The notes beneath the pieces were generated by a model, which did no database searches, was not told the origin of the DNA, and saw only the letters and a program-made list of their open reading frames with translations. The translations under genes were made by a program, and so were the position numbers. A DNA stretch of 64,000 nucleotides from Egibacter rhizosphaerae (lineage in GTDB: Bacteria > Actinomycetota > Nitriliruptoria > Euzebyales > Egibacteraceae). Shown here piece by piece: positions 1 to 64,000 of this stretch. Location: assembly GCF_004322855.1 (NCBI RefSeq), contig NZ_CP036402.1:806001-870000 (forward strand). The letters run 5' to 3'. Numbering within the stretch: the first letter of the stretch is position 1; each line of letters begins with the position of its first letter.

Positions 1-697
1 GGCTCTCAGCCGCGCGCTGGAAGCGCGGGGGCTCGCTCACGCGCCGCGCGACGAACGGCACGAGCACGAGAGGGATGAGCACCAGCGCGAGCACCTCGCG
101 GAAGCCCGGATCGGGCAGGGCGACGTCGAGCAGACCCCGCGCCACCGAGATGATCCCGGAGCCGACGGCGTAGGCCCCGCCGATGAACGCGATCGCGGCG
201 CTGCGGTCCCGGCTGCGCGTCTCCTCCGCCGCGATCACCATCGCGACCACGTCGGTGGCCGTCAGCAGTGGCCGGCTGATCGCCAGCAGGGCCACGAGCA
301 CCCAGAACGCCGGTGACCCGGCCGCGAGCGCGGTTGCGAGCAGGCCGACGGCGGTCGTTGCCAGCAAGGTGCGGCGCCGCCCGAACCGATCGGCCAGGCT
401 GGACGCCGGCAGGCTCCCCAGCGACGCCAGCCGCACGATGGCGAACCCGACGCCGAGGGTCGTCAGCGTCAACCCGATCTGTGCCATCGGGTCGTCCGGG
501 GCGTCCGGCATCGGCTCGCCGAACTCGTTGGCGACGTCGGCCGCGATCGCGGTGAAGCCGAATTGCGCGCTGCCGGCGAAGAGGGCGAGCAACCCCGCCG
601 CGACGATCGGCGGGGCGAGCCAGCCCGGACGGGTGAAGCGTCCGGACCCGGTCCCCGGGGTGCGCTCGCTCGGCGTCCGACTCGTCATCCAACCCAT
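1..697 (-). CDS. MFS transporter, N-terminal part (runs off the left edge)
   Basis: This is the first 232 codons of a major facilitator superfamily permease; the rest lies beyond base 1. The translation has hydrophobic helices (WLAPPIVAAGLLALFAG, then a segment around LTLTTLGVGFAIVRLASLG). The MFS signature loop between helices 2 and 3 follows, reading ASSLADRFGRRRTLL, and then further helices. The first codons read MGWMTSRT; ATG 697 and ATG 688 are both possible starts. The cargo cannot be told from this half. The gene is back to back with nothing obvious, and the exported rhodanese on the same strand ends 60 bases upstream, so the two could be cotranscribed. Confidence 0.85.
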   Translation of the reverse strand, partial: MGWMTSRTPSERTPGTGSGRFTRPGWLAPPIVAAGLLALFAGSAQFGFTAIAADVANEFGEPMPDAPDDPMAQIGLTLTTLGVGFAIVRLASLGSLPASSLADRFGRRRTLLATTAVGLLATALAAGSPAFWVLVALLAISRPLLTATDVVAMVIAAEETRSRDRSAAIAFIGGAYAVGSGIISVARGLLDVALPDPGFREVLALVLIPLVLVPFVARRVSEPPRFQRAAES

Positions 698-757
698 CCT
701 GGTGGCCGCAGATGCCGGTTCGGTGTCGGCAAGGAGGCCAGAACCGCTCGTCCGGAA

Positions 758-1144
758 CTACCCGTCCGGAGAGAGTCCGGCCTCGACCAGCTTCTCGTAG
801 CCCCCGATGTTCGTGACGTCGGCGAAGCCCATGGCCGCCATCACGCGCGCGGCATGGCCGCTGCGGTTGCCGGAGCGGCAGTACAGGTAGTAGGGCTCGT
901 CGCGGGGCAGCTCCTCGACGCGCTCGCGGAAGTCCTCCCCCTGCACGTCGATCAGCTCGGCCCCCGAGAGGTGCCCGTCCGCGTACTCGGCAGGGGTCCG
1001 CACGTCGATGAGCCGCGCCGACGCACTGCGTTCGGCGAACTCCGCGGCGCCTTCGGGTTCGGGTAGGTCGCGCGGTGCGTCCGGACCGTCCCCCCGCGAG
1101 GGGACGGTCGCCAACACCAGCGAGGTCACCAGGGCGAGCACCAC
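758..1144 (-). CDS. Exported single-domain rhodanese (sulfurtransferase-like)
   Basis: A 128-residue protein with a short hydrophobic N-terminus (VVLALVTSLVLATV) that acts as a signal peptide or anchor, followed by one rhodanese domain. The landmarks are LIDVRTPAEYADGHL and the active-site loop YCRSGNRSG, in which the Cys would carry the persulfide. Proteins of this kind transfer or detoxify sulfane sulfur outside the membrane; the real acceptor is unknown. I chose GTG 1144 because an AGGAGG box stands 11 bases upstream. Reading further upstream gives only low-complexity, Arg-rich sequence. It may be cotranscribed with the MFS gene downstream. Confidence 0.85.
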   Translation of the reverse strand: MVLALVTSLVLATVPSRGDGPDAPRDLPEPEGAAEFAERSASARLIDVRTPAEYADGHLSGAELIDVQGEDFRERVEELPRDEPYYLYCRSGNRSGHAARVMAAMGFADVTNIGGYEKLVEAGLSPDG

Positions 1145-1481
1145 GATGGCTTCGTCCTCCTGCGCGTGTGGCTTCCGCGTGGTCGGCTCGATCGGGGATC
1201 GAGGGGGCGGACCGGCATCCGGGAGCGTGGCTGCATCGGGGGATGCGACCCGCCGTCGGAGGCGAGTGTGCCCGCTCGACCGCGGGCACGCACGCTCGCA
1301 GCGTCGGAGGGCTCCGTTGTGCCCCGCTCTGTCGCTGCTCGGCTGCCCGGACTCGAGCGGCTCGGGGTAACCACGAAGCGACCCCTTGTGCTTAATTCGA
1401 TTAAGGCCTACGTTCTGCCACCGCGCCGGGCGTTGCCCTAAGCCGGCGCGCTTCTGACCGCCACGATGCGGAGGTCTCGTC
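1145..1481. other. Intergenic region between two divergent genes
   Basis: This 337-base gap separates the rhodanese gene (minus) from the GDPD-PLD gene (plus). Most of it is GC-rich with no convincing reading frame. The exception is a short AT-rich island around 1388-1410 that holds a perfect dyad, listed separately. Both promoters must lie here. Confidence 0.6.
1391..1405. promoter_or_regulatory. AT-rich dyad, candidate operator before the GDPD-PLD gene
   Basis: The sequence CTTAATTCGATTAAG is a perfect inverted repeat with six-base arms. It stands out in very GC-rich surroundings, 77 bases before the start of the exported phosphodiesterase gene. It shares a TTAA/CGAT core with motifs before the Ugp-like importer (10755-10766) and in the lacI/HAD intergenic region (11949-11961). 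I infer a site for the LacI protein at 10818-11828; this is not shown. Confidence 0.45.
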
Positions 1482-4195
1482 ATGCCCTCACGGTCGATCC
1501 CCCACCCACGCCGACTCCTGCTCGCCCTGATGGCAGTAGCGCTGGCCGCGGTACTCGCACCCGCAGCGACCGCCACTGCCGACGACGACGCCGACACCGA
1601 CCGGGTCCGCGTCGGCCCCGCCCCGGGGACTTCCAGAACGTGGCCCACCGCGGTGCTTCCGGCATGGCGCCGGAGAACACGCTGGCCGCCTTCGAGCTCG
1701 CCCTCGACCAGCGGGCGAACTGGATCGAGTTCGACCTCGTGATGACGGCGGACGAGGAGATCGTCATCGTCCACGACACGAGCCTCGCATCGACCACCGA
1801 TGCGCAGGAGGTCTTTCCCGACCGCTCGCCATGGCTGGTCGAGGACTTCACCCTCGAAGAGATCAAGGAGCTGGACGCCGGCTCACACTTCAATCCCCGG
1901 TTCGCGGGCGAGGAGGTGCCCACACTGCGGGAGGCGATCGAGACGATCGGCCAGCGGGCCGGCGTGCAGCTCGACGTCAAGTCGCCGGACCGCTACCCCG
2001 GCATCGAGGAGCGGATCATCGAGGAGCTCGAGGCCGTGCCCGGCTACCTCAACGCGGCCCTCGCCCGCGAGCGGATCCAGGTGCTCGCATTCGATCAAGA
2101 CTGGTTGTTCGACGACTTCGCGCCCGTGGCGCCCGACGGAGTCACGCTCGTGCCGATGTGGGGCGCGGGCAACATCGCCAGCCGCGCCGAGCTCGAGGCG
2201 GTGCGCGACGACACCGACATGATGATCACCGCCTTCGACAACATCGCCAACAACCCGCGGTTGCGCGAGGACCTCGACGACCTCGGCTTCCGCTTCGGGG
2301 TCTACACGCTCAACGAGGCCGAGCCGATGTACGACGCGGTCGACTACGGCGCGAGCGGCATCGCCACGGACTACCCGACGATGCTGCGCGAGCTCGTGGC
2401 GTCGGGCCTGCTCGACCGTGACTTCGATCCGCCCGAGGACGAGACGGAGCGCTACTCGTTCGAGAGCGGGTACTACCAAGTCGAGGTGGTGACGAGCCCA
2501 AGTCCCGAGATCGTGCGGCTCGGCTTCGACCCGGAGGGCGAGGGCAACCACCGCGAGATCCTGAACCCGACGACCCGAGGCACCCTGCCGTTCGTCGGGG
2601 TCGGGCAGTTCAGCCCCGTGGAGCCGCTCGGCCAGCCTGCGGAAGTCGTCGAGGAGGACGATCGGCTCGTGCTCGAGGGCATCCCCGTGGGCGCGGAGCC
2701 GATCACCGTCGACTGGGAGCTCGACTTCGAGGACGAGTGGTTCGACCACGAGATGACGTGGCACGTCGACGGCGAGATCCGCGACGACGTCTACCAGGTG
2801 GGCTGGGGCCTCGACACCGGGCTGCCGTACCTCGGCGACAACGACGTGCTCGACCGTGAGCGCGGCCACGCCATCCCGTTCTCCGACTGGACGATCAACT
2901 GGGACGACGATCTCACCGTCGTCGCCGCCTACGAGGACGATTCCGCGTGGGCCGACGATGACGTCTTCTTCTCGACCGCCCACAACTTCACCGCGTGGAC
3001 GCCGCTGTGGGAGAGCGGTGGTCGCGAGTGGGAGGAGGGCACCTACGAGGGTGGCCGGTGGCGCATCGGCGCCAGCGGTGAGGGTCCGGACGCGGCGTAC
3101 GCCGAGCAGCTGCACGCCGAGCTCAACGGCACCGAGCCCGGCGAACCCGGCGAGCCCGAGCAGATCGAGACCACGTTCAACTCGCCCGGGCTCGACGGGA
3201 CCGCCGACGAGGCGCTCGAACACCGGCTGCGCAACCTGCTCGCCACCGCACCAGCAGGGGCGGAGGTGCACGGCGCCTTCTACACGTTCAGTCGCACGGG
3301 GATGGCCGACGCATTCATCGACGCGGTCGATCGCGGCGTCGACGTGCAACTGTTGCTTGACAACTCCAACGTCCACGACGACGGGGAGCTGTGGGCCGCC
3401 CCACAGCAACTGGTCGACGAGATCCCCGACCGCGTGACGATCTGCAACGAGGACGAGCGCGACGGGCGCACGCCCGGCTGCATCGGCGACAACATCAACC
3501 ACAACAAGTTCGTGCTGTTCTCCGAGCTGGGTGACGGCAGCGAGGACGTCGTGCTGCAGTCCACGGCCAATCCCACCAACCCGCAGCTGCACGAGCACAA
3601 CGCGACGGTGCTCGTCCGCGACGACGCGACCCTGTACGACGGCTTCCGTACGTACTGGGACGACCTGGCCACCCAGGAGATCGACCTGGACTACGGCTGG
3701 GAGGTCGAGGGTGACACCGCCACGGCGGAGTTCTTCCCGCGGGCGGACGGGGACCCGTACCTCGAGATCCTCGACGACGTCGTGTGCACCGAGGACAGCG
3801 AGCTCCGGGTCGCGGCCTCGTACTGGTCCAGCGCCCGGACCGAGGTCGCCGAGCGCTTCGGTGAACTGGTCGACGAGGGGTGTGACGTCGCGGCCGTTGT
3901 ACAGGACGCCGACTACAGCGAGGATGTCGTCGACGTCCTCGAGGACGGCGGGGTCGCGGTGACGCCGTTCGACCGGGACGCCGAGGCAGCGGTGCATCTC
4001 AAGGACCTGCTCATCGAGTCCGAGTTCGCCGACGGGGAGGAGCGCGGGGTCGTGTGGACCGGCTCGCACAACCTCAACGGCACCTCGTTGCGGCAGAATG
4101 ACGAGGTACTGCTGTCGGTCGAGGACGACGACGTGCACGCCGAGTTCCGTGAGAACTGGGCGCACGTGCAGGAGCAGGCCGCAGCGACGCAGTAG
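1482..4195 (+). CDS. Exported glycerophosphodiester phosphodiesterase fused to a PLD-like domain (frameshifted)
   Basis: The ATG at 1482 follows a GGAGG box and opens a clear signal peptide (RRLLLALMAVALAAVLAPAATATA). The frame then breaks near 1617-1624 in CCCCGGGG; one extra base would join it to the rest and give a 904-residue protein. The GDPD domain (about residues 50-310) shows HRGASGMAPENTLAAFE, IEFD and VHD. A beta-rich acidic linker follows. The C-terminal PLD-like domain (about 565-900) has NHNKF and VHLKD with GSHNLNG, although the HKD aspartates are not conserved. Expected role: cleavage of exported phospholipid or teichoic-type phosphodiesters outside the cell, feeding the importer at 5098-9452. 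The lesion may be an assembly error in a G run or a real null mutation. Confidence 0.82.
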
Positions 4196-4213
4196 CGGAC
4201 CGGTTGGCTGACG

Positions 4214-4241
4214 GCGCGCCCGGGCTGCGGCCCGGGCGCGC
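4214..4241 (+). terminator. Strong hairpin after the GDPD-PLD gene
   Basis: A 12-base-pair GC stem (GCGCGCCCGGGC with its complement) closes on a four-base loop, 18 bases after the stop codon of the phosphodiesterase gene. There is no clear T tract, which is common in such GC-rich genomes. Confidence 0.6.
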
Positions 4242-4277
4242 TCGTGTCGCGTGCGGGACGAGGGGAAGGGTGGGCCG

Positions 4278-5105
4278 ATGGCGACGATCGGGTTCTCCAG
4301 CTGGGCCTTCCCCGACGACCCGGCGGAGGCGGCGATCGAGGTAGCCCACACCGAAGGGTTCGACGCCCTCGAGTTCGCCTTCCTCACCGAGGGACTGTGG
4401 CAGGGTGAGCACGTGCCGAGGCCGGCGCACGCGGCGCGGCTCGGCGCCGCCTGCGGGGACCTGCGACGCTCGGTGCATGCGCCGATCGAGCCCATGGCGC
4501 TCGCCAGCCCCGACGCCGCGGAGCGGCGCGAGAGCGGCGACCTGCTCGCCCGCAGCATCGAGGCCGCGGCGGCCCTGGCGGCCGAGGTGGTGGTGGTCCA
4601 TCTGCGCCACGGGCGCGAGGCCCCACGGCCGGAGTGGCTGCGTCTGGCCCTCGAGCCGCTGGCATGGTGTGGCGAGCTCGCCCGCGACGCGGGGGTCGTC
4701 CTCGGGGTGGAGAACTACGGAGTGGGCGCCGATCACGCGGATGGCGACTATGCCGCGCTCGTGGCAGCGATCGACGAGCTCGACCACCCCGCGGTGGCGA
4801 TGACCTTCGACACCGGGCACGCCCACGTGCACCTCGAGGGGTCCGGCGCCGTCCCGCGCGCCGCGCAGCACTTCGGGGCCCGGGTCGCGCACTACCACGT
4901 GCACGACAACCTCGGCGTCGAGGACGATCATCTCGCCATCGGCGACGGCTCCGCGGACCTCGTCGGTCTCGTGCCGGGCTGGGCCGACGGGTTCGACGGG
5001 ATGGTGATCCTCGAGATCTTCCCGTTCCGCGTCAACGACGTGCGACCGGGCCTGCGGCGCAGCCGCGACACCCTCCGCGCCTGGTTGCGGGGCTCGGCTA
5101 CTTGA
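4278..5105 (+). CDS. Sugar phosphate isomerase/epimerase-like TIM-barrel protein
   Basis: A 275-residue protein of the xylose-isomerase-like TIM-barrel superfamily (AP endonuclease family 2). It starts MATIGFSSWAFPDDP. Typical strand ends with metal-binding residues are visible: VVVVHLRHG, GVENYG, MTFDTGHAHVHLEG, HYHVHDN and ILEIFPF. It should bind a divalent metal through these Glu, Asp and His residues. The ATG at 4278 has a GGGGAAGGG box upstream. It lies between the phosphodiesterase and the importer, and its last 8 bases overlap the convergent permease gene. A role in processing the imported sugar or polyol is likely, but the substrate cannot be read from sequence. Confidence 0.8.
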   Translation: MATIGFSSWAFPDDPAEAAIEVAHTEGFDALEFAFLTEGLWQGEHVPRPAHAARLGAACGDLRRSVHAPIEPMALASPDAAERRESGDLLARSIEAAAALAAEVVVVHLRHGREAPRPEWLRLALEPLAWCGELARDAGVVLGVENYGVGADHADGDYAALVAAIDELDHPAVAMTFDTGHAHVHLEGSGAVPRAAQHFGARVAHYHVHDNLGVEDDHLAIGDGSADLVGLVPGWADGFDGMVILEIFPFRVNDVRPGLRRSRDTLRAWLRGSAT

Positions 5106-5955
5106 TCCCCGACCGCAGGAAGTTCTGGATGAACGCTCGCTGGGCGACCAGGAAGAGGGCCAGCAGCGGCAGCACCGTGATCACCGTGCCGGCGGTCAGC
5201 GCGGTGAAGTTGATGCCGATCTCTGGGGACAGGAATCGGTAGATCCCGACGGTGATCGGTCGCGACTCGACAGATTGGGTGATCACGAGGGGCCACAGAA
5301 AGTTGTTCCAGTGAAAGCTCACCGACACGAGCCCGAAGGCGATGATCGTGGGCCGCGCCACCGGCACGTACACCTTCCAGAGGATCTCGAGCCGACTGGC
5401 TCCTTCGACCTCGGCGGCCTCGACCAGCTCGAGCGGCACCGACTTGAACGACTGCCGGAGCAGGAAGATGAAGAACGCGCTCGCCAGATAGGGCAAGCCG
5501 ATCCCGGCCAGGGTGTCGGCCAGGCCGAGATTCGCGACTAGGCGGAAGTTCTCACCGAGCAGCACCTCGGGGAAGATCATCAACTGCAACAGCACGAGCG
5601 TGAACATGAAGTTGTGCAGGGGGAAGCGGTAGCGGGCGAACGCGTAGGCCGCCAGCGACCCGAGGATGATCTGCCCGGCGCTCAGCCCGATCACGAGCAC
5701 GGTCGTGTTGAAGTAGAAGCGGTCGAAGGGAGCGGTGTTCCACACCGTGACGAGGTTGTCGAACGTCCACCCGGTGAACGGTTGGAAGCTCAACGCGACC
5801 TCGGTCTCGCGGAACGCTGCCCAGAAGATGTAGGCGAGCGGCGCGAGCCACAGCAACGCTATCAGCCAGGCGGCCAGCACTTCGAGCCGCGTGGCCGTGC
5901 GCTCCCAGCGGGCGATCCGGCGGGCGCGGTCGGGGGTGACGAAGGTGTCGCTCAT
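5098..5955 (-). CDS. Carbohydrate ABC transporter permease (UgpE/MalG type)
   Basis: A 285-residue inner-membrane permease with about six helices, last in the importer operon. After a short cytoplasmic tail, the first helix is LAAWLIALLWLAPLAYIFWAAF. The ATPase-contact EAA loop reads ELVEAAEVEGASRLEILWKVYVP and is followed by RPTIIAFGLVSV. It pairs with the permease at 5967-6914, 11 bases upstream. The family imports sugars or glycerol-3-phosphate-type solutes. The neighbouring phosphodiesterases and phosphatase favour glycerophosphodiesters or glycerol-3-phosphate. Confidence 0.88.
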   Translation of the reverse strand: MSDTFVTPDRARRIARWERTATRLEVLAAWLIALLWLAPLAYIFWAAFRETEVALSFQPFTGWTFDNLVTVWNTAPFDRFYFNTTVLVIGLSAGQIILGSLAAYAFARYRFPLHNFMFTLVLLQLMIFPEVLLGENFRLVANLGLADTLAGIGLPYLASAFFIFLLRQSFKSVPLELVEAAEVEGASRLEILWKVYVPVARPTIIAFGLVSVSFHWNNFLWPLVITQSVESRPITVGIYRFLSPEIGINFTALTAGTVITVLPLLALFLVAQRAFIQNFLRSGIK

Positions 5956-5966
5956 CGGCCGGCCCC

Positions 5967-6914
5967 TCAGCGGTAGTGGATGCGCTTGTCGAACATCCGG
6001 ATCTGGATGACCGCCAGCACCACGAGGATCAGCACGAGGACCGCGGTCATGGCCGCGGCGAACTCGGGGTTCCGGTTCGGGAACGCCTGCAGGTAGATGT
6101 TGTACAGCAGCAGGTTGCTCGCGTTGTTCGGCCCGCCTTGGGTCATCACGAAGATGAAATCGATCTGCTTGAAGCTGTTCGCGACGCCGACGATCGAGGT
6201 GAACAGGGTGGTCGGCAGGAGCAGCGGGAAGGTGATTCGTCGGAAGTGCGTCCACCGGCCGGTGCCCTCGAGCTTGCTCGCCTCGTTGAGCTCGGGGGAG
6301 ATCGTCTGCAACCCGGCGAGGTAGAACAACATGAAGAAGCCGGCCTCCTTCCAGACCATCACCACCATGAGCGCGGGCAGGACCGTGGTGGGGTTGCCGA
6401 GCCAGTTCTGCCCTGGCAGCCCGAGCCCCTGGGCGATCGCGTTGATGAGCCCGAAGTTGGGCTGGTAGAAGGCCAACCAGATCGCTGCCGCGGCCACCAC
6501 CGGCAGCATCGCCGGCGTGAAGAACGCCATTCGCAGGAACCCACGAGCGCGAATCTCGCGATCGACCAGCACGGCCATCAGCATGGCGATCGCCAGGCTG
6601 ATCGGCACCGTCACCAACGAGAACACGAGGTTGTTCCGCAGGCTCTGCAGAAAGACCCCGTCGCCGACCATCCGCTCGTAGTTGGCCGGGCCGATCGAAG
6701 CGCCGATGCCCGGCTCCTGCAGGCTCGTCCAGATCGTCGTGATCATCGGCAGGACGCTGAAGCCCAGCAGGATGATCATCGCCGGCGTGATCAGCAGCCA
6801 GGCGAACATCCCGTTGGGGATCCGACGCAACGCGCTCAGCGGCGTGCGTCGCGGCATCCCGAGCTCGCCGCCCGCGGGGGTGCCGGCCGGACGGTCGGTG
6901 GTGGGGGCAGCCAT
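5967..6914 (-). CDS. Carbohydrate ABC transporter permease (UgpA/MalF type)
   Basis: A 315-residue integral membrane subunit. The first helix is FAWLLITPAMIILLGFSVLP and the EAA loop reads ELNEASKLEGTGRWTHFRRITFP. The end (LVLILVVLAVIQIRMFDKRIHYR) is typical of MalF-like partners in this family. The ATG at 6914 (MAAPTTDRP) is the best start; longer readings run into Pro/Arg-rich sequence. It follows the binding-protein gene after a 79-base gap that holds a large hairpin, and is followed closely by its partner permease. Confidence 0.88.
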   Translation of the reverse strand: MAAPTTDRPAGTPAGGELGMPRRTPLSALRRIPNGMFAWLLITPAMIILLGFSVLPMITTIWTSLQEPGIGASIGPANYERMVGDGVFLQSLRNNLVFSLVTVPISLAIAMLMAVLVDREIRARGFLRMAFFTPAMLPVVAAAAIWLAFYQPNFGLINAIAQGLGLPGQNWLGNPTTVLPALMVVMVWKEAGFFMLFYLAGLQTISPELNEASKLEGTGRWTHFRRITFPLLLPTTLFTSIVGVANSFKQIDFIFVMTQGGPNNASNLLLYNIYLQAFPNRNPEFAAAMTAVLVLILVVLAVIQIRMFDKRIHYR

Positions 6915-6937
6915 CGGGGGACTCCCGGGGTGAAGGC

Positions 6938-6971
6938 CGGTGGGCCCGTGACGCGCTCCACGGGCCCACCG
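6938..6971 (-). terminator. Intra-operon hairpin between binding protein and permeases
   Basis: A perfect 13-base-pair stem (CGGTGGGCCCGTG and its complement) with an eight-base loop sits between the binding-protein gene and the first permease gene. Such elements often reduce read-through or protect the upstream message, so that more binding protein than permease is made. It is not followed by a T tract. Confidence 0.6.
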
Positions 6972-6993
6972 ACGCCGTCGGTGCTGGGTCGGG

Positions 6994-8334
6994 CTAGCGG
7001 TAGGGCTCGAGCACCTCGTTGGCGCGCTCGTCGATGTCGGCGAGTGCCTCCTCGGGCGATTGCTCACCCGTGACGGCGGCCTGGAGGCCGTCGTTCACGA
7101 TGTCGTAGACCTCGCCCCGCTGGTACGTCGACAGCTCCCGAACGGTGTCACCCAGCTGGTCCCTGGCCACCTCGGCCTCGGGGAAGTCCTCGACGTACTC
7201 CTGCATCTGGTCGGTCTCCCACGCCTCCGGGGAAGGGGCCACGTAGCCCGTCTCGATGCTCCACTCGGCGGCCTGTTCAGGCTGGGTGAGGAAGCGGATC
7301 AGCTGGAAGGCCGCCCGCTGTTCCTCCTCCGGAGCACCCTCGAAGATGTAGAAGTTGCCACCTCCGGTGGGTGAACCCGGCTCGACGTTCTCCGGCATCG
7401 GCGCGACGCCGAAGTCGAAGGGGGCGTCGTCGCGGATGCTCGCCAGGTTCCCGGTGGTCGTCCAGATGATCGCGGTCTCTTCCTGGAGGAAGTCCTCGGG
7501 GGTGGTGCCCCAGTCCACGACCCCCGGTGGGTGCACGCCGTGCTCGTCGTTCAGCGAGTGCCAGAACTCGAGCGCCTCCACGACCTCGGGCTGGTCGTAG
7601 TAGACCTCGTTGCCCTCGTCGTTCACGATCTCCACGCCCATCTGGGTGGTGAAGGTCTGGAACAGCCAGTAGGGGAACCCACTGGAAGGCATCTGCACGC
7701 CCCACTCGACATCGGAGCCCTCTTGGACCTGGGCGGACATATCGACCAGTTCGTCCCAGGTCCCCGGTGGCTGCTCGGGGTCGAGTCCGGCCTCCTCGAA
7801 CGCGTCCTTGTTGTAGTACTGCACGATCGTGGACCGCTGGAACGGGATGCCCCAGGTGGTGCCCTCGCCGTCGCGGCTGTTGAGCATGAACTCGTCGTAG
7901 AACGAGTCCAGCCACTCCTCCTCGTCCTCGTCGGTCACGAGCTCGTCGAAGGGCACGATCAGATCGTCGTCGATCAACGAGAACATGTCGGTGGACAGCA
8001 GCACGGTCGTCGCCGGGACGTCACCGGCGTCGATCGCGCTCTGGGCTTGGACGATCGTGTCGTCGTAGTTCCCGGAGTAGACCGGGTTGACCTGGATCTC
8101 CGGGTGCTCTGCCTCGAAGTCGGCCACGAGGCCGTCGACCACGTCCTCGAGCGGCCCACCGACCGCGATCGGGTAGTACATGGTGATCTCGACGGGATCG
8201 TCCTCGGTGGCCTCGTCGAGGGTGTCCTGTCCCGCCTCACCGGCCTCGTCCTCGCCACAAGCCGCCGCGAGCAGGCCGAGGCCCGCGAGCACGGCGAGCA
8301 GAGCAAGGTGCCGGCGGATTCGGATCCGCTGCAT
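6994..8334 (-). CDS. ABC transporter substrate-binding lipoprotein (UgpB-like family)
   Basis: A cluster 1-type extracellular solute-binding protein of 446 residues. The signal peptide ends in a lipobox (LGLLAAAC), so Cys would be lipid-modified and the protein anchored to the outer face of the membrane. The mature part is rich in Asp and Glu. Sequences such as WGIPFQRSTIVQYYNKDAFEEAGLDP and a C-terminal AFQLIRFLTQPEQAAEW block are typical of the family. Three ATGs lie close together (8343, 8340, 8334); I took 8334 because the GAAGGG box is then nine bases away. The ATPase gene stop overlaps these starts, so translation is probably coupled. Confidence 0.9.
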   Translation of the reverse strand: MQRIRIRRHLALLAVLAGLGLLAAACGEDEAGEAGQDTLDEATEDDPVEITMYYPIAVGGPLEDVVDGLVADFEAEHPEIQVNPVYSGNYDDTIVQAQSAIDAGDVPATTVLLSTDMFSLIDDDLIVPFDELVTDEDEEEWLDSFYDEFMLNSRDGEGTTWGIPFQRSTIVQYYNKDAFEEAGLDPEQPPGTWDELVDMSAQVQEGSDVEWGVQMPSSGFPYWLFQTFTTQMGVEIVNDEGNEVYYDQPEVVEALEFWHSLNDEHGVHPPGVVDWGTTPEDFLQEETAIIWTTTGNLASIRDDAPFDFGVAPMPENVEPGSPTGGGNFYIFEGAPEEEQRAAFQLIRFLTQPEQAAEWSIETGYVAPSPEAWETDQMQEYVEDFPEAEVARDQLGDTVRELSTYQRGEVYDIVNDGLQAAVTGEQSPEEALADIDERANEVLEPYR

Positions 8335-8339
8335 GTTCA

Positions 8340-9452
<1,113 letters not shown>

Positions 9453-9594
9453 GTGCGCCCAGACCTCTCTCGGGACCGCTGGTTGGGGGTCCAGCGGGCG
9501 CTCGGGGGTCATCGCCACCACAGCTCTCGTGCCCCGCATGAACGCGCCGGGGATTGTGCCACGACCACCCCTCCGAGCTCGTGGAAAAGGGACT

Positions 9595-10686
9595 CTAGTG
9601 TCCTGAGTCGGAGATTCGTTGGCAATATTCGGAGAGGGCGTGGAGGATCTCGTCGGCGGTCTTGTGCCACGCGTACGGGCGGGGGTTCTCGTTCCACGTG
9701 GCGATCCAGTCGCGGATGTCGGATTCGAGGGCTTGCACCGAGGTGTGGGTGCTGCGCTGCAGCAGTTTGGTGGTCAGCTCGGCGAACCAGCGCTCGACGA
9801 GGTTGAGCCAGCTGGCGCCGGTGGGCGTGAAGTGCAGGTGGAAGCGCGGGTGGCGCAGCAGCCAGCGTTGGATCTCTGGGGTCTTGTGGGTGGCGTAGTT
9901 GTCCAGCACCAGGTGCACGTCGAGGTGGTCGGGCACCTCGGCGTCGATCTGGTTGAGGAACGTCTTGAACTCGGCGGCGCGGTGGCGGCGGCGGTGCTGG
10001 CCGATGACCTTGCCGGTGGCCAGGTCCAAGGCGGCGAACAGGCTGGTGGTGCCGTGGCGGACGTAGTCGTGGGTGGCCCGCTGGGGGGTGCCCGGCAGCA
10101 GCGGGAACACCGGCTGGGTGCGGTCGAGCGCCTGGGTCTGGGACTTCTCGTCCACGCACAGCACGACCGCGCGCTCGGGCGGGTCGAGGTAGAGCCCGAC
10201 GATGTCTCTGACCTTGTCGATGAAGTCGGGGTCGGTGGAGACCTTGAACGTCTCGGTCAGGTGCGGCTTGAGGCCGAACGCGCGCCAGATGCGGCTGACT
10301 GCCGTCTGCGACATGCCCGCCGCGGCGGCCATCGACCGCGTCGACCAGTGCGTGGCATCCGGCGGGGCCTCCTCCAAGGTCTTGGTGATCACCCGCTCGA
10401 CGTCGGCGTCGGTGATCTGGCGGGGCGCGCCCGGCCGCGGCGCATCCGCCAACGCGTCCACACCGCCAGCGACGAACCGTCGCCGCCACTTGCCCACCGT
10501 CGCCTCGCTGACGCCCAGCTCGGCGGCGACCTCCCGGTTCGACGCGCCCCTCGCGCACGCCAGCACGATCCGCGAGCGCTGCGCCAACCGCTGCGACGTC
10601 TTGGGACGGCGCGCCCACCGCTCGAGCGTCGCCCGGTCCTCATCGGACAGCTCCAACGTGGCCTTTGGCCTGCCACGAGCCGCCAT
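9595..10686 (-). CDS. IS630-family transposase (first copy)
   Basis: An apparently intact 363-residue transposase. The N-terminus has helix-turn-helix segments ([20 protein letters not shown]). The DDE catalytic core shows [20 protein letters not shown] and [10 protein letters not shown], giving Asp, Asp and Glu. I chose ATG 10686 (MAARGRPK) because GAGAGG lies seven bases upstream. The stop codon TAG is completed by the TA target duplication at the element's edge. The second transposase at 26109-27191 is a relative, not an identical copy. Confidence 0.9.
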
Positions 10687-10754
10687 CGCCCATCCTCTCA
10701 TCGGAGGAAGGGATCGTACCACATTATGCAACGAACTTACGATTCAGGACACTA
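9596..10754 (-). mobile_element. IS630-type insertion sequence between lacI and the importer operon
   Basis: The element runs between TA dinucleotides at 9596-9597 and 10753-10754, the target duplication expected for the IS630 family. The ends are inverted repeats beginning GTGTCCTGA; over the first 24 bases about 20 match (left GAGTCGG..., right GAATCGT..., then TTCGTTG on both). Only the transposase lies inside. It separates the ABC ATPase gene from the upstream regulator gene. Confidence 0.88.
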
Positions 10755-10766
10755 GATCGTTTAAGC
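10755..10766. promoter_or_regulatory. Candidate LacI operator remnant at the IS junction
   Basis: Read on the minus strand, this is GCTTAAACGATC followed by the TA where the element inserted. It resembles the dyad at 1391-1405 and the motif at 11949-11961 (shared GCT, AACGAT). It lies just downstream of lacI, where the importer operon's promoter is expected. The insertion would cut the right edge of such an operator. Inference from three short matches only. Confidence 0.35.
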
Positions 10767-10817
10767 AAAGCAGCGCAAGACGGCTGGTGTCAAGGGGTGG
10801 CGGCCGCACCCCCCGCA

Positions 10818-11828
10818 TCAGCTGGGCGGCGGCCCGGTCGAGCCGCGGGCGACCAAGCGCACCGGCTCGAGGTGGGTGCGGCTCGATCCCGCACCCCACA
10901 AGCGCGCGAACGCGGCCCGGCCGAGGGCCCGAACGTCGAGTTGGATGGTCGTCAGGGGTGGGTCCAGCAGCTCGGAGGTGGCGAGGTCGTCATGCCCGAC
11001 GACGCTCACGTCGTGGCCCACTCGCAGTCCCTGTTGGCGCACGGCTGTGTAGACGGCGTGCGCGGTGAAGTCGGAGTTGGTGATGAACGCGGAGGGCGCC
11101 TCACTGCCGACCAGTGCCCGGCCGACGAGATCGTGAACCGCCCGCAGGTTCAGCGGCGTCTCGATCGGGCGGGACTCGAGATCGCGCTCCGCGGTGAGCG
11201 CGAGGAAGGCCTCGAGGCGGTCATAGTCGGCCATCAGTTCCGCGGGCGCCGTCAGGAACCCCAGCCGTCGGTGCCCGAGCTGGGCGAGGTGCTCCACGGC
11301 CAGCCGGACGGCGGTCGCGTTGTCGGGTGAGACGCGGGCCACGTCGTCCAGCCCCGGCACGCTGGCGTTGAGCACCACCGCTGGGACGTCGGGACGCAGG
11401 TCCTGCCACTGGGCGATCGCCGCGCCGGTACCGACGGGCGCGACCGCCAAGCCGTCGAAGCGGTAGGCGGCGAACGTCTCGACGTGGTGCGCTTCGAGGT
11501 TGGCGGAGTAGTCCGCGTCCGCGACGACGATCCCCGCTCCCGCCGCCACGGCGGCCTCCTGCATACCCCCGACCACGTCGAGGAAGTACGGGTTCTGCAG
11601 GTTGCGCACCACCACTCCGAACAACCGACTCTGCCCGGTGCGCAGCGCGCGGGCCACCGGATCGGTCCGGTAGCCGAGCCGGCTGGCCTCGGCAAGGATC
11701 TGCGCCTTCGTCTCGGCCGACACTCCCGCGCGGTCGTTCAGCGCGAAGCTGACCAGCGCGGTCGACACGCCCACGGCGTCCGCGATGTCCCGCAGCGTCG
11801 GGCGGCGGCCAGCGTTGCCCCCCCTCAC
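10818..11828 (-). CDS. LacI-family transcriptional regulator
   Basis: A 336-residue repressor. The N-terminal helix-turn-helix (PTLRDIADAVGVSTALVSFALN) is followed by the hinge region LGYRTDPVARALRTGQS and a periplasmic-binding-protein-like ligand domain (FGVVVRNLQNPYFLDVVGG ... SVVGHDDLATSELLDPPLTTI). The start is GTG 11828. It is divergent from the HAD phosphatase gene and upstream, on the same strand, of the Ugp-like importer. The likely regulon is the phosphodiester uptake and degradation genes around it. The effector is unknown; a phosphorylated polyol would fit. Confidence 0.9.
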   Translation of the reverse strand: MRGGNAGRRPTLRDIADAVGVSTALVSFALNDRAGVSAETKAQILAEASRLGYRTDPVARALRTGQSRLFGVVVRNLQNPYFLDVVGGMQEAAVAAGAGIVVADADYSANLEAHHVETFAAYRFDGLAVAPVGTGAAIAQWQDLRPDVPAVVLNASVPGLDDVARVSPDNATAVRLAVEHLAQLGHRRLGFLTAPAELMADYDRLEAFLALTAERDLESRPIETPLNLRAVHDLVGRALVGSEAPSAFITNSDFTAHAVYTAVRQQGLRVGHDVSVVGHDDLATSELLDPPLTTIQLDVRALGRAAFARLWGAGSSRTHLEPVRLVARGSTGPPPS

Positions 11829-11948
11829 CTACCCTCCGATGGCCGGTGGCGACCCTGCCGATCGTTCTCGGGCGGACTCGGCCACCACGGGACCCAGGGG
11901 GTCGGCCGCGGGTGACGATCGAGCAACCCGAGACGGAACAGTTGTGGA

Positions 11949-11961
11949 CTTTATCGTTACA
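11949..11961. promoter_or_regulatory. Candidate LacI operator in the lacI/HAD intergenic region
   Basis: On the minus strand this reads TGTAACGATAAAG, close to the LacI-family pattern of an inverted repeat around a central CG. It is the only AT-rich patch in the 174-base divergent gap and would cover both promoters. Similar cores occur at 1391-1405 and 10755-10766. Confidence 0.4.
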
Positions 11962-12002
11962 GCTTACCGTCTCCGCGAGCGACGGACGAGCAAGGGGGTG
12001 GC

Positions 12003-12830
12003 ATGCGGTGGGTTCGGCCATACGCCGGCTACATCTTCGACATCGACGGCACCCTGGTACGCGGTTCGCAGGTGCTACCCGGCGCGCGCGAGCTCGTCGA
12101 CGAGTTGCGCCGCGACCGCCGGCCCTTTGCGGTGATGTCGAACAACCCGCTCGTGCCCGCGGCCGCACACGCCGCCCGGCTGACCGAGCTCGGTCTCGAC
12201 GTGCGGACCGAGGACGTGCAGACCTCGGTGACCGCGCTGCTCACCCATCTGCGTGTGCAGCCGCGCGGGCCGGTCTACGTGATCGGGGAGCCTCCGCTCG
12301 TGGAAGCGCTGCACGAGGCGGGGATCCCCCAGAGCGACGATCCCGACCGGATCGCGTGCGTCGTGGCGGCGTTCGACCGGACCTTCGATTACGCGAAGTG
12401 GACCACCGCCTTCCGCGCGATCCGCCGCGGGGCCGAGCTGATCGCCACGAACGCGGACGCCACCTACCCCACCGCGGACGGCGAGATCCCCGACTGCGGA
12501 GGGATCATCGCCGCGCTCGAGACATCGACGGGACATCCGGTCAGCTTGGTGCTCGGCAAACCCTCGGGGTCCTTCCTCGATGCGGTCCTCGCCCGTATGG
12601 CGCTGCCGCGCGAGCAGGTGCTGATCGTCGGGGATCGGCTCGGGACCGACATCCCGATGGGCGCCGAGCACGGCGTTGACACCGCGCTCGTCCTGTCGGG
12701 CGTGACGACCCGCGACGCGCTGGCGTCCAGCGCGTTCCAGCCCACCTACGTCTGCGAGGGGGTCGACGAGCTGCGCCCGGGGCGGACCCCGGTGCCGCCC
12801 GACGGTCGCGTGAGCGGGGGATCGAGGTGA
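12003..12830 (+). CDS. HAD-family phosphatase, NagD/glycerol-3-phosphate phosphatase type
   Basis: A 275-residue haloacid dehalogenase-superfamily phosphatase. Motif I is FDIDGTLVRG (nucleophile and acid Asp), motif II is VMSNNP, the Lys of motif III is in GKPSG and motif IV is IVGDRLGTDIPMG. The long cap insertion between motifs II and III matches the NagD/IIA class. Members hydrolyse small sugar or polyol phosphates. Because the cytoplasmic GDPD gene starts inside its stop codon, glycerol-3-phosphate is a good candidate substrate. The gene is divergent from lacI. Confidence 0.85.
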   Translation: MRWVRPYAGYIFDIDGTLVRGSQVLPGARELVDELRRDRRPFAVMSNNPLVPAAAHAARLTELGLDVRTEDVQTSVTALLTHLRVQPRGPVYVIGEPPLVEALHEAGIPQSDDPDRIACVVAAFDRTFDYAKWTTAFRAIRRGAELIATNADATYPTADGEIPDCGGIIAALETSTGHPVSLVLGKPSGSFLDAVLARMALPREQVLIVGDRLGTDIPMGAEHGVDTALVLSGVTTRDALASSAFQPTYVCEGVDELRPGRTPVPPDGRVSGGSR

Positions 12831-13606
12831 CCGCCGCCTCACCCACCCCCCTCGCCCGGGCCCCCGAGATCATCGCCCACCGCGGGGCGCGGGCGACGCA
12901 CCCGGAGAACACGCTGGCGGCGTTCGCAGAGGCGGCGAGGCTGCGGTCCGATGGCATCGAGTTCGACGTCCAGCTCTCGGCCGACGGGGTGCCGGTCGTC
13001 ATCCACGACGCCGATGTCCACCGCACCACCGGCGTGTCCGGGAAGGTCGGCGGGCTCACCGCGCACGAGCTCACCGCGTTGGATGCGGGGGCCTGGGTCG
13101 CTCCCCGGTTCGCCGGGGAGCGCATCCCGACCCTGGATGCGGTGCTCGAGTGGGGCGCCGAGCAGCGGCTGACCCTGCACATCGAACTGAAGGGCGGGCC
13201 CGGCACCCCGATGCCGGAGCTGTCCGCTGCAGTCGTGGCGGCGGTCGAGCGGCACGGGATGGTCGAGCGGGTGGTCCTGTCCTCCTACGACCACCGCGGC
13301 CTCGTCTTCGCCCGAGAGCGTTGCGCACCGCTCGCGACCGCGGTCCTGTTCGACTTCGGGCTGTACCGCCCGTGGGTGTACGCGGCCGACGTCGGGGCGC
13401 AGGCGCTCCATTGCCGGTGGGACTGGATCGACCGCGAACTGGTCGAGCAGGCTTCGGCGCACGGCATCGCCGTGCGCGGGTTCGGCGCCGAGACAGAGAG
13501 TGCCGTGGGCGCCGTTCTCGGCGCGGGCGCGTCGGTGATCACCCCTCGACCGGAGCGGGCGCGAGCTCTGCGCCACGCGCCTCCGAGGCGCGCAGCCGAG
13601 GGGTAG
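12827..13606 (+). CDS. ugpQ: Cytoplasmic glycerophosphodiester phosphodiesterase
   Basis: A 259-residue GDPD without a signal peptide. Catalytic motifs are IIAHRGARATHPENTLAAF, IEFDVQLSADG and VVIHD, then LHIELKGG further on. It should split imported glycerophosphodiesters into glycerol-3-phosphate and an alcohol. The GTG start overlaps the stop of the HAD phosphatase gene (GTGA), indicating a two-gene operon that would convert diester to glycerol. The symbol follows the functional analogue that serves the Ugp importer and is an inference from context. Confidence 0.88.
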   Translation: MTAASPTPLARAPEIIAHRGARATHPENTLAAFAEAARLRSDGIEFDVQLSADGVPVVIHDADVHRTTGVSGKVGGLTAHELTALDAGAWVAPRFAGERIPTLDAVLEWGAEQRLTLHIELKGGPGTPMPELSAAVVAAVERHGMVERVVLSSYDHRGLVFARERCAPLATAVLFDFGLYRPWVYAADVGAQALHCRWDWIDRELVEQASAHGIAVRGFGAETESAVGAVLGAGASVITPRPERARALRHAPPRRAAEG

Positions 13607-13690
13607 CTCGGCGGGGAGCAGCCGGTCCTGCTCGGCCTCGCAGCCGTGTTCGCGCGTCCGCCGGCTGTGTCGGTTACGCTCGGACGCGTA

Positions 13691-13782
13691 ACCACGCGGG
13701 GCGTCCCTGACGGGACTGAGACCGGTCGACGGCCGGAACCCGTGGAACCTGACCTCGTTGACACGAGCGGAGGGAACGTGGT
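13691..13782 (+). promoter_or_regulatory. TPP riboswitch (THI element)
   Basis: The closing stem P1 pairs ACCACG near 13691 with CGTGGT near 13777. The conserved pyrimidine-binding core CTGAGA is at 13715-13720 and the pyrophosphate-side motif GGAACCTGA at about 13744-13752, followed by GAGGGAA. This arrangement is diagnostic for thiamine pyrophosphate aptamers. It precedes tenA by 84 bases and should lower its expression when TPP is plentiful. Confidence 0.92.
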
Positions 13783-13835
13783 GTCACGCTCGGCCCTCGG
13801 TGCCGTCGCACCGGATCGAGTCGTCGCATGTGTCC

Positions 13836-13865
13836 CTCGCTCGCCTTTCAAGGAGCGTGAGCGAG
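13836..13865 (+). promoter_or_regulatory. Hairpin around the tenA ribosome binding site
   Basis: CTCGCTC at 13836-13842 can pair with GAGCGAG at 13859-13865, just before the ATG. The loop holds the AAGGAG box. It may be the expression platform of the riboswitch, acting on translation. How it couples to the aptamer is not visible by eye. Confidence 0.45.
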
Positions 13866-13866
13866 C

Positions 13867-14565
13867 ATGAGCTTCAGTGCGGACCTGGGCGCGAAGCACA
13901 AGGACCTGTTCGAGTCCTTCTGGGCCCACCCCTTCCTGCGGGGGCTGCACGACGGGACCCTCCCACGGGAGTGCGTCATCCACTACGTGGGGCAGGACCA
14001 CCAGTACCTGAACGCGTTCATCCGCTGCTACGGGCTCGGCGTCGCCCGATCGCCCGACCGCCGGTGGATGGCCTGGTTCAACGAGCAGATCCGGTTCCTG
14101 CTCGAGGACGAGCAGCATCCCCACCACGTGATGTGCGAGGCGGTCGGCATCAGCTACGACGACGTCCGCCAGGAGGACCTCGTTCCGTCGGCCCAGGCGT
14201 ACGTCAACCACATGGAGCTCTGCGCCCGTGATTCCCTGCCGGTGCTGATGGCCGGACTGCTGCCCTGCCCGTGGACCTACATCTGGGCCTGCACGCGCGC
14301 GATGAGCGAGGACCCGCCGGCGAACGACAACCCCTTCCACGGCTGGTGGGCGTTCTACGCCACCGACGAGGTGCAGAACCTGCTCGCCGAGTTCCAGCGC
14401 GGGGTGGACGAGTTGGCCGAACGGGCCAGCCCGTCCGAGCGCGACCGGATGGCTCGCGCCTTCGAGCGGAGCTGCCACCACGAGGTGCGCTTCTGGGAGA
14501 TGGCCTGGTCGCTCGAGAGTTGGACGCCCCCGCGCGGCAAGACGATGATCGGCACCGCCCACTGA
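13867..14565 (+). CDS. tenA: TenA-family aminopyrimidine aminohydrolase / thiaminase II
   Basis: A 232-residue all-helical TenA protein. Family landmarks are FWAHPFLRGLHDGTLP, YVGQDHQYLNAF, a Cys-containing YVNHMELCARDSLPVLMAGLLPCPWTY segment and the closing EVRFWEMAWSLE. The enzyme salvages degraded thiamine by hydrolysing aminopyrimidines. Control by a TPP riboswitch directly upstream supports the assignment. The ATG at 13867 has AAGGAG upstream. Confidence 0.92.
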   Translation: MSFSADLGAKHKDLFESFWAHPFLRGLHDGTLPRECVIHYVGQDHQYLNAFIRCYGLGVARSPDRRWMAWFNEQIRFLLEDEQHPHHVMCEAVGISYDDVRQEDLVPSAQAYVNHMELCARDSLPVLMAGLLPCPWTYIWACTRAMSEDPPANDNPFHGWWAFYATDEVQNLLAEFQRGVDELAERASPSERDRMARAFERSCHHEVRFWEMAWSLESWTPPRGKTMIGTAH

Positions 14566-14578
14566 CGAGGACGCTCGG

Positions 14579-14644
14579 GTGGGCCACTGTTCGGGTGGGA
14601 CCGCTGCTCGCGTGGGCCACTGTTCGGGTGGGACCGCTGCTCGG
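14579..14644. repeat. Tandem 33-bp repeat, two copies
   Basis: A 33-base unit beginning GTGGGCCACTGTTCGGGTGG occurs twice in a row with at most one difference, right after the tenA stop codon and before the convergent thiI. No coding role is seen. Confidence 0.85.
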
Positions 14645-14820
14645 GTGGGGCCGTGCGGCGGCGCTGTCATGCCTCAGCCGGGGACCCCACCCACACCCGC
14701 GCGTAGCCGACCCGGTCCTCCCACGGATTGTCGGTGCGGTGGGTGTTGCGCATGGCCCCTCATCCGCCGCTGCGAGTCACGCCCCCCGGGGCGGCCGTGG
14801 GGCGCCGGGCAAGGCTCGGA

Positions 14821-16251
14821 TCATGCGGCATCCTGCCGCGATCCGGTGCCGGCCGCACGCCGCGGGCTCCCCTCCGACAGCCCGGGGGCTGCCGCCGGGT
14901 GCACGACGCGCACGTCGTGACCGACCGCCGCCAGCCGCGTCGCGACCGACACCGCCCCACGACCGCCGACGGCGATCGGACGCCCGTGCGGCACCGCCGG
15001 ATCGTCGCCGGGCTTGTCCACGTGCACGGACTCCGAGCCCTCGGGCGGCTCGCCGGACACGGGGACCGCCGACATCCCGGGAACCCACTCGCTGACGTCG
15101 AGCACCCGCAGTCCCGCCAGGGACTGCTCCACCAGCGCCTCGACGACGTCCCCTCCGGCCCGCGCGAGGTCGTGCGGGCTCGCCGCAACCGAGACCGGCC
15201 CGTTCCCGAGGTCGCAGACCTCCTTCGCCCGCGCCGACAGGTCGTGGGTACCGAGCCGCTTGGCCTGCGCGACGATCTCCTCCTTCGGCAGGCCGACGAG
15301 GGGGCGCAGCACGGGGCGACTCGTGTACGCGTCGAGGGTGACGAGGTTGGACAGGGTCTGGCTCGACACCTGCCCCAGGGCGTCGCCCGTGACGAGGGCC
15401 GGATAGCCGGCCCGCTCGGCGAACCGATCCGCAGCGGTGAACATGACCTGCTTGAGCACCATCTGCCGCAGGTCCGAGCGGACCAGCTCGGTGAGCACGC
15501 CGTTCACCGCCTCGGCATCGAGCATCCAGACGCGGGGTCGCGTCCCCGGCGCCCACTCCCGCACGAGGTGGTGTGCGAGCGCGGTCGCGTGGTCGCTCTG
15601 CGCGCACTCGAGCATGAGGTGCAAGAAGTCGGTCGGGGCGCCCCGGCGCATGAGCATCCATGCGGCGACGGCGGAGTCGAAGCCGCCCGAGAGCAAGCTC
15701 ACGACCCGCTCCTGGGTGCCGAGCGGCAACCCGTCCGGTCCGGGCCACTCGCGTTCGACGACCCAGGCGGTGTCCCCGAAGAGCTCGACCTTGATCTCGA
15801 CCTCGGGGGACTCGAGATCGACGCCGGCCGAGGCGTCGAAGAGCCGTGCCCCGAGATCCGCGGCGAAGTCGTTCGTCCGCCACCGCTGCCCGCCACGCTT
15901 GCGCGCCCGCACGGCGAAGGTCCGTCCCGCGACGCGTGGACGCAGGTACTCGCCGAGCTCGCCGATCAGCAGGTCCAGGGGACGCTCAGCGAACGGGACC
16001 GCCTCCCGCACCGCGTGCACGCCGAAGGTGTGAGCGGCGACGGCCGCCGCGGACTCCACCGCGTGCTCCGGGGCGCGGATCATGAGCGGGCGCCGACGGG
16101 GGCGCACCACCCACGCCGCGGGCGCCCGGGTGGCCAGCCCCGCGCGCAAGCGCGACCGCAGGACGCGGCGGAAGCGCCGCCGCGTCTGCAGTGACTTGGT
16201 GTGGAACTCGCCGGACTCCGCGACGAGCAACCAACGCAGCTTGTTCGTCAT
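14821..16251 (-). CDS. thiI: ThiI-like tRNA 4-thiouridine synthetase, rhodanese cysteine missing
   Basis: A 476-residue ThiI homologue. It has an N-terminal ferredoxin-like/THUMP region (to about residue 165), a PP-loop SGGFDSAVA that adenylates tRNA, and a TGDALGQVSSQTLSNL segment typical of the family. The C-terminal 90 residues look like a rhodanese domain (LRVLDVSEWVPG ... IAVGGRGAVSVATRLAAVGHDV). The loop that should carry the persulfide Cys reads GGRGAVS, so the cysteine is gone. Sulfur transfer must then use another protein. I chose ATG 16251 for its GGAGG box. It converges on tenA, giving a small thiamine/sulfur neighbourhood. Confidence 0.85.
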   Translation of the reverse strand: MTNKLRWLLVAESGEFHTKSLQTRRRFRRVLRSRLRAGLATRAPAAWVVRPRRRPLMIRAPEHAVESAAAVAAHTFGVHAVREAVPFAERPLDLLIGELGEYLRPRVAGRTFAVRARKRGGQRWRTNDFAADLGARLFDASAGVDLESPEVEIKVELFGDTAWVVEREWPGPDGLPLGTQERVVSLLSGGFDSAVAAWMLMRRGAPTDFLHLMLECAQSDHATALAHHLVREWAPGTRPRVWMLDAEAVNGVLTELVRSDLRQMVLKQVMFTAADRFAERAGYPALVTGDALGQVSSQTLSNLVTLDAYTSRPVLRPLVGLPKEEIVAQAKRLGTHDLSARAKEVCDLGNGPVSVAASPHDLARAGGDVVEALVEQSLAGLRVLDVSEWVPGMSAVPVSGEPPEGSESVHVDKPGDDPAVPHGRPIAVGGRGAVSVATRLAAVGHDVRVVHPAAAPGLSEGSPRRAAGTGSRQDAA

Positions 16252-16409
16252 GTGGGTCGACCTCCGCGCGGCCGAGCCGCACCGAGCACGCACGGGCCGC
16301 GACGACGAGGACCGGGTTCAGCCTGTCCATGCTGCCACGGTGGACGCGCGAACGATGGCGCCACGCCCCCTCGGAGGGTCCGCCGATGCGACGGGTTCGG
16401 GTCTCACGC

Positions 16410-18299
16410 CTACGGCGACTGCCCGCCGAGGGCGGTCGCGACCTCCTCCAGCACCGCCGGGTCCTCGATCGTCGACGGCGCGGCGGGGTGCTGCCCATCG
16501 GCGATCTCGCGCATGTTGCGGCGCAGGATCTTGCCCGAGCGGGTCTTCGGCAGACGGTCGACCACGACCACGCGCTTGAACGCCGCGACGGGCCCGACCT
16601 CCTCGCGGACCAGCGCGACCAGCTCCTGCTCCAACGTCGTGTGATCGCGCACCTCCGCGTCGTCGGAGAGGACGACGAACCCCACCGGGGCCTCCCCCTT
16701 CAGGTCGTCGGCCACGCCGATGACCGCGCACTCGGCGACCGCCGGATGCGCTCCCAGCGCGGCCTCCATCGCGCCGGTCGACAGTCGGTGGCCGGCGACG
16801 TTCAGCACGTCGTCGATGCGGCCCATGATGAACAGGTAGCCGTCCTGGTCGATCAGGCCGCCGTCGCCGGTGAGGTAGTACCCCGGGTAGCGGGAGAGGT
16901 AGGCGTCGACGAAGCGGTCGTCGTCGTTCCAGAGGGTCGGCAGCGCACCCGGCGGCAGCGGCAGGCGGACCGCGACCGCTCCCTCCCGCCCCGGGGCGAC
17001 CTCCTTACCTTCATCGTCGAGGATGCGGACGTCCCAGCCGGGCATCGGCTTGGTCGGCGAACCGGGTTTGATCGGCAGAGGTTCGAGGCCGAGGGGGTTG
17101 GCGGCGACCGGCCACCCGGTCTCGGTCTGCCACCAGTGGTCGATCACGGGCCGGTCGAGCACCTTCGCGGCCCAGTCGTAGGTGTCGGGATCGAGCCGCT
17201 CGCCCGCGAGGAACAGCGCGGAGAACCGCGAGAGGTCGTAGCGCGCGAGATGGGAGGCCGACGGGTCCTCCTTCTTGATCGCGCGGAAGGCCGTGGGGGC
17301 GGTGAACAAGGTCTTCACACCGTGCTCGTCGACCACCCGCCAGAACGCGCCGGCATCGGGCGTGCCGACGGGCTTGCCCTCGTACATCACGGTCGTGCAA
17401 CCCGCGAGCAGGGGCGCGTAGACGATGTAGGAGTGGCCGACCACCCACCCGACGTCGCTCGCGGCCCAGAAGACCTCGCCGGGCCCCGTGTCGTAGATCG
17501 CCGTCATCGACCAGCGCAGCGCGACCGCGTGGCCGCCGTTGTCGCGGACGACGCCCTTGGGCTTGGCGGTCGTCCCGGACGTGTAGAGCACGTAGAGCGG
17601 GTCCGTCGCCGCGACGGGGGTGCACCCCACCGGCCGGGCGGCCGCGGCGAGCTCCTCCCAGTCGTGGTCGCGTCCGGACGTGAGTTCGGCGGGCTGCTCC
17701 TCGCGCTGCAGCACGACGCAGGCATCCGGCGTGTGCTCGGCCTGCTCGAGCGCGCGCTCGACGAGCGGCATGTAGGGCACGACGCGTCCGGGCTCGACCC
17801 CGCACGAGGCGGCGACGACCGCCACCGGCCGCGCATCGTCGATCCGCACCGCGAGCTCGCGCGCCGCGAACCCGCCGAAGACCACCGAGTGGATCGCACC
17901 CAGCCGCGCGCACGCGAGCATCGCCACCGCGGCCTCGGGCACCATCGGCAGGTAGATGAGCACACGGTCGCCCGCCGAGACGCCCAGACCGGCGAGCGCG
18001 CCCGCGAACCGGGCGACGTCGTCGCGCAGCTCGGTGTAGGTGAACCGCCGGGTCCGTCCCGTGAGCGGGGAATCGTGGATCAGCGCCAACTGGTCGCCGC
18101 GGCCGGCCTCGACGTGCCGGTCCACGGCGTTGTAGCAGGTGTTCAGCTCCCCGTTGGCGAACCAGCGGGGCGCCGGGCGGGCCTCGCGGTCCAGGATCCT
18201 CGTGGGCCGTCGGGTCCACTCGATCGCGGCGGCCGCCTCGCCCCAGAACCCCTCCGGATCGGACATGCTGTGGTGATAGGCACGGGCGTATGCGGACAC
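16410..18299 (-). CDS. Acetyl/propionyl-CoA synthetase (PrpE-like)
   Basis: A 629-residue AMP-forming acyl-CoA synthetase of full family length. Core motifs are LYTSGTTAKPKGVV (nucleotide binding), WWQTETGWP, YYLTGDGG and the C-terminal KTRSGKILRRNMREIADG, whose Lys is the usual regulatory acetylation site. The sequence HHSMSDPEGFWGEAA near the start and the overall motif spacing favour the PrpE branch (propionate) over Acs, but acetate cannot be excluded. GTG 18299 has GAGGTCGAGC upstream. It stands alone on its strand. Confidence 0.88.
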   Translation of the reverse strand: MSAYARAYHHSMSDPEGFWGEAAAAIEWTRRPTRILDREARPAPRWFANGELNTCYNAVDRHVEAGRGDQLALIHDSPLTGRTRRFTYTELRDDVARFAGALAGLGVSAGDRVLIYLPMVPEAAVAMLACARLGAIHSVVFGGFAARELAVRIDDARPVAVVAASCGVEPGRVVPYMPLVERALEQAEHTPDACVVLQREEQPAELTSGRDHDWEELAAAARPVGCTPVAATDPLYVLYTSGTTAKPKGVVRDNGGHAVALRWSMTAIYDTGPGEVFWAASDVGWVVGHSYIVYAPLLAGCTTVMYEGKPVGTPDAGAFWRVVDEHGVKTLFTAPTAFRAIKKEDPSASHLARYDLSRFSALFLAGERLDPDTYDWAAKVLDRPVIDHWWQTETGWPVAANPLGLEPLPIKPGSPTKPMPGWDVRILDDEGKEVAPGREGAVAVRLPLPPGALPTLWNDDDRFVDAYLSRYPGYYLTGDGGLIDQDGYLFIMGRIDDVLNVAGHRLSTGAMEAALGAHPAVAECAVIGVADDLKGEAPVGFVVLSDDAEVRDHTTLEQELVALVREEVGPVAAFKRVVVVDRLPKTRSGKILRRNMREIADGQHPAAPSTIEDPAVLEEVATALGGQSP

Positions 18300-18508
18300 G
18301 GCTCGACCTCCTCACGGCCTTCGCCTCGCCGGCGCACCCCGAGACTCCGCGCCGCTGGACGAGCGGTCAACCGTGGATCGCCGAGCGGCGTCTCAGCCGG
18401 GACGAGCGGTCGCGGGCCACGGCGAGCGGCCCGATGCGCCCGGCCTCGCGAACCCGGTGTGCCTGCTCGATACTGGACCGCTGCCGCGCATCCAGTAGGA
18501 GGTTCTTG

Positions 18509-19309
18509 ATGAGACCGAGCCGACCCGTCACCTCGCCGGGTGTCGTGCTCGTTGCCGCCCTCGTCATCGCCCTGGGCGTGACCGTCCTGGCGGCCTGCGC
18601 CGAGGAGGCGGGCGAGGACGACCGAGGCGAGGAGACCGCCGCCGAGAACGAGCAGGACGAGGACCCGCAGGCCGAGCTCGAGACCGAGCTCGACGACGCC
18701 GAGTCGCGGATCGCCCAGCTCGAGGCCGAGCTCGAGGAGGCCGAGGCGCGCATCACCGACCTCGAAGGGGCCCGCGACGCCGCCGAGGACCGCGCCGCCG
18801 AACTCGAAGCCGAACTGCAGGCCACCGAGGACCCGGGGGACGCCGACGCCGAGGAGGAGGCCGCGCTCGGCGAGCCGGCACCGCTGCGCTCCGAGGAGGG
18901 CCTGGTCGACCAGCTGCGGACGTACTTCCCGCCACCGGACGACCTGCCCGAGGGGTGGGAGCCGGGCGTCGGGGACTGGCGCGAGATCGACGTCCCCGAG
19001 GGGTTCGGAGAGGGCACCGGGTTCGAGGCACCGGGCCAGCTGCTGACCGCGTACGCCGAGCAGCAGGTCGGCGCTGAATTCGGTCTCGGGGGCGACGTGT
19101 GGGAGACGACGCTGCGCGTACTGGACGAGGACCCCGAGACGGGCGAGGCCACCGGCGCCCACCTCGAGTGGGGACTGGCGGACGATGCCGTGGTGGGTTC
19201 GGACACCCGGCTCGAGCTACGCGACGACGGCGACGGCTGGTACGTGGAGAGCGCCGAGCAGCGCCCGCACTGCCGGCGCGGCGTGACCGACGACGGTACC
19301 TGCACCTGA
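18509..19309 (+). CDS. Coiled-coil lipoprotein of unknown function
   Basis: A 266-residue exported lipoprotein. The signal peptide ends in a lipobox (VTVLAAC). An acidic stretch and a heptad-rich coiled coil of about 70 residues follow (ELDDAESRIAQLEAELEEAEARITDLE). The C-terminal 140-residue domain has no motif I recognise (LRTYFPPPDDLPEGWEPG onwards) and two Cys near its end. The start is firm: TAGGAGG lies seven bases before ATG 18509. No operon partner is evident. Confidence 0.82.
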   Translation: MRPSRPVTSPGVVLVAALVIALGVTVLAACAEEAGEDDRGEETAAENEQDEDPQAELETELDDAESRIAQLEAELEEAEARITDLEGARDAAEDRAAELEAELQATEDPGDADAEEEAALGEPAPLRSEEGLVDQLRTYFPPPDDLPEGWEPGVGDWREIDVPEGFGEGTGFEAPGQLLTAYAEQQVGAEFGLGGDVWETTLRVLDEDPETGEATGAHLEWGLADDAVVGSDTRLELRDDGDGWYVESAEQRPHCRRGVTDDGTCT

Positions 19310-19455
19310 GCCGAGCGCCTCGCCGACCGGCGCGCGCGATCCGTGACACACGCCACGAACCACGAATGACGATCAGGTAACGTGCGAAACGGCCGCCGAG
19401 ACGGCAGGCTCTGGCACCGCGGAATCCGACCCCGACCCCAGGAGCCGGCGACGAG

Positions 19456-20898
19456 ATGTTCGATCCCGCGACACGAGCCGTGGAGGCCGCCCTGGCGGCC
19501 GGCGCCACGTACGCCGATGCCCGTGTGGTTATCCGCCGTCACGAGCGGCTCAGCGCGCAGAACGGGGAACTGCAGTCGGTGCGCAACAGCCTCGACGCGG
19601 GCCTCGGGGTCCGTGCCCTCGTCGGCTCCTCGTGGGGCTTCGCCGCCAGCAGCGACCTCGGCGATGAGGCTGCGGCCGGCCGCACGGGCGCGGAGGCCAC
19701 TGCCACGGCGAAGGCCTCCGCACTCGTACCGGGGCGCGGGATCCAGCTTGCCGACGTGACGGTCGCCGAGGATTCCTACGAGACACCGCACCTCGAGGAC
19801 CCCTTCTCGGTGCCGCTCGACGAGAAGGTGGGCGTGATCGTCGGGGCCACGCAGACGATGGCCGGCGTCGAGGGGATCCGCGTCGCGAGCGCCCAGCTGA
19901 TGTTCTGGGACACCGACAAGTGGTTCGTCTCGTCCCAGGGCCACCGCATCCACCAGCACCTCGTCGAGTCGGGGTGCGGGATGGACGCGACCGCCTTGGG
20001 CGAGCACGAGACACAGCGCCGCAGCTACCCGCAGTCCTTCGGGCACGTCGAGACCGGCGGGTACGAGATGGTCCGGCGTTTCGATCTCCCCGGCAACGCG
20101 CAGCACGTCGCCGAGGAGGCCGTCCAGTTGTTGTCGGCCGAGCCGTGTCCCAGCGGTGAGCTCGACCTCATCCTCGAATCCTCGCAGCTCGCACTGCAGA
20201 TCCACGAGTCGGTCGGCCACGCGATCGAGCTCGACCGCATCCTCGGATGGGAGGCCGCGTTCGCGGGCACCTCGTTCCTGGAGCTCGACCAGCTCGGCTC
20301 GCTGCGGTACGGCTCCGAGCTGATGAACATCACGGCCGACGCCACCATCCCGCGGGGCCTCTCCACCTTCGGCTACGACGACGAGGGGACCCCTGCCCAG
20401 GCCGTCGACATCGTGCGGGGCGGCACCTGGGTCGGGGTGCTGTCCGGCCGCGACTCTGCTCACCTCGCCGGCCTGCCACCGGGTGGCATGGTGCGCGGCG
20501 ACGGCTTCAACCGGATGCCCATGGTGCGGATGACGAACGTGGGGCTCGAACCGGGCGATTCCAGCCTCGAGGAGATCGTCAGCGAGACCAAGCACGGGGT
20601 CGTGATGGCCACCAACCGGTCCTGGTCGATCGACGACCGCCGCCTGAACTTCCAGTTCGGCTGCGAGATCGGATGGGAGGTGCGCGACGGCAAGCGCGTG
20701 CGGATGGTGCGCAATCCCACCTACACCGGCATCACCCCGCGGTTCTGGGCCAGCCTCGACATGCTGGCCGGCGAGGGCGAGTGGCACCCGTGGGGGGTGC
20801 CGAACTGCGGGAAGGGCCAACCGACGCAGGTCGGCCACACCGGTCACCCCGCGTCGCCCGGGCGCTTCCGGAACGTGCGAATCGGTGTCACCACCTGA
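19456..20898 (+). CDS. tldD: TldD metalloprotease subunit
   Basis: A 480-residue member of the TldD/PmbA family. The zinc motif HESVGHAIELD (HExxxH) is present near residue 250, with the glycine-rich GDGFNRMPMVRMTN segment after it. TldD is the catalytic half of a heterodimer with TldE. The pair trims unfolded peptides, for example during microcin or RiPP maturation. No peptide precursor is seen nearby. tldE follows after 42 bases, so this is a two-gene operon. Confidence 0.92.
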   Translation: MFDPATRAVEAALAAGATYADARVVIRRHERLSAQNGELQSVRNSLDAGLGVRALVGSSWGFAASSDLGDEAAAGRTGAEATATAKASALVPGRGIQLADVTVAEDSYETPHLEDPFSVPLDEKVGVIVGATQTMAGVEGIRVASAQLMFWDTDKWFVSSQGHRIHQHLVESGCGMDATALGEHETQRRSYPQSFGHVETGGYEMVRRFDLPGNAQHVAEEAVQLLSAEPCPSGELDLILESSQLALQIHESVGHAIELDRILGWEAAFAGTSFLELDQLGSLRYGSELMNITADATIPRGLSTFGYDDEGTPAQAVDIVRGGTWVGVLSGRDSAHLAGLPPGGMVRGDGFNRMPMVRMTNVGLEPGDSSLEEIVSETKHGVVMATNRSWSIDDRRLNFQFGCEIGWEVRDGKRVRMVRNPTYTGITPRFWASLDMLAGEGEWHPWGVPNCGKGQPTQVGHTGHPASPGRFRNVRIGVTT

Positions 20899-20940
20899 GC
20901 CCACGATCACGTCGCACAGCCGCCGCAGCGAGGAGCCTCG

Positions 20941-22311
20941 ATGGACACGGACACGACCGCGCTGGAACGCCTGGCCGACGACGTCGTGACGCTCGTCGCC
21001 GAGCGCGGCGCCGCGGCCGCACCGCACGCCGAGGTGGAGGCGAACGTCGGCGTCGTCCGCAATCGTCACGGTCTCACGCGCTTCGCGAACTCGTTCGTGC
21101 ACCAGCACGTGGGAGAGGACACGGTCACCGTGTCGATCACCCTGGCGGTCGACGGCCGGACCACCACCACCTCGACCACCTCGACCGACCGGCCGTCACT
21201 GAGCGAGGCCATCGACGCCGCGATCGCGTCCGCGGGCCAGCAGCCCGTCGACCCCCACTGGCCAGGGGCGACCCCGCCCACCGACGTGCCGGCAAGCGCA
21301 CACTTCGATCCCGACACGGCCGCGGGCGAACCGACCGGCCGGGCTGAGCGCGTCCGCGCCTTCGTCGATGCCGGGCCCGAACTCGACGCGGCCGGCTACG
21401 TCGACACCGAGGCGACCTGGGCCGCGTTCGCGTCCACGGCGGAGCACCGCGCCGCGGACGCCTCGACGCGCGCGACCCTCGACGGCATCCATCAGACCGC
21501 CCGATCGGCGGGTTCGGCGCACCAGACCTCGATCCGCTCGTCGGACCTGGACGGCGCGACCGCCGGCGCGCTGGCGGCGGAGCTCGCGCGCGATTCAGCG
21601 GAGTTCGAGGACGTCGAGCCCGGCGCGTTCGACGTCGTGCTCGGGCCCGAGGCCGTCGCAGCGATGCTGACCTTCCTGGGGGTGTACGGCTTCAACGCGA
21701 AGACCCACCTCGAGGGCGGCTCGTTCGCCGAGCTCGGTGAGGCGCAGTTCGACCCGTCGGTCACGATCCTCGACGACCCCGAGGATCCCCGGGCCGTCGG
21801 CCTCGGCTTCGACGCCGAGGGGAGTCCCCGCCGTCGCGTCGCGCTCGTCGAGGGCGGGGTGACCCGTGCGGTGGTGCACGACCGTCGCACCGCGAAACGC
21901 GCGGACACGGTCTCCACGGGGGGCGCCATTCCCGGCGGGGAGACGTTCGGTGCGGTGCCGCTGAACGTGCGGATGCTCGGAGGGCAGGCCTCCCCACAGG
22001 ATCTCGTCGCCAGCGTCGAACGGGGCCTGCTCATCACGAGCTTTCACTACGTCCGGGTACTCGAGCCCAAGACGCAGCTGGCGACCGGGCTGACCCGCAA
22101 CGGCACGTTCCGCATCGAGGACGGGAAAGTGGCGGGGGCCGTCGGCAACCTGCGCTTCACCGAGAGCTTCCTCGATGCGCTCGGATCGGGACGGGTCCTC
22201 GGGGTCGGCAACGACGACCGGCTCGCCGACGGTGGGCTCGTGACGGGCATGGTCACGTGCCCGTCGCTGCGGCTGCGGTCGTTCACCTTCACCGGGGGCG
22301 CGGGCGGCTGA
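20941..22311 (+). CDS. pmbA: TldE/PmbA partner subunit
   Basis: A 456-residue family member lacking the HExxxH motif, as expected for the non-catalytic partner of TldD. Family features include VVLGPEAVAAMLTFLGVYGFNAK, a YGFNAKTHLEG-type region and the C-terminal NLRFTESFLDALG block. The start at ATG 20941 has GAGGAG upstream. The last codons (FTGGAGG and stop) are repeated two more times downstream as a tandem DNA repeat. Confidence 0.9.
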   Translation: MDTDTTALERLADDVVTLVAERGAAAAPHAEVEANVGVVRNRHGLTRFANSFVHQHVGEDTVTVSITLAVDGRTTTTSTTSTDRPSLSEAIDAAIASAGQQPVDPHWPGATPPTDVPASAHFDPDTAAGEPTGRAERVRAFVDAGPELDAAGYVDTEATWAAFASTAEHRAADASTRATLDGIHQTARSAGSAHQTSIRSSDLDGATAGALAAELARDSAEFEDVEPGAFDVVLGPEAVAAMLTFLGVYGFNAKTHLEGGSFAELGEAQFDPSVTILDDPEDPRAVGLGFDAEGSPRRRVALVEGGVTRAVVHDRRTAKRADTVSTGGAIPGGETFGAVPLNVRMLGGQASPQDLVASVERGLLITSFHYVRVLEPKTQLATGLTRNGTFRIEDGKVAGAVGNLRFTESFLDALGSGRVLGVGNDDRLADGGLVTGMVTCPSLRLRSFTFTGGAGG

Positions 22312-22359
22312 TTCACCGGGGGCGTGGGCGGCTGATTCACCGGGGGCGCGGGCGGCTGA
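22288..22359. repeat. Tandem 24-bp repeat, three copies, covering the pmbA stop
   Basis: Three head-to-tail 24-base units (TTCACCGGGGGCGCGGGCGG plus CTGA, the middle one with one change). The first is the end of the pmbA gene. Each unit encodes Phe-Thr-Gly-Gly-Ala/Val-Gly-Gly then a stop, so expansion does not lengthen the protein. Confidence 0.9.
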
Positions 22360-22682
22360 TGGACCCGGGGACACACGTGGGCTGCCCGCCCATGCGGCCA
22401 ACGCACGTGTACACGTCACACCGTGCCCGTAGGTATCAGCCCGCCCATCCGATGCTCTGCCTGTCGGGAGAGGTCCTGCCACGGGCCCGGGGGAGGAGGC
22501 CCGCATGACCGTGGGTGCGGGGTGCGAACGGCAACGCATCGACGTTGTCGACGTTTATTCACAGTGCACGAAACAGGAAGTCGGCGGTCGGTGCGTTCGC
22601 TGGACGAGCGCGGGCCGCACGAGGCAATCTGTGATCGGCTGGGGCGCACGCCGCAGCCGGTCGAGGCTGGGAGACGAACAGC
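22312..22682. other. Intergenic region between pmbA and the ECF sigma gene
   Basis: The first 48 bases are the extra repeat units. A perfect 12-base palindrome, ACGTGTACACGT, lies at 22405-22416 and could be a regulator site. No coding frame or clear promoter could be supported elsewhere in the 371 bases. Confidence 0.5.
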
Positions 22683-23255
22683 GTGACGCAGCCGGTGGGC
22701 GCTCTCGTTCGCGAGGCCCGAGCGGGCGATGCTGCCGCGTGGGAGCGACTCGTCGATCACTACACGGGAATGCTGTGGGCGATCGCCCGCAGCTACCGCC
22801 TCTCGCGTGCCGATGCGGCGGACGCGATCCAGACGACCTGGTTCCGGCTGGTCGACCGGCTCGACACCATCCGCGAACCCGAGCACGTGGGTGCCTGGCT
22901 GGCGACCACCCTCCGGCGGGAGTGCTTGCGAACGAAGCAGCAGCGCGAGCGGAACGTCCTCCCCGACGATCCGGACTCCCTCGACCCGGTGGATCCCTCG
23001 TCGCCGCCCGACGAGTCGGTCGCTCGCGACGACTCGGCACGCGAGCTGTGGCGCCTCGTCGACACCATGGACGACCGGTGCCGTCGCCTGTTGCGGATGC
23101 TGATGGCGGACCCCCCTCCGAGCTACGAGGAGTTGAGTGCCGGCCTGGACATGCCGATCGGCAGCATCGGACCCACCCGCGCGCGTTGTCTGACGCGACT
23201 GCGGACGATGGTCGATCGAGCCGGTATCAGCCTTGATCGCGCCCCGGGGAGCTGA
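22683..23255 (+). CDS. ECF-type RNA polymerase sigma factor
   Basis: A 190-residue sigma-70 family protein with regions 2 and 4 only. Region 2 reads AWERLVDHYTGMLWAIARSYRLSRADAADAIQTTWFRLVDRLD, and region 4 (LWRLVDTMDDRCRRLLRMLMADPPPSYEELSAGLDMPIGS) holds the -35-binding helix-turn-helix. The linker is unusually acidic and proline-rich. The next gene begins 7 bases after its stop and is probably its partner. The target promoters are unknown. Confidence 0.88.
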   Translation: MTQPVGALVREARAGDAAAWERLVDHYTGMLWAIARSYRLSRADAADAIQTTWFRLVDRLDTIREPEHVGAWLATTLRRECLRTKQQRERNVLPDDPDSLDPVDPSSPPDESVARDDSARELWRLVDTMDDRCRRLLRMLMADPPPSYEELSAGLDMPIGSIGPTRARCLTRLRTMVDRAGISLDRAPGS

Positions 23256-23262
23256 TCGAACG

Positions 23263-23772
23263 GTGACAGGACACGAGCCTTCACAGGACGACCTCGTCGG
23301 CCCCTCCGGGCGCGGAGGCGCCGACGAGGATCCGGCCCTCGCCGGCTCGCTCCGGCGTGCTGGCACCGCTGTCGACCCGCCGCCGCCCGAGCTCCGGGAC
23401 GCCGCGCGGGCCGCGTTCGCCTGGCGCGACCCGGACAGCGCCCTCGCCGATCTCGTCTACGACTCGAGCGACGACCGCGACGCGCTCGCGGGGGTGCGCG
23501 GCGCGGGCGCATCGCGGCTGCTCGCCTTCGAGTACAGTGAGATCACCGTGGAGTTCGAGGTCACCAGGGGTGGTCGCGGCTACCGCATCGTGGGCCACGT
23601 CGTGCCGCCCGCGCCCGGACGGGTCGAGGTTCGTCACGCACAGGGGTCGATGGATCTCGACGTCGACGAGCTCGGCCACTTCGCCGCGGGTCTGCTGCCG
23701 AAGGGCCCGATCAGCGTGCGCTGGACGCCGCTTGACGGCGTCACGGTGGCCACCGAGTGGGTCCGGATCTAG
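23263..23772 (+). CDS. Unknown protein paired with the ECF sigma factor
   Basis: A 169-residue soluble protein. Its N-terminal half is disordered and charged. A middle segment reads LRDAARAAFAWRDPDSALADLVYDSS, and the C-terminal part looks beta-rich (FEYSEITVEFEVTRGGRGYRIVGHVVPP). I recognise no enzyme motif or membrane helix. Close coupling to the sigma gene suggests a regulatory partner. The start is uncertain; GTG 23263 is the most economical choice. Confidence 0.65.
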   Translation: MTGHEPSQDDLVGPSGRGGADEDPALAGSLRRAGTAVDPPPPELRDAARAAFAWRDPDSALADLVYDSSDDRDALAGVRGAGASRLLAFEYSEITVEFEVTRGGRGYRIVGHVVPPAPGRVEVRHAQGSMDLDVDELGHFAAGLLPKGPISVRWTPLDGVTVATEWVRI

Positions 23773-23858
23773 CGACCGGCTCGTCATCACCACTGGCATC
23801 CCCGGGTCCGACCGTCGCCGCGAGCAGGCACGGTCCGACGCCGGGCGCGGAACGTCGT

Positions 23859-23896
23859 AGGTGGGGGACCCGGTCCCGCCGCCGGGTCCCCCACCT
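23859..23896 (+). terminator. Terminator-like hairpin after the sigma operon
   Basis: AGGTGGGGGACCCGG pairs with CCGGGTCCCCCACCT over 15 bases around an eight-base loop, 86 bases after the stop of the sigma partner gene. It has no T tract. Confidence 0.65.
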
Positions 23897-24151
23897 GCCC
23901 GCGCCCCCACGCGCGGGACAGCCCGTTCCCCCGCTATCCGGGCCGTCACCTATGGAGAGCGGCACGACCCAGGTGTTGATACAACGAATTTCCGGAAATC
24001 GTGCCGCTCGGCAGGCCCCGCGCCGACCACCGGCGCCAGGGCTCCCGCGCCCGTCCGACCCTCAGACCGACGTGGCGCGACGGCGTGCCGCAACGTCGTG
24101 CCGCGACGGCGCGAGGCACGACAGGCGCCTCCCCTCGCTCGGCGAGACGGG

Positions 24152-24180
24152 TTGACAAGCTCACCTATAGAATGTGAAAT
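24152..24180 (+). promoter_or_regulatory. Consensus-like promoter in a gene-poor region
   Basis: A perfect -35 hexamer TTGACA (24152-24157), then 17 bases, then TGAAAT (24175-24180) as -10. Such a close match is rare in this GC-rich window. No protein gene follows, but a terminator lies about 50-100 bases downstream. Confidence 0.5.
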
Positions 24181-24186
24181 CGCAAC

Positions 24187-24279
24187 GGACGGCCCTCGCA
24201 GCGGTCATTGCCTGCGCTGGGTCGCAGCGCGGCGGTCGCTGGGTCTCCCCCCGTACCCACCGGCCGCCGCGCCTTTTTC
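24187..24279 (+). ncRNA. Candidate orphan small RNA
   Basis: A predicted transcript of about 90 bases between the promoter at 24152-24180 and a hairpin followed by CTTTTT at 24278. An alternative is an attenuated leader, because a short frame from GTG 24174 reads through it. No RNA family is recognised. Inference from promoter and terminator only. Confidence 0.35.
24227..24278 (+). terminator. Rho-independent terminator with T tract
   Basis: GCGCGGCGG at 24227-24235 pairs with CCGCCGCGC at 24264-24272, followed by CTTTTT. It is one of the few hairpins in the window with a real T run. Confidence 0.6.
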
Positions 24280-24424
24280 GTGACCTCGCCGACGAAGGGC
24301 TTGCCGACCGTGGCGCGATCGGGTACAAGCAGGATGGCAGTCGCGATAGCTGGCCCCCGGGTGGGGGGCGGTCGTGGGGGCGTCTCCCAGTGGGGAGTTC
24401 GGTCGACCGGATCCGCGGGGCTCG

Positions 24425-24462
24425 GAGCCCGGACCGTTGCCGTGTGGGGACGGTCCGGGCTC
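24425..24462. repeat. Long perfect hairpin
   Basis: GAGCCCGGACCGT and its exact complement form a 13-base-pair stem with a 12-base loop. There is no adjacent gene end on either strand, so its role is unclear. Confidence 0.6.
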
Positions 24463-24498
24463 GCACGCCCTGAGTCCACGCTCAACTGCCAACTCTCG

Positions 24499-24542
24499 AC
24501 ACGCGAACGCGCCGCCCCGAGGTGGGCGGCGCGTCTGCGTGT
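24499..24542. terminator. Two-step hairpin, possibly terminating the minus-strand membrane gene
   Basis: ACGCGCCGCCC at 24507-24517 pairs with GGGCGGCGCGT at 24524-24534. Outer bases ACACGC and GCGTGT extend it. It lies about 300 bases beyond the stop of the gene at 24849-25208. A related GC core, CGAACGCGCCGCCCGAG, recurs near 25442. Confidence 0.5.
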
Positions 24543-24848
24543 GGGGTCCAAACAGGATCCTAGGAGCCCGCAACGACGGCCTCCTCACCGGTGGAAACCA
24601 TGTTCATCACAGGCTAAGGGCGCCGGCGTGCGCACGGCAGCTCAGCAGCTCACTCGTAGGGGCCCAGACGCATGCGGCGGCGTGCTCTTAGCACGCGACT
24701 CGTTGCTGCGGCCTTGTGCACGCAACCTACGGGAACAGTCGCCCCATCGCAGGTGAGAACGACCTGCCGGGCACAGTTGGGCGCCCCTGCCGAGCGCCGT
24801 TAGAGCGGGCCGATGCGCTACCCAACGTCGTTGCGCTCGGCTGCGTGG

Positions 24849-25208
24849 TCAGCTCGTCCAGTACACGGCGATGCCGACGACCATGACGACCAGCGCCAGG
24901 AGGTTGATCGGCACCACCCAACGCACGAACTCGTCGCGAACCATGTTCATGAGGGTAGCCAGCACCAGCCCGAAGGCGAGAAGCACGAACCCCAGCGCCG
25001 ACCTGAGACCGTCGGTGGCCAGGCCACCGATGCCAGCCGCCAACACCAACAGTCCGGACAAGAACACGAGCACCGGCGCGTAGCCCAACGGTCCCGGCGG
25101 ACGGTTCGTCGCGAACTGCCTCTCCCACAGTCGACCAAGGGCGCTTCCTCGCTGCCCCCGAGCCCGTTCACCGTCGAGCTCTCGCTCACCTACGGACGGA
25201 TCGGCCAT
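24849..25208 (-). CDS. Small multi-pass membrane protein, unknown function
   Basis: A 119-residue protein with a 40-residue polar, charged N-terminus (MADPSVGERELDGERARGQ). Three hydrophobic helices follow: YAPVLVFLSGLLVLAAGIGGLA, ALGFVLLAFGLVLATLM and VVPINLLALVVMVVGIAVYW. ATG 25208 has AGGAGA nine bases upstream. No family is recognised. It is isolated in a gene-poor stretch, though base composition and frame look like a real gene. Confidence 0.7.
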   Translation of the reverse strand: MADPSVGERELDGERARGQRGSALGRLWERQFATNRPPGPLGYAPVLVFLSGLLVLAAGIGGLATDGLRSALGFVLLAFGLVLATLMNMVRDEFVRWVVPINLLALVVMVVGIAVYWTS

Positions 25209-25988
25209 GGACGCGCTCTCCTGCAGTCTCACCATCCAGTGGCGCTGGTAGGGCCCGTGTCGACACCCTTCCATGGACTAAAGTGCCTGCAGCTTCCCTC
25301 GAACGCAAGACACTGCATTCGTCGTTTCCGTGGTCTTCCCCCTAGCCGCGCGCCTCGGGCTTATCCCGCGTTCGGCGGGCCTGACGTGCTGGTCAACATC
25401 GCCCGACCCGGCCTCCCCGAGCCCAGAACTGCTCTCCAAACGCGAACGCGCCGCCCGAGACGCGTCGACGTTGCACGGCCCGGGGACCATGCCCGGGGCG
25501 GGTCTGCCGCGATTCCGTCGCCGCGAACGGCGAATACTGTGCAGACCCGCGTGTGGGGTGTCGACAGAATCGAAACGGCCTGAGGCCGCGCGGTTGTGGC
25601 GGGGGTCGGTGAGGGGCAGCCACAGATTGGCGGCAGCTCAGTCACGGCGATATGTCCGATTCCCGGCTGCGGTGGCGGTGCTCCGGCGACAGCGGCCCGC
25701 ACGCCGGGGAATCAGCGGCACACTCGGGCCTGTGGGTCTGCACGTGAGCCTGGCGAGTGTGCGGAAGCCGGCGCGCTCGGGTCGTCCGGCACGCGACAGC
25801 CGCGGCTTGACCCTCTGGTCGGCGAACAGCTGGGTCCGCTCCAGGACGAGCTCGAACGCGGGGGTCGGACCCGCCCTCGAACGCACCGTGTAGGGCACCG
25901 CAGCCGACGGGGTTTGCGTGCGACCGGTCGGCGCAGTTGTGCGTTGGTTGGGTGAGAGGGCAGCAGCCCGCGGAGTTCGGAGGTGAAT
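25209..25988. other. Intergenic region before the disrupted sigma gene
   Basis: About 780 bases without a supportable gene. Several open frames exist on both strands (for example minus 25638-25898), but none has a recognisable domain or a good ribosome site. It contains one copy of a 46-base imperfect repeat (25511-25556) that recurs at the tmRNA 3' end. The sigma promoter should lie in the last 100 bases. Confidence 0.5.
25511..25556. repeat. Imperfect direct repeat, copy 1
   Basis: Aligns without gaps to 29211-29256 with about 31 of 46 matches. GATTCCGTC is shared at the left end, and the last 20 bases (CTGTGCAGACCCGCGTGTGG here) match 17 of 20. The other copy ends at the 3' end of tmRNA. 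Confidence 0.6.
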
Positions 25989-26108
25989 GTGGCAGAGGTG
26001 CCGGTGGATCTGGCCCGGTTCTGCCGCAAGCAGCGGCCGCAGCTGGTGGGCTCGTTGGGCCTGTACTGCAGCGACGTCGGGGTGGCCGAGGAGCTGGCCA
26101 ACGAGGCG

Positions 26109-27191
26109 CTAGTGCTCTGTAACGGAGTCGGCTTTCCGGTTGGCTGTGGCGAGGATGTCGTCGGCGGTTTTGGTCCAGGTGAAGGGCTGGCAGCGGTCGT
26201 TCCAGCCGTCGATGAAGGTGGCGATGGCGTCGGTGACCTGCCGCACGGAGGTGAACGAGCCGCGGCGGATGGCCTGGCGGGTGATGATCGAGAAGAACGA
26301 TTCGACCAGGTTCATCCATGAGGAGTGCGTCGGGGTGAAGTGCAGCTGGATCCGCGGGTTCTTGGCCAGCCATGTCTTGACGTCGGCGTGCTTGTGCGCC
26401 GAGTAGTTGTCGACGATCACGTGCAGCGGCACCCGCGGGTAGGTCTTGGCGGCCTGCTTGAGGAACTTGAGGAACTCTTCGTGGCGGTGGCGGGGGTAGC
26501 AGGCGCCGGCCACTTTGCCGGTGGCCACCTCCAGGGCGGCGAACAGGGTGGTGGTGCCGTGCCGGCGGTAGTCGTGGGATTGCCGTTCGGCCTGGCCGGG
26601 CTTGAGCGGCAGGATCGGCTGGGTGCGCTCCAACGCCTGGATCTGGGACTTTTCGTCGACGCACAGCACGACCGCGTTCTCCGGCGGGTGCAGGTACAGC
26701 CCGACGATGTCGTGCACCTTGGCGACCAGCTCGGGGTCGGTGGAGAACTTAAACGTCTCGGCGCGCCACGGCTGCAGCTGCCATGACTTCCACAGCCGCG
26801 TGATCGTGGTGTGCGACACATCGCCCAGGTGGCGGGCCAGCAGCCGCGACGACCAGTGCGTCACCCCCAGATGCGCCGGTGGCGGCGCGAGCGTGGCCGC
26901 CAGGATCTCGTCGGTGCGCTGGCGGGTCAGCCTGGGCGGCGCGCCTGAGCGCGGCGCATCGTCCAGCCCAGCCAGCCCGCGCTTGGCGTAGCGGTTGCGC
27001 CACAGGGTCACCGTGGGCCGCGAACACCCCACGCGGGCGGCGAGCTCGCCTGCCGGCAGTCCCTCAGCGGCCAGCAGCACGATCTGGGCCCGCTCCCGAT
27101 CCCGCACCGACACCGTCCGCGCTGCCACGCGCGACTGCAGGACCCGCCGGTCCTCCTCCGAGACGTCCAGAACCTTCGCATGGTTGGCCAT
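26109..27191 (-). CDS. IS630-family transposase (second element)
   Basis: An intact 360-residue transposase related to the first one (9595-10686), sharing [22 protein letters not shown] and other blocks. The catalytic residues lie in [20 protein letters not shown] and SWMNLVESFF. The N-terminal helix-turn-helix includes GLPAGELAARVGCSRPTVTLW. I chose ATG 27191 (MANHAKVLD). The stop codon again uses the TA of the target site. Sequence differences show that the two elements are separate lineages, not a recent copy within the window. Confidence 0.9.
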   Translation of the reverse strand: MANHAKVLDVSEEDRRVLQSRVAARTVSVRDRERAQIVLLAAEGLPAGELAARVGCSRPTVTLWRNRYAKRGLAGLDDAPRSGAPPRLTRQRTDEILAATLAPPPAHLGVTHWSSRLLARHLGDVSHTTITRLWKSWQLQPWRAETFKFSTDPELVAKVHDIVGLYLHPPENAVVLCVDEKSQIQALERTQPILPLKPGQAERQSHDYRRHGTTTLFAALEVATGKVAGACYPRHRHEEFLKFLKQAAKTYPRVPLHVIVDNYSAHKHADVKTWLAKNPRIQLHFTPTHSSWMNLVESFFSIITRQAIRRGSFTSVRQVTDAIATFIDGWNDRCQPFTWTKTADDILATANRKADSVTEH

Positions 27192-27250
27192 GCCGGCCAG
27201 TATCCACCCCCGACCCCCAACAGGAAAGGAACCTACGCAACGAACCACTA
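26110..27250 (-). mobile_element. IS630-type insertion sequence inside a sigma factor gene
   Basis: It is flanked by TA at 26110-26111 and 27249-27250. The ends are related inverted repeats (left GTGCTCTGTAACGGAG, right GTGGTTCGTTGCGTAG, then TTTCC on both), about 17 of 28 matches. The inserted length including one TA is 1,139 bases, which explains the frame change between the two halves of the sigma gene. Confidence 0.88.
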
Positions 27251-27627
27251 GCGAGGGTCTGTCGTGACTGGGACCGCGTGCGGGAGTTCGACCGCCCGGG
27301 CGCGTGGGCTCATCGGGTGGCGATGAACTTGGCCAACTCATGGTTCCGACGCAGAGGTGCCGAGCGACGGGCGCGCCGCCGGCTGGAAGGCCAGCAGCCT
27401 ACGCGCGAACCGGGCGGACGCGGTGGCGGTGCGTCAGGCGGTCGCACGTCTGCCTCACCGCAGGCGGGCGGTGCTGGTGTACCGGTTCTATCTGGGCTAC
27501 TCGGTGGCAGAGACCGCTGATGCGATGGGGGCGTCGGAGTCGGCGACGAAGTCGCTGGCCAGTCGCGCTGTCGACGAGCTGCGCGGGGTGTTGGACGTGG
27601 ATACGACGCTTGCCGGGGAGGAACACG

Positions 27628-28782
27628 ATGGCGCGCGATGACCTGTCGACGCTGCTGCGCGCTGCGGCGCCGACCACGAACGACGACACGGACGTCGACG
27701 CGCTGTGGGCACGGGGCCGTCGCCTTCGGGCTCGCCGGCGCGCCGGACAAGTCACTGCGACGGTCGCGGTCATCGCGGTGCTGGGAGGTGGCCTGGTCAC
27801 CCTCGCTGGTGGCCAGGACACCGCGATGCGCTTCGGCGGCCCACCTCTGCCTGAGGGCGTCGAGGTCGCCGAGGGAGTGGCCTCGGAGCCGGCGCCGAGG
27901 GTTGGCGGTGTGGACTTCCAGCGAGTCGCCGCTGGCGCCGACGAGCGGGAGTGGGCAGTCCTGGTCCAGCGTTCGGAGTTCGTCGAGGGGGTCCACGTGC
28001 GAGTCGAGGGAGTCGAAGAGGGAACCGCCGCGGTCCTTCCCGCCCCGGAGGAGGCCCTGGCCGCCACCGTGCAGGAGATCGGCGACGCTCGATGGGTCGT
28101 CGCAGCGCTTGACGCACCCGCAGAGCGGGCCCGCGTGCACCTTGCGGATGGCAGCGCGTTCCCAGTCGACACAGTCGACAGCGGCCTGGGATTGGAGCTG
28201 GCGGTCGTCCGTCTTCCGTATGACTCAGAAGACGCCGAAGCCGACACCTCAGTGGAGGCAGTTGAGGCCCTCGACGAAGACGGCGGCGCGGTCACGCGGG
28301 TAGCGGGCGACGAGCTTGCTCATCCCGCGGTGGGCTCGCCGAGCCCGTCAGCGCTCGAGGAGTTCGCCAGCGGCGAGCACGACGGCGACGACTGGACGCT
28401 GGAAGTCGACGTCGATGGACAGCACCTGCCCGCCGAGTGGACGGCGGTGCAGCTACAGGTCACGGTCGACTGGGCTCGGGCGACAACCACGGTCAGCTGG
28501 CAGGTGGGGGGTCACCCCGCGGCGCCCTTCCGACCCGGACTGGTCGACGCGGACGACGCCCCGCTCCTGGTCAGCGGCTGGGCTCCCGACGATGCCCACG
28601 TCGTGCGAATCCACCACGCCGACGGCAGCGTCACCGAGACCGCCGTCCACCGGCCTTCAGGCAGTCCGTTTGCCTTCTACGCGTCGCCGGCTCCCGCCGA
28701 CGACGACCATGCGACAGCGGGCGTCGTCCGCGTCGAAGCCGTCGACGTCGGCGGCGACGTGGTGGAGCACTGGGAGCACTGA
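27628..28782 (+). CDS. Single-pass membrane protein, probable anti-sigma partner
   Basis: A 384-residue protein. A short cytoplasmic N-terminus (MARDDLSTLLRAAAPTTND) and Arg-rich stretch precede one transmembrane helix (VTATVAVIAVLGGGLVTLAGG). An acidic extracellular part of about 320 residues without a recognised domain follows. Its start lies inside the end of the sigma gene, the layout of a sigma/anti-sigma pair. No zinc-binding HxxxCxxC motif is seen, so it is not a standard ZAS anti-sigma factor. With the sigma gene destroyed, this protein is probably an orphan. Confidence 0.75.
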   Translation: MARDDLSTLLRAAAPTTNDDTDVDALWARGRRLRARRRAGQVTATVAVIAVLGGGLVTLAGGQDTAMRFGGPPLPEGVEVAEGVASEPAPRVGGVDFQRVAAGADEREWAVLVQRSEFVEGVHVRVEGVEEGTAAVLPAPEEALAATVQEIGDARWVVAALDAPAERARVHLADGSAFPVDTVDSGLGLELAVVRLPYDSEDAEADTSVEAVEALDEDGGAVTRVAGDELAHPAVGSPSPSALEEFASGEHDGDDWTLEVDVDGQHLPAEWTAVQLQVTVDWARATTTVSWQVGGHPAAPFRPGLVDADDAPLLVSGWAPDDAHVVRIHHADGSVTETAVHRPSGSPFAFYASPAPADDDHATAGVVRVEAVDVGGDVVEHWEH

Positions 28783-29253
28783 CCGACCAACGGTGTGGCG
28801 GTGGCATCGCCGGCGCGGAGCGAAGGTTGCCATGGCCGACCCCTTCGACCATGGGGCCCAAGTCCCGCCCCGGGGGAGACAGCCCAGCCGCAATCGGAGC
28901 CAGGACGCCGAAACGGAAGGCGCACGCCAGCCTGGGCGCGGACAGACGGTCGTCGAGTGGCGGGCGGGCTACCAGGGCCACGGCCGCCAGGCCCCGGGCT
29001 GGAGCGCCTTGGAGTTGACCCGGTTAGCCGCTCCCCCGCCGGTCCACCCCGCCGACGGCGGGGCTGCCATCGTGCCCGCACAGCCGCCGCCGCGGTCCCG
29101 AAGCCCGCCGGCGAGGCCACACGCCCCCAGAAACGACGAAGCGCCGCCCCGCACGGGGCGGCGTCTTCGTGTCTGAGCCCACAACGGGCTGTCATCCAGC
29201 GGGTCGCCCAGATTCCGTCAGCAACACGCCGGCATTCTGTGCGGACCCCTGTG
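28783..29253. other. Intergenic region before the tmRNA 3' end
   Basis: About 470 bases with no gene supported on either strand. It contains a large hairpin at 29136-29170 that can terminate transcripts from both sides, and the second copy of the imperfect direct repeat (29211-29256). Confidence 0.55.
29136..29170. terminator. Bidirectional terminator-like hairpin
   Basis: ACGAAG and CGCCGCCCC on the left pair with GGGGCGGCG and CTTCGT on the right around a short loop, with one bulged base. It lies between the plus-strand membrane protein gene and the minus-strand ssrA, and could serve both. Confidence 0.6.
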
Positions 29254-29256
29254 TGG
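29211..29256. repeat. Imperfect direct repeat, copy 2, at the tmRNA 3' end
   Basis: Partner of 25511-25556, same register without gaps. It covers the bases just downstream of ssrA and its last two or three. tmRNA 3' ends are common integration sites, so this may be a decayed attachment-site pair. Confidence 0.5.
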
Positions 29257-29605
29257 AGGCGGCGGGAGTCGAACCCGCGTCCGGATGTCTCGTCCTCGAG
29301 AGCGGCTACGAGCGTAGGTCCCGGCTGGGTGTCGGGCCGCCGCGCTCCGGGACCAAGCGGCTCGGCGGCCTTACCCCGCTAGCGTGTCCCGGCAGACCCG
29401 CGGGGGTGATCTGCCGGTAGAGCCTGGCTATGACGTCCGGTCCCCCAGCCCAGGCAGCCGAGGGCGGACGGGCGGCTTAGTTAGGCCGCCAGGGCCACGT
29501 TGTCGTCGGCACCTATTGGTCGCCAGGCAGTTTTACGGGATGACCTGACATGCCCGGCTCGCTCTCTCGAGGTCGACCGACACCCGTCGAAGCCTGATCG
29601 CCCCC
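29254..29605 (-). ncRNA. ssrA: tmRNA (ssrA), tag ADDNVALAA
   Basis: The 5' end GGGGGCG at 29605 pairs with CGCCTCC at 29255-29261 to form the tRNA-like acceptor stem. The T-arm GGGTTCGACTCCC is at the 3' end, and a CGACGGG typical of tmRNA 5' domains is present. The reading frame at 29481-29510 encodes Ala-Asp-Asp-Asn-Val-Ala-Leu-Ala-Ala then TAA, a standard proteolysis tag. The genome does not encode CCA after the discriminator (CAC follows), so CCA must be added. It rescues stalled ribosomes with SmpB, whose gene lies 154 bases upstream. Confidence 0.95.
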
Positions 29606-29643
29606 GAATTGGTGCTGCGTCCCTCACGGGCCGCAGCAGCCCT

Positions 29644-29671
29644 ACTCTACACCCCTCAGGTGGCGCTGACA
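29644..29671 (-). promoter_or_regulatory. Possible ssrA promoter
   Basis: On the minus strand, TGTCAG and TAGAGT are separated by 16 bases, about 40 bases before the mature 5' end of tmRNA. A short precursor leader would be removed by RNase P. This is a weak match, supported by position. Confidence 0.4.
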
Positions 29672-29759
29672 GCGGGGCGGACCTCCGCCGACCGGCAATG
29701 GGCGTGGAACGCGCCACATGGTCGTCGTGCGGCTTCACCGCACGCGGAGGACCGTGACA

Positions 29760-30248
29760 CTACTGCTTGCCCTTCGCACGCTGGGCCAGCGTGCGCTCGA
29801 CCTGGCGCTTCGCGTCCTTCTCGGCGAGGTCGCGGCGCTTGTCGTGCTGGGCCTTCCCGCGCGCGAGACCGACCAGGACCTTCGCCTTGCCGTCCTTCCA
29901 GTACATCTTCAGCGGCACCAGCGTGCGCCCGGCCTCTCGACTGAACTCGGCGAGCCGCTCGATCTCGGCGCGGTGCAGCAACAGCTTGCGCTCCCGGGTC
30001 GGCCAGTGGTTGTGGATGTTGCCGTACTGATACTCCGGGATGTCGGCCTGCAACAGCCAGGCCTCGCCCTCCTTGATCGTGGCGAAGGCGTGCTGGAGCG
30101 ACACCTTGCCCGCACGCAGCGACTTCACCTCGGTACCACGCAGGGCCAGCCCCGCCTCGACGGTGTCGAGGACCTCGTAGTCGAAGCGAGCCCGCCGGTT
30201 CACGGCGATGGTGTCGTCGTCGCGCTGCTTCGCGCCCTTCTTCGCCAT
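29760..30248 (-). CDS. smpB: SsrA-binding protein SmpB
   Basis: A 162-residue protein with the full SmpB pattern: NRRARFDYEVLDTVEAGLALRGTEVKSLR, then PEYQYGNIHNHWPTRERKLLLH, and a basic C-terminal tail (KRQVERTLAQRAKGKQ) that enters the empty mRNA channel. It delivers tmRNA to stalled ribosomes. It lies directly upstream of ssrA. Its ATG overlaps the stop of the protease gene (ATGA), so translation is probably coupled. Confidence 0.95.
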   Translation of the reverse strand: MAKKGAKQRDDDTIAVNRRARFDYEVLDTVEAGLALRGTEVKSLRAGKVSLQHAFATIKEGEAWLLQADIPEYQYGNIHNHWPTRERKLLLHRAEIERLAEFSREAGRTLVPLKMYWKDGKAKVLVGLARGKAQHDKRRDLAEKDAKRQVERTLAQRAKGKQ

Positions 30249-31531
30249 CAGTTCGCCCCAGCGATGATCTGCCGCAACTCCTCCTGCGCGGCGTCCAGTT
30301 GCTCGTCGGGACCGTTCTCGGCCTCCGCGGCCTCGTCCTCGTCCACCTCGACCAGGCGATCGGGCTGGACGCCGATCTCCTCGATCGACTCGCCGCTCGG
30401 CGTGAAGTACTGCGCGTTGGTGAACTTCAGGCCGGAACCGTCCGAGAGCGAACGGATCGCTTGGACCGTGCCCTTGCCGAAGGTGGGCTCGCCCACGAGC
30501 TGTCCGCGGCCGGCGTCCTGGATCGCCCCCGCGACGATCTCGGAGGCACTCGCCGAGCCACCATCGACGAGCACGACCAACGGGGCGTCGACAGCGTCGC
30601 CGGAGGCCTCGAACGTCTCGGCCTCGTCGCTCGCCTCCACGGTCACGACCGGACCCTCGTCGACGAAGACGCTCGCGACCTCGACGGCCTCGTTCAGGAG
30701 ACCGCCGGGGTTGCCACGGAGGTCGAGGACGAGGCCGTCCGCGCCATCGTCGAGCAGCCCGTTCACCGCCTCGCGCACCGTGTCGCCCGCACCGCTGGTG
30801 AACTGGTTCAGTTCGACGTAGCCCTGACCGTCGTCGAGCAGTTCCGCGTCGAGCAGCGGGATCTCGATCTCAGCGCGCCCCACGTCGAAGTGGAGCTCCT
30901 CCCCATTGCGCTCCACGCCGATGCTGACCTCGGTCCCCTCGTCGCCCCGAACCTCGTCGACCACCGAGTTGATCGGCGCGTCACGGACGTCCTCGCCCTC
31001 GACCTCGACGATCTGGTCACCGCTGCGCAGGCCGGCCTCCTGCGCCGGGCTCCCCTCGAAGACGGTGACGATGAACAGGCCGTCGGGCGTCTCCTGCAGC
31101 TCCATGCCGACACCGGAGTACGTGCCGTCGAGCGACTCCGAGAAGGTCGCGTACTCGGCCGGCTCGTAGAACTCGGCGTACGGGTCATCGAGTTCCTCGA
31201 GCATGCCGTCGATGGCCGCGTCCAAGAGCTCATCCGCGTCCGGGGCGTCGACCGCGCCCTCGGTGAGCTCCTCGAAGGTCTCGATGAGCGGCGCGAGCTC
31301 CTCGGGATAGGGGTCCGACGTCGCCTCCGTGCCCGCCCCGGTCGCATCGACCACGCCCCCTGAATCCTGTTGCAGGCCCCAGAGGTACGCGCCGTAGGTC
31401 AATCCGCCGACCAGCGCGACGAGCAGGAGCACGACGAACACGCCGAGGAGGCGCCGCCCTCGCCGCTCAGGTCGGTCCGCGCCCGAGGTCTGCGGCGGCT
31501 CGTTCGTCGGGGGATCCGCCGGGTTGTCCAT
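30248..31531 (-). CDS. ctpA: S41-family C-terminal processing peptidase
   Basis: A 427-residue membrane-anchored protease. One transmembrane helix (LLGVFVVLLLVALVGGLTYGAYL) lies near the N-terminus. A PDZ domain (GVGMELQETPDGLFIVTVFEGSPAQEAGLRSGDQIVEVEG) and a tail-specific protease core follow. The catalytic Ser is in DGGSASASEIVAGAIQD and the Lys in VGEPTFGKGTVQ. It cleaves C-termini of exported proteins. ATG 31531 (MDNPADPP) is preferred because the upstream reading is low complexity. It is cotranscribed with smpB. Confidence 0.92.
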   Translation of the reverse strand: MDNPADPPTNEPPQTSGADRPERRGRRLLGVFVVLLLVALVGGLTYGAYLWGLQQDSGGVVDATGAGTEATSDPYPEELAPLIETFEELTEGAVDAPDADELLDAAIDGMLEELDDPYAEFYEPAEYATFSESLDGTYSGVGMELQETPDGLFIVTVFEGSPAQEAGLRSGDQIVEVEGEDVRDAPINSVVDEVRGDEGTEVSIGVERNGEELHFDVGRAEIEIPLLDAELLDDGQGYVELNQFTSGAGDTVREAVNGLLDDGADGLVLDLRGNPGGLLNEAVEVASVFVDEGPVVTVEASDEAETFEASGDAVDAPLVVLVDGGSASASEIVAGAIQDAGRGQLVGEPTFGKGTVQAIRSLSDGSGLKFTNAQYFTPSGESIEEIGVQPDRLVEVDEDEAAEAENGPDEQLDAAQEELRQIIAGAN

Positions 31532-31710
31532 ACCGCCAGCGTGCCATGCCGACGAACGCCCTGCGGATGCGCGAGCCCCAGGCGAGACGAACCGCACGCC
31601 GGGTGACAGGGGACGCCGAGCGACCCTCGTCCGCGGGGCGCGCCGAAGCGCACCATGCGCGATGTGCCAGGGCCGTGGCAACGTAGCCCCCGGCGTCGAA
31701 AGGAGACCTC

Positions 31711-32598
31711 ATGAGCCAGGACGCCGTGCCGGCCCGCGGCCGACGCGATGCCGCGGTGACGGTCACCGACGAGGTGGTCTCGAGCTTCGCGGAGACCCGA
31801 GACCCGCGGCTGCGCGAGGTGCTGTCCAGCCTGGTTCACCACCTGCACGCCTTCGCCGAGGAGGTGCAACTGAGCGAGCGGGAGTGGCACCAGGCCGTCG
31901 AGTTCCTGACCCGCGTCGGGCACACCACGACCGACGACCGGCAGGAGTTCATCCTCCTGTCCGACGTCCTGGGCCTGTCGATGCTGACGATCGGCCTGAA
32001 CCAGCCGGAGGGCGGCGGCGTCACCGAGGCGACGGTCTTCGGCCCGTTCTTCGTCCCGGGCTCCCCGCGGATCCCGCTCGGCGGCGACGTTGCCGGGGAC
32101 CCCCCCGGCGAGCCCTGCTGGCTCGAGGGCACGGTGCGCGACGAGGAGGGGCGGCCGGTCGCCGGCGCGCGCGTGGAGGTCTGGCAGGCCGACGACGAGG
32201 GTCTCTACGACGTGCAACGCGAGGGCGCGCCCACGAGCGGCCGCGGACACCTTTTCACCGACGAGCAGGGCGGGTACCGCTTCTGGACCGTGCGGCCGTC
32301 CCCCTACCCAATTCCCGACGACGGGCCCGTGGGCGACCTGTTGAGGGCCACCGGCAGGAGCCCGATGCGCCCCGCCCATGTCCACTTCATGATCAGCGCC
32401 GACGGCTACCGCACCCTGGTGACCCACGTCTTCGCCGCCGGCGACCCGCACATGGCGACCGATGCCGTGTTCGGGGTCAGGTCTTCGCTGATCACCGAGT
32501 TCGCCGAGCGCGCTCCCGGTCCCGCCCCCGACGGTTCCGCGATGGAGGCCCCGTGGTACGAGGCCTCGTTCGACTTCGTGCTCGCCCGCGACGCGTGA
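31711..32598 (+). CDS. Intradiol ring-cleavage dioxygenase (hydroxyquinol/catechol 1,2-dioxygenase type)
   Basis: A 295-residue non-haem Fe(III) dioxygenase. The N-terminal helical dimerisation domain (EVVSSFAETRDPRLREVLSSLVHHLHAFAEEV) matches the hydroxyquinol 1,2-dioxygenase branch. The iron ligands are expected at Tyr in DEGLYDVQ, Tyr in SPYPIP and the two His in RPAHVHFMI. It opens the aromatic ring between two hydroxyls in central aromatic catabolism. It is alone here: no maleylacetate reductase or regulator gene is adjacent, which is unusual for this pathway. AAGGAG precedes the ATG. Confidence 0.88.
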   Translation: MSQDAVPARGRRDAAVTVTDEVVSSFAETRDPRLREVLSSLVHHLHAFAEEVQLSEREWHQAVEFLTRVGHTTTDDRQEFILLSDVLGLSMLTIGLNQPEGGGVTEATVFGPFFVPGSPRIPLGGDVAGDPPGEPCWLEGTVRDEEGRPVAGARVEVWQADDEGLYDVQREGAPTSGRGHLFTDEQGGYRFWTVRPSPYPIPDDGPVGDLLRATGRSPMRPAHVHFMISADGYRTLVTHVFAAGDPHMATDAVFGVRSSLITEFAERAPGPAPDGSAMEAPWYEASFDFVLARDA

Positions 32599-32601
32599 GG
32601 G

Positions 32602-34137
32602 CTAGAGGTACGGGGCCGGATTCACCGGGCTGCCGCCCTCACGCACCTCGAAGTGCAGATGGGGGCCCGTCGACACGCCCGTCGAGCCGACGTAGCCGAT
32701 CACGTCGCCCCGGCTCACGGACTCCCCGGCGGAGACGTTCAGGGACGACTGGTGCGCGTACAACGTGGACAGACCGCCGCCGTGGTCGATCACGACCGTG
32801 ATCCCGTAGCCGCCCCGGCCCCCGGCCTGCACGACCCGACCGCCGTCGGCCGCACGGATCGGCGTTCCAGTCGGCGCCCCGAAGTCGATGCCGGCGTGCA
32901 AGCGTTGCGTGCCCAGCACCGGGTGGGTGCGGTACCCGAACGAGCTGGTGACCGGGCCGCCCACCGGCCGGGCCAGTAACCCGCCGCCCCCATCGGCGCC
33001 GGAGGAGGCACTGGAGTCGCTCCCACCGGATCCGGGGGAGTCACTGGATCCGCCCCCACTCCCCGAGCCCGCATCGTCGTTCCCCGAACCGTCGCTCGCC
33101 GCCTCGCGCTCGGCCTGCTCGCGCTCGGCCTGCTCGCGCTCGGCCTGCTCGCGACGCTCCTGCTCGCGACGCTCCTGCTCACGGCGTTCGATCTCGGCAC
33201 GGCGTTCGGCCTGCAGGTCCTCCTGCTCGTCGGCGAGTTGCGCCAACTCGGCCTCGAGGGCCTGGCTCTGCCCCTCGAGCTCGCCGACCAACCGGTCGTA
33301 CTCCTCCTTGTCGGCTTCGAGCTCAGCGAGCACCTCCTCCTGGCGCTCACGCTCGACGGCCACGGCGTCGCGCACGTCCTGACGCTCCTCGCGCAGGGCG
33401 GCGACACGATTCCGCTCCTCCTCGGCGGCGCGCTGCTCCTCGACCTCCTGGTCCTGGAGCTCCTCGAGGTGTCCCACGCTCGCCGAGATCTCGTGCTCGA
33501 GGGTGCGCATCCGCTCGATCGCGGCGAGATCGCTGTCGAGGATCGACCGCACGAGGCCGCTGGTGCGCGTGAGCTCGTTGAGGTCCTGAGCGTCGAGCAG
33601 GGCGTCCGCGTAGTTGCCCTCCCCGCTCATGTACGCGCTTCTGACCCGCTCCGCGAACAGATCCCGTTGTTCCCCGAGCTCCGCGCGGGCGGCGTCGAGC
33701 TCCTGCTCGGTCTGGATCAGCTCGCTCGTGGTCTGTCGGAGCTGCTCCTCGGCGGCGGCGAGCGCTTCCTCCGCGCTCTCCACCTCCCCGGTGAGCGTGT
33801 CGAGCTCCCCGTTGAGCCGGTCGAGCTCGGACTCGATCTCGTCGAGCTCGGCGTCCGCCTGCGCGTGGCGGTCCTCGATGTTCTCGAGCTCGTCGCGCGC
33901 GCCCTCGAGGTCCTCATCGACCTCCTCGACGTCCTCCTCGACGTCCTCCTCGAGCTCCTCGAGCTCCTGTTCCCGCTCGTCGAACTCGTCGAGCGCCCCG
34001 GCGATCCCGGGCACCGCCATGAGCGTGCCGGCCAGCAACGTCGCCACGAGCACGCGCCATGCGCCGGCCACCACGTGTGCCGCCTGGTCACCCGCGACGC
34101 GAGGGCGATCCTGCCCGCCGCGCGGTTCCTGCTTCAC
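32602..34137 (-). CDS. Exported coiled-coil M23 metallopeptidase, FtsEX-associated type
   Basis: A 511-residue exported protein. After a signal segment (RVLVATLLAGTLMAVPGIAGA) comes a coiled coil of some 300 Glu-rich residues. A Ser/Gly linker follows, then an M23 peptidase domain (about 395-511) with HAGIDFGAPTG, LSTLYAHQSSL and GPHLHFEVREGG, whose His and Asp bind zinc. This is the layout of the EnvC/RipC group, amidase activators or peptidoglycan hydrolases gated by FtsEX. The ftsX and ftsE genes lie just upstream on the same strand, which strongly supports that partnership. The GTG 34137 start has GAGGAG seven bases upstream. Confidence 0.9.
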   Translation of the reverse strand: MKQEPRGGQDRPRVAGDQAAHVVAGAWRVLVATLLAGTLMAVPGIAGALDEFDEREQELEELEEDVEEDVEEVDEDLEGARDELENIEDRHAQADAELDEIESELDRLNGELDTLTGEVESAEEALAAAEEQLRQTTSELIQTEQELDAARAELGEQRDLFAERVRSAYMSGEGNYADALLDAQDLNELTRTSGLVRSILDSDLAAIERMRTLEHEISASVGHLEELQDQEVEEQRAAEEERNRVAALREERQDVRDAVAVERERQEEVLAELEADKEEYDRLVGELEGQSQALEAELAQLADEQEDLQAERRAEIERREQERREQERREQAEREQAEREQAEREAASDGSGNDDAGSGSGGGSSDSPGSGGSDSSASSGADGGGGLLARPVGGPVTSSFGYRTHPVLGTQRLHAGIDFGAPTGTPIRAADGGRVVQAGGRGGYGITVVIDHGGGLSTLYAHQSSLNVSAGESVSRGDVIGYVGSTGVSTGPHLHFEVREGGSPVNPAPYL

Positions 34138-34321
34138 CCGACAGCTCCTCGTCGACGTCCCACGTGGGAATCTAACCGGTTCGCGGCCGCACTCGGCGCA
34201 GGAGGAACTGCGGAGCGTCGCGAATGGGTCTCTTACCGCACATATCGGCCGCACACCGGCACACTTGAGCACCGTCGCGGGGCGAGGCCCTGACCAGGCC
34301 GAGGCGGGGGAACGCCGTCCG

Positions 34322-35200
34322 TCAGACCGCGAGGAAGCGCCGCAGGCTGAAGTAGGACGCGAGCGCGGCGAGGCCACCCCCGATGAGCAGCAGCCACGGC
34401 ACCGTGTAGAGCAGCGCCTCGGGGCCGATGAACGGCAGGAACGGCACCTCCGCGTCGAGCGTCGTGACCAGGGTCTCCATCCCGAGCCAGAGCAGCCCGC
34501 CGGCGAGGAGCGCGCCGAGCACACCCGCGACCACGCCCTCGAGGATGAAGGGCAGCCGGATGTACCAGTTCGGCGCCCCCACGAGCTTCATGATGCTGAT
34601 CTGCTCACGGCGGGCGAACGCGGTGATGCGGATCGTGTTCGAGATGAGCGCTGCGGCGGCGACGAGCTGCAGGGCGGCGACCGAGATCGCGCCGAGTCGC
34701 ACGGAATCCATCACCGTGAAGAAGCGGTCGAGCACCTCGCGCTGGTCGCTGACCTCCGACACACCCGGGTAGTCCTCGTACTGGGACTCGACGATCCGGA
34801 AGTTCTCCGGTTGATGCAGACCGACCCGGAACGAGGCGGGCAACAGGTCGGGCGTCACACTGGCCAACACCTCGTCCTGCCCCTCGAAAAGGTCCTGTGC
34901 GTTCTCGTAGGCCTGCTCCTGGGACTCGTAGATGACCTCGCTGACCTCGCTGTTGTCCTGCAGGTCGGCCTCGAGGGACTGCCGCTGCTCCTCGGTGATG
35001 CCGTCGTCCAGCCAGATCGACACCTCGACCTGCGTGTAGAAGAGCCCGCGGGTGAGGTTGACCTGCTCCTGCACCAGCAGACCCGCGCCCAGCAGGGCGA
35101 GGCTGACGGTGACGGTCACCACCGTCGCGACGGTCATGAGCAGGTTGCGGCGGAGCCCGACGCCGACCTCGCCGAGCAGATAGCGGAGCCTAGCCCCCAT
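34322..35200 (-). CDS. ftsX: Cell division ABC transporter permease FtsX
   Basis: A 292-residue protein with four membrane helices. Helix 1 is [25 protein letters not shown] large extracellular loop of about 120 residues ([19 protein letters not shown] ... QREVLDRFF) follows, then three C-terminal helices. The extracellular loop contacts the peptidoglycan hydrolase, here probably the M23 protein encoded next. It overlaps ftsE by 11 bases. Confidence 0.93.
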
Positions 35201-35876
35201 AGCCGTACACCCCGCGGACCTGATCGCGTACCAAGTGCCCGTCCTCGAGCTCGACGACCCGTCGGCGCATCGAGTCGACGATGTGCTGGTCGTGGGTCGC
35301 CATGACCACCGTGGTGCCGGTGCGATTGATCCGGTCGAGGAGCTTCATGATCCCCACGGAGGTGTGCGGGTCGAGGTTGCCGGTGGGCTCGTCGCAGAGG
35401 AGGATCCGCGGCCGATTCACGAACGCGCGCGCGATCGAGACGCGCTGCTGCTCGCCGCCCGAGAGCTCGTGGGGGTACGCGTGGTACTTGTCCTCGAGCC
35501 CCACCAGCCGGAGCACCTCCGGGACGGTCTTGGTGATCTGGTGACGGGGCCGCCCGATCACCTCGAGCGCGAAGGCCACGTTCTCGGCCGCGGTCTTGCG
35601 TTCGAGCAGCTTGAAGTCCTGGAAGACGCAGCCGAGCTCGCGTCGCAGGCTCGGCACCTTCCACGACTTCAGCCGGGAGAGGCGCTTGCCGGCCACCCAG
35701 AGGTCACCCTCGTTGGGATCCTCGTCCTTGATCACGAGCCGGATGAACGTGCTCTTGCCGGAGCCCGACGCCCCGACGATGAAGACGAACTCGCCCTTGG
35801 CCACCTCGACGCTCAGGTCGGACAGCGCCACGACCCCGTTGTCGAAGACCTTGGTGACGTTCTCCAGGCGGATCAC
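35190..35876 (-). CDS. ftsE: Cell division ATP-binding protein FtsE
   Basis: A 228-residue ATPase with Walker [10 protein letters not shown], the FtsE-typical [24 protein letters not shown], signature [15 protein letters not shown], Walker [14 protein letters not shown] and H-loop THD. It drives the FtsX-gated activation of cell-wall hydrolysis during division. The GTG 35876 start follows 138 bases after prfB ends. The order prfB-ftsE-ftsX is conserved in actinobacteria. Confidence 0.95.
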
Positions 35877-36014
35877 TTCGTTGCGCTCTCTCGAACGGGG
35901 GTCGGCTCGGCCTCACGCCTGGGGCTGGTGGCGACCACAGCGGGTCCCGCAACGCACGCCGCACCGTGTCGCCTGGCGAGCCTAGCAGGGGACCGGCTCC
36001 GGCTTCGCAATCGC

Positions 36015-37152
36015 CTAGACATGACCCTCACCGACGCGCTCCTGTTGCTCGCCGCGTGCCTTCCACTGCAGGAAGGCCTCGATGAAGGCGTCCAGGTCGC
36101 CGTCGAGCACCGCGTCCGTGTTCCCCGTCTCGTGACCCGTCCGCAGGTCCTTGACCATCTGGTACGGGTGCAGCACGTAGGAGCGGATCTGGCTACCCCA
36201 CGCGACGTCGGCCTGTTCCCCGCGCACCGCATCGATCTCGGCCTGACGCTCCGCACGGGCACGCTCGGCGAGCTTCGCCTTGAGCAGGTTCATCGCGACG
36301 GTCTTGTTCTGCAGCTGTGACTTCTGGTCCTGGCACTGCACCACGATGCCGGTGGGCAAATGGTTGATCCGCACCGCGCTGTCGGTCGTGTTGACCGACT
36401 GTCCGCCGGGCCCCGAGCTGCGGAAAGTGTCGATGCGCAACTCCTCCTCGGGCACCTCGACGTGATCGTCGACGGCTTCGAAGACCGGGATCACGTCGAC
36501 GCTCGCGAAGGCGGTGTGCCGCCGCTTCTGCGAGTCAAACGGGCTGATGCGGACGAGGCGGTGCACCCCTCGCTCGGCCTGGAGCAGCCCGTAGGCGCGG
36601 TCACCGTGCACCGTGAAGGTCGCGCTGCGGATCCCGGCCTCGTCGCCGTGCTGCACATCGTGGACGTCGACCCCGAAGCCCCGGTGCTCGCACCAGCGCA
36701 GCAGCATGCGCTGGAGCATCTCGGCCCAGTCCTGGCTATCGGTGCCCCCGGCGCCGGCGTGGACCGTCACCACCCCATCACGATGGTCGTACTCGCCGGA
36801 CAGGAGGACGCGCAGCTCCAGCTCGGCGATCTCCCGCTCGAGTGCGGCGACCCCTTGCGCGACCTCGACCGCCGCGTCCTCGTCGTTCTCCTCACGGGCC
36901 AGCTGCTCGAGCGTCTCGAGATCGGCGAGCTTCTGCGCGAACGCGTCGTACCGACCGAGGTCGTCCTCCAGCCGCCGGAGCTCGGTCATGACCCGTTGGG
37001 CACGTGCTTGATCGTCCCACAGGGCGGGATCGCCGGCCTCGCCCTGAAGTTCGGTCAGTCGGCGGCGCTTGCCGTCGACGTCAAAGATACTCCTTCACGC
37101 CGGCGAGCTTCTGGGCGTAGACGGCGAGCGCCTGGCGGGACTCGGTGGTCAC
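36015..37152 (-). CDS. prfB: Peptide chain release factor 2, made by programmed +1 frameshifting
   Basis: The gene starts at GTG 37152 (AGGAAGGA upstream), reads 23 codons (TTESRQALAVYAQKLAGVKEYL) and meets an in-frame TGA at 37083-37081. A +1 shift on CTT TGA continues as DVDGKRRRLTELQGEAGDPALWDD and gives a protein of about 378 residues. The anticodon-like SPF motif (RISPFDSQKRRHTAF) and the GGQ catalytic loop (SSGPGGQSVNTTDSAVRI) are present. RF2 recognises TGA and TAA, so it controls its own synthesis through the TGA. It must not be read as a pseudogene. Confidence 0.95.
37081..37095 (-). promoter_or_regulatory. prfB frameshift site
   Basis: On the minus strand the sequence is AAGGAGTATCTTTGA. 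An internal Shine-Dalgarno-like AGGAG stands three bases before the slippery CTT TGA. This is the classic RF2 autoregulation signal. Confidence 0.95.
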
Positions 37153-37391
37153 GTCGGTTCCTTCCTGACGGCTTCCGCTCCGTCGCGCCCGAGAGCACGC
37201 GCACCCGGACCCACGGCGCAACCGCTGATGATAGCGACGACGAGCCCGCCCGGGCCGCCACGGCCCGCCGCCCCACCCGTCCGGCGGGCCGCATCGAGAA
37301 CGGGTCGCGACCGTGGGCTACGATGCGCGTGCCCCGAACCGGACACGGTCGCGGGTTGACTCTTCGATCGGGTGGGCCCGGGAGGACGTCT

Positions 37392-38096
37392 GTGACACCC
37401 CTCATCGACGCGACCGAGATGTACCTGCGAACGGTGTGGGAGCTCGAGGAGGAGGGCATCACACCGATCCGCGCCCGGCTCGTGGAGCGGCTCGGCCTCT
37501 CGGCCCCCGCCGTCAGCGAAACCGTGACCCGGCTGGAGGCCGAGGGGCTCATGCGCATGGCCGCAGACCGCACCCTCGGGCTCACCGAGAAGGGGCGCGA
37601 GATCGCGATGAGCGTCATGCGCAAGCACCGGCTGGCCGAGCGGCTCATCGTCGACGTCATCGGGGTCGAGTGGGAGCTGTCGCACAACGAGGCCTGCCGC
37701 TGGGAGCACGTGATCAGCGATCACGTGGAGCAGCGCATCGCCGAGTTGCTCGGGGAACCCGATCGCTGCCCCCACGGCAATCCGATCCCCTCCCCCGGCG
37801 ACGAGGAACGGGCCGCCGACACGGTGCACCCACCTGCCCGGGCCGGCCTCTCGACCCTCGCCGAGGCGGCGCGCAAGGTGCAACGGGCTCGCATCGCTCG
37901 GATCAGCGAGATGCTCCAGGGCGATGTCCCGACGATGAGCGACTTCGTCCGCCACGGCATCGTGCCGGGCGCCCGCGTCGAGCTGTCCTCCGGCCCGACC
38001 GGCGTGACACTGCGCCCGCTCGACGGGGAAGCCGTCGAAGCGCTCGCGCTCGCGCCCGATGCCGCCGAGCTCGTCTACGTCGAGAGGCTCGACTAA
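37392..38096 (+). CDS. ideR: DtxR/IdeR-family metal-dependent repressor
   Basis: A 234-residue regulator. The winged helix reads TEMYLRTVWELEEEGITPIRARLVERLGLSAPAVSETVTRLEAEGL. The metal-binding and dimerisation domain follows (VMRKHRLAERLIVDVIGVEWELSHNEACRWEHVISDHVEQR), with the HNEACRWEH ligands, and a C-terminal SH3-like domain closes it. Similarity to actinobacterial IdeR is strong through GNPIP. It probably represses iron uptake with Fe(II) bound. The start is GTG 37392, with GGGAGGA upstream. It is divergent from prfB. Confidence 0.9.
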   Translation: MTPLIDATEMYLRTVWELEEEGITPIRARLVERLGLSAPAVSETVTRLEAEGLMRMAADRTLGLTEKGREIAMSVMRKHRLAERLIVDVIGVEWELSHNEACRWEHVISDHVEQRIAELLGEPDRCPHGNPIPSPGDEERAADTVHPPARAGLSTLAEAARKVQRARIARISEMLQGDVPTMSDFVRHGIVPGARVELSSGPTGVTLRPLDGEAVEALALAPDAAELVYVERLD

Positions 38097-38176
38097 CGGC
38101 TGTACAGGTCCCGGTGAGCAACGTAAGCTGACGGGGTGTGGCCCGGGCCGGACCGGTGCCAGGGGGAAGGCTGCCC

Positions 38177-38761
38177 GTGACCTCGCCATACGCTCGCGTG
38201 ACCGAGCTCCGCGCCGTCGACGATCCCGCCGCCACGCCGCAGCAACTCGCCTCGCTCCTCGAGAGGTGGAATCCCACCGACGAGCGCGAAGCGAGCGCCC
38301 TCGAACGCTTCCGGACGGCGCTGGCCACCCTGACACGCCCGTTCGACCGCGAGGCCGACCCCGTCCACGTCACCGCCTCCGGGCTCGTGATCGGGCCGCG
38401 CGGAGTGCTGTTGCACCGCCACAAGCGCACCGGGGCCTGGATGCAGCCCGGCGGGCACATCGATCACGGAGAGGTCCCCTCCCAAGCAGCGGCGCGGGAG
38501 ACCACCGAGGAGACCGGGGTGACCGTCACGCACCCGAGCGGCGGTCCCCGCCCGGTCCACCTCGACGTGCACGACGTCGTGGTCACCGGCCACGTTCACC
38601 TCGATCTGCGCTACCTGCTCGTCGCGGACGCCGGCAGCTCGGACGAGCCGGCGCCACCGCCGGACGAGAGCCCGGAAGTGGCGTGGTTCTCGTGGGACCA
38701 GGCCATCGCCATGGCCGACCCCGGGCTGATCGGCGCGCTGCGGCTCCTGCGGCCCGCCTAA
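38177..38761 (+). CDS. NUDIX hydrolase
   Basis: A 194-residue protein with a complete Nudix box, GHIDHGEVPSQAAARETTEETGV, matching Gx5Ex7REUxEExGU. It should hydrolyse a nucleoside diphosphate derivative; the substrate is not predictable. The N-terminal 45 residues form a helical extension. I preferred GTG 38177 (MTSPYARV), with GGGGGAAGG six bases upstream, over an earlier GTG at 38138. Confidence 0.88.
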   Translation: MTSPYARVTELRAVDDPAATPQQLASLLERWNPTDEREASALERFRTALATLTRPFDREADPVHVTASGLVIGPRGVLLHRHKRTGAWMQPGGHIDHGEVPSQAAARETTEETGVTVTHPSGGPRPVHLDVHDVVVTGHVHLDLRYLLVADAGSSDEPAPPPDESPEVAWFSWDQAIAMADPGLIGALRLLRPA

Positions 38762-38786
38762 GCAAGGCGGCGGACGAACGCACGGC

Positions 38787-39509
38787 CTACGTGGCGCGGC
38801 CCTGGTCGGCGAGCCCGTCGACCCAGTCGCCGACCACCTCCGCGACCTCGCGGTGCACGTCCGCGGTGGCGCGCCCGTCACGACGCCGAGGCTCGAACCC
38901 GTGATCGGCCCCGGCGACGACGTGCACGCTGGTGCGTCGGGCCTCGAGGTGCGCGGCACGCTCGGCCTCGAGGGTCGCGAGGTCGCACAGCCGGTCGCGA
39001 TCGCCCTGGACGAACAGGCTCGGCACACGCAGGTCCGGCCAGTGGGCGGTTCGCAGCCGCTCCCGCGGGACCGGCTCGGCGTCGCGCAGGGGACGGGCCG
39101 GATGGAGCGGATAGGCGAGCAGGGCCACCCCGGCGACTCCCGCGACCGGCTCGTCCTCGTCGCTGGCGATCAGGCTCGCGACCCGACCGCCCATCGACCG
39201 GCCGCCCAGGATGAGCGGGCGCTCATCGCCGAGGCGTTCGCGCAGGTGGCCCGCCACCTCCGCGAAGACCGCTCCGCATCGCTCGAGGGGGTCAGGGCGG
39301 CCGCGACCCGCCTCGGTGTAGGCGAACTGGAGGACCAGCGTCGGGTGACCCCTCGCGGCGAGGCGATCGGCGACGACGGCGAGCGGGGCGTCGTGACGAT
39401 CGGAGCCGGCTCCCGGCGCGAGGACGACGGCGAGCTCACCGCGGTCGCCGAGGGGCCGGCGAGCCGTGGCCGTGACCGCTGGCACGGCTTGCGGCCCGAA
39501 GACGGGCAC
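38787..39509 (-). CDS. Alpha/beta hydrolase of the KANL3/Tex30-like group
   Basis: A 240-residue hydrolase. The strand and turn LAVVLAPGAGSDRHD is followed by the nucleophile elbow LILGGRSMGGRVAS (Ser in GRSMGG), Asp in LFVQGDRDRLCD and His in VVAGADHGFEP. The catalytic triad is complete. The substrate is unknown. GTG 39509 has GGAGG eight bases upstream and fits better than longer readings. Confidence 0.82.
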   Translation of the reverse strand: MPVFGPQAVPAVTATARRPLGDRGELAVVLAPGAGSDRHDAPLAVVADRLAARGHPTLVLQFAYTEAGRGRPDPLERCGAVFAEVAGHLRERLGDERPLILGGRSMGGRVASLIASDEDEPVAGVAGVALLAYPLHPARPLRDAEPVPRERLRTAHWPDLRVPSLFVQGDRDRLCDLATLEAERAAHLEARRTSVHVVAGADHGFEPRRRDGRATADVHREVAEVVGDWVDGLADQGRAT

Positions 39510-39573
39510 GTGCCAGTCCTCCGGGGCGGTGGGTCGGGTGGGCACGCCCGGGAAGGCTACTCGGCGGGTGCTG

Positions 39574-40392
39574 ATGCGCGACACTGGCGAGGTGTCGAGC
39601 AAGACCGCACCCCGCAGACAACCGGAGCCCGCTTCTGCTGCCCGCACCCGGCGTGACGCCGCCACCGGCCGCACGCGCCGGCGCACGGGCTGGGTCATGC
39701 GTGCCGTCCTCGTGGCGATCGTGCTGCTCGCGGGCTACGTGGTGGTCACCGGGGTGCAGGTGTGGTGGTCGACGACGCGGGACGCCGCGCGCTCCGCCGA
39801 CGCCATCGTCGTCCTCGGCGCGGCCCAGTACGACGGGCGTCCGTCCGCCGCCCTGCAGGGGCGACTCGACCACGCCCTCCAGCTCTACGAGGCGGGGTAC
39901 GCGCCGCTCGTGGTCGTCACGGGCGGCCGACAGGCGGGCGATCGGTACACGGAGGCGGCCGCGAGCGCGAACTACCTCGAAGGGCGGGGGATGCCGGGCG
40001 ATGTGATCGAGCGTGAGACGACCGGGGGAACCAGCTACGCCTCGATCGCCGCCACCGCCCGGTTCCTGGCCGACGAGGGGCTCGACCGGGTCCTGCTCGT
40101 CTCGGACCCGTTCCACAACCACCGGATCCGCGCGATCGCTCGCGAGGTCGGGCTCGACGCCCACGTGTCGGCGACCACCGCGAGCCCGTTCTCCGGCGTC
40201 AACGAGTTGCGCCAGCTGGCTCGCGAGACCGTCGCCGTATCCCTCGGTCGCGTGATCGGTTATCGGCGGCTCGATCAGCTCGGGTTGCGCCTGCGCCAGC
40301 TGGGCGCCGAAGAACTCGAGGAGGAGGCCGGCGACCTCCCCGGGGACGACGCCCGAGGCGAGCGGCAGGAGCCCACCGGGGAGGCCTCGTGA
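39574..40392 (+). CDS. YdcF/SanA-like DUF218 protein, membrane-anchored
   Basis: About 272 residues. A basic N-terminus and one helix (VMRAVLVAIVLLAGYVVVTGV) lead into a DUF218 domain: ADAIVVLGAAQYDGRPSAALQGRLDHALQLYEAGYAPLVVVTGG, then GGTSYASIAATARFL and LLVSDPFHNHR. The family is linked to cell-envelope integrity, with unclear biochemistry. The start could be ATG 39574 or GTG 39592. The UppP-like gene follows after 25 bases, so an envelope operon is likely. Confidence 0.82.
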   Translation: MRDTGEVSSKTAPRRQPEPASAARTRRDAATGRTRRRTGWVMRAVLVAIVLLAGYVVVTGVQVWWSTTRDAARSADAIVVLGAAQYDGRPSAALQGRLDHALQLYEAGYAPLVVVTGGRQAGDRYTEAAASANYLEGRGMPGDVIERETTGGTSYASIAATARFLADEGLDRVLLVSDPFHNHRIRAIAREVGLDAHVSATTASPFSGVNELRQLARETVAVSLGRVIGYRRLDQLGLRLRQLGAEELEEEAGDLPGDDARGERQEPTGEAS

Positions 40393-40417
40393 GGGCCGGT
40401 GCACCGGGGGAGGCTTC

Positions 40418-41278
40418 GTGACGCTCTGGGAGGCGATCATCCTCGGGGCGATCCAGGGCCTGTTCATGTTCGTCCCCGTCAGCTCGACGAGCCATCTGGC
40501 ACTCGCACAGCAGTGGCTCATCGATCGGGGCTCGGCACTCCCCCCGCCGGAGTCGCCCGAGATGATCCTGTTCGACCTCGTCGTGCACGTCGGCACGATG
40601 GTGTCGGTGGCGCTCGTGCTGCGACGCAGCCTGGGACGCTTGCTCGTCGGAGCCAGCGCGGACGTGGGTGGCCTGCTGGGCACGCGGGAGGGCCGCCGGG
40701 GACGCTACCTGCGCCTCGTCGGCATGGGCCTCTTGTCCGTGGCGACCACCGGCGCCATCGGGGTGGTCGTCCTGCAGACCGGCACGGGCGTGTTCGGCGC
40801 GCCCCCCATCATCGCGGGCAACCTCGCCCTGACGGGCGCGATCCTCTGGTGGACCGACACGGTCGGCCCGCGCTGGCGGGGACTCGACGGCATCACCCCG
40901 CTCGTCGCGATCGGGATCGGGGCCGCCCAGGGAATCGCGCTGCTGCCGGGGCTGTCACGCAGCGGGCTCACGATCGCCTGCGCCCTGCTGCTGGGCCTAC
41001 GCCGCCGCTGGGCGGCAGAGTTCAGCTTCTTCGTGGCCATCCCCACGATCGTCGCCGCATCCGGCGTGCAGGCCCTGCTCGTCGCGCGCGAAGGAGAGCC
41101 GCTGCTCGTCGACGCGGGCGCGTTCGCCGTGGGCTTCGTGATCGCCGCCGCCGTCGGCGCGGTCGCGCTCTGGGGGGTGCTGCGCCTGCTGTACCGCGCG
41201 CGATTCCGGGTGTTCAGCATCTACGTCTGGATCCTCGCCGTCCTCGTCGCCAGCGGCGTGGTGGTCTCGACCCACTAG
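40418..41278 (+). CDS. uppP: UppP/BacA-like undecaprenyl-diphosphatase with altered active-site motif
   Basis: A 286-residue integral membrane protein of the BacA fold. The second catalytic motif is intact (LLPGLSRSGLTIACALLLGLRRRWAAEFSFF). The first, normally QGxTEFLPVSSSGH, reads IQGLFMFVPVSSTSH, so the glutamate of the (E/Q)xxxE pair is Met. It should dephosphorylate undecaprenyl pyrophosphate during cell-wall synthesis, but activity is less certain with this change. The GTG start follows GGGGGAGG. It overlaps the convergent acyltransferase gene by 4 bases. Confidence 0.78.
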   Translation: MTLWEAIILGAIQGLFMFVPVSSTSHLALAQQWLIDRGSALPPPESPEMILFDLVVHVGTMVSVALVLRRSLGRLLVGASADVGGLLGTREGRRGRYLRLVGMGLLSVATTGAIGVVVLQTGTGVFGAPPIIAGNLALTGAILWWTDTVGPRWRGLDGITPLVAIGIGAAQGIALLPGLSRSGLTIACALLLGLRRRWAAEFSFFVAIPTIVAASGVQALLVAREGEPLLVDAGAFAVGFVIAAAVGAVALWGVLRLLYRARFRVFSIYVWILAVLVASGVVVSTH

Positions 41279-42711
41279 GCCTCCCCCGACCGATCCCTCG
41301 GGCCTGCGCGGACACGACGCCGGGACGCCCCCCGGTCGCTCCCCAGGGCGGCCAGCACGCGGCGGGTGTGGCGCCCGCCCAGTACACCCAGGGCGGCCAT
41401 GCCGACCAACAGGGCCACGAGCGGCCCGACCGGCAGCCGCAGGGGCCCCTCCGGGTCGGTGAGCCCACCGACGATCAGCCATCCGAGCGAGGCACTCGTC
41501 ACCACCACCGCGGCGGCGGTCTTCACGGCAGCCGCGCGTGGCGGGAGCGTGCTCCGCGGCGCGTCCCCGACCCGCTCGAAGCGCCCGAACACCGCGACGA
41601 GGGGGACGAGCACGGCGACGCACGCGGCGAGCCACAGCGGGCGCGTCGCCCACCAGGTCGCGTCGATCTCGGCGGCGAGCGGCCACGGCTCGAACACGAC
41701 CGCGACCGTCGAGACGGTGAGCATGGCGGTCTGGTGCCACAGGAAGACGGTCATGAGCCGCGACCCGAGCAAGGCGACCGCCCCCCAGGGGCGCAGCCGC
41801 TCGAGCCAGCCTTCGACCGGGACGCGTGCCACGAGGGCGACCCCGAGCTGGGCGACGCCGAGCGCGAACAGCGCGATCGTCGGCGGCGTGCTGTTGGAGA
41901 GCTCCTCGCCCGGTACCTGCACCATCGAGCGGGGGTAGCCCGCCAGGACGAGGCCGCCCAGTACCACGAGCGCGCCGAGCACGAGCGCCGCTCGGGAGAC
42001 GCCACGCTGTGGGACCTGCCCGTCGCACCACCTGAAGCCCAGCTGGTGGACCGCCACCCACACGAACACGAAGTTCAGCGTCGCGAACAGGGGTTCGCCC
42101 CCCATCTCCGGCACCCAGGCGAGCGCCGCGGGCTCCGCGAACCGCAGCCCGTCGACCACCGTGGCCGCTGCGACGAGCGCGACGAGGACGCGGTGGTCGC
42201 CTCGGTCGGCGACCACCGGAGTCAGCGCGGTGACCAGCAAGTACGCCGCGAGGAACCACGCCGGGATGATGGCCGTCTCGGTGCTGAACGCGAGCACGTC
42301 GTCGCGGCCGGCCAACCGCAGGATCGCGGCGAGCACGAGCCACAGGACGAGCAGCGGGACGAGGGGACGCAACAGGCGACGTGCACGCGTCCGGGTCCAG
42401 GCGACGGCGCCCGTTCCCCGCTCACGCGCACGCCGCCAGGACCGCAGATTGAGGACGCCGCCCACGATGAAGAAGAGCGGCATCACCTGGAAGATCCACG
42501 ACGCCCACTGTGTCCACGGTTCGGCGACCAACAAGTAGTCGGACCGCATTTCCCCGTCCTGCTCGGTGACCACGCGGACGAGCCAGTGTCCGAGGACGAC
42601 CAGGGAGATCGCGACGACTCGCAGAAAGTCCAGGTAACGCTCACGGTCCGTCGAGGTCCGCTCGGCGATCCGTTCGGCGGCCAGGTCGAAGCGACGCAAC
42701 ATCCTCGGCAC
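41275..42711 (-). CDS. Acyltransferase 3 family membrane protein
   Basis: A 478-residue protein with about ten membrane helices. The N-terminal YLDFLRVVAISLVVLGHWLVR carries the family His at the end of helix 1 and is followed by MPLFFIVGGVLNLRSW. Such proteins move acyl groups onto exported sugars or peptidoglycan. The C-terminal tail is Arg-rich and cytoplasmic. Either GTG 42711 or ATG 42702 may be the start. The substrate cannot be read from the sequence. Confidence 0.82.
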   Translation of the reverse strand: MPRMLRRFDLAAERIAERTSTDRERYLDFLRVVAISLVVLGHWLVRVVTEQDGEMRSDYLLVAEPWTQWASWIFQVMPLFFIVGGVLNLRSWRRARERGTGAVAWTRTRARRLLRPLVPLLVLWLVLAAILRLAGRDDVLAFSTETAIIPAWFLAAYLLVTALTPVVADRGDHRVLVALVAAATVVDGLRFAEPAALAWVPEMGGEPLFATLNFVFVWVAVHQLGFRWCDGQVPQRGVSRAALVLGALVVLGGLVLAGYPRSMVQVPGEELSNSTPPTIALFALGVAQLGVALVARVPVEGWLERLRPWGAVALLGSRLMTVFLWHQTAMLTVSTVAVVFEPWPLAAEIDATWWATRPLWLAACVAVLVPLVAVFGRFERVGDAPRSTLPPRAAAVKTAAAVVVTSASLGWLIVGGLTDPEGPLRLPVGPLVALLVGMAALGVLGGRHTRRVLAALGSDRGASRRRVRAGPRDRSGEA

Positions 42712-42918
42712 CCTCGTGCCCTCGGGTCACGGAGGCTCGCGGACGAGTTCGCGAGGTGTTCCCGTACGGCCGCCCCACGGTTCCCGCCCCGCGAGGGATC
42801 GATGCCTGCGCCGTCGGGACCCCACCGAACCGCTCCCTTGGGCGGCATTGGCCGTGACCGGCGGCCCCCCGATAGGCTTCGGGCCGAGAGTGCAGGACGT
42901 CGACGGCAACGGACAGAC

Positions 42919-44028
42919 ATGCATCCCCCCGACCGAATCCTCATGGGCCCCGGCCCCAGCGATGTGCATCCCCGGGTCCTGCAGTCACTGGGCCATCCCC
43001 TCATCGGCCATCTCGACCCGGACTTCACCCCGCTCCTCGACCGCGTGGGCGAGCAACTCCGCACCCTGTTCGGCACCTCCAACCGGGTGACCTTCCCGGT
43101 GTCGGGCACGGGCAGTGCCGGGATGGAGGCCACGGTCGTCAACCTCGTCGAGCCCGGCGACGACGTCGTGGTGGGCGTCAACGGGGTCTTCGGTGGGCGC
43201 ATCGCCGAGGTCGCGCGCCGAGCGGGCGCGAACGTGCACACGGTCGAGGCGCCGTGGGGACGGATCATCGATCCGCAGGCCTTCCTCGAGGAGGTCCGGA
43301 AACGCCGTCCCGCCGTCGCCGCGCTCGTCCACGCCGAGACCTCCACCGGCGCGCACCAGCCGGTCGCGGAGATCGGGGAGGCCCTGCGTGGTGAGGACAC
43401 GCTGCTGCTGCTCGACTGCGTCACGAGCCTCGCGGGGGTCGAGGTGGCGGTCGACGCATGGGGGGTCGATGCCGGCTACTCAGGGACCCAGAAGTGCCTG
43501 TCGGTCCCGCCAGGCCTCTCACCCGTCACCTTCAGCGACCGCGCGGTCGCCAAGGTCCGCGGCCGGGCCTCGCCGGTGCAGTCGTGGTACCTCGATCTCA
43601 CGCTGTTGCTCGGCTACCTGGACGCCGAGGGCGGGCGCACGTACCACCACACCGCACCGGTGTCGATGATCTACGGCCTTGCGGAGGGACTCGACCTCGT
43701 GCTCGAGGAGGGGGTCGACGCACGGATCGCCCGGCACGCGCACCTCGGTGGCCTGCTGCAGGACGGACTCACCCAGCTGGGACTGCCGCTGCTCGCCCAG
43801 GAGGGTCACCGCCTCCCGCAGCTGACGACCGTGGGCCTGCCCGACGGTGTCGATGAGGCCGCGTGGCGGGCTCGCCTGCTGAAGGAGTACGGCATCGAGG
43901 TGGGCGGCGGGCTCGGCGACTTCGCCGGGCGGGCGTGGCGGATCGGCCTCATGGGCCACTCGTGCGACGAACGCAACGTCCGGCTCCTGCTGGCCGCCCT
44001 CGAGCGCCTGCTCGACGAGACCCGCTGA
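42919..44028 (+). CDS. Class V aminotransferase (alanine-glyoxylate / serine-pyruvate type)
   Basis: A 369-residue PLP enzyme. It starts with ILMGPGPSDVHPRVLQSLGHPLIGHLDPDF, characteristic of the AGXT/serine-glyoxylate group. The PLP-binding Lys is in YSGTQKCLSVPPGLS, the Asp in LLLLDCVTSLAGVEV, and the C-terminal Arg in GRAWRIGLMGHSC. It should transfer the amino group from Ala or Ser to glyoxylate. The ATG 42919 start lacks a strong ribosome site. No pathway partner is adjacent. Confidence 0.88.
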   Translation: MHPPDRILMGPGPSDVHPRVLQSLGHPLIGHLDPDFTPLLDRVGEQLRTLFGTSNRVTFPVSGTGSAGMEATVVNLVEPGDDVVVGVNGVFGGRIAEVARRAGANVHTVEAPWGRIIDPQAFLEEVRKRRPAVAALVHAETSTGAHQPVAEIGEALRGEDTLLLLDCVTSLAGVEVAVDAWGVDAGYSGTQKCLSVPPGLSPVTFSDRAVAKVRGRASPVQSWYLDLTLLLGYLDAEGGRTYHHTAPVSMIYGLAEGLDLVLEEGVDARIARHAHLGGLLQDGLTQLGLPLLAQEGHRLPQLTTVGLPDGVDEAAWRARLLKEYGIEVGGGLGDFAGRAWRIGLMGHSCDERNVRLLLAALERLLDETR

Positions 44029-44032
44029 ACCG

Positions 44033-44464
44033 CTACGCGACCCGGGCCAACTCGACCTGGCGCTGCACCCGCGCGAGGATCGCCTCGAGACCCTGCAGGC
44101 GTAGCGCGCTGATCGTGTCGGCCAGCCCCATCCGCGTGTAGAAGTCGCGGGGCACGGCGAGGACCTCCTCCGGGGTCGCGCCGTTCAATCCCTCGGCGAG
44201 CAGGCCGGCGAAGGCTCGCTGCGTGGGCGCATCCGGGGGACAGTCGAAGTGGATGTGCACGCGCCCCTCGTCGTCGAGTTCGGTCGCGAGGAAGAACGGC
44301 GTCTGGCACTCGGTCACCTGCTCCATCTGGAGAGGCGCGTCCTTGAAGCGCTCCGCCAGCGGTGGCATCCGGTCGCTGTACTCGAGCAGCACCTCGATCC
44401 GCAGCTCCGGCGGGAGCGAGGCGAAGTCCTCCACCACGGCCTCGAGCGGAACTGGAAGGCTCAC
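44033..44464 (-). CDS. sufE: SufE-like cysteine desulfurase partner
   Basis: A 143-residue SufE-fold protein. The sulfur-accepting Cys is in [25 protein letters not shown], and the C-terminal part ([17 protein letters not shown]) matches the family. It accepts sulfur from a cysteine desulfurase for Fe-S assembly. No sufS is nearby, but a two-domain sulfurtransferase is divergently encoded from the same 200-base intergenic region. GTG 44464 has GGGGGAG five bases upstream. Confidence 0.88.
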
Positions 44465-44667
44465 AGGGACTCCCCCTTTCTCGTGCCGACGATGGTGGCG
44501 TCGGGACCGGGTTCCTCCTGTTTCCCGGGTCCCGCCCCCGATACGCAAGGGGCAACGTGGGCACAACCGCACCCGGACCTCACGGTACCGACACGCACGC
44601 GTCCGCGCCTCCCGCCGTCGCCGCGCCGGCCCCGGGGTGCGGGCGCGAACCGACGAAGGAGCCGAGG

Positions 44668-45579
44668 ATGACCGACCACGATCCGACCCCGAAGTTCCAG
44701 GAGTACGCCAGCCCCGGGATGCTCGTGAGCACCGAATGGGTGGTCGAGCGCCTCGACGAGGCCGCCAGCGACGAGCCGGGCCTCGTGCTGGTGGAGAGCA
44801 ACGAGGACGTGCTGCTGTACGACACCGGGCACATCCCCGGCGCGGTCAAGATCGACTGGCACACCGAGTTGCAGGACCCGGTCACCAGGGACTACCTCGA
44901 TGGTGAGGGATTCGCGCGACTCATGCGGAGCAAGGGCATCCACCGCGACGACACCGTGGTGTTCTACGGCGACAACTTCAACTGGTGGGCGGCGTACGCG
45001 CTCTGGGTGTTCGCGCTGTTCGGCCATCCCGACGTGCGCCTGCTGGACGGGGGGCGGCAGAAGTGGGAGGCCGAGGAGCGCCCGCTCACTCGGGAGAAGC
45101 CCCAGCGCCGGGAAAGCGAGTACCCGGTCGTCACTCGCGACGACGAGGCGATCCGAGCTTTCCGCGAGGACGTGGAGGGCCACCTCGACGCCGACCGGCC
45201 GCTCATCGACGTGCGCAGCCCCCAGGAGTACACGGGCGAGCGCACCCACATGCCCGACTACCCGCAGGAGGGCGCGCTCCGCGGTGGGCACATCCCCGGT
45301 GCGGTCAACGTGCCGTGGAAGCAGGCGGCGAACGAGGACGGCACCTTCAAGCCGGTCGAGGCGCTGCGCGAGATCTACGAGGAGCAGCAGGGGTTGTCGG
45401 GCGACGAGGACCCGATCGCCTACTGCCGGATCGGCGAGCGGTCGAGCCACACGTGGTTCGTGCTCCGCCACCTCCTCGGGCACGAACGCGTCCGCAACTA
45501 CGACGGATCGTGGACGGAGTGGGGCAACCTCGTCCGTGCCCCGATCGCCAAGGGGCCCGAGCCGTACGGCGAGGGGTAG
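44668..45579 (+). CDS. Two-domain thiosulfate sulfurtransferase
   Basis: A 303-residue tandem rhodanese. The N-terminal domain ([30 protein letters not shown]) has no catalytic Cys ([10 protein letters not shown] in its loop). The C-terminal one has the active-site loop [13 protein letters not shown]. This is the standard actinobacterial CysA2/SseA-like enzyme, which moves sulfane sulfur from thiosulfate or 3-mercaptopyruvate. It is divergent from sufE, suggesting shared use in sulfur transfer. GAAGGAG precedes ATG 44668. Confidence 0.92.
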
Positions 45580-45594
45580 GTCCCGCCCGCGAAC

Positions 45595-47424
45595 TCAGGC
45601 CCGCTGCTTCGCGCGTTTCGCCTGCCGGCCCCGCACGGTCGCATCGAGCTCGACCTTGCGCATGCGGACCGCGCCCGGGGTCACCTCGACGCACTCGTCG
45701 GCCCCGCAGAACTCCAGCGCCTGCTCGAGGCTGAAGGCCGTCGGCGGGGCCAGCCGGACGAGCTCGTCGGCAGTCGCCGAACGCACGTTGGTCAGCTTCT
45801 TCTCCTTGGCGGCGTTCACGTCCATGTCCTCGGGCCGGGCGTTCTCGCCGACGATCATGCCCTCATAGACCTCCGTGCCGGGCTCGATGAACAACCGGCC
45901 TCGCTCCTGCAGCCCGAACAGGGCGAACGAGGTCGCGGTGCCGCGCCGGTCGGCGACGAGGCTGCCGCTCGCCCGGGTGCGCAACTCCCCGTGCCACGGC
46001 TCGTAGCCCTCGAAGACGTGGTGCATCAAGCCGGTGCCCCGTGTCTCGGTGAGGAACTCGGTGCGGAAACCGATCAGTCCGCGGGCCGGAACGAGGTGTT
46101 CCATCCGCACCCAGCCGGCGCCGTGGTTGATCATCTGCTCCATGCGGCCCTTCCGCACCGCGAGCAGTTGCGTCACGACGCCCAGGTAGTCCTCGGGCAC
46201 GTCGACCGACACGCGCTCGACGGGCTCGTGCAGCCGGCCGTCGATCTCGCGGGTCACGACCTGCGGTTTCCCGACCGTCAGTTCGTATCCTTCGCGGCGC
46301 ATCGTCTCGATGAGCACGGCGAGCGCGAGCTCACCTCGACCCTGCACCTCCCACGTGTCGGGCCGCTCGGTCGGATGGACGCGCAGCGACACGTTGCCGA
46401 CGAGCTCGGTGTCGAGTCGGGCCTTGAGCAGTCGCGCCGTGAGCTTGTCGCCGTCGCGCCCCGCCAAGGGCGAGGTGTTGGTGCCGACGGTCATCGACAG
46501 GCTCGGCTCGTCGACGGTCAGCGCCGGCAGCGGGTTCGGGTGCTCGGGATCGGCGAGGGTCTCACCGATGGTGACCTCGGACAGGCCGGCGATCGCGATG
46601 ATCTCCCCGGGCCCGACCTCCGCCGCGTCGACACGGTCGAGCGCCTCCGTCACGTACAGCTCGGTGACCTTGACGCGCTCGACGCTGCCGTCACGCCGGC
46701 ACCACGCGACCTGCTCCCCACGGCGCAGCGTGCCCTGATGGACCCGGCAGAGCGCGATCCGGCCGACGTAGGGGGAGGCATCGAGGTTGGTGACCAGTGC
46801 CTGCAGCGGCGCGCCGTCGTCGTAGGTGGGCGCAGGGACGTGATCGAGCAGGGTCCGAAACAGCGGGGCGAGATCGGTGCCCCGCTCGCCCGGGTCGAGG
46901 CTCGCCTGCCCGTCCCGGGCGACGCAGTACACGATGGGGAACTCGATCTGCTGCTCGGTCGCGCCGAGATCGAACAACAGCTCGTAGACCTCGTCGATGA
47001 CTTCGTCCACCCGGGCGTCGGGGCGGTCGACCTTGTTGACGACCAGCATCATCGGCAGGTCGGCCGCGAGGGCCTTTCGCAAAACGAAGCGGGTCTGGGG
47101 CAGCGGCCCCTCGGACGCGTCGACGAGCAGGACCACGCCGTCGACCATCGCGAGGCCGCGTTCGACCTCTCCCCCGAAGTCCGCGTGGCCCGGGGTGTCG
47201 ACGACGTTGATCTTCACCTCGCCGTGCTGGACCGCCGTGTTCTTCGCGAGGATCGTGATGCCCTTCTCACGCTCCAGATCCGTGGAGTCCATCACGCGTT
47301 CGGCGACGTCCTGGTTCGCCCGGAACGCACCGCTCTGCCAGAGCATCGCGTCCACGAGGGTGGTCTTGCCGTGGTCGACGTGGCTCACGATCGCGACGTT
47401 GCGCAGGTCGGTGCGGGCGGGCAT
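45595..47424 (-). CDS. typA: Ribosome-associated GTPase TypA/BipA
   Basis: A 609-residue translational GTPase of full length. G motifs are SHVDHGKTTLVD, the switch region EREKGITILAKN, VVDTPGHADFGGEVERGL and VVNKVDRPDAR. The TypA-specific C-terminal domain is present (EQMINHGAGWVRMEHLVPARGLIGFRTEFLTETRGTG). It helps ribosome assembly and stress or cold adaptation. ATG 47424 is the natural start just before the first strand. Confidence 0.95.
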   Translation of the reverse strand: MPARTDLRNVAIVSHVDHGKTTLVDAMLWQSGAFRANQDVAERVMDSTDLEREKGITILAKNTAVQHGEVKINVVDTPGHADFGGEVERGLAMVDGVVLLVDASEGPLPQTRFVLRKALAADLPMMLVVNKVDRPDARVDEVIDEVYELLFDLGATEQQIEFPIVYCVARDGQASLDPGERGTDLAPLFRTLLDHVPAPTYDDGAPLQALVTNLDASPYVGRIALCRVHQGTLRRGEQVAWCRRDGSVERVKVTELYVTEALDRVDAAEVGPGEIIAIAGLSEVTIGETLADPEHPNPLPALTVDEPSLSMTVGTNTSPLAGRDGDKLTARLLKARLDTELVGNVSLRVHPTERPDTWEVQGRGELALAVLIETMRREGYELTVGKPQVVTREIDGRLHEPVERVSVDVPEDYLGVVTQLLAVRKGRMEQMINHGAGWVRMEHLVPARGLIGFRTEFLTETRGTGLMHHVFEGYEPWHGELRTRASGSLVADRRGTATSFALFGLQERGRLFIEPGTEVYEGMIVGENARPEDMDVNAAKEKKLTNVRSATADELVRLAPPTAFSLEQALEFCGADECVEVTPGAVRMRKVELDATVRGRQAKRAKQRA

Positions 47425-47464
47425 GGCGAGACCTCGGGCGTTGGCGACGGGAGGTGCGCACACA

Positions 47465-47491
47465 GAAGCCCCCGGACGAACCGGGGGCTTC
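47465..47491 (-). terminator. Hairpin upstream of typA
   Basis: GAAGCCCCCGG and CCGGGGGCTTC form an 11-base-pair stem with a five-base loop. It probably ends the transcript of the DNA-repair gene at 47589-48677, which is on the same strand. Confidence 0.65.
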
Positions 47492-47588
47492 GACGCGCTC
47501 ACGAGCCTACCCCTCGGGTCTGGCCGCGCAACATGCCGCACGCCTCGGCCACCGGCGCCCGCCCGCCCCGGCTCCGCTGGCTGCTCGG

Positions 47589-48677
47589 CTATTCGGTGAT
47601 CTCGACGGCGTCCGCACCGAGCACGCGCCCGTTGACCTGGACCTCCACGAGGTGACGCCCCGGATGGAGGGTCCGGATGGACGCGTGCGCGAACGTGTGC
47701 CGACGCTGGAGCGCACACGTCTCGCCGGGCTGGAGCGTCCGCTCCGCGAGCCGGTAGGCCTGGGGTTTCCTCGGCCCCCGAGCACCGAGATAGTGGACGA
47801 GGTACTCGACGACGACGGGCACGGCCCGGTGCCCGTCAGCGCTCAGTTCGACCCCGAGCGTCGCCGTCTCCCCGATGGCGAGGCGTCGAGGGGAGATCGC
47901 GAGGTGCGGCATCCGCACGGGGGCGTCCCCGTCGTAGCCCACCAGGCGCAGTGCCGCCGCGTCGCCGGCCTTGATACGGGTGCGCAGACCGTGGCGGACC
48001 ACTTCGTCGACGTGGCGGCCACCCTCACGCTGCCACCGCTCCGCGGTCGCGAGGGCCAGCTCGGGATGGTCCTTCACGACGTCGCCGAGGTGGTTCGCCA
48101 CCGACCGGCGCACGAAGCCCGAGGGGTCGTCGCGGAGCCGGTCGAGCAGAGCGATGGCCGGTGCGGGATCGGCCTGCAGTGCTCGCAGGCGCGTACCCCA
48201 CGGCAGCCGCGGGCGCGTGCCCTCGGAAACGAGCCGCCGCACGTGCTCGTCCGGGTGGTCGACCCACTGGTGAAGGTGGCCAAAGGTGATCTCCGGGACC
48301 TGCTCGATGCACGGCCGGATCGCGAACTCGCAGGAAACCCGTGGCGTGAGCCGGGCCATGAAGGGGATGACCGTCTCGGGCTCGGTGGGGCCCGTCCGGC
48401 CGATCACCTCCGCGCACGGCCACAGCATCCAGCCCCGGAACGACTCGGAAGCGAGCGCGGCGTCGAACACGGCCACGACTTCGGCGGGCTCGGTGGGCAG
48501 GGCGTGCTCCAGCGCGTCGGCGACGTGGCGGACGCGCCCCATGAGCTCCAGCTCCTCGAGCCCCTCGGTCGCCCGCTCGACGAACGCGGCGGCGGGGAAG
48601 TCGGTGTCACTGGCAGCGAACTCTGCGGCGAGCCCCTCCACCATCCGCGGATCGACGTGGTCCTTGAGCGCCGTCAC
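47589..48677 (-). CDS. DNA alkylation repair protein (AlkD-like HEAT fold) with C-terminal beta domain
   Basis: A 362-residue protein. Residues 1-240 are helical HEAT-like repeats (FPAAAFVERATEGLEELELMGRVRHVADALE ... VRRSVANHLGDVVKDHPELALATAERWQ), as in AlkC/AlkD-type glycosylases. The last 120 residues form an Ig-like beta domain (ISPRRLAIGETATLGVELSADG), seen in the AlkC-type subgroup. It should excise bulky or cationic alkylated bases. The start at 48677 is GTG. It stands alone. Confidence 0.83.
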   Translation of the reverse strand: MTALKDHVDPRMVEGLAAEFAASDTDFPAAAFVERATEGLEELELMGRVRHVADALEHALPTEPAEVVAVFDAALASESFRGWMLWPCAEVIGRTGPTEPETVIPFMARLTPRVSCEFAIRPCIEQVPEITFGHLHQWVDHPDEHVRRLVSEGTRPRLPWGTRLRALQADPAPAIALLDRLRDDPSGFVRRSVANHLGDVVKDHPELALATAERWQREGGRHVDEVVRHGLRTRIKAGDAAALRLVGYDGDAPVRMPHLAISPRRLAIGETATLGVELSADGHRAVPVVVEYLVHYLGARGPRKPQAYRLAERTLQPGETCALQRRHTFAHASIRTLHPGRHLVEVQVNGRVLGADAVEITE

Positions 48678-48728
48678 AACCGCCCCTCCCGGTCGAGGAT
48701 GTCGAACGAAGCGTACGGCCGGCCGCTG

Positions 48729-48791
48729 CGGCGGGCTCAGCGACCGCCGCGCTCAGCGACCGGCGGGCTCAGCGACCGGCGGGCTCAGCGA
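48729..48791. repeat. Tandem 16-bp repeat, about four copies, over the epimerase stop
   Basis: Units of CGGCGGGCTCAGCGAC repeat with small changes. The unit contains the stop codon of the epimerase gene (48769-48771) and part of its last codons. This resembles the repeat expansion at the end of pmbA. Confidence 0.8.
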
Positions 48792-50022
48792 CCGCGGGCT
48801 CGGCCAGCTGTGGCGCGAGGGCCGGGGCCAGGCGCGCTTGGGGCAACAGACACGCCTGCGCGGCGTGGTAGAGGTCCGGCTTCCCGCTCCAGGTGCCGGC
48901 AGCGACCTGCAGGTCGGGCGTCAGCTCGTGGTGCCAGCTGCCGTGCACCGGGTCGATGAAGTACCGAGCCGCATGATCCCAGAAGGTGCGGTACCAGGTC
49001 TCGTAGGAGGGATGGCCCGTGCGCTCGTGCAGGGCGGCGGCCGCGCCGATCGCCTCGGCCACGACCCAGTGCAAGCGTGCACACACGACCGGCTCGTCCC
49101 GCCATCCCAGCGTGTAGGGGAACCCCGGCACGCCGTCGGACTGCCAGCCCGCCTCCACCGAGGCGGCGAACAGCGCCTGCGCGGCCTCGGCCAGCCACCG
49201 GGGCGGCTCGTCCAACGACGCCTCCAGGTGCAGCAGCAAACGGGCCCACTCGAGCCAGTGACCCACGGTGGTCCCGTACGGGCGGAAGGGGTGATCGGGC
49301 TCGTCCACGCGGTACTCCGGCTGCGGAGCCCAGCCACGGTCGAAGTGCTCGATCAGGCGCCATCCGTGGGCGCGGGCCACGTCGTCGACGAGGAAGCTCG
49401 CGATCCCCAGGGCGTGCCCGTGCCAGGCGGGCTCGCCGGTCACGTCGCCGGCGGCGAGCAGCGCCTCGACGGTGTGCATGTTGCTGTTCGCTCCGCGGTA
49501 GGCCTCCTCGTCGGTCCAGTCCGCGGCGAACGACTCCGTCACGAGGCCGCTGGAACGCTCGAGGAACCGGTCGGCGAGCACCCCGAGCGCGTCGTCGAGG
49601 AGCGCGCGGGTCCCGGGCCGGCCGGCCGCGGTCGCGCTACTGGCCGCCAGCACCACGAACGCGTGGGTGTAGGCGTCCTTGCGTTGGCCGTCCGGGCCGC
49701 TGTGTGTGACCCAGCCGCCGTGGAACGGGTCGCGAAGCAGCCCACGCAGCGCGTCGACCCCGTGGTCGACGAGCGGTCCCGACCCCGGCAGCCCCCGCAG
49801 GTGCGCGAGCGCGTGCACGTGCGTCATGCGGGCGGCGATCCAGGTGTGCACCGGCTGTCGCGTATCCGGGTGCCCGGTCGCGTCGAGCCAGGCGAAGCCT
49901 CCGTCGGGATGGCGGGGTTCGGTCGGAAACCCGAGGAGCCTCACGAACTCGTCGTCGAGCCATCGCCGGTGTGCGGTGAGCCGACGCCAAGCGGGCCCCG
50001 CGGGGTCGGGGCCTCCACTCAT
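48769..50022 (-). CDS. AGE-family epimerase/isomerase (N-acylglucosamine 2-epimerase type)
   Basis: A 417-residue (alpha/alpha)6-barrel protein. Family features are HVHALAHLRG, GWVTHSGPDGQRKDAYTHAFVVLAAS, NSNMHTVEALLA and WVVAEAIGAAAAL, with His residues in the central barrel. Members interconvert mannose and fructose or N-acyl hexosamines. The aldose-ketose isomerase subgroup fits the length, but the substrate is unproven. Its ATG overlaps the stop of the ApgM-like gene (ATGA), so the two are coupled. Confidence 0.85.
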   Translation of the reverse strand: MSGGPDPAGPAWRRLTAHRRWLDDEFVRLLGFPTEPRHPDGGFAWLDATGHPDTRQPVHTWIAARMTHVHALAHLRGLPGSGPLVDHGVDALRGLLRDPFHGGWVTHSGPDGQRKDAYTHAFVVLAASSATAAGRPGTRALLDDALGVLADRFLERSSGLVTESFAADWTDEEAYRGANSNMHTVEALLAAGDVTGEPAWHGHALGIASFLVDDVARAHGWRLIEHFDRGWAPQPEYRVDEPDHPFRPYGTTVGHWLEWARLLLHLEASLDEPPRWLAEAAQALFAASVEAGWQSDGVPGFPYTLGWRDEPVVCARLHWVVAEAIGAAAALHERTGHPSYETWYRTFWDHAARYFIDPVHGSWHHELTPDLQVAAGTWSGKPDLYHAAQACLLPQARLAPALAPQLAEPAVAEPAGR

Positions 50023-51206
50023 GCGCCGTACTTGCGAAGGCGCCCGGCGGCGGCGAGGGCCAGCGGCATGAACTCCCGGGTCGGGCGCTGGCCGAGCCCG
50101 CCCTGCAGGCAGGCGCGCTCGCCGAACCGGTCAACGTGGTCGCGACCCACGTGCGGTCCCCACATCAGGACGGGCACGGGGTGCCACGAGTGCGCGTGCA
50201 GCTGCGTGGGGGTGGCGTGATCGCCGGTGACGACGAGCACGTCGGGGGCGAGGTCGCGGATCGCCGGCATCGCCGCGTCGAGGCGCTCGATCTCGGCCAC
50301 CTTCCGCGGGCGGTCGCCGTCGTGCCCGGCCTCGTCGGTGTACTTGTGGTGCAGGAAGAAGTAGTCGTAGTCGTCCCAGTGGTCGGCCATCGCCGCGACC
50401 TGGCCATCGAGGTCGTCAGGCCGCGGGAGCAGGTCCATGCCCACGAGGTGGGCCACGCCCCGGTACATCGGGTAGATCGCGACGGTCGCGGCGTGCAGCC
50501 CGTAGCGATCCGTGAAGCTCGGTAGGTGCTGCAACGTGTCGAAGCCACGCAGCAGCAGGCCGTGGGCCGGCTCTCCGGCGAGGAGCTCGCGCACCTGGCG
50601 CTCGACCTCGGCGACCACCTCGGCGGTGTGTCGGGCGGCCGGGTCGAGCGCCTCGGGAGCCTTCGGCGGGCGGCCCTCGATCTCGGGGTCGGTGTCCGAC
50701 ACCCGTGGGTCCAGGCCCTCGCCACGGACCACCAGCAGGACCCGGTGGCTGGCCTCGTGACGGAAGAAGACCTCGACGCCGTCGATCCGGACCCCCTCGT
50801 CGAGACGCGCGACGAGGGGCTCGGCCTTCGCGTCATCGATGCGGCCGGCGCGACGGTCGGCCACATTGCCGTCGTCGTCGAACGTTGCCAGGTTTCCCCG
50901 GGCGGCGACGTCACCGGGGCGCAGGTCGAACTCGACCCCGGTGGCCGACAGGACCCCACGACCGAGCTCGTGTTGGAGCGGGTCGTAGCCGAACAGCGCG
51001 AGGTGTCCGGGCCCCGAACCGGGGGTGATGCCCGGGAGCACCGGTGTGGCGAGGCCGGTCACTCCCTCGGCGGCGAGACGGTCGAGGTGAGGGGTGTCGG
51101 CCTGCTCGAGTTCGGTGTCGTGCACGGCGTCGGCCATGCCACCGAGCCCGTCGGCGACAACGAGCAAGATCTTGCCGCCGGGCTGCAAGAGCGGGGTGAT
51201 GTCCAC
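50019..51206 (-). CDS. Cofactor-independent phosphoglycerate mutase, archaeal (ApgM) type
   Basis: A 395-residue member of the alkaline phosphatase superfamily. Metal-site sequences include LLVVADGLGGMAD, a TPGSGPGHLALFGYDP segment, FFLHHKYTDEAGHDGD and VVTGDHATPTQLHAHSWHPVP. It should interconvert 3- and 2-phosphoglycerate with two metal ions. Such archaeal-type enzymes occur in scattered bacteria. GTG 51206 has GGGAGG five bases upstream. It is cotranscribed with the AGE-family gene. Confidence 0.85.
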   Translation of the reverse strand: MDITPLLQPGGKILLVVADGLGGMADAVHDTELEQADTPHLDRLAAEGVTGLATPVLPGITPGSGPGHLALFGYDPLQHELGRGVLSATGVEFDLRPGDVAARGNLATFDDDGNVADRRAGRIDDAKAEPLVARLDEGVRIDGVEVFFRHEASHRVLLVVRGEGLDPRVSDTDPEIEGRPPKAPEALDPAARHTAEVVAEVERQVRELLAGEPAHGLLLRGFDTLQHLPSFTDRYGLHAATVAIYPMYRGVAHLVGMDLLPRPDDLDGQVAAMADHWDDYDYFFLHHKYTDEAGHDGDRPRKVAEIERLDAAMPAIRDLAPDVLVVTGDHATPTQLHAHSWHPVPVLMWGPHVGRDHVDRFGERACLQGGLGQRPTREFMPLALAAAGRLRKYGA

Positions 51207-51390
51207 GGCGTCCTCCCGACCGAGCAGTTGCGGGGTCTGCCCGAGGGCTACCCGTCCCGTATCGGGTTCAAGGGTCCCGATGTCGCGTTCCGGGCCTTGA
51301 GCCTCGGTCAGCGGACAGGCCCTTTCCGCATCGGGCCATAGCGTGATCTTCCCGAACGAAGCGGTGGAAAGCCAAGTGAGGACCAGTGGC

Positions 51391-52302
51391 ATGACCGACA
51401 TGGAGGTGACGAGTCAGCGGGTGGACACGCACGGCCTCGTCGGGGTGTTGTGCGCACCGCGCGCACCGGGCCCTGCGCCCGGTGTACTGCTGCTCGGCGG
51501 CTCTGAGGGCGGCTTACACGAGCGGGACGCGCGAGCACTGGCCTCCGAGGGCTTCAGCGCGTTGGCGCTCGCGTACTTCGGCGCATCGAGCCTGCCCCCT
51601 GGGCTGGTCGACATCCCCCTCGAGTACTTCTTCAGGGCGCTGGACGTGCTCGCGGCGCAGCCGGCCTCCGGTGAACGCTTCGGTGTCGCGGGCGGCTCAC
51701 GCGGTGCTGAGGCGGCCCTGCTCACTGCTGCGCACGACGAACGGGTCGCGGCCGTCGTCAGCGTGGTCGGCAGCGGGGTCGTGACCCAGGGAATCGATTT
51801 CCGGCAGGGCAACCTGCTCGACATCCTGCGTACGCCGACCAATTCGTGGACGCTCGACGGCCAGGCGTTGCCCTATCTGCCGAACGTGGTGTCCGACGAG
51901 CTCGGCGATCTGATCCAGCGCGGCGTTCCGGTCCCGTTGAGCCTCGCCTACCCTGTCCTGCCCTCGGATCCGGGACTGCTCGAACAAGTCAACATCAAGG
52001 TCGAGAACATCGCGGGGGCAGCGCTGTTCATCTGCGCAGAGGACGACCGGATGTGGCCGAGCAGGGAGTACACGCAAGTCGCGATCGACCGGCTCAGTGC
52101 GCATCCCTACCCCGTTGAGCACAAGACGCTCCGAGGCGCCGGTCACCCGATCGCCGGCCCACCCAGCACGCCGTTCACGACCACCACCTCACCCGGACCC
52201 GGTGTGACCTTCGAGATGGGCGGGACAACCGCAGCCAACACCGGCGCGCGAGCCTCCGCCTGGCAGGCAACGGTCCGCTTCCTGAAAGACCACCTCGCCT
52301 GA
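51391..52302 (+). CDS. BAAT/acyl-CoA thioesterase C-terminal-like hydrolase
   Basis: A 303-residue alpha/beta hydrolase made only of the BAAT C-terminal domain. Landmarks are PGVLLLGGSEGGLHERDARALASEGF, ALAYFGASSLPPGLVDIPLEYF, the nucleophile elbow GVAGGSRGAEAALL, ALFICAEDDRMWPS and His in RGAGHPI. The N-terminal thioesterase beta domain of the full-length family is absent. The substrate is unknown. GTGAGGA lies eight bases before ATG 51391. Confidence 0.83.
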   Translation: MTDMEVTSQRVDTHGLVGVLCAPRAPGPAPGVLLLGGSEGGLHERDARALASEGFSALALAYFGASSLPPGLVDIPLEYFFRALDVLAAQPASGERFGVAGGSRGAEAALLTAAHDERVAAVVSVVGSGVVTQGIDFRQGNLLDILRTPTNSWTLDGQALPYLPNVVSDELGDLIQRGVPVPLSLAYPVLPSDPGLLEQVNIKVENIAGAALFICAEDDRMWPSREYTQVAIDRLSAHPYPVEHKTLRGAGHPIAGPPSTPFTTTTSPGPGVTFEMGGTTAANTGARASAWQATVRFLKDHLA

Positions 52303-52317
52303 AACGACCCGCTCGTG

Positions 52318-52611
52318 TCACGTGAGCACCGCCCGTAGCTGCTCGACCGTCGGCGCGCTGTGCAGCCCGTCAGAGGTCGCGTACACGCGGCACGCCAGCC
52401 CGATTGGTGCGGTGCCGTCGGCGAACGGGTCGACCCCGTCGACGAGCACCGTCGGCGACCCACGGAAGCCGAGCCGCTCGGCGTCCTCGGCGGTCTCGAC
52501 CCTCTGGCGTTCGAGCTCGAAGCCCGCCTCGGCCTGCAGCGCCCGCAACCGAGCCTCGGCGTTCTGCCAGTTCGGACACCCGTCGAAGTAGAGCAACCGC
52601 ACCGTCGTCAT
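52318..52611 (-). CDS. Small thioredoxin-fold protein, MerR-linked
   Basis: A 97-residue protein starting MTTVRLLYFDGCPNWQNAEARL. It has a single Cys in FDGCPNW rather than CxxC, and a cis-Pro segment RGSPTVLVDGVDPF, both typical of small thioredoxin-like proteins found near mercury- or metal-responsive regulators. A role in thiol or metal handling is likely. It is divergent from the MerR gene, and a MerR-type promoter lies between them. Confidence 0.8.
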   Translation of the reverse strand: MTTVRLLYFDGCPNWQNAEARLRALQAEAGFELERQRVETAEDAERLGFRGSPTVLVDGVDPFADGTAPIGLACRVYATSDGLHSAPTVEQLRAVLT

Positions 52612-52660
52612 CCTCAGCCTCCCGGCCCTGGTCGCAGGACTCGCTACGCTGAGGGTGCAG

Positions 52661-52678
52661 CTTCCATCGCACTGGAAG
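52661..52678. promoter_or_regulatory. MerR-type dyad operator
   Basis: CTTCCATCGCACTGGAAG is a perfect inverted repeat with six-base arms and a six-base spacer. On the minus strand it is preceded by TTGACC (-35, at 52683-52678), as in MerR-family target promoters where the dyad sits in an over-long spacer. It would drive the thioredoxin-like gene. Confidence 0.65.
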
Positions 52679-52696
52679 GTCAAGGGAGCACTCGCG

Positions 52697-53113
52697 ATGC
52701 TGATCGGTGAGCTGGCTGCCGCCACCGGGACGAGCGCCAAGACCCTGCGCTTCTACGAGGCCGAGGGGCTCCTGGCCGAACCCGACCGCACCCCTGCGGG
52801 ATACCGCGACTACCCGGACGCGGCGATCGGCCGTGTTGGCTTCATCCGCCAGGCCCAGGCCGCCGGGCTCACCTTGGCCCAGATCACCCAGGTCCTCGCC
52901 GTCCGCGACGGCGGCCACCCCCCGTGCGCCCACGTCGCCGACCTGGTCGAACACCGCCTCGGCGAGGTGACCCGCCGCCTCGACGAGCTCGAGCGCACCC
53001 GCGCCGAGCTCCTCGCGCTGCGCCAACGGCTCGCGGCCCTCGACCCCATCGACTGTCACGACGACACCATCTGCGCCGCCGTTCCCATGACCTCGAGCAG
53101 CCGCCCTCACTAA
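52697..53113 (+). CDS. MerR-family metal-responsive regulator
   Basis: A 138-residue regulator. The N-terminal helix-turn-helix is LIGELAAATGTSAKTLRFYEAEGLLAEPDRTPAGYRDY. A dimerisation coiled coil follows (VEHRLGEVTRRLDELERTRAELLALRQRL). Metal-ligand candidates are Cys in HPPCAH and two Cys in IDCHDDTICAA, the pattern of Cu/Zn/Pb sensors of the CueR/ZntR/CadR type. ATG 52697 has GGGAG eight bases upstream; the frame opens further upstream, but that part is the operator. Confidence 0.88.
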   Translation: MLIGELAAATGTSAKTLRFYEAEGLLAEPDRTPAGYRDYPDAAIGRVGFIRQAQAAGLTLAQITQVLAVRDGGHPPCAHVADLVEHRLGEVTRRLDELERTRAELLALRQRLAALDPIDCHDDTICAAVPMTSSSRPH

Positions 53114-53193
53114 CCGGCAGTCCCCGCCCTGGAGGATCCCGGGACCTCGACGCGCAGCGCGGTTCGCACGCGTGGCCGGGCGATCGACGGTGG

Positions 53194-53760
53194 TTAGCGC
53201 TGGTCCTCGAGGATCTGCAAGCCCAGGTCCACGGACCGTCGGCGCAACTCGTCGTGGGGGATGTCGGGGAGCACCGTCGCGCAGCGGCTGAGCCCGTTGA
53301 TCGCGACGACCGCGCGGATCCGCCCGTCCGGGGTCGGGTCGTCGCCGGCGAGGAGCCGTTGGGCCGTGGCGGCCAGCTCGGTGACCCAGCCCTCGGCGTC
53401 GACGCTGCCCAGCCCGGTCGGGTCGCGGACCAGCGCGAGGAAGATCCGCCGGTGGCGGTAGTTGAGGTCGAAGAAGCCTTCGAGGAGTTCGCGAGCGGGC
53501 GGGTCGGTGCGCTGAGCGTGGTCGAGGAAGGCGTCCACCGCGTCCTTGGCCGGCTGGATCAAGCTGGCGATCAGGTCGTCCTTGGACCGGTAGTGGTAGT
53601 AGAGCGCGGCGCGGGTGAGCCCGAGCTCGTCGGCGATGTCCTGCAGTGTCGTGTGCGAGAAGCCCCGCTGAAGGAACAGGTCGAGGGCGACCTCGTGGAT
53701 GCGCTGGTGGGTGTCGGTGCTCCGCCCGTTGCGCCGTGGTTCCGATGCTGCGTCTGCCAT
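53194..53760 (-). CDS. TetR-family regulator
   Basis: A 188-residue repressor. The DNA-binding part is THQRIHEVALDLFLQRGFSHTTLQDIADELGLTRAALYYHYRSKDDLIASL. The ligand-binding domain has no predicted ligand. It probably binds the tandem dyads upstream of its own gene (53812-53848) and before the ABC exporter (54763-54799). The start is ATG 53760. Confidence 0.9.
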   Translation of the reverse strand: MADAASEPRRNGRSTDTHQRIHEVALDLFLQRGFSHTTLQDIADELGLTRAALYYHYRSKDDLIASLIQPAKDAVDAFLDHAQRTDPPARELLEGFFDLNYRHRRIFLALVRDPTGLGSVDAEGWVTELAATAQRLLAGDDPTPDGRIRAVVAINGLSRCATVLPDIPHDELRRRSVDLGLQILEDQR

Positions 53761-53811
53761 CGCCGCCTCCTCGCAGGGGTGTCTCGCCTGAACCGAAGCG
53801 TACGCATTCGG

Positions 53812-53848
53812 TTACTGTCGCGAGAGTATTTTACTTTCACGTCAGTAA
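53812..53848. promoter_or_regulatory. Tandem TetR-type operators, copy A
   Basis: Two 18-base sites of the form TTACT-N8-AGTAA: TTACTGTCGCGAGAGTAT (imperfect) and TTACTTTCACGTCAGTAA, separated by one base. They lie 52 bases before tetR, reading away from it. The same pair recurs before the ABC exporter. Confidence 0.75.
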
Positions 53849-53952
53849 GGTATCGGTAGGGCCGTCCTCAGGACCGCAGGGGACCTGAGGATGCAGCCCT
53901 CGACGATCTAAGCGGGATCGACGCCCGGACCCTGCTCGGTCGGACCAGCGCC

Positions 53953-54516
53953 TCACAGCGCGCGTTGGTAGCTGCGGAAGCTCCGGGTCGCCCACCCGGC
54001 AGTGAGGAGCGCCAACAGAATCAGCAGCCCGCCGCGGCTGAGAACCACGCCCCAGTCGGGCGCGGCGGTCAGCGCCTCGCGGCTGGCGACCGCGGCCCAG
54101 TCGACGGGTTGAAGAACGCCACCGTGCCGATCCAGTCCGGCAGCAGCTCGATGGCCATCAGGACCGACGAGAGGAAGACGAGCGGCAGCGCCAGCATCTT
54201 CGACATCCCGGTCAGTGCCTCCTGGGAGCGCACCTGCAAGGCCATCGCGCAGGACAGCGCGGCGAAGAGCGCCGCGAGCAGCAGCGCGATCAGCACCACC
54301 GCAGCAACCCCGATCACACCGCCGTCGTAGCGTGCACCGAGGAGGATCCCGACGCCGAAGACGATCAGCGTCTACACGAGGGAGACGACCCCGAGGTAGC
54401 TCAGGTTGCCGCTGATCAGCGCGATCCAGCGCCCCGGTCAGCAGGACGGTGAGCCCCTCCTCGGTGGCGAGCCTTTCGATCTCGGCCCACAGCTCGGCGC
54501 GGGCCTCCGGTCCGCC
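53953..54516 (-). pseudogene. Remnant of an ABC-2 drug exporter (ATPase end plus permease)
   Basis: The minus strand first shows the end of an ATPase (EARAELWAEIERLATEEGLTVLLT, at about 54510-54440). It then jumps, out of frame, into an ABC-2 permease (LISGNLSYLGVVSLV, a TAG stop, TLIVFGVGILLGARYDGGV). The permease helices continue (LALPLVFLSSVLMAIELLPDWIGTVAFFNP), followed by a one-base loss and the rest of the permease (VDWAAVASREALTAAPDWG ... SFRSYQRAL, stop at 53953). It thus has an internal deletion, a stop and a frameshift. It resembles DrrA/DrrB-type systems. Confidence 0.8.
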
Positions 54517-54687
54517 TCAGTCGTCGTAACGCTCACGCGGGTCCCAGGTGCGATCGCGTTCCTCGGGAGGTCCGGGGGTCTCCTCCTCGAGCTCGGGCGG
54601 GGGCGCCTGTCGCGCCAGCCGCAGCCACAGCCACACGGCGAGGAGGACTAGCACGATTACGACAACCACGCCTCCGACTACCCACAT
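54517..54687 (-). CDS. Small single-helix membrane protein
   Basis: A 56-residue protein: one transmembrane helix (MWVVGGVVVVIVLVLLAVWLWLRLA) and a charged cytoplasmic tail (PPELEEETPGPPEERDRTWDPRERYDD). GGAGG lies eight bases before ATG 54687; a longer start at 54753 is less likely. No family is recognised. It abuts the ABC remnant and may have been its cotranscribed partner. Confidence 0.6.
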   Translation of the reverse strand: MWVVGGVVVVIVLVLLAVWLWLRLARQAPPPELEEETPGPPEERDRTWDPRERYDD

Positions 54688-54762
54688 CGCGTTCGCCTCC
54701 GCCGTCGCTCTGCCCACCAGCATCTGTACCCAGGCAAGGTCCTTGGGAGGCATGGCGTTCGA

Positions 54763-54799
54763 TTACTGTCGCAACAGTAATTTACTTGCACGCCAGTAA
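54763..54799. promoter_or_regulatory. Tandem TetR-type operators, copy B
   Basis: TTACTGTCGCAACAGTAA (perfect six-base arms) and TTACTTGCACGCCAGTAA, one base apart, 49 bases before the exporter ATPase. The following leader (GATATCGG, then GGGGACCTGAGGAGGCAGCC) also recurs in degraded form after copy A. Confidence 0.8.
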
Positions 54800-54847
54800 G
54801 ATATCGGCTAAGGTCGCAGGATCGGAGGGGACCTGAGGAGGCAGCCC

Positions 54848-55762
54848 ATGGACACGGTGATCGCCGTCGACGGACTGGTGAAGGACTTCGGCCGCACTCG
54901 GGCGCTGGACGGCGTCGACCTGCGCGTCGAGCGGGGGGAGGTGCACGGGTTCCTCGGTCCGAACGGTGCGGGCAAGTCGACGACCATCCGCGTCCTGTTG
55001 GGGTTGCTGCGGGCGGACCAGGGCGCCGTGCGGGTCTTCGACGGCGATCCGTGGGCCGACGCGGTCTCGCTGCACAGTCGGCTGGCGTACGTGCCCGGCG
55101 ACGTGGAGCTGTGGCCAGGCCTGACGGGCGGAGAGGCCATCGACGTGTTCGCCCGGCTGCGTGGGGGCGTGGACCGACGGCGCCGCGACGAGCTGTGCGA
55201 ACGCTTCGACCTCGATCCGACGAAGAAGGCGCGCACCTACTCCAAGGGCAACCGCCAGAAGGTGGCCATCGTGGCGGCCCTGGCCAGCGACGTCGAACTG
55301 TTCGTGCTCGACGAGCCCACGGCAGGGCTGGACCCGCTGATGGAGGCGGTCTTCGCCGAAACGATCGACGAGGTGCGGGCCGCCGGAGCGACGGTGCTGC
55401 TGTCGAGCCACCTCCTCGGCCAGGTCGAGCGGCTGTGCAGTGCCGTGTCGATCATCCGGGGCGGCCGGATCGTCGAAGCCGGAACGCTCGATCAGCTGCG
55501 CCACCTGACACGCACGGCGGTGACCGCCGAGACGCGGGATGGCGTCGACGGCCTCGGCGAGCTCCCAGGTGTCCACGACCTGCAGGTCGAAGGCCACCGT
55601 CTGGCCTTCGATGTCGACAGCGAACACCTCGACCAGGCCATCGGGCGGCTGCACGAGCTCGGTATCCGCAGCCTCACCAGCCATCCCCCGACCCTCGAGC
55701 AGCTGTTCATGCGCCACTACGAGCACGACCTCGCTCGCGCGACCAAGGGGGACCGGCCGTGA
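54848..55762 (+). CDS. Multidrug-type ABC exporter ATPase
   Basis: A 304-residue ATPase with Walker [11 protein letters not shown], a degenerate signature region [15 protein letters not shown], Walker [14 protein letters not shown] and H-loop SSH. The C-terminal 80 residues match the extension seen in drug and polyketide exporter ATPases. It is placed under the tandem TetR-type operators and is coupled to the permease by a GTGA overlap. It likely exports a hydrophobic compound sensed by TetR. Confidence 0.9.
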
Positions 55763-57429
55763 GCCACTCGACCGTGAACCCAGGCAGCGCACCTGCGAGC
55801 GTGTCCGCGCCCTCCGCGGGCCCTCGCGGCGGATCGTTCGCCGGCACCCGCGCCCTCGCGCGCCTCGTCCTGCGGCGCGACCGCATCCGCATCCCGGCCT
55901 GGACCGTCGGCATCGTCGGGTTCGTCACGGCCTCGGCCGCGAGCGTGCCCGAGGTGTACCCGACCGCCGCGGAGCTCGAGGCACGAGGCGAGTTCGTGCG
56001 CAGCCCCGTGCTGACGATCTTCTCCGGACCCGGCTACGGCGCCGAGGACTACACCGTCGGCGCGATGGTCGCCAACGAGTACATGATCTACGGCGCGGTC
56101 GCCCTCGCGCTGATGAGCATCCTCATGGTCGTTCGTCACACCCGCGCCGAGGAGGAGTCGGGGCGTGCCGAGCTGGTCCGTGCGGCGGTGGTGGGCCGCC
56201 ATGCGGCCCTGACGGCGGCGCTCGCCGTGACCGTGGGCGTCAACCTGCTGATCGGCGCACTGACCGCGCTCGCCCTGGCGGCCAGCCTCGCCGAGCTCTC
56301 GACCGTTGGCTCGTGGGCCCTCGGCCTGTCGATGGCCGCAGCCGGCATCGCGTTCGCGGGGGTGGCCGGGGTGGCAGCTCAGCTCACCGAGCACGCACGC
56401 GGCGCGATCGGGATCGGCGTGGCGACGCTCGGAGTCTCGTTCGTGCTGCGAGCCGCGGGTGACATCGGCGACGACCGGGTGTTGTCGTGGGCCTCGCCGA
56501 TCGGGTGGGCGCAGTCCACCCGCGCCTACGTCGACGAACGCTGGTGGCCGTTGCTGCTGGCGGTCGCGTTCGCTGTGCTGTTGACGGCAGCGGCCTACGC
56601 ACTGGAGAACCGCCGCGACGTCACCGCCGGGTTGTTCCCCCCACGCCCTGGTCCCGCGCAGGCGTCGAGGCGGCTGGCGACCCCAAGTGGCCTCGCCCTG
56701 CGACTGCAGCGGACCCAGCTGGCCGCTTGGGGCGTCGGACTGGTGGCGTTCGGGGCGATATTCGGTTCCCTGGTCGGCGAGGTCGAGGTGTTCCTCGAGG
56801 AGGCCCCCGAGCTGCAGGAGTTCTTCGGCGCCGCCGAGGATGGCGCGTTGACCCAGGCGTTCCTCAGCATCGTGATGTCGCTGCTCGGCTTGCTCGCCAC
56901 TGGCTACGCGCTCGCCGCGGCGTCTCGGCTGCGCAGCGAGGAGACCGCCGGCCGTGCGGAACCGCTGCTCGCAACGGCGATCACCCGCTGGCGCTGGGCC
57001 AGCGGGCACCTCACCGTCGCGATGATCGGTGGCGCTGCCGTCCTGCTCGCAACCGCAACCGCCATGGGCATCGTCGCCGGGATCCAGCTGGGCGACGCCT
57101 CGTGGGTGCCCTCGATGCTCGGCGCTGGACTCGCCCTCGTTCCCGCCATGTGGCTCATCGTTGGCGCCACCGTGGCGCTGTACGGGCTGGCACCTCGCCT
57201 CGCCCCCCTCGGCTGGGCCGTCCTCGGCTACGCCGCCATCGTCGCCTTCATGGCAGACCCGCTGGACCTGCCCGACGGCGCCCGTGCCCTCTCCCCCTTC
57301 CACCACGTACCAGAGCTACCCGGCGGCGACGTCGAAGTCACCGCGCTGCTCGTCCTCACGACCATCGCAGCCGCGCTCGTCCTATTCGGTCGAGCCGCCT
57401 TGCGACGGCGCGACATCAACGTCACCTAG
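55759..57429 (+). CDS. ABC exporter permease, polyketide/multidrug type
   Basis: A 556-residue protein with about twelve helices, a fused double permease. The first half includes [35 protein letters not shown] and the ETAGR-like [17 protein letters not shown]; the second repeats the pattern ([28 protein letters not shown]). This matches the exporter permeases that pair with such ATPases in actinobacteria. The GTG start overlaps the ATPase stop. Confidence 0.9.
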
Positions 57430-57522
57430 AGCCGACCACAGACCTTGTTCGAGCCGGTGGGGTCCTCGGCAGAGGACGCCCGCCGCGTTGCCCAGCAGCG
57501 ACGCGCCCGGCCCACTCGCCCG

Positions 57523-58569
57523 TCAGCTCGGCGTCGGGTGCTCGGCGGTCAGCGGTGGCGTGCTGTCACGCAGGACGACCTCGCCCGCCACCCGGCGCAC
57601 GCGGGGCCGTTCGGAGGGCTCCTCGACGGCGAGGCGGAGCGCCTCTGCTCCGATGTGCTGAAGGGGGAGCCGCACGGTGGTGAGCCCGGGCGTGATGTCG
57701 CGCAGCGTCGCGATGTCGTCGAAGCCCGCCACCCCGATGCCGTCCGGGGGCACGCGGTCGACCTCGCGCAGCGCGGCCAGGGCACCAACCGCCATCACGT
57801 CGTTGACAGCGAAGACGCAGGTGACCGTCGGGTCGAGCTCGAGGAGGCGGTGCATCGCTCGGTAACCGCCGTCGCGCGTGAACTCGTCCTCGACCACCCG
57901 CTCGGGCGGGACCGGCGCCCCCAGCTGCGCCAGTTCGGTGCGGAAGCCGGCGGTCCGGTCGCGCGAGGTGATCAGCCGCGGAGCGGTGGCCAGGACGGCG
58001 AAGCGTCGATGGCCCAGCCCGTGGAGCTCTCGCGCGAGCGCTCGTGCGCCGGCGCGGTTCTCCACCTGCACAGTGTCGACGGGCAACCGCTTCTGGCTGA
58101 CCAGCACCGCCCGACCGCCGGTCTCCTCGTAGGCGGCGAGCTCCTCGCCGAGTCGGTCGAGCAGCTCGCGGTCGTCGAGCCGGCTCCCGGCCAGCACGAG
58201 CGCGCGAGCCCGCTGCATGCGCAGCATCCGCACGTACTCGAACTCTTGCTCGGGGTCGCGGTCGGTGGCGGCAACGGTCACGACGAGCTGGTGGGAGGCC
58301 GCCTCGGCCATGAGGCCCTTGGCGATGGACGAGAAGTAGGGGTCGGCGATGTCGTGGACGACGAGGCCGGCAACCGAGGTCTGGCCTCGCGCGACCGCTT
58401 GCGCGTGGCTGTTCGGCGTGTAGTTGAGCGACCGCGCGGCCATCCAGACGCGCTGCTCGAGCTCAGGGCGCACCCGCCGGTCGCGGCTGCCGTTGAGCGC
58501 TCGCGAGGCCGTGGCGATGGACACCCCCGCAGCCTGCGCCACGTCGAGCAGTGTGGTCGAGGTCGCCAC
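57523..58569 (-). CDS. LacI-family regulator of the right-end cluster
   Basis: A 348-residue repressor. The helix-turn-helix is TTLLDVAQAAGVSIATASRALNGS, followed by the hinge and the sugar-binding-protein-like domain (VAGLVVHDIADPYFSSIAKGLMAEA ... GIGVAGFDDIATLRDITPGLTTV). The GTG 58569 start is divergent from the ABC importer operon. It should respond to the substrate of that operon. Confidence 0.9.
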   Translation of the reverse strand: MATSTTLLDVAQAAGVSIATASRALNGSRDRRVRPELEQRVWMAARSLNYTPNSHAQAVARGQTSVAGLVVHDIADPYFSSIAKGLMAEAASHQLVVTVAATDRDPEQEFEYVRMLRMQRARALVLAGSRLDDRELLDRLGEELAAYEETGGRAVLVSQKRLPVDTVQVENRAGARALARELHGLGHRRFAVLATAPRLITSRDRTAGFRTELAQLGAPVPPERVVEDEFTRDGGYRAMHRLLELDPTVTCVFAVNDVMAVGALAALREVDRVPPDGIGVAGFDDIATLRDITPGLTTVRLPLQHIGAEALRLAVEEPSERPRVRRVAGEVVLRDSTPPLTAEHPTPS

Positions 58570-58651
58570 GTCGCTCGCCTCCTCTCAGTACCGGGCCGGG
58601 CGCTGGGGCCATCGCGCGCGTGCCCACTGACCAGGCTAGATCACCCGACAG

Positions 58652-58667
58652 TGGAAAGCGTCTACCA
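58652..58667. promoter_or_regulatory. Candidate LacI operator before the right-end cluster
   Basis: TGGAAAGCGTCTACCA has the LacI-family shape: outer TGG/CCA arms and a central CG-containing core. It lies in the 241-base divergent gap between the regulator and the importer operon. The match is imperfect. Confidence 0.4.
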
Positions 58668-58810
58668 GTTGTATGGGCCCCACCCCTTGTGTCCTTCCTC
58701 CTGAGCCCCTACCGTCCGCGGTAAGCCCTTACCAAAAGGTTGGTCAACGCGGTGCCGCGCAGCGCCCGGCCCGCCGCGGACGAAGGGCTCGAGCCGACAA
58801 GGAGGCGAAG

Positions 58811-59887
58811 ATGCAGCGCTCCCGCAGACAAGCCCTCCTGGCGACCCTCCTGGGTCTCCTCGCGATGATGCTCGTGGCATGTGCGGAGGACGCCGGCGAC
58901 GAGGTGGGAGCCGACGCCGACCCCGACGACGCCGAGGCTGACGACGCTCCCGACGACGCTCCCGACGACGCCGATGCGACGGAGGGCGAGCTCACCGAGG
59001 TCGAGCTCGTGGCCTTCGAGCCACCCTCCCTGGGTGCGTTCCTGCCGGCGGTCATCGAGGCGCAGGGCTTCGACGAGCAGCACGGCCTAGACCTCGACTT
59101 CGTGGAGCGCCCCCCGGGGCCCTACAACACCGAGTTCGGCGCCGGGCAGTTCGACGTCGGGGCGAGCGGCTCGCTGATGAGCGAGGCCGTGCGCGTGACC
59201 GAAGGCGTCGATGTCGTCTACCTGTTCAACGTCTTCGACTACTGGGCGACGGTCGTGGCCACCACCGACGAGATCCAGGAGCTGCCCGACATCGAGGGCG
59301 GCACGCTGGCCGGAGCGACGGTCGCGACGAGTTGGGCGATGTTCGAGTGGTTCGCCCAGGAGGAGGGCCTCGACCTCGACGAGACCGAGGTCCAGGACGT
59401 CGACACCGGTGGGCTGGGGACCCAGGCCCAGACCGGCCGCAGCGACGCGGTGCAGATGTGGGAGCCAGGCTTCACGACGCTCATGGCCGACGACCCGGAG
59501 GGTGTGCACGAGGTCGGCATCCCGATCGAGCTCTGGGAGGAGGAGTTCGGCTTCGACGAGATCCCCTACCTCGGTGTCGCCGCCCACCAGGACTGGGTCG
59601 ACGAGAACGAGGAGATCATCCCCGACCTGCGCGCGGTCTACGAGGACGCGGCCGACTGGAGCCTCGACAACCCCGCGGAGGCGGCCGAGATCATCGCCGA
59701 CACGATCGAAGGCGGTGACGCCGAGGCGCTCACGGGCCTCCTCGAGGACAACGACCGGCTCGGGCTCAACGTCCAGCCCGCCCACGAGGTCGCCGACGGC
59801 ATCCGCGCGGTCTTCGACGCGGGCGTCGAGATCGGCTACTTCGAGGAGCCGCCGTCCGACGACGTCATCTACGAGGGGGCCGAATGA
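58811..59887 (+). CDS. ABC importer substrate-binding lipoprotein, Tau/Ssu/NMT1 type
   Basis: A 358-residue lipoprotein with lipobox MMLVAC and a highly acidic linker (DADPDDAEADDAPDDAPDD). The binding domain follows: LGAFLPAVIEAQGFDEQHGLDLDFVERP, then FGAGQFDVGASGSLMSEAVRV and VVATTDEIQELPDIEGGTLAG. This fold usually binds sulfonates, pyrimidine precursors or aromatics. Its place in a LacI/Gfo-Idh cluster suggests a sugar-like or polyol ligand instead, which is uncommon for the family. GGAGG precedes ATG 58811. Confidence 0.88.
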   Translation: MQRSRRQALLATLLGLLAMMLVACAEDAGDEVGADADPDDAEADDAPDDAPDDADATEGELTEVELVAFEPPSLGAFLPAVIEAQGFDEQHGLDLDFVERPPGPYNTEFGAGQFDVGASGSLMSEAVRVTEGVDVVYLFNVFDYWATVVATTDEIQELPDIEGGTLAGATVATSWAMFEWFAQEEGLDLDETEVQDVDTGGLGTQAQTGRSDAVQMWEPGFTTLMADDPEGVHEVGIPIELWEEEFGFDEIPYLGVAAHQDWVDENEEIIPDLRAVYEDAADWSLDNPAEAAEIIADTIEGGDAEALTGLLEDNDRLGLNVQPAHEVADGIRAVFDAGVEIGYFEEPPSDDVIYEGAE

Positions 59888-60774
59888 GCCTCGACGCGGC
59901 CTCGGGCACGCTCGCCTCCCCGCGGACGTGGTGGCAGCGGGTGCGCAACGGCGCACCCGTCGAGGCCGTGGCCTCGGTGGGTGCCCTGCTGGTGGCGTGG
60001 GTGATCGTCGCCGAATTCACCCCGCCGTACATCCTCCCGCAGATCACCGTCGTACTCGCCGACGTGCGCAACATCCTCTTCGAGCTCGAGTCCCTGGACC
60101 ACGTGGTGCGGACGCTGGTCCGCATCCTCGCGGGGCTCGCTGCCGCGTTCGTCATCGGCACGGGCCTGGGGCTAGCGATGGGGCGGCTGCGCCGCCTCGA
60201 CCGCGCGCTCATGCCCCCGTTGCAGATGATCCAGGGCATTCCGTCCTTGAGTTGGGTGATCATCGCCATCATCTGGTTCCAGACCGTCGAGCTGAGGATC
60301 TGGTTCATCGTGCTGATGGTCACGCTGCCGGGGTTCGTGTTCCAAGCGCTCGACTCGTACCGCGCTGTGCCCCGGGAGCTGCGGGACATGGCACGCTCGC
60401 TGCGGCCGCGCCGCCTGGACCTGTTCCGGACGGTGACGTTGCCGGCGATCGTGCCCGACCTGCTCACCGCGTGGAAGGTCAACCTCGGTCTCGGCACCCG
60501 CGTCGTGCTCGTGGCCGAGCTGGTCGGCGCTGCGATCGGCGTCGGCTACCAGCTGCGCACGAGCGAGCAGATGTTCGACATGTCCGGGGTCATGGCGTGG
60601 ACCGCCGTGCTCGTGCTGTTCGTCCTGCTGGTGCAGAGCGTGATCTCGCGCATCGAGCGTCACCTGTTGCGATACCGCCAGCAGGGTGAGGACCAGCAAG
60701 CAGCACCACCGCCGGAGCAGACCCAGCAGCCGGCGGCAGTCAGCGGCGAGGGCGCTGGGGGTGCCGATCGATGA
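59884..60774 (+). CDS. ABC importer permease, TauC/SsuC type
   Basis: A 296-residue permease. Helix VASVGALLVAWVIVAEF lies near the start. The ATPase-contact loop reads VPRELRDMARSLRPRRLDLFRTVTLPAIVPDLLTAWKVN, and LVAELVGAAIGVGYQL is typical of the TauC/SsuC family. It overlaps the genes on both sides by ATGA junctions. A Gln/Pro-rich C-terminal tail of about 35 residues is unusual. Confidence 0.9.
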   Translation: MSLDAASGTLASPRTWWQRVRNGAPVEAVASVGALLVAWVIVAEFTPPYILPQITVVLADVRNILFELESLDHVVRTLVRILAGLAAAFVIGTGLGLAMGRLRRLDRALMPPLQMIQGIPSLSWVIIAIIWFQTVELRIWFIVLMVTLPGFVFQALDSYRAVPRELRDMARSLRPRRLDLFRTVTLPAIVPDLLTAWKVNLGLGTRVVLVAELVGAAIGVGYQLRTSEQMFDMSGVMAWTAVLVLFVLLVQSVISRIERHLLRYRQQGEDQQAAPPPEQTQQPAAVSGEGAGGADR

Positions 60775-61595
60775 CCGAGCTCACACGTGAGGGAGACGTG
60801 ATGCCCCAGAACGCCACTCCGGCCGGGGGCGACGCCGCGCCCGCGGACACCGTCATCGCGTTCGAGGGCGCGGAGAAGCGGTTCCCCTCCAAGGAGGGCG
60901 CGCCGGTCACCGCGCTCAAGGGATTGGACCTCAGCGTCGCGTCCGGCGAGATGGTCGCCATCGTCGGCCAGACCGGGTGTGGCAAGTCCACGGCGTTCAA
61001 CCTGCTGCTCGGCTTGTACGAGCCGACCTCCGGGCGAGTGACCGTCGCGGGCTGCAACCCCTACGCGCAGTTCCAGGACCTCAAGGGCCGTATCGCGGTC
61101 GTGTTCCAGGATGACCGCCTCCTGCCGTGGCGAACCGCCGAGCAGAACGTCGCGCTCGGCCTCGAGTACCAGGGGCTCGGTAAGTCCGAGCGCCTGGAGA
61201 TCGCTCGCACGTGGCTGGGTCGGCTCGGCCTCGAGGGCCGGGAGAGCGCGTACCCGCACCAGCTGTCAGGCGGGATGCGCCAGCGCGTGGGCATCGCGCG
61301 CTGTTTCGCGTTGAACCCCGACATCATCCTGTGCGACGAGTCGTTCAGCCGCCTCGACGAGTTGACCGCCGAGCGCCTACGCGGCGAGTTCGTGAACCTG
61401 GTCAAGGACGAGGGAAAGACCGGCGTGTTCATCACCCACTCGATCGAGGAGGCGCTGTCCATCGGCGACCGCGTCGTGGTGTTCCGCGCACCGGGGCACG
61501 TGGCCGCCGAGTTCACCATCCCGGCAGGACTCGAGTCCGCTGAGCTCGGCAGCTACCGCCAGCGGATCCGCGAGGCGATGGCAACCGCGCCCTGA
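60771..61595 (+). CDS. ABC importer ATPase, TauB/SsuB type
   Basis: A 274-residue ATPase with Walker A GQTGCGKST, Q-loop FQDDRLLPWRTAEQN (the LLPW stretch is typical of this family), signature LSGGMRQRVGIARCF, Walker B IILCDESFSRLD and H-loop THS. In Walker B the usual DEP is DES. The N-terminus may start at 60771 or at ATG 60801. Confidence 0.9.
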   Translation: MTELTREGDVMPQNATPAGGDAAPADTVIAFEGAEKRFPSKEGAPVTALKGLDLSVASGEMVAIVGQTGCGKSTAFNLLLGLYEPTSGRVTVAGCNPYAQFQDLKGRIAVVFQDDRLLPWRTAEQNVALGLEYQGLGKSERLEIARTWLGRLGLEGRESAYPHQLSGGMRQRVGIARCFALNPDIILCDESFSRLDELTAERLRGEFVNLVKDEGKTGVFITHSIEEALSIGDRVVVFRAPGHVAAEFTIPAGLESAELGSYRQRIREAMATAP

Positions 61596-61773
61596 CCCCA
61601 CACGGCGCCCCGTGCCGCCCTCACGACGGGCTTCCCCGACCCAGCCGCCGTTCAGGGCCGCGGGGAGTGGAGCCAGCCCTCAGGCAGGGACCTCAGGCGG
61701 GGATCGGGGTCAGGAACCAGCACACGAACGCTCGTCGGCGCCCGTGGGCCCGAGAGAGGAACCGAGGTGAGCA

Positions 61774-62943
61774 ATGGCAGAGCAAGTACTGGGTGTGGTC
61801 ATGAACGGGGTGACCGGACGGATGGGGTACCGCCAGCACCTCGTGCGGTCGGTGCTCGCGATCCGCGAGCAAGGCGGCGTGCAGCTGTCGGACGGGCGGC
61901 GCGTCCAGCTCGAGCCGATCCTCGTGGGGCGACGCGAGGCCAAGCTCCGCGAGCTCGCCGCCGAGCACGGCCTCCAGCGGTGGACCACCGACCTCGACGA
62001 GGCGCTGCGGATCGCCCCGACCATCGGTGACGGTGACCCGGCGGTCTACTTCGACGCCCAGGTGACCCAGGCGCGGCAGCCGGCGATCCTGGCCGCCCTC
62101 GACGCCGGCTTGCACGTCTACACCGAGAAGCCGATCGCCGAGACGGTCGAGGGTTCGGTCGAGCTCGCGCGCGCGGCCCGCAAGGCCGGGGTCACGCACG
62201 GGGTGGTCCACGACAAGCTCTACCTGCCGGGGCTCACGAAGCTTTCCCGCGTGGTCGACAGCGGCTTCTTCGGGCGCGTGCTGTCGGTGCGGGGGGAGTT
62301 CGGCTACTGGGTGTTCGAGGGCGACTGGCAGCCCGCGCAGCGCCCGAGCTGGAACTACCGCGCCGAGGACGGCGGCGGCGTCGTCGTCGACATGTTCCCA
62401 CACTGGAGTTACGTCCTCGAGAACCTCATCGGGCGGGTCGAGGCGGTCACCGCGAAGGCCGTGACGCACATCCCCGAGCGCTGGGACGAGCAGGGCCGCC
62501 GCTACACCGCCTCGGCCGACGACGCCGCCTACGCGATCCTCGAGCTCGAGGGCGGGGTGATCGCCCAGATCAACTCGTCCTGGGCGGTTCGTCTCTACCG
62601 TGACGAGCTGGTCGAGTTCCAGGTCGACGGGGTGCACGGCAGCGCGGTCGCCGGGCTGTTCGGATGCCGCACCCAGGATCGGGCCAACACGCCCAAGCCG
62701 GTGTGGGACCCCGACGTGCCGACGTCGCACCGCTTCCGCGACCAGTGGCTCGACGTCCCTGACAACACGGCCTTCGACAACGGGTTCAAGCAGCAGTGGG
62801 AGGCCTTCGTCCGCGACGTCGCCGACGGCGCTGCGCATCAGTACGACTTCGTCTCCGGCGTACGCGGCAACCAACTGGCCGCCGCGGGCCTGGCGTCGTC
62901 GCGTGAGGGCAGCCGCGTTGCCCTGGAGGAGATCCACCCATGA
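61774..62943 (+). CDS. Gfo/Idh/MocA-family oxidoreductase
   Basis: A 389-residue NAD(P)-dependent dehydrogenase. The N-terminal dinucleotide loop reads VMNGVTGRMGYR, different from the usual GxGxxG. The family motif TEKPIAE is intact and supplies the catalytic Lys. The C-terminal domain includes VVDMFPHWSYVLENLIGRVEAVTAKAV. Members oxidise sugars, inositols or their derivatives. It lies between the importer and the DUF993 gene, whose start overlaps its stop. Confidence 0.9.
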   Translation: MAEQVLGVVMNGVTGRMGYRQHLVRSVLAIREQGGVQLSDGRRVQLEPILVGRREAKLRELAAEHGLQRWTTDLDEALRIAPTIGDGDPAVYFDAQVTQARQPAILAALDAGLHVYTEKPIAETVEGSVELARAARKAGVTHGVVHDKLYLPGLTKLSRVVDSGFFGRVLSVRGEFGYWVFEGDWQPAQRPSWNYRAEDGGGVVVDMFPHWSYVLENLIGRVEAVTAKAVTHIPERWDEQGRRYTASADDAAYAILELEGGVIAQINSSWAVRLYRDELVEFQVDGVHGSAVAGLFGCRTQDRANTPKPVWDPDVPTSHRFRDQWLDVPDNTAFDNGFKQQWEAFVRDVADGAAHQYDFVSGVRGNQLAAAGLASSREGSRVALEEIHP

Positions 62944-64000
62944 GCACCAGTGTCCGCCTGCGCCGACCCGACGGCTCGACGTACGTGCGCGAGCTGCACG
63001 ACCCCCCGGTCTGGCCGCAGCCGACGCGGCCGATCGCCAGTCGCGTCGCGTATGCGGCGGTTCCGGTCATGGCCGCGCCCGCCGGCGCCAACGCCCTCGG
63101 CGCCACCGCCGAGCTCGACTGGGAGGCCACGCTCGCGGTCCGCCGCGAGATCTGGGCCTACGGGCTCGGTGTCGCCGAGGCGATGGACACCGCCCAACGC
63201 GGCATGGGCTTGGACTGGGCCACCACCGAGGAGCTGATCCGCCGCAGCAGCGCCGAGGCCGCGGCGGTGGGTGGTCGGATCGCGGCCGGGGCGGGCACCG
63301 ACCACCTCAGCGGCGCCGCGACGGTGGGTGAGGTCGTCGCCGGCTACGAGCACCAACTCGAGGTCGTCGAGCGGGCCGGCGCCCGGCCCATCCTCATGGC
63401 CAGCCGCCACCTCGCCGCGCTCGCCCGAGGTCCGGGCGACTACGCCGAGGTGTACGGCAAGCTGCTGGCCCAGGTACGGCGCCCGGCCATTCTGCACTGG
63501 CTCGGGGCGCCATTCGATCCAGCTCTGGCGGGCTACTGGGGCAGCGCGGACCTCGACGAGGCCTCCGAGGCCTTCCTCGAGATCGTCAACGCCCACGCCG
63601 ACGTCGTCGAGGGTGTGAAGATCTCGTTGCTCGACGCCGATCGCGAGGTCGCCCTGCGGGAACGGCTACCGGCGGGCGTGGCGATGTACACCGGCGACGA
63701 CTTCAACTACCCGACGCTCATCCGAGGCGACCAGCGCAGCTACAGCGACGCGCTGTTGGGGATCTTCGCCGGGATCGCCCCCGCGGCGTCGGCGGCGCTG
63801 CAGGCGCTCGACGCAGGCGACGTCGAGGGGTTCGACGCCGCGTTCGCGCCGACGGTGCCGTTGGCCCGCCACGTGTTCGCCTCGCCCACCTACTACTACA
63901 AGACCGGCTTGGGCTTCCTCGCGTGGCTTCGGGGCCAGCAACCGGGGTTCACGATGGTCGGCGGCCTGCAGGGAGGGCGGAGCGTCCCCCACCTCGTCCG
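62940..64000 (+). CDS. DUF993 (dihydrodipicolinate-synthase-like) protein, cut by the right edge
   Basis: The first 353 codons of a DUF993 protein. TIM-barrel-like segments are visible (WEATLAVRREIWAYGLGVAEAMDTAQRGMGLDW, RPILMASRHLAALARGP, VVEGVKISLLDADRE). It is described in databases as dihydrodipicolinate-synthase-like. In VEGVKISLLD the Lys could serve for Schiff-base chemistry. It is coupled by ATGA to the oxidoreductase gene. It probably cleaves or dehydrates the oxidised product. Confidence 0.85.
   Translation, partial: MSTSVRLRRPDGSTYVRELHDPPVWPQPTRPIASRVAYAAVPVMAAPAGANALGATAELDWEATLAVRREIWAYGLGVAEAMDTAQRGMGLDWATTEELIRRSSAEAAAVGGRIAAGAGTDHLSGAATVGEVVAGYEHQLEVVERAGARPILMASRHLAALARGPGDYAEVYGKLLAQVRRPAILHWLGAPFDPALAGYWGSADLDEASEAFLEIVNAHADVVEGVKISLLDADREVALRERLPAGVAMYTGDDFNYPTLIRGDQRSYSDALLGIFAGIAPAASAALQALDAGDVEGFDAAFAPTVPLARHVFASPTYYYKTGLGFLAWLRGQQPGFTMVGGLQGGRSVPHLV

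Follow-up and report, generated by a model that had tools for sequence, protein, structure and literature searches.

A LacI-associated operon of Egibacter rhizosphaerae couples an NMT1-type importer to a conserved Gfo/Idh–DUF993–isomerase cassette

What might be taken up and broken down by an operon that sets genes for an NMT1-type ABC importer beside genes for a Gfo/Idh oxidoreductase and a DUF993 protein, with a divergent gene for a LacI-family repressor? We considered this question for a cluster at the end of a window of 64,000 nucleotides of the Egibacter rhizosphaerae genome (contig NZ_CP036402.1, positions 806,001 to 870,000). Pfam profile matches placed the LacI, importer, Gfo/Idh and DUF993 genes just where an earlier, sequence-only reading of the window had put them, and the analysis supported its proposal of a single LacI-controlled catabolic operon joining the importer to the two enzymes (Table 1). 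The cluster is genuine, and it is a single operon that extends further than had been reported; in particular, the isomerase gene that was looked for past base 64000 is there, in the form of a xylose-isomerase-like gene. Four-nucleotide overlaps link the genes within each of two blocks, one consisting of the substrate-binding protein, permease and ATPase genes and the other of the Gfo, DUF993 and isomerase genes, with a gap of 178 bp between the blocks. Scans for promoter and terminator consensus sequences returned no matches. The cluster as a whole is bracketed by the left and right copies, 93% identical, of a direct repeat of an adjacent exporter gene.

Table 1. Features of the locus, numbered from the first base of the window
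Feature	Position	Strand	Basis or remark
Left copy, 363-bp direct repeat	57067..57429	+	3' end of exporter permease gene
LacI-family repressor	57523..58569	-	PF00356 E 3.9e-14, PF13377 E 1.6e-26; divergent from operon
Predicted LacI operator 2, GGAAAGCGTCTACC	58653..58666	.	Rank 3, 82-kb PWM scan
Predicted LacI operator 1, GGTAAGCCCTTACC, palindrome	58720..58733	.	Rank 1, 82-kb PWM scan
NMT1/THI5-type substrate-binding lipoprotein	58811..59887	+	PF09084 NMT1 E 4.6e-13
ABC permease, NitT/TauT class	59884..60774	+	PF00528 E 6.3e-18
ABC ATPase, NitT/TauT class	60771..61595	+	PF00005 E 2.3e-33
Gfo/Idh/MocA oxidoreductase, 3oqb subfamily	61774..62943	+	PF22725, PF02894, PF01408; PDB 3oqb E 5.4e-144
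DUF993 gene	62940..64100, beyond window edge at 64000	+	PF06187 E 6.6e-157
Xylose-isomerase-like gene	64097-64987, outside window		Same operon; PF01261 E 1.2e-39
Right copy, 363-bp direct repeat	about 65402-65764, beyond window		336/363 identical to left copy

The Gfo, DUF993 and isomerase genes constitute a conserved cassette. Hundreds of DUF993 relatives exist, and among 92 DUF993 loci the isomerase gene is present in 89 and the Gfo gene in 86. Many soil actinobacteria have the cassette, and rhizobia, Paracoccus, Paenibacillus and Chloroflexota carry all or part of it; in rhizobia and others, the DUF993 and isomerase genes are accompanied by acyl-CoA dehydrogenase, SDR and CoA-transferase genes and not by this Gfo. 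The arrangement is not peculiar to the Egibacter genome, since the trio is widespread and five other genera couple it to NMT1-type importers of a different lineage, mostly with the same operator. The class of importer varies by lineage (NMT1, CUT1, CUT2 or TRAP), which raises the possibility that the substrate differs as well. Of 52 non-Streptomyces loci, 15 have a glycerate kinase gene next to the cassette, and the kinases so linked come from two unrelated families (PF02595, and PF13660 together with PF05161), which points to glycerate as a product. The Streptomyces loci, which form the majority, have neither an importer of the NMT1 class nor a glycerate kinase nearby, and the Egibacter genome encodes its own glycerate kinase at 154 kb, outside the operon. 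Genes of the aldarate pathway adjoin the trio in three loci.

All three Pfam domains of the Gfo/Idh enzyme score above their cut-offs, and its catalytic residues, E118-K119-P120 (the EKP motif) and H210, are the same in all of the 80 relatives compared. The sequence-only reading had described the GVTGRMG nucleotide loop as unusual. However, the loop proved to be a signature of this Gfo subfamily: N11, G12, T14, G15, R16, M17 and G18 are likewise identical in all 80 relatives, position 13 holds either V or I, and the same loop is present in PDB 3oqb. We accordingly no longer regard it as a sign of novel chemistry. The enzyme has G52-R53 after strand 2, residues that the 80 relatives share, and is predicted to prefer NADP; the placement of an NAD(P) transhydrogenase gene between the trio and the glycerate kinase gene in Qingshengfaniella is consistent with an NADP-linked Gfo. 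We rejected the identification of the enzyme as either a levoglucosan dehydrogenase (NF052479, 59.3 bits against an equivalog cut-off of 650) or the inositol 2-dehydrogenase IolG (TIGR04380, 47.2 bits against 355).

The part of the DUF993 protein encoded within the window matches PF06187 at 522.8 bits (gathering cut-off 24), and the product of the whole gene does so at 565.3 bits over positions 2-382 of 382; PF06187 was the only family reported, with no match to PF00701. The closest comparison is with PDB 4dnh (Sinorhizobium meliloti SMc04132), to which this full-length family member is 52% identical and which is likewise an uncharacterised protein with no function to transfer. No sequence similarity to DHDPS chains in the PDB was detectable, and a profile comparison (hhalign) with a KdgD pair, the KdgD side of which holds only two sequences, returned nothing, so that a fold search was needed. 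The structural model (pLDDT 91) matched DHDPS structures at TM 0.72-0.81, including 6mqh at TM 0.79 (Foldseek E 3e-10). Judged by its modelled fold, then, DUF993 is a class-I-aldolase-like TIM barrel of the DHDPS type, and to that extent the earlier description of it as aldolase-like was borne out. K227, which is invariant in 84 of 84 sequences, lies on strand 223-229, which by our own count is the sixth of the barrel, and in the model occupies the position at which DHDPS has its strand-6 Schiff-base lysine. Unlike members of the DHDPS/N-acetylneuraminate lyase superfamily, however, the protein has an extra N-terminal hairpin and, at the end of strand 183-188, an invariant H186-W187 in place of the strand-5 tyrosine (YN motif); lacking this tyrosine of the DHDPS triad, DUF993 may not be an aldolase. 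For the xylose-isomerase-like protein, structure comparison of the model returned IolI, dehydroshikimate dehydratase, ketose 3-epimerases, UlaE and YcjR, with IolI the closest characterised fold (TM 0.77-0.82).

The likely role of the three enzymes, taken together, is to cleave an oxidised sugar or a sugar acid, with glycerate among the products. Our working scheme draws on computed gene content, operator sharing, the conserved cassette, folds, conserved residues and the glycerate-kinase association, and from these we infer the order of steps, the cofactor, the C–C cleavage and the class of substrate. LacI, bound to the two predicted operators, would keep the operon off until an inducer arrives, and the ABC importer would take up the substrate, for which a small molecule that is anionic or polyhydroxylated is the likeliest candidate. 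A hydroxyl would then be oxidised by the Gfo/Idh enzyme, presumably with NADP; the isomerase-like protein, a metal-dependent TIM barrel, would isomerise or dehydrate the resulting keto compound; and DUF993 would cleave that compound by a retro-aldol reaction, with Lys227 forming a Schiff base. One product, a C3 unit, would finish as glycerate, which the glycerate kinase encoded elsewhere in the genome would phosphorylate. We put the chances of this inducible sequence, from import to glycerate, at about even. A sugar-acid substrate is favoured, if indirectly, by the glycerate kinases, by the aldarate-pathway neighbourhood and by the TRAP importers found at some loci. Non-phosphorylative Entner–Doudoroff and aldarate pathways end with KDG aldolase or GarL followed by glycerate kinase. 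The operon resembles these endings, as an analogy of logic only, in sugar oxidation, in a class-I aldolase fold like that of KDG aldolase and in the glycerate kinase beside many copies of the cassette, but it has no sugar-acid dehydratase and its aldolase-type protein belongs to a different family.

A different use of the same enzymes is suggested by the levoglucosan pathway (LgdA/LgdB/LgdC), in which a Gfo dehydrogenase, a xylose-isomerase-like protein and an ABC importer are likewise encoded in one operon (PMC10066097). Here, the Gfo would oxidise C3 of a glycosyl unit, the isomerase-like TIM-barrel protein (perhaps together with DUF993, by imine catalysis on its lysine) would eliminate the aglycone, and hydration and reduction would restore the sugar. 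On this view the aglycone would be glycerate, released from a compound such as glucosylglycerate. The two enzyme families do follow this logic in the breakdown of levoglucosan and 3-keto-glycosides (PMC7676230, PMC10066097, PMC10628242), YcjR, an enzyme acting on 3-keto-glucosides, is among the structures similar to the isomerase model, and both the glycerate kinases and an anion-type importer would suit a glycosylglycerate. We nevertheless consider such a route unlikely, because the Gfo falls far short of the levoglucosan-dehydrogenase cut-off, because the operon has no second Gfo to serve as an LgdC-type 3-keto reductase, and because it adds an aldolase-type barrel that lies outside the known eliminase pathways and is not mentioned in the eliminase literature searched. 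Its importer, moreover, is of another class.

Less probable again is a cyclitol-like route, in which the Gfo would make an inosose, the TIM-barrel protein would be an inosose isomerase or dehydratase like IolI or IolE, and DUF993 would process the ring-opened product. The closeness of the isomerase to IolI and the fact that inositol dehydrogenases are Gfo enzymes fit such a route, but the Gfo scores well under the IolG cut-off and the operon has no recognisable counterpart of IolB, IolC, IolD or IolJ. To our knowledge, glycerate is not among the products of the known inositol pathway.

The predicted operator RGAAAGCGCTTTCY, learned from a position weight matrix built only from other genomes and with the window's own sites left out, recurs twice in the gap between the LacI and transporter genes, which places the importer in the predicted regulon. 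Only two sites in the 4.64-Mb genome lie within one mismatch of GGWAAGCSCTTWCC, and operator 1 is one of them. The motif was found upstream of the Gfo gene in 71 of 85 other loci, compared with 1.1% of shuffles; LacI relatives adjoin the cassette in most loci; and the NMT1 importer operons of Rhodococcoides, Nocardia and Mycolicibacterium have a second copy of the operator in front of them. A predicted palindrome centred on CG is thus common to the regulator/operon junctions, as in LacI-regulated sugar catabolic operons, and supports a regulatory tie between importer and cassette.

The binding-protein gene starts at an ATG preceded by AAGGAGG and encodes a lipobox, LVAC. The description of the importer as Tau/Ssu-type held at the level of the superfamily only: the binding protein reached 50 bits against NMT1 (PF09084; gathering cut-off 20.5) but 50.3 bits against the SsuA family (TIGR01728; subfamily cut-off 163.5), no NCBIfam taurine, sulfonate or nitrate equivalog cut-off was reached by the importer, and the best NCBIfam matches of the permease (SaoP, NtrB and TauC) were all under cut-off. 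The system therefore shares with SsuA/TauA/ThiY-type importers the NMT1 fold family and TauC- and TauB-like partners, but reaches none of the curated cut-offs for named transporters and sits instead in the predicted LacI regulon of a carbohydrate-type cassette. A comparison with 198 further genomes from the phylum gave no close relative of the binding protein (E <= 1e-20), so that orthology offers no guide to its ligand. Membership of the NMT1 superfamily, the seven NMT1-type matches in the Egibacter genome and the distance between the importer and enzyme blocks would allow an ordinary sulfonate, nitrate or thiamine-precursor importer to be a chance neighbour of an unrelated sugar cassette, but we set this aside as the least probable account on the strength of the predicted operators, both of which lie directly upstream of the importer, of the recurrent coupling in five genera and of the operon's content, in which no sulfonate, nitrate or thiamine gene was seen.

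The claim that the route is undescribed held up, in that we found no description of it in the open literature. Structures of relatives of all three enzymes have been solved by structural genomics, with no assigned function found; no paper on DUF993 was found, and SMc04132 and SMc04133 appear once, merely as proteins listed in the proteome table of a regulator. Nothing useful was found on the pAO1 sugar operon, which has reportedly been called a xylose pathway, or on the Paenibacillus isomerase structure. The cassette is genuine and conserved, and the function given to it here is a proposal. In the boldest reading, to which we give less than even odds, DUF993 would represent a new family of class-I aldolases that, with its Gfo and isomerase-like partners, forms an undescribed route by which an unphosphorylated keto-sugar or keto-sugar-acid is split to give glycerate, one that would be widespread in soil bacteria and served by interchangeable importers, including NMT1-type systems not usually linked to carbohydrates. 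The glycerate-kinase link and the predicted operator make this orphan family a directly testable pathway and, if the proposal is true, the reach of NMT1-type importers would extend past sulfonates and vitamin precursors.

The plus-strand genes at the right end of the window (genome bases 806001-870000) fall into importer and enzyme blocks, with 4-nt gene overlaps within each and 178 bp between them. The sequence-only reading had proposed looking beyond base 64000 for an isomerase, kinase or dehydratase, and a xylose-isomerase-like gene does lie there, sharing a 4-nt overlap with the DUF993 gene. The operon appears to end after it, since the first recognisable sequence 3' of the isomerase gene is a fragment of an exporter permease.

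Coordinates of the cluster and its bracketing repeats (window numbering)
Feature	Position	Strand	Remark
LacI gene	57523-58569	-	faces the plus-strand operon at the window's right end
NMT1-type binding lipoprotein	58811-59887	+	
Permease	59884-60774	+	
ATPase	60771-61595	+	
Gfo/Idh/MocA oxidoreductase	61774-62943	+	
DUF993	62940-64100	+	end past window edge
Xylose-isomerase-like TIM barrel	64097-64987	+	PF01261, E 1.2e-39; outside window
Left repeat copy	57067-57429		363 bp; 3' end of ABC-exporter permease gene
Right repeat copy, truncated	~65402-65764 (L004:3402-3764)		93% identical to left copy

The Gfo, DUF993 and isomerase genes form a conserved cassette. At least 575 DUF993 relatives were identified in GTDB-species genomes, and in 92 loci examined (neighbours counted at E ≤ 1e-12 and coverage of at least 35%; about half the loci are Streptomyces-type, so the counts are not independent) DUF993 is adjoined by a Gfo of the 3oqb subfamily in 86 and by the isomerase in 89, with a LacI gene present in 71. 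Further hosts of the trio are Paenibacillus, Thermosporothrix, Paracoccus, Qingshengfaniella and one Gemmatimonadetes genome. A lone DUF993 gene, with neither Gfo nor isomerase, lies on a Streptomyces yangpuensis plasmid (L109, 7812-9002), flanked by a mycofactocin-coupled SDR and an FAD monooxygenase beside a type I polyketide synthase; it may have been recruited to biosynthesis.

Of 52 non-Streptomyces-type loci, 15 carry a glycerate kinase gene within the sequence fetched; none of 46 Streptomyces-type loci does. At an assumed density of 1.5 genes per 4 Mb, the chance expectation is about 0.6% per locus; relatedness deprives an exact probability of meaning, but the loci with a kinase span about ten genera. 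The kinases belong to two unrelated families: those of actinobacteria are PF02595, those of proteobacteria PF13660+PF05161, with glycerate 2-kinase as the nearest match. Finding non-homologous enzymes with one shared function in the same position is the strongest hint at the pathway's product, which would be glycerate. The link to glycerate appears to lie with DUF993 and the isomerase, not with Gfo: at the S. meliloti pSymA locus and in Roseateles, acyl-CoA dehydrogenase and SDR genes take the place of this Gfo, and a glycerate kinase is present as well. In the source genome (4.64 Mb, single contig) a kinase of family PF02595 is encoded at 154 kb. A 5-dehydro-4-deoxyglucarate dehydratase occurs in three loci together with a galactarate-dehydratase-like member of the enolase superfamily, and two of the three add an aldehyde dehydrogenase, which is also found in the pAO1 and Paracoccus loci; L100 and L101, from the same class as the window's genome, combine the trio with all three and a glycerate kinase. 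The acyl-CoA-dehydrogenase/SDR arrangement was seen in six loci (L086, L087, L088, L091, L107 and L110) from rhizobia, Sagittula, Roseateles and one Rhodococcus; most loci of this type also carry a CoA-transferase, enoyl-CoA hydratase and/or electron-transfer flavoproteins, and L110 a degradative HMG-CoA reductase too.

The DUF993 structure model (mean pLDDT 91) matches PDB 4dnh, from S. meliloti, and then dihydrodipicolinate synthase (DHDPS) structures, with TM 0.72-0.81 (normalised to target); sequence searches gave nothing credible beyond 4dnh. Counted on the model, the barrel strands span residues 36-40, 77-80, 114-118, 149-152, 183-188, 223-229, 248-251 and 271-276, which places the invariant K227 on strand 6. 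DHDPS enzymes carry their Schiff-base lysine on strand 6; DUF993 resembles them in this and in fold, but has an invariant His-Trp on strand 5 where DHDPS has tyrosine. The isomerase model (pLDDT 91) has IolI, dehydroshikimate dehydratase, ketose 3-epimerases, UlaE and YcjR as its closest characterised folds, and E161, D197, H200 and E267 are conserved. Gfo keeps catalytic K119 and H210, and G52-R53 after strand 2 suggests NADP as cofactor; the NAD(P) transhydrogenase between the trio and the glycerate kinase in Qingshengfaniella would fit an NADP-linked first step. The GVTGRMG loop, thought unusual from the sequence alone, is a subfamily signature: N11, G12, T14, G15, R16, M17 and G18 are identical in 80 of 80 relatives, position 13 holds valine in 73 of them and isoleucine in the other 7, and PDB 3oqb has the same loop.

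Computation supplied the gene families, the fold, the operator and the statistics on neighbouring genes; substrate, step order, cofactor and cleavage are inferred. In the likeliest reading, held with middling confidence, the substrate would be imported, oxidised with NADP, isomerised or dehydrated, and cleaved through a Schiff base to a C3 unit leading to glycerate. A glycoside-elimination route, with glycerate as the aglycone, is unlikely, and a cyclitol route more doubtful still. In the open-access literature searched, the term DUF993 was not found, and the S. meliloti genes are named in one paper only, within a proteome table; provisionally, the system is undescribed.

Predicted LacI operators point to a single regulon. 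Other loci have palindromes 5' of Gfo that share the form RGAAAGCGCTTTCY; 71 of 85 loci have, 5' of Gfo, a site agreeing with GGAAAGCGCTTTCC in 11 or more of 14 positions, a level that 1.1% of shuffled sequences reach. When 82 kb were scanned with a weight matrix that left out the window's own sequence, sites in the LacI/binding-protein gap ranked first (58717-58736) and third (58650-58669); in the whole genome just one other place is within one mismatch of the matching consensus. Rhodococcoides, Nocardia and Mycolicibacterium have one copy 5' of Gfo and a second 5' of an NMT1-type importer operon, and Actinoallomurus has copies between LacI and importer. Importer and enzymes are thus predicted to share regulation, which backs a coupling earlier guessed from adjacency; that the importer is a neighbour by chance is improbable. 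The second-best match (5469) lies near another xylose-isomerase-like gene of the window (4338-5078; contig positions 810338-811078; PF01261, E 6e-30), and L100 and L101 have operator-like copies in the interval that separates a second Gfo gene from an ABC permease gene. In Actinoallomurus a copy also lies near the start of a secreted glucose/sorbosone-dehydrogenase-like gene beside the trio (L016:10008-12149; L023:9834-12047), possibly an extracellular first step.

The importer proteins are of the NitT/TauT class, and none reached a curated cut-off for taurine, sulfonate, nitrate or choline systems. In five other genera the cassette's neighbouring NMT1 importers belong to a different lineage (the one tested is nearest ThiY/THI5 by sequence). 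The binding proteins of the two lineages do not align significantly (E 0.28), and permeases share 22% and ATPases 36%, pointing to either independent recruitment of one importer class or a very ancient split. Elsewhere the cassette is accompanied by CUT1, CUT2 or TRAP importers.

Copies of a 363-bp direct repeat (93% identity) lie on either side of the entire catabolic cluster. The right copy looks like a decayed duplicate, since it is preceded by a further 37-bp match to an upstream part of the same exporter permease gene. G+C differs little (0.69-0.74 versus 0.71). The bracketing repeat, together with the patchy distribution of the trio among the window's own relatives (5 of 61 genomes), suggests that an insertion or duplication at the exporter gene brought the cluster in, with the repeats as a possible scar.
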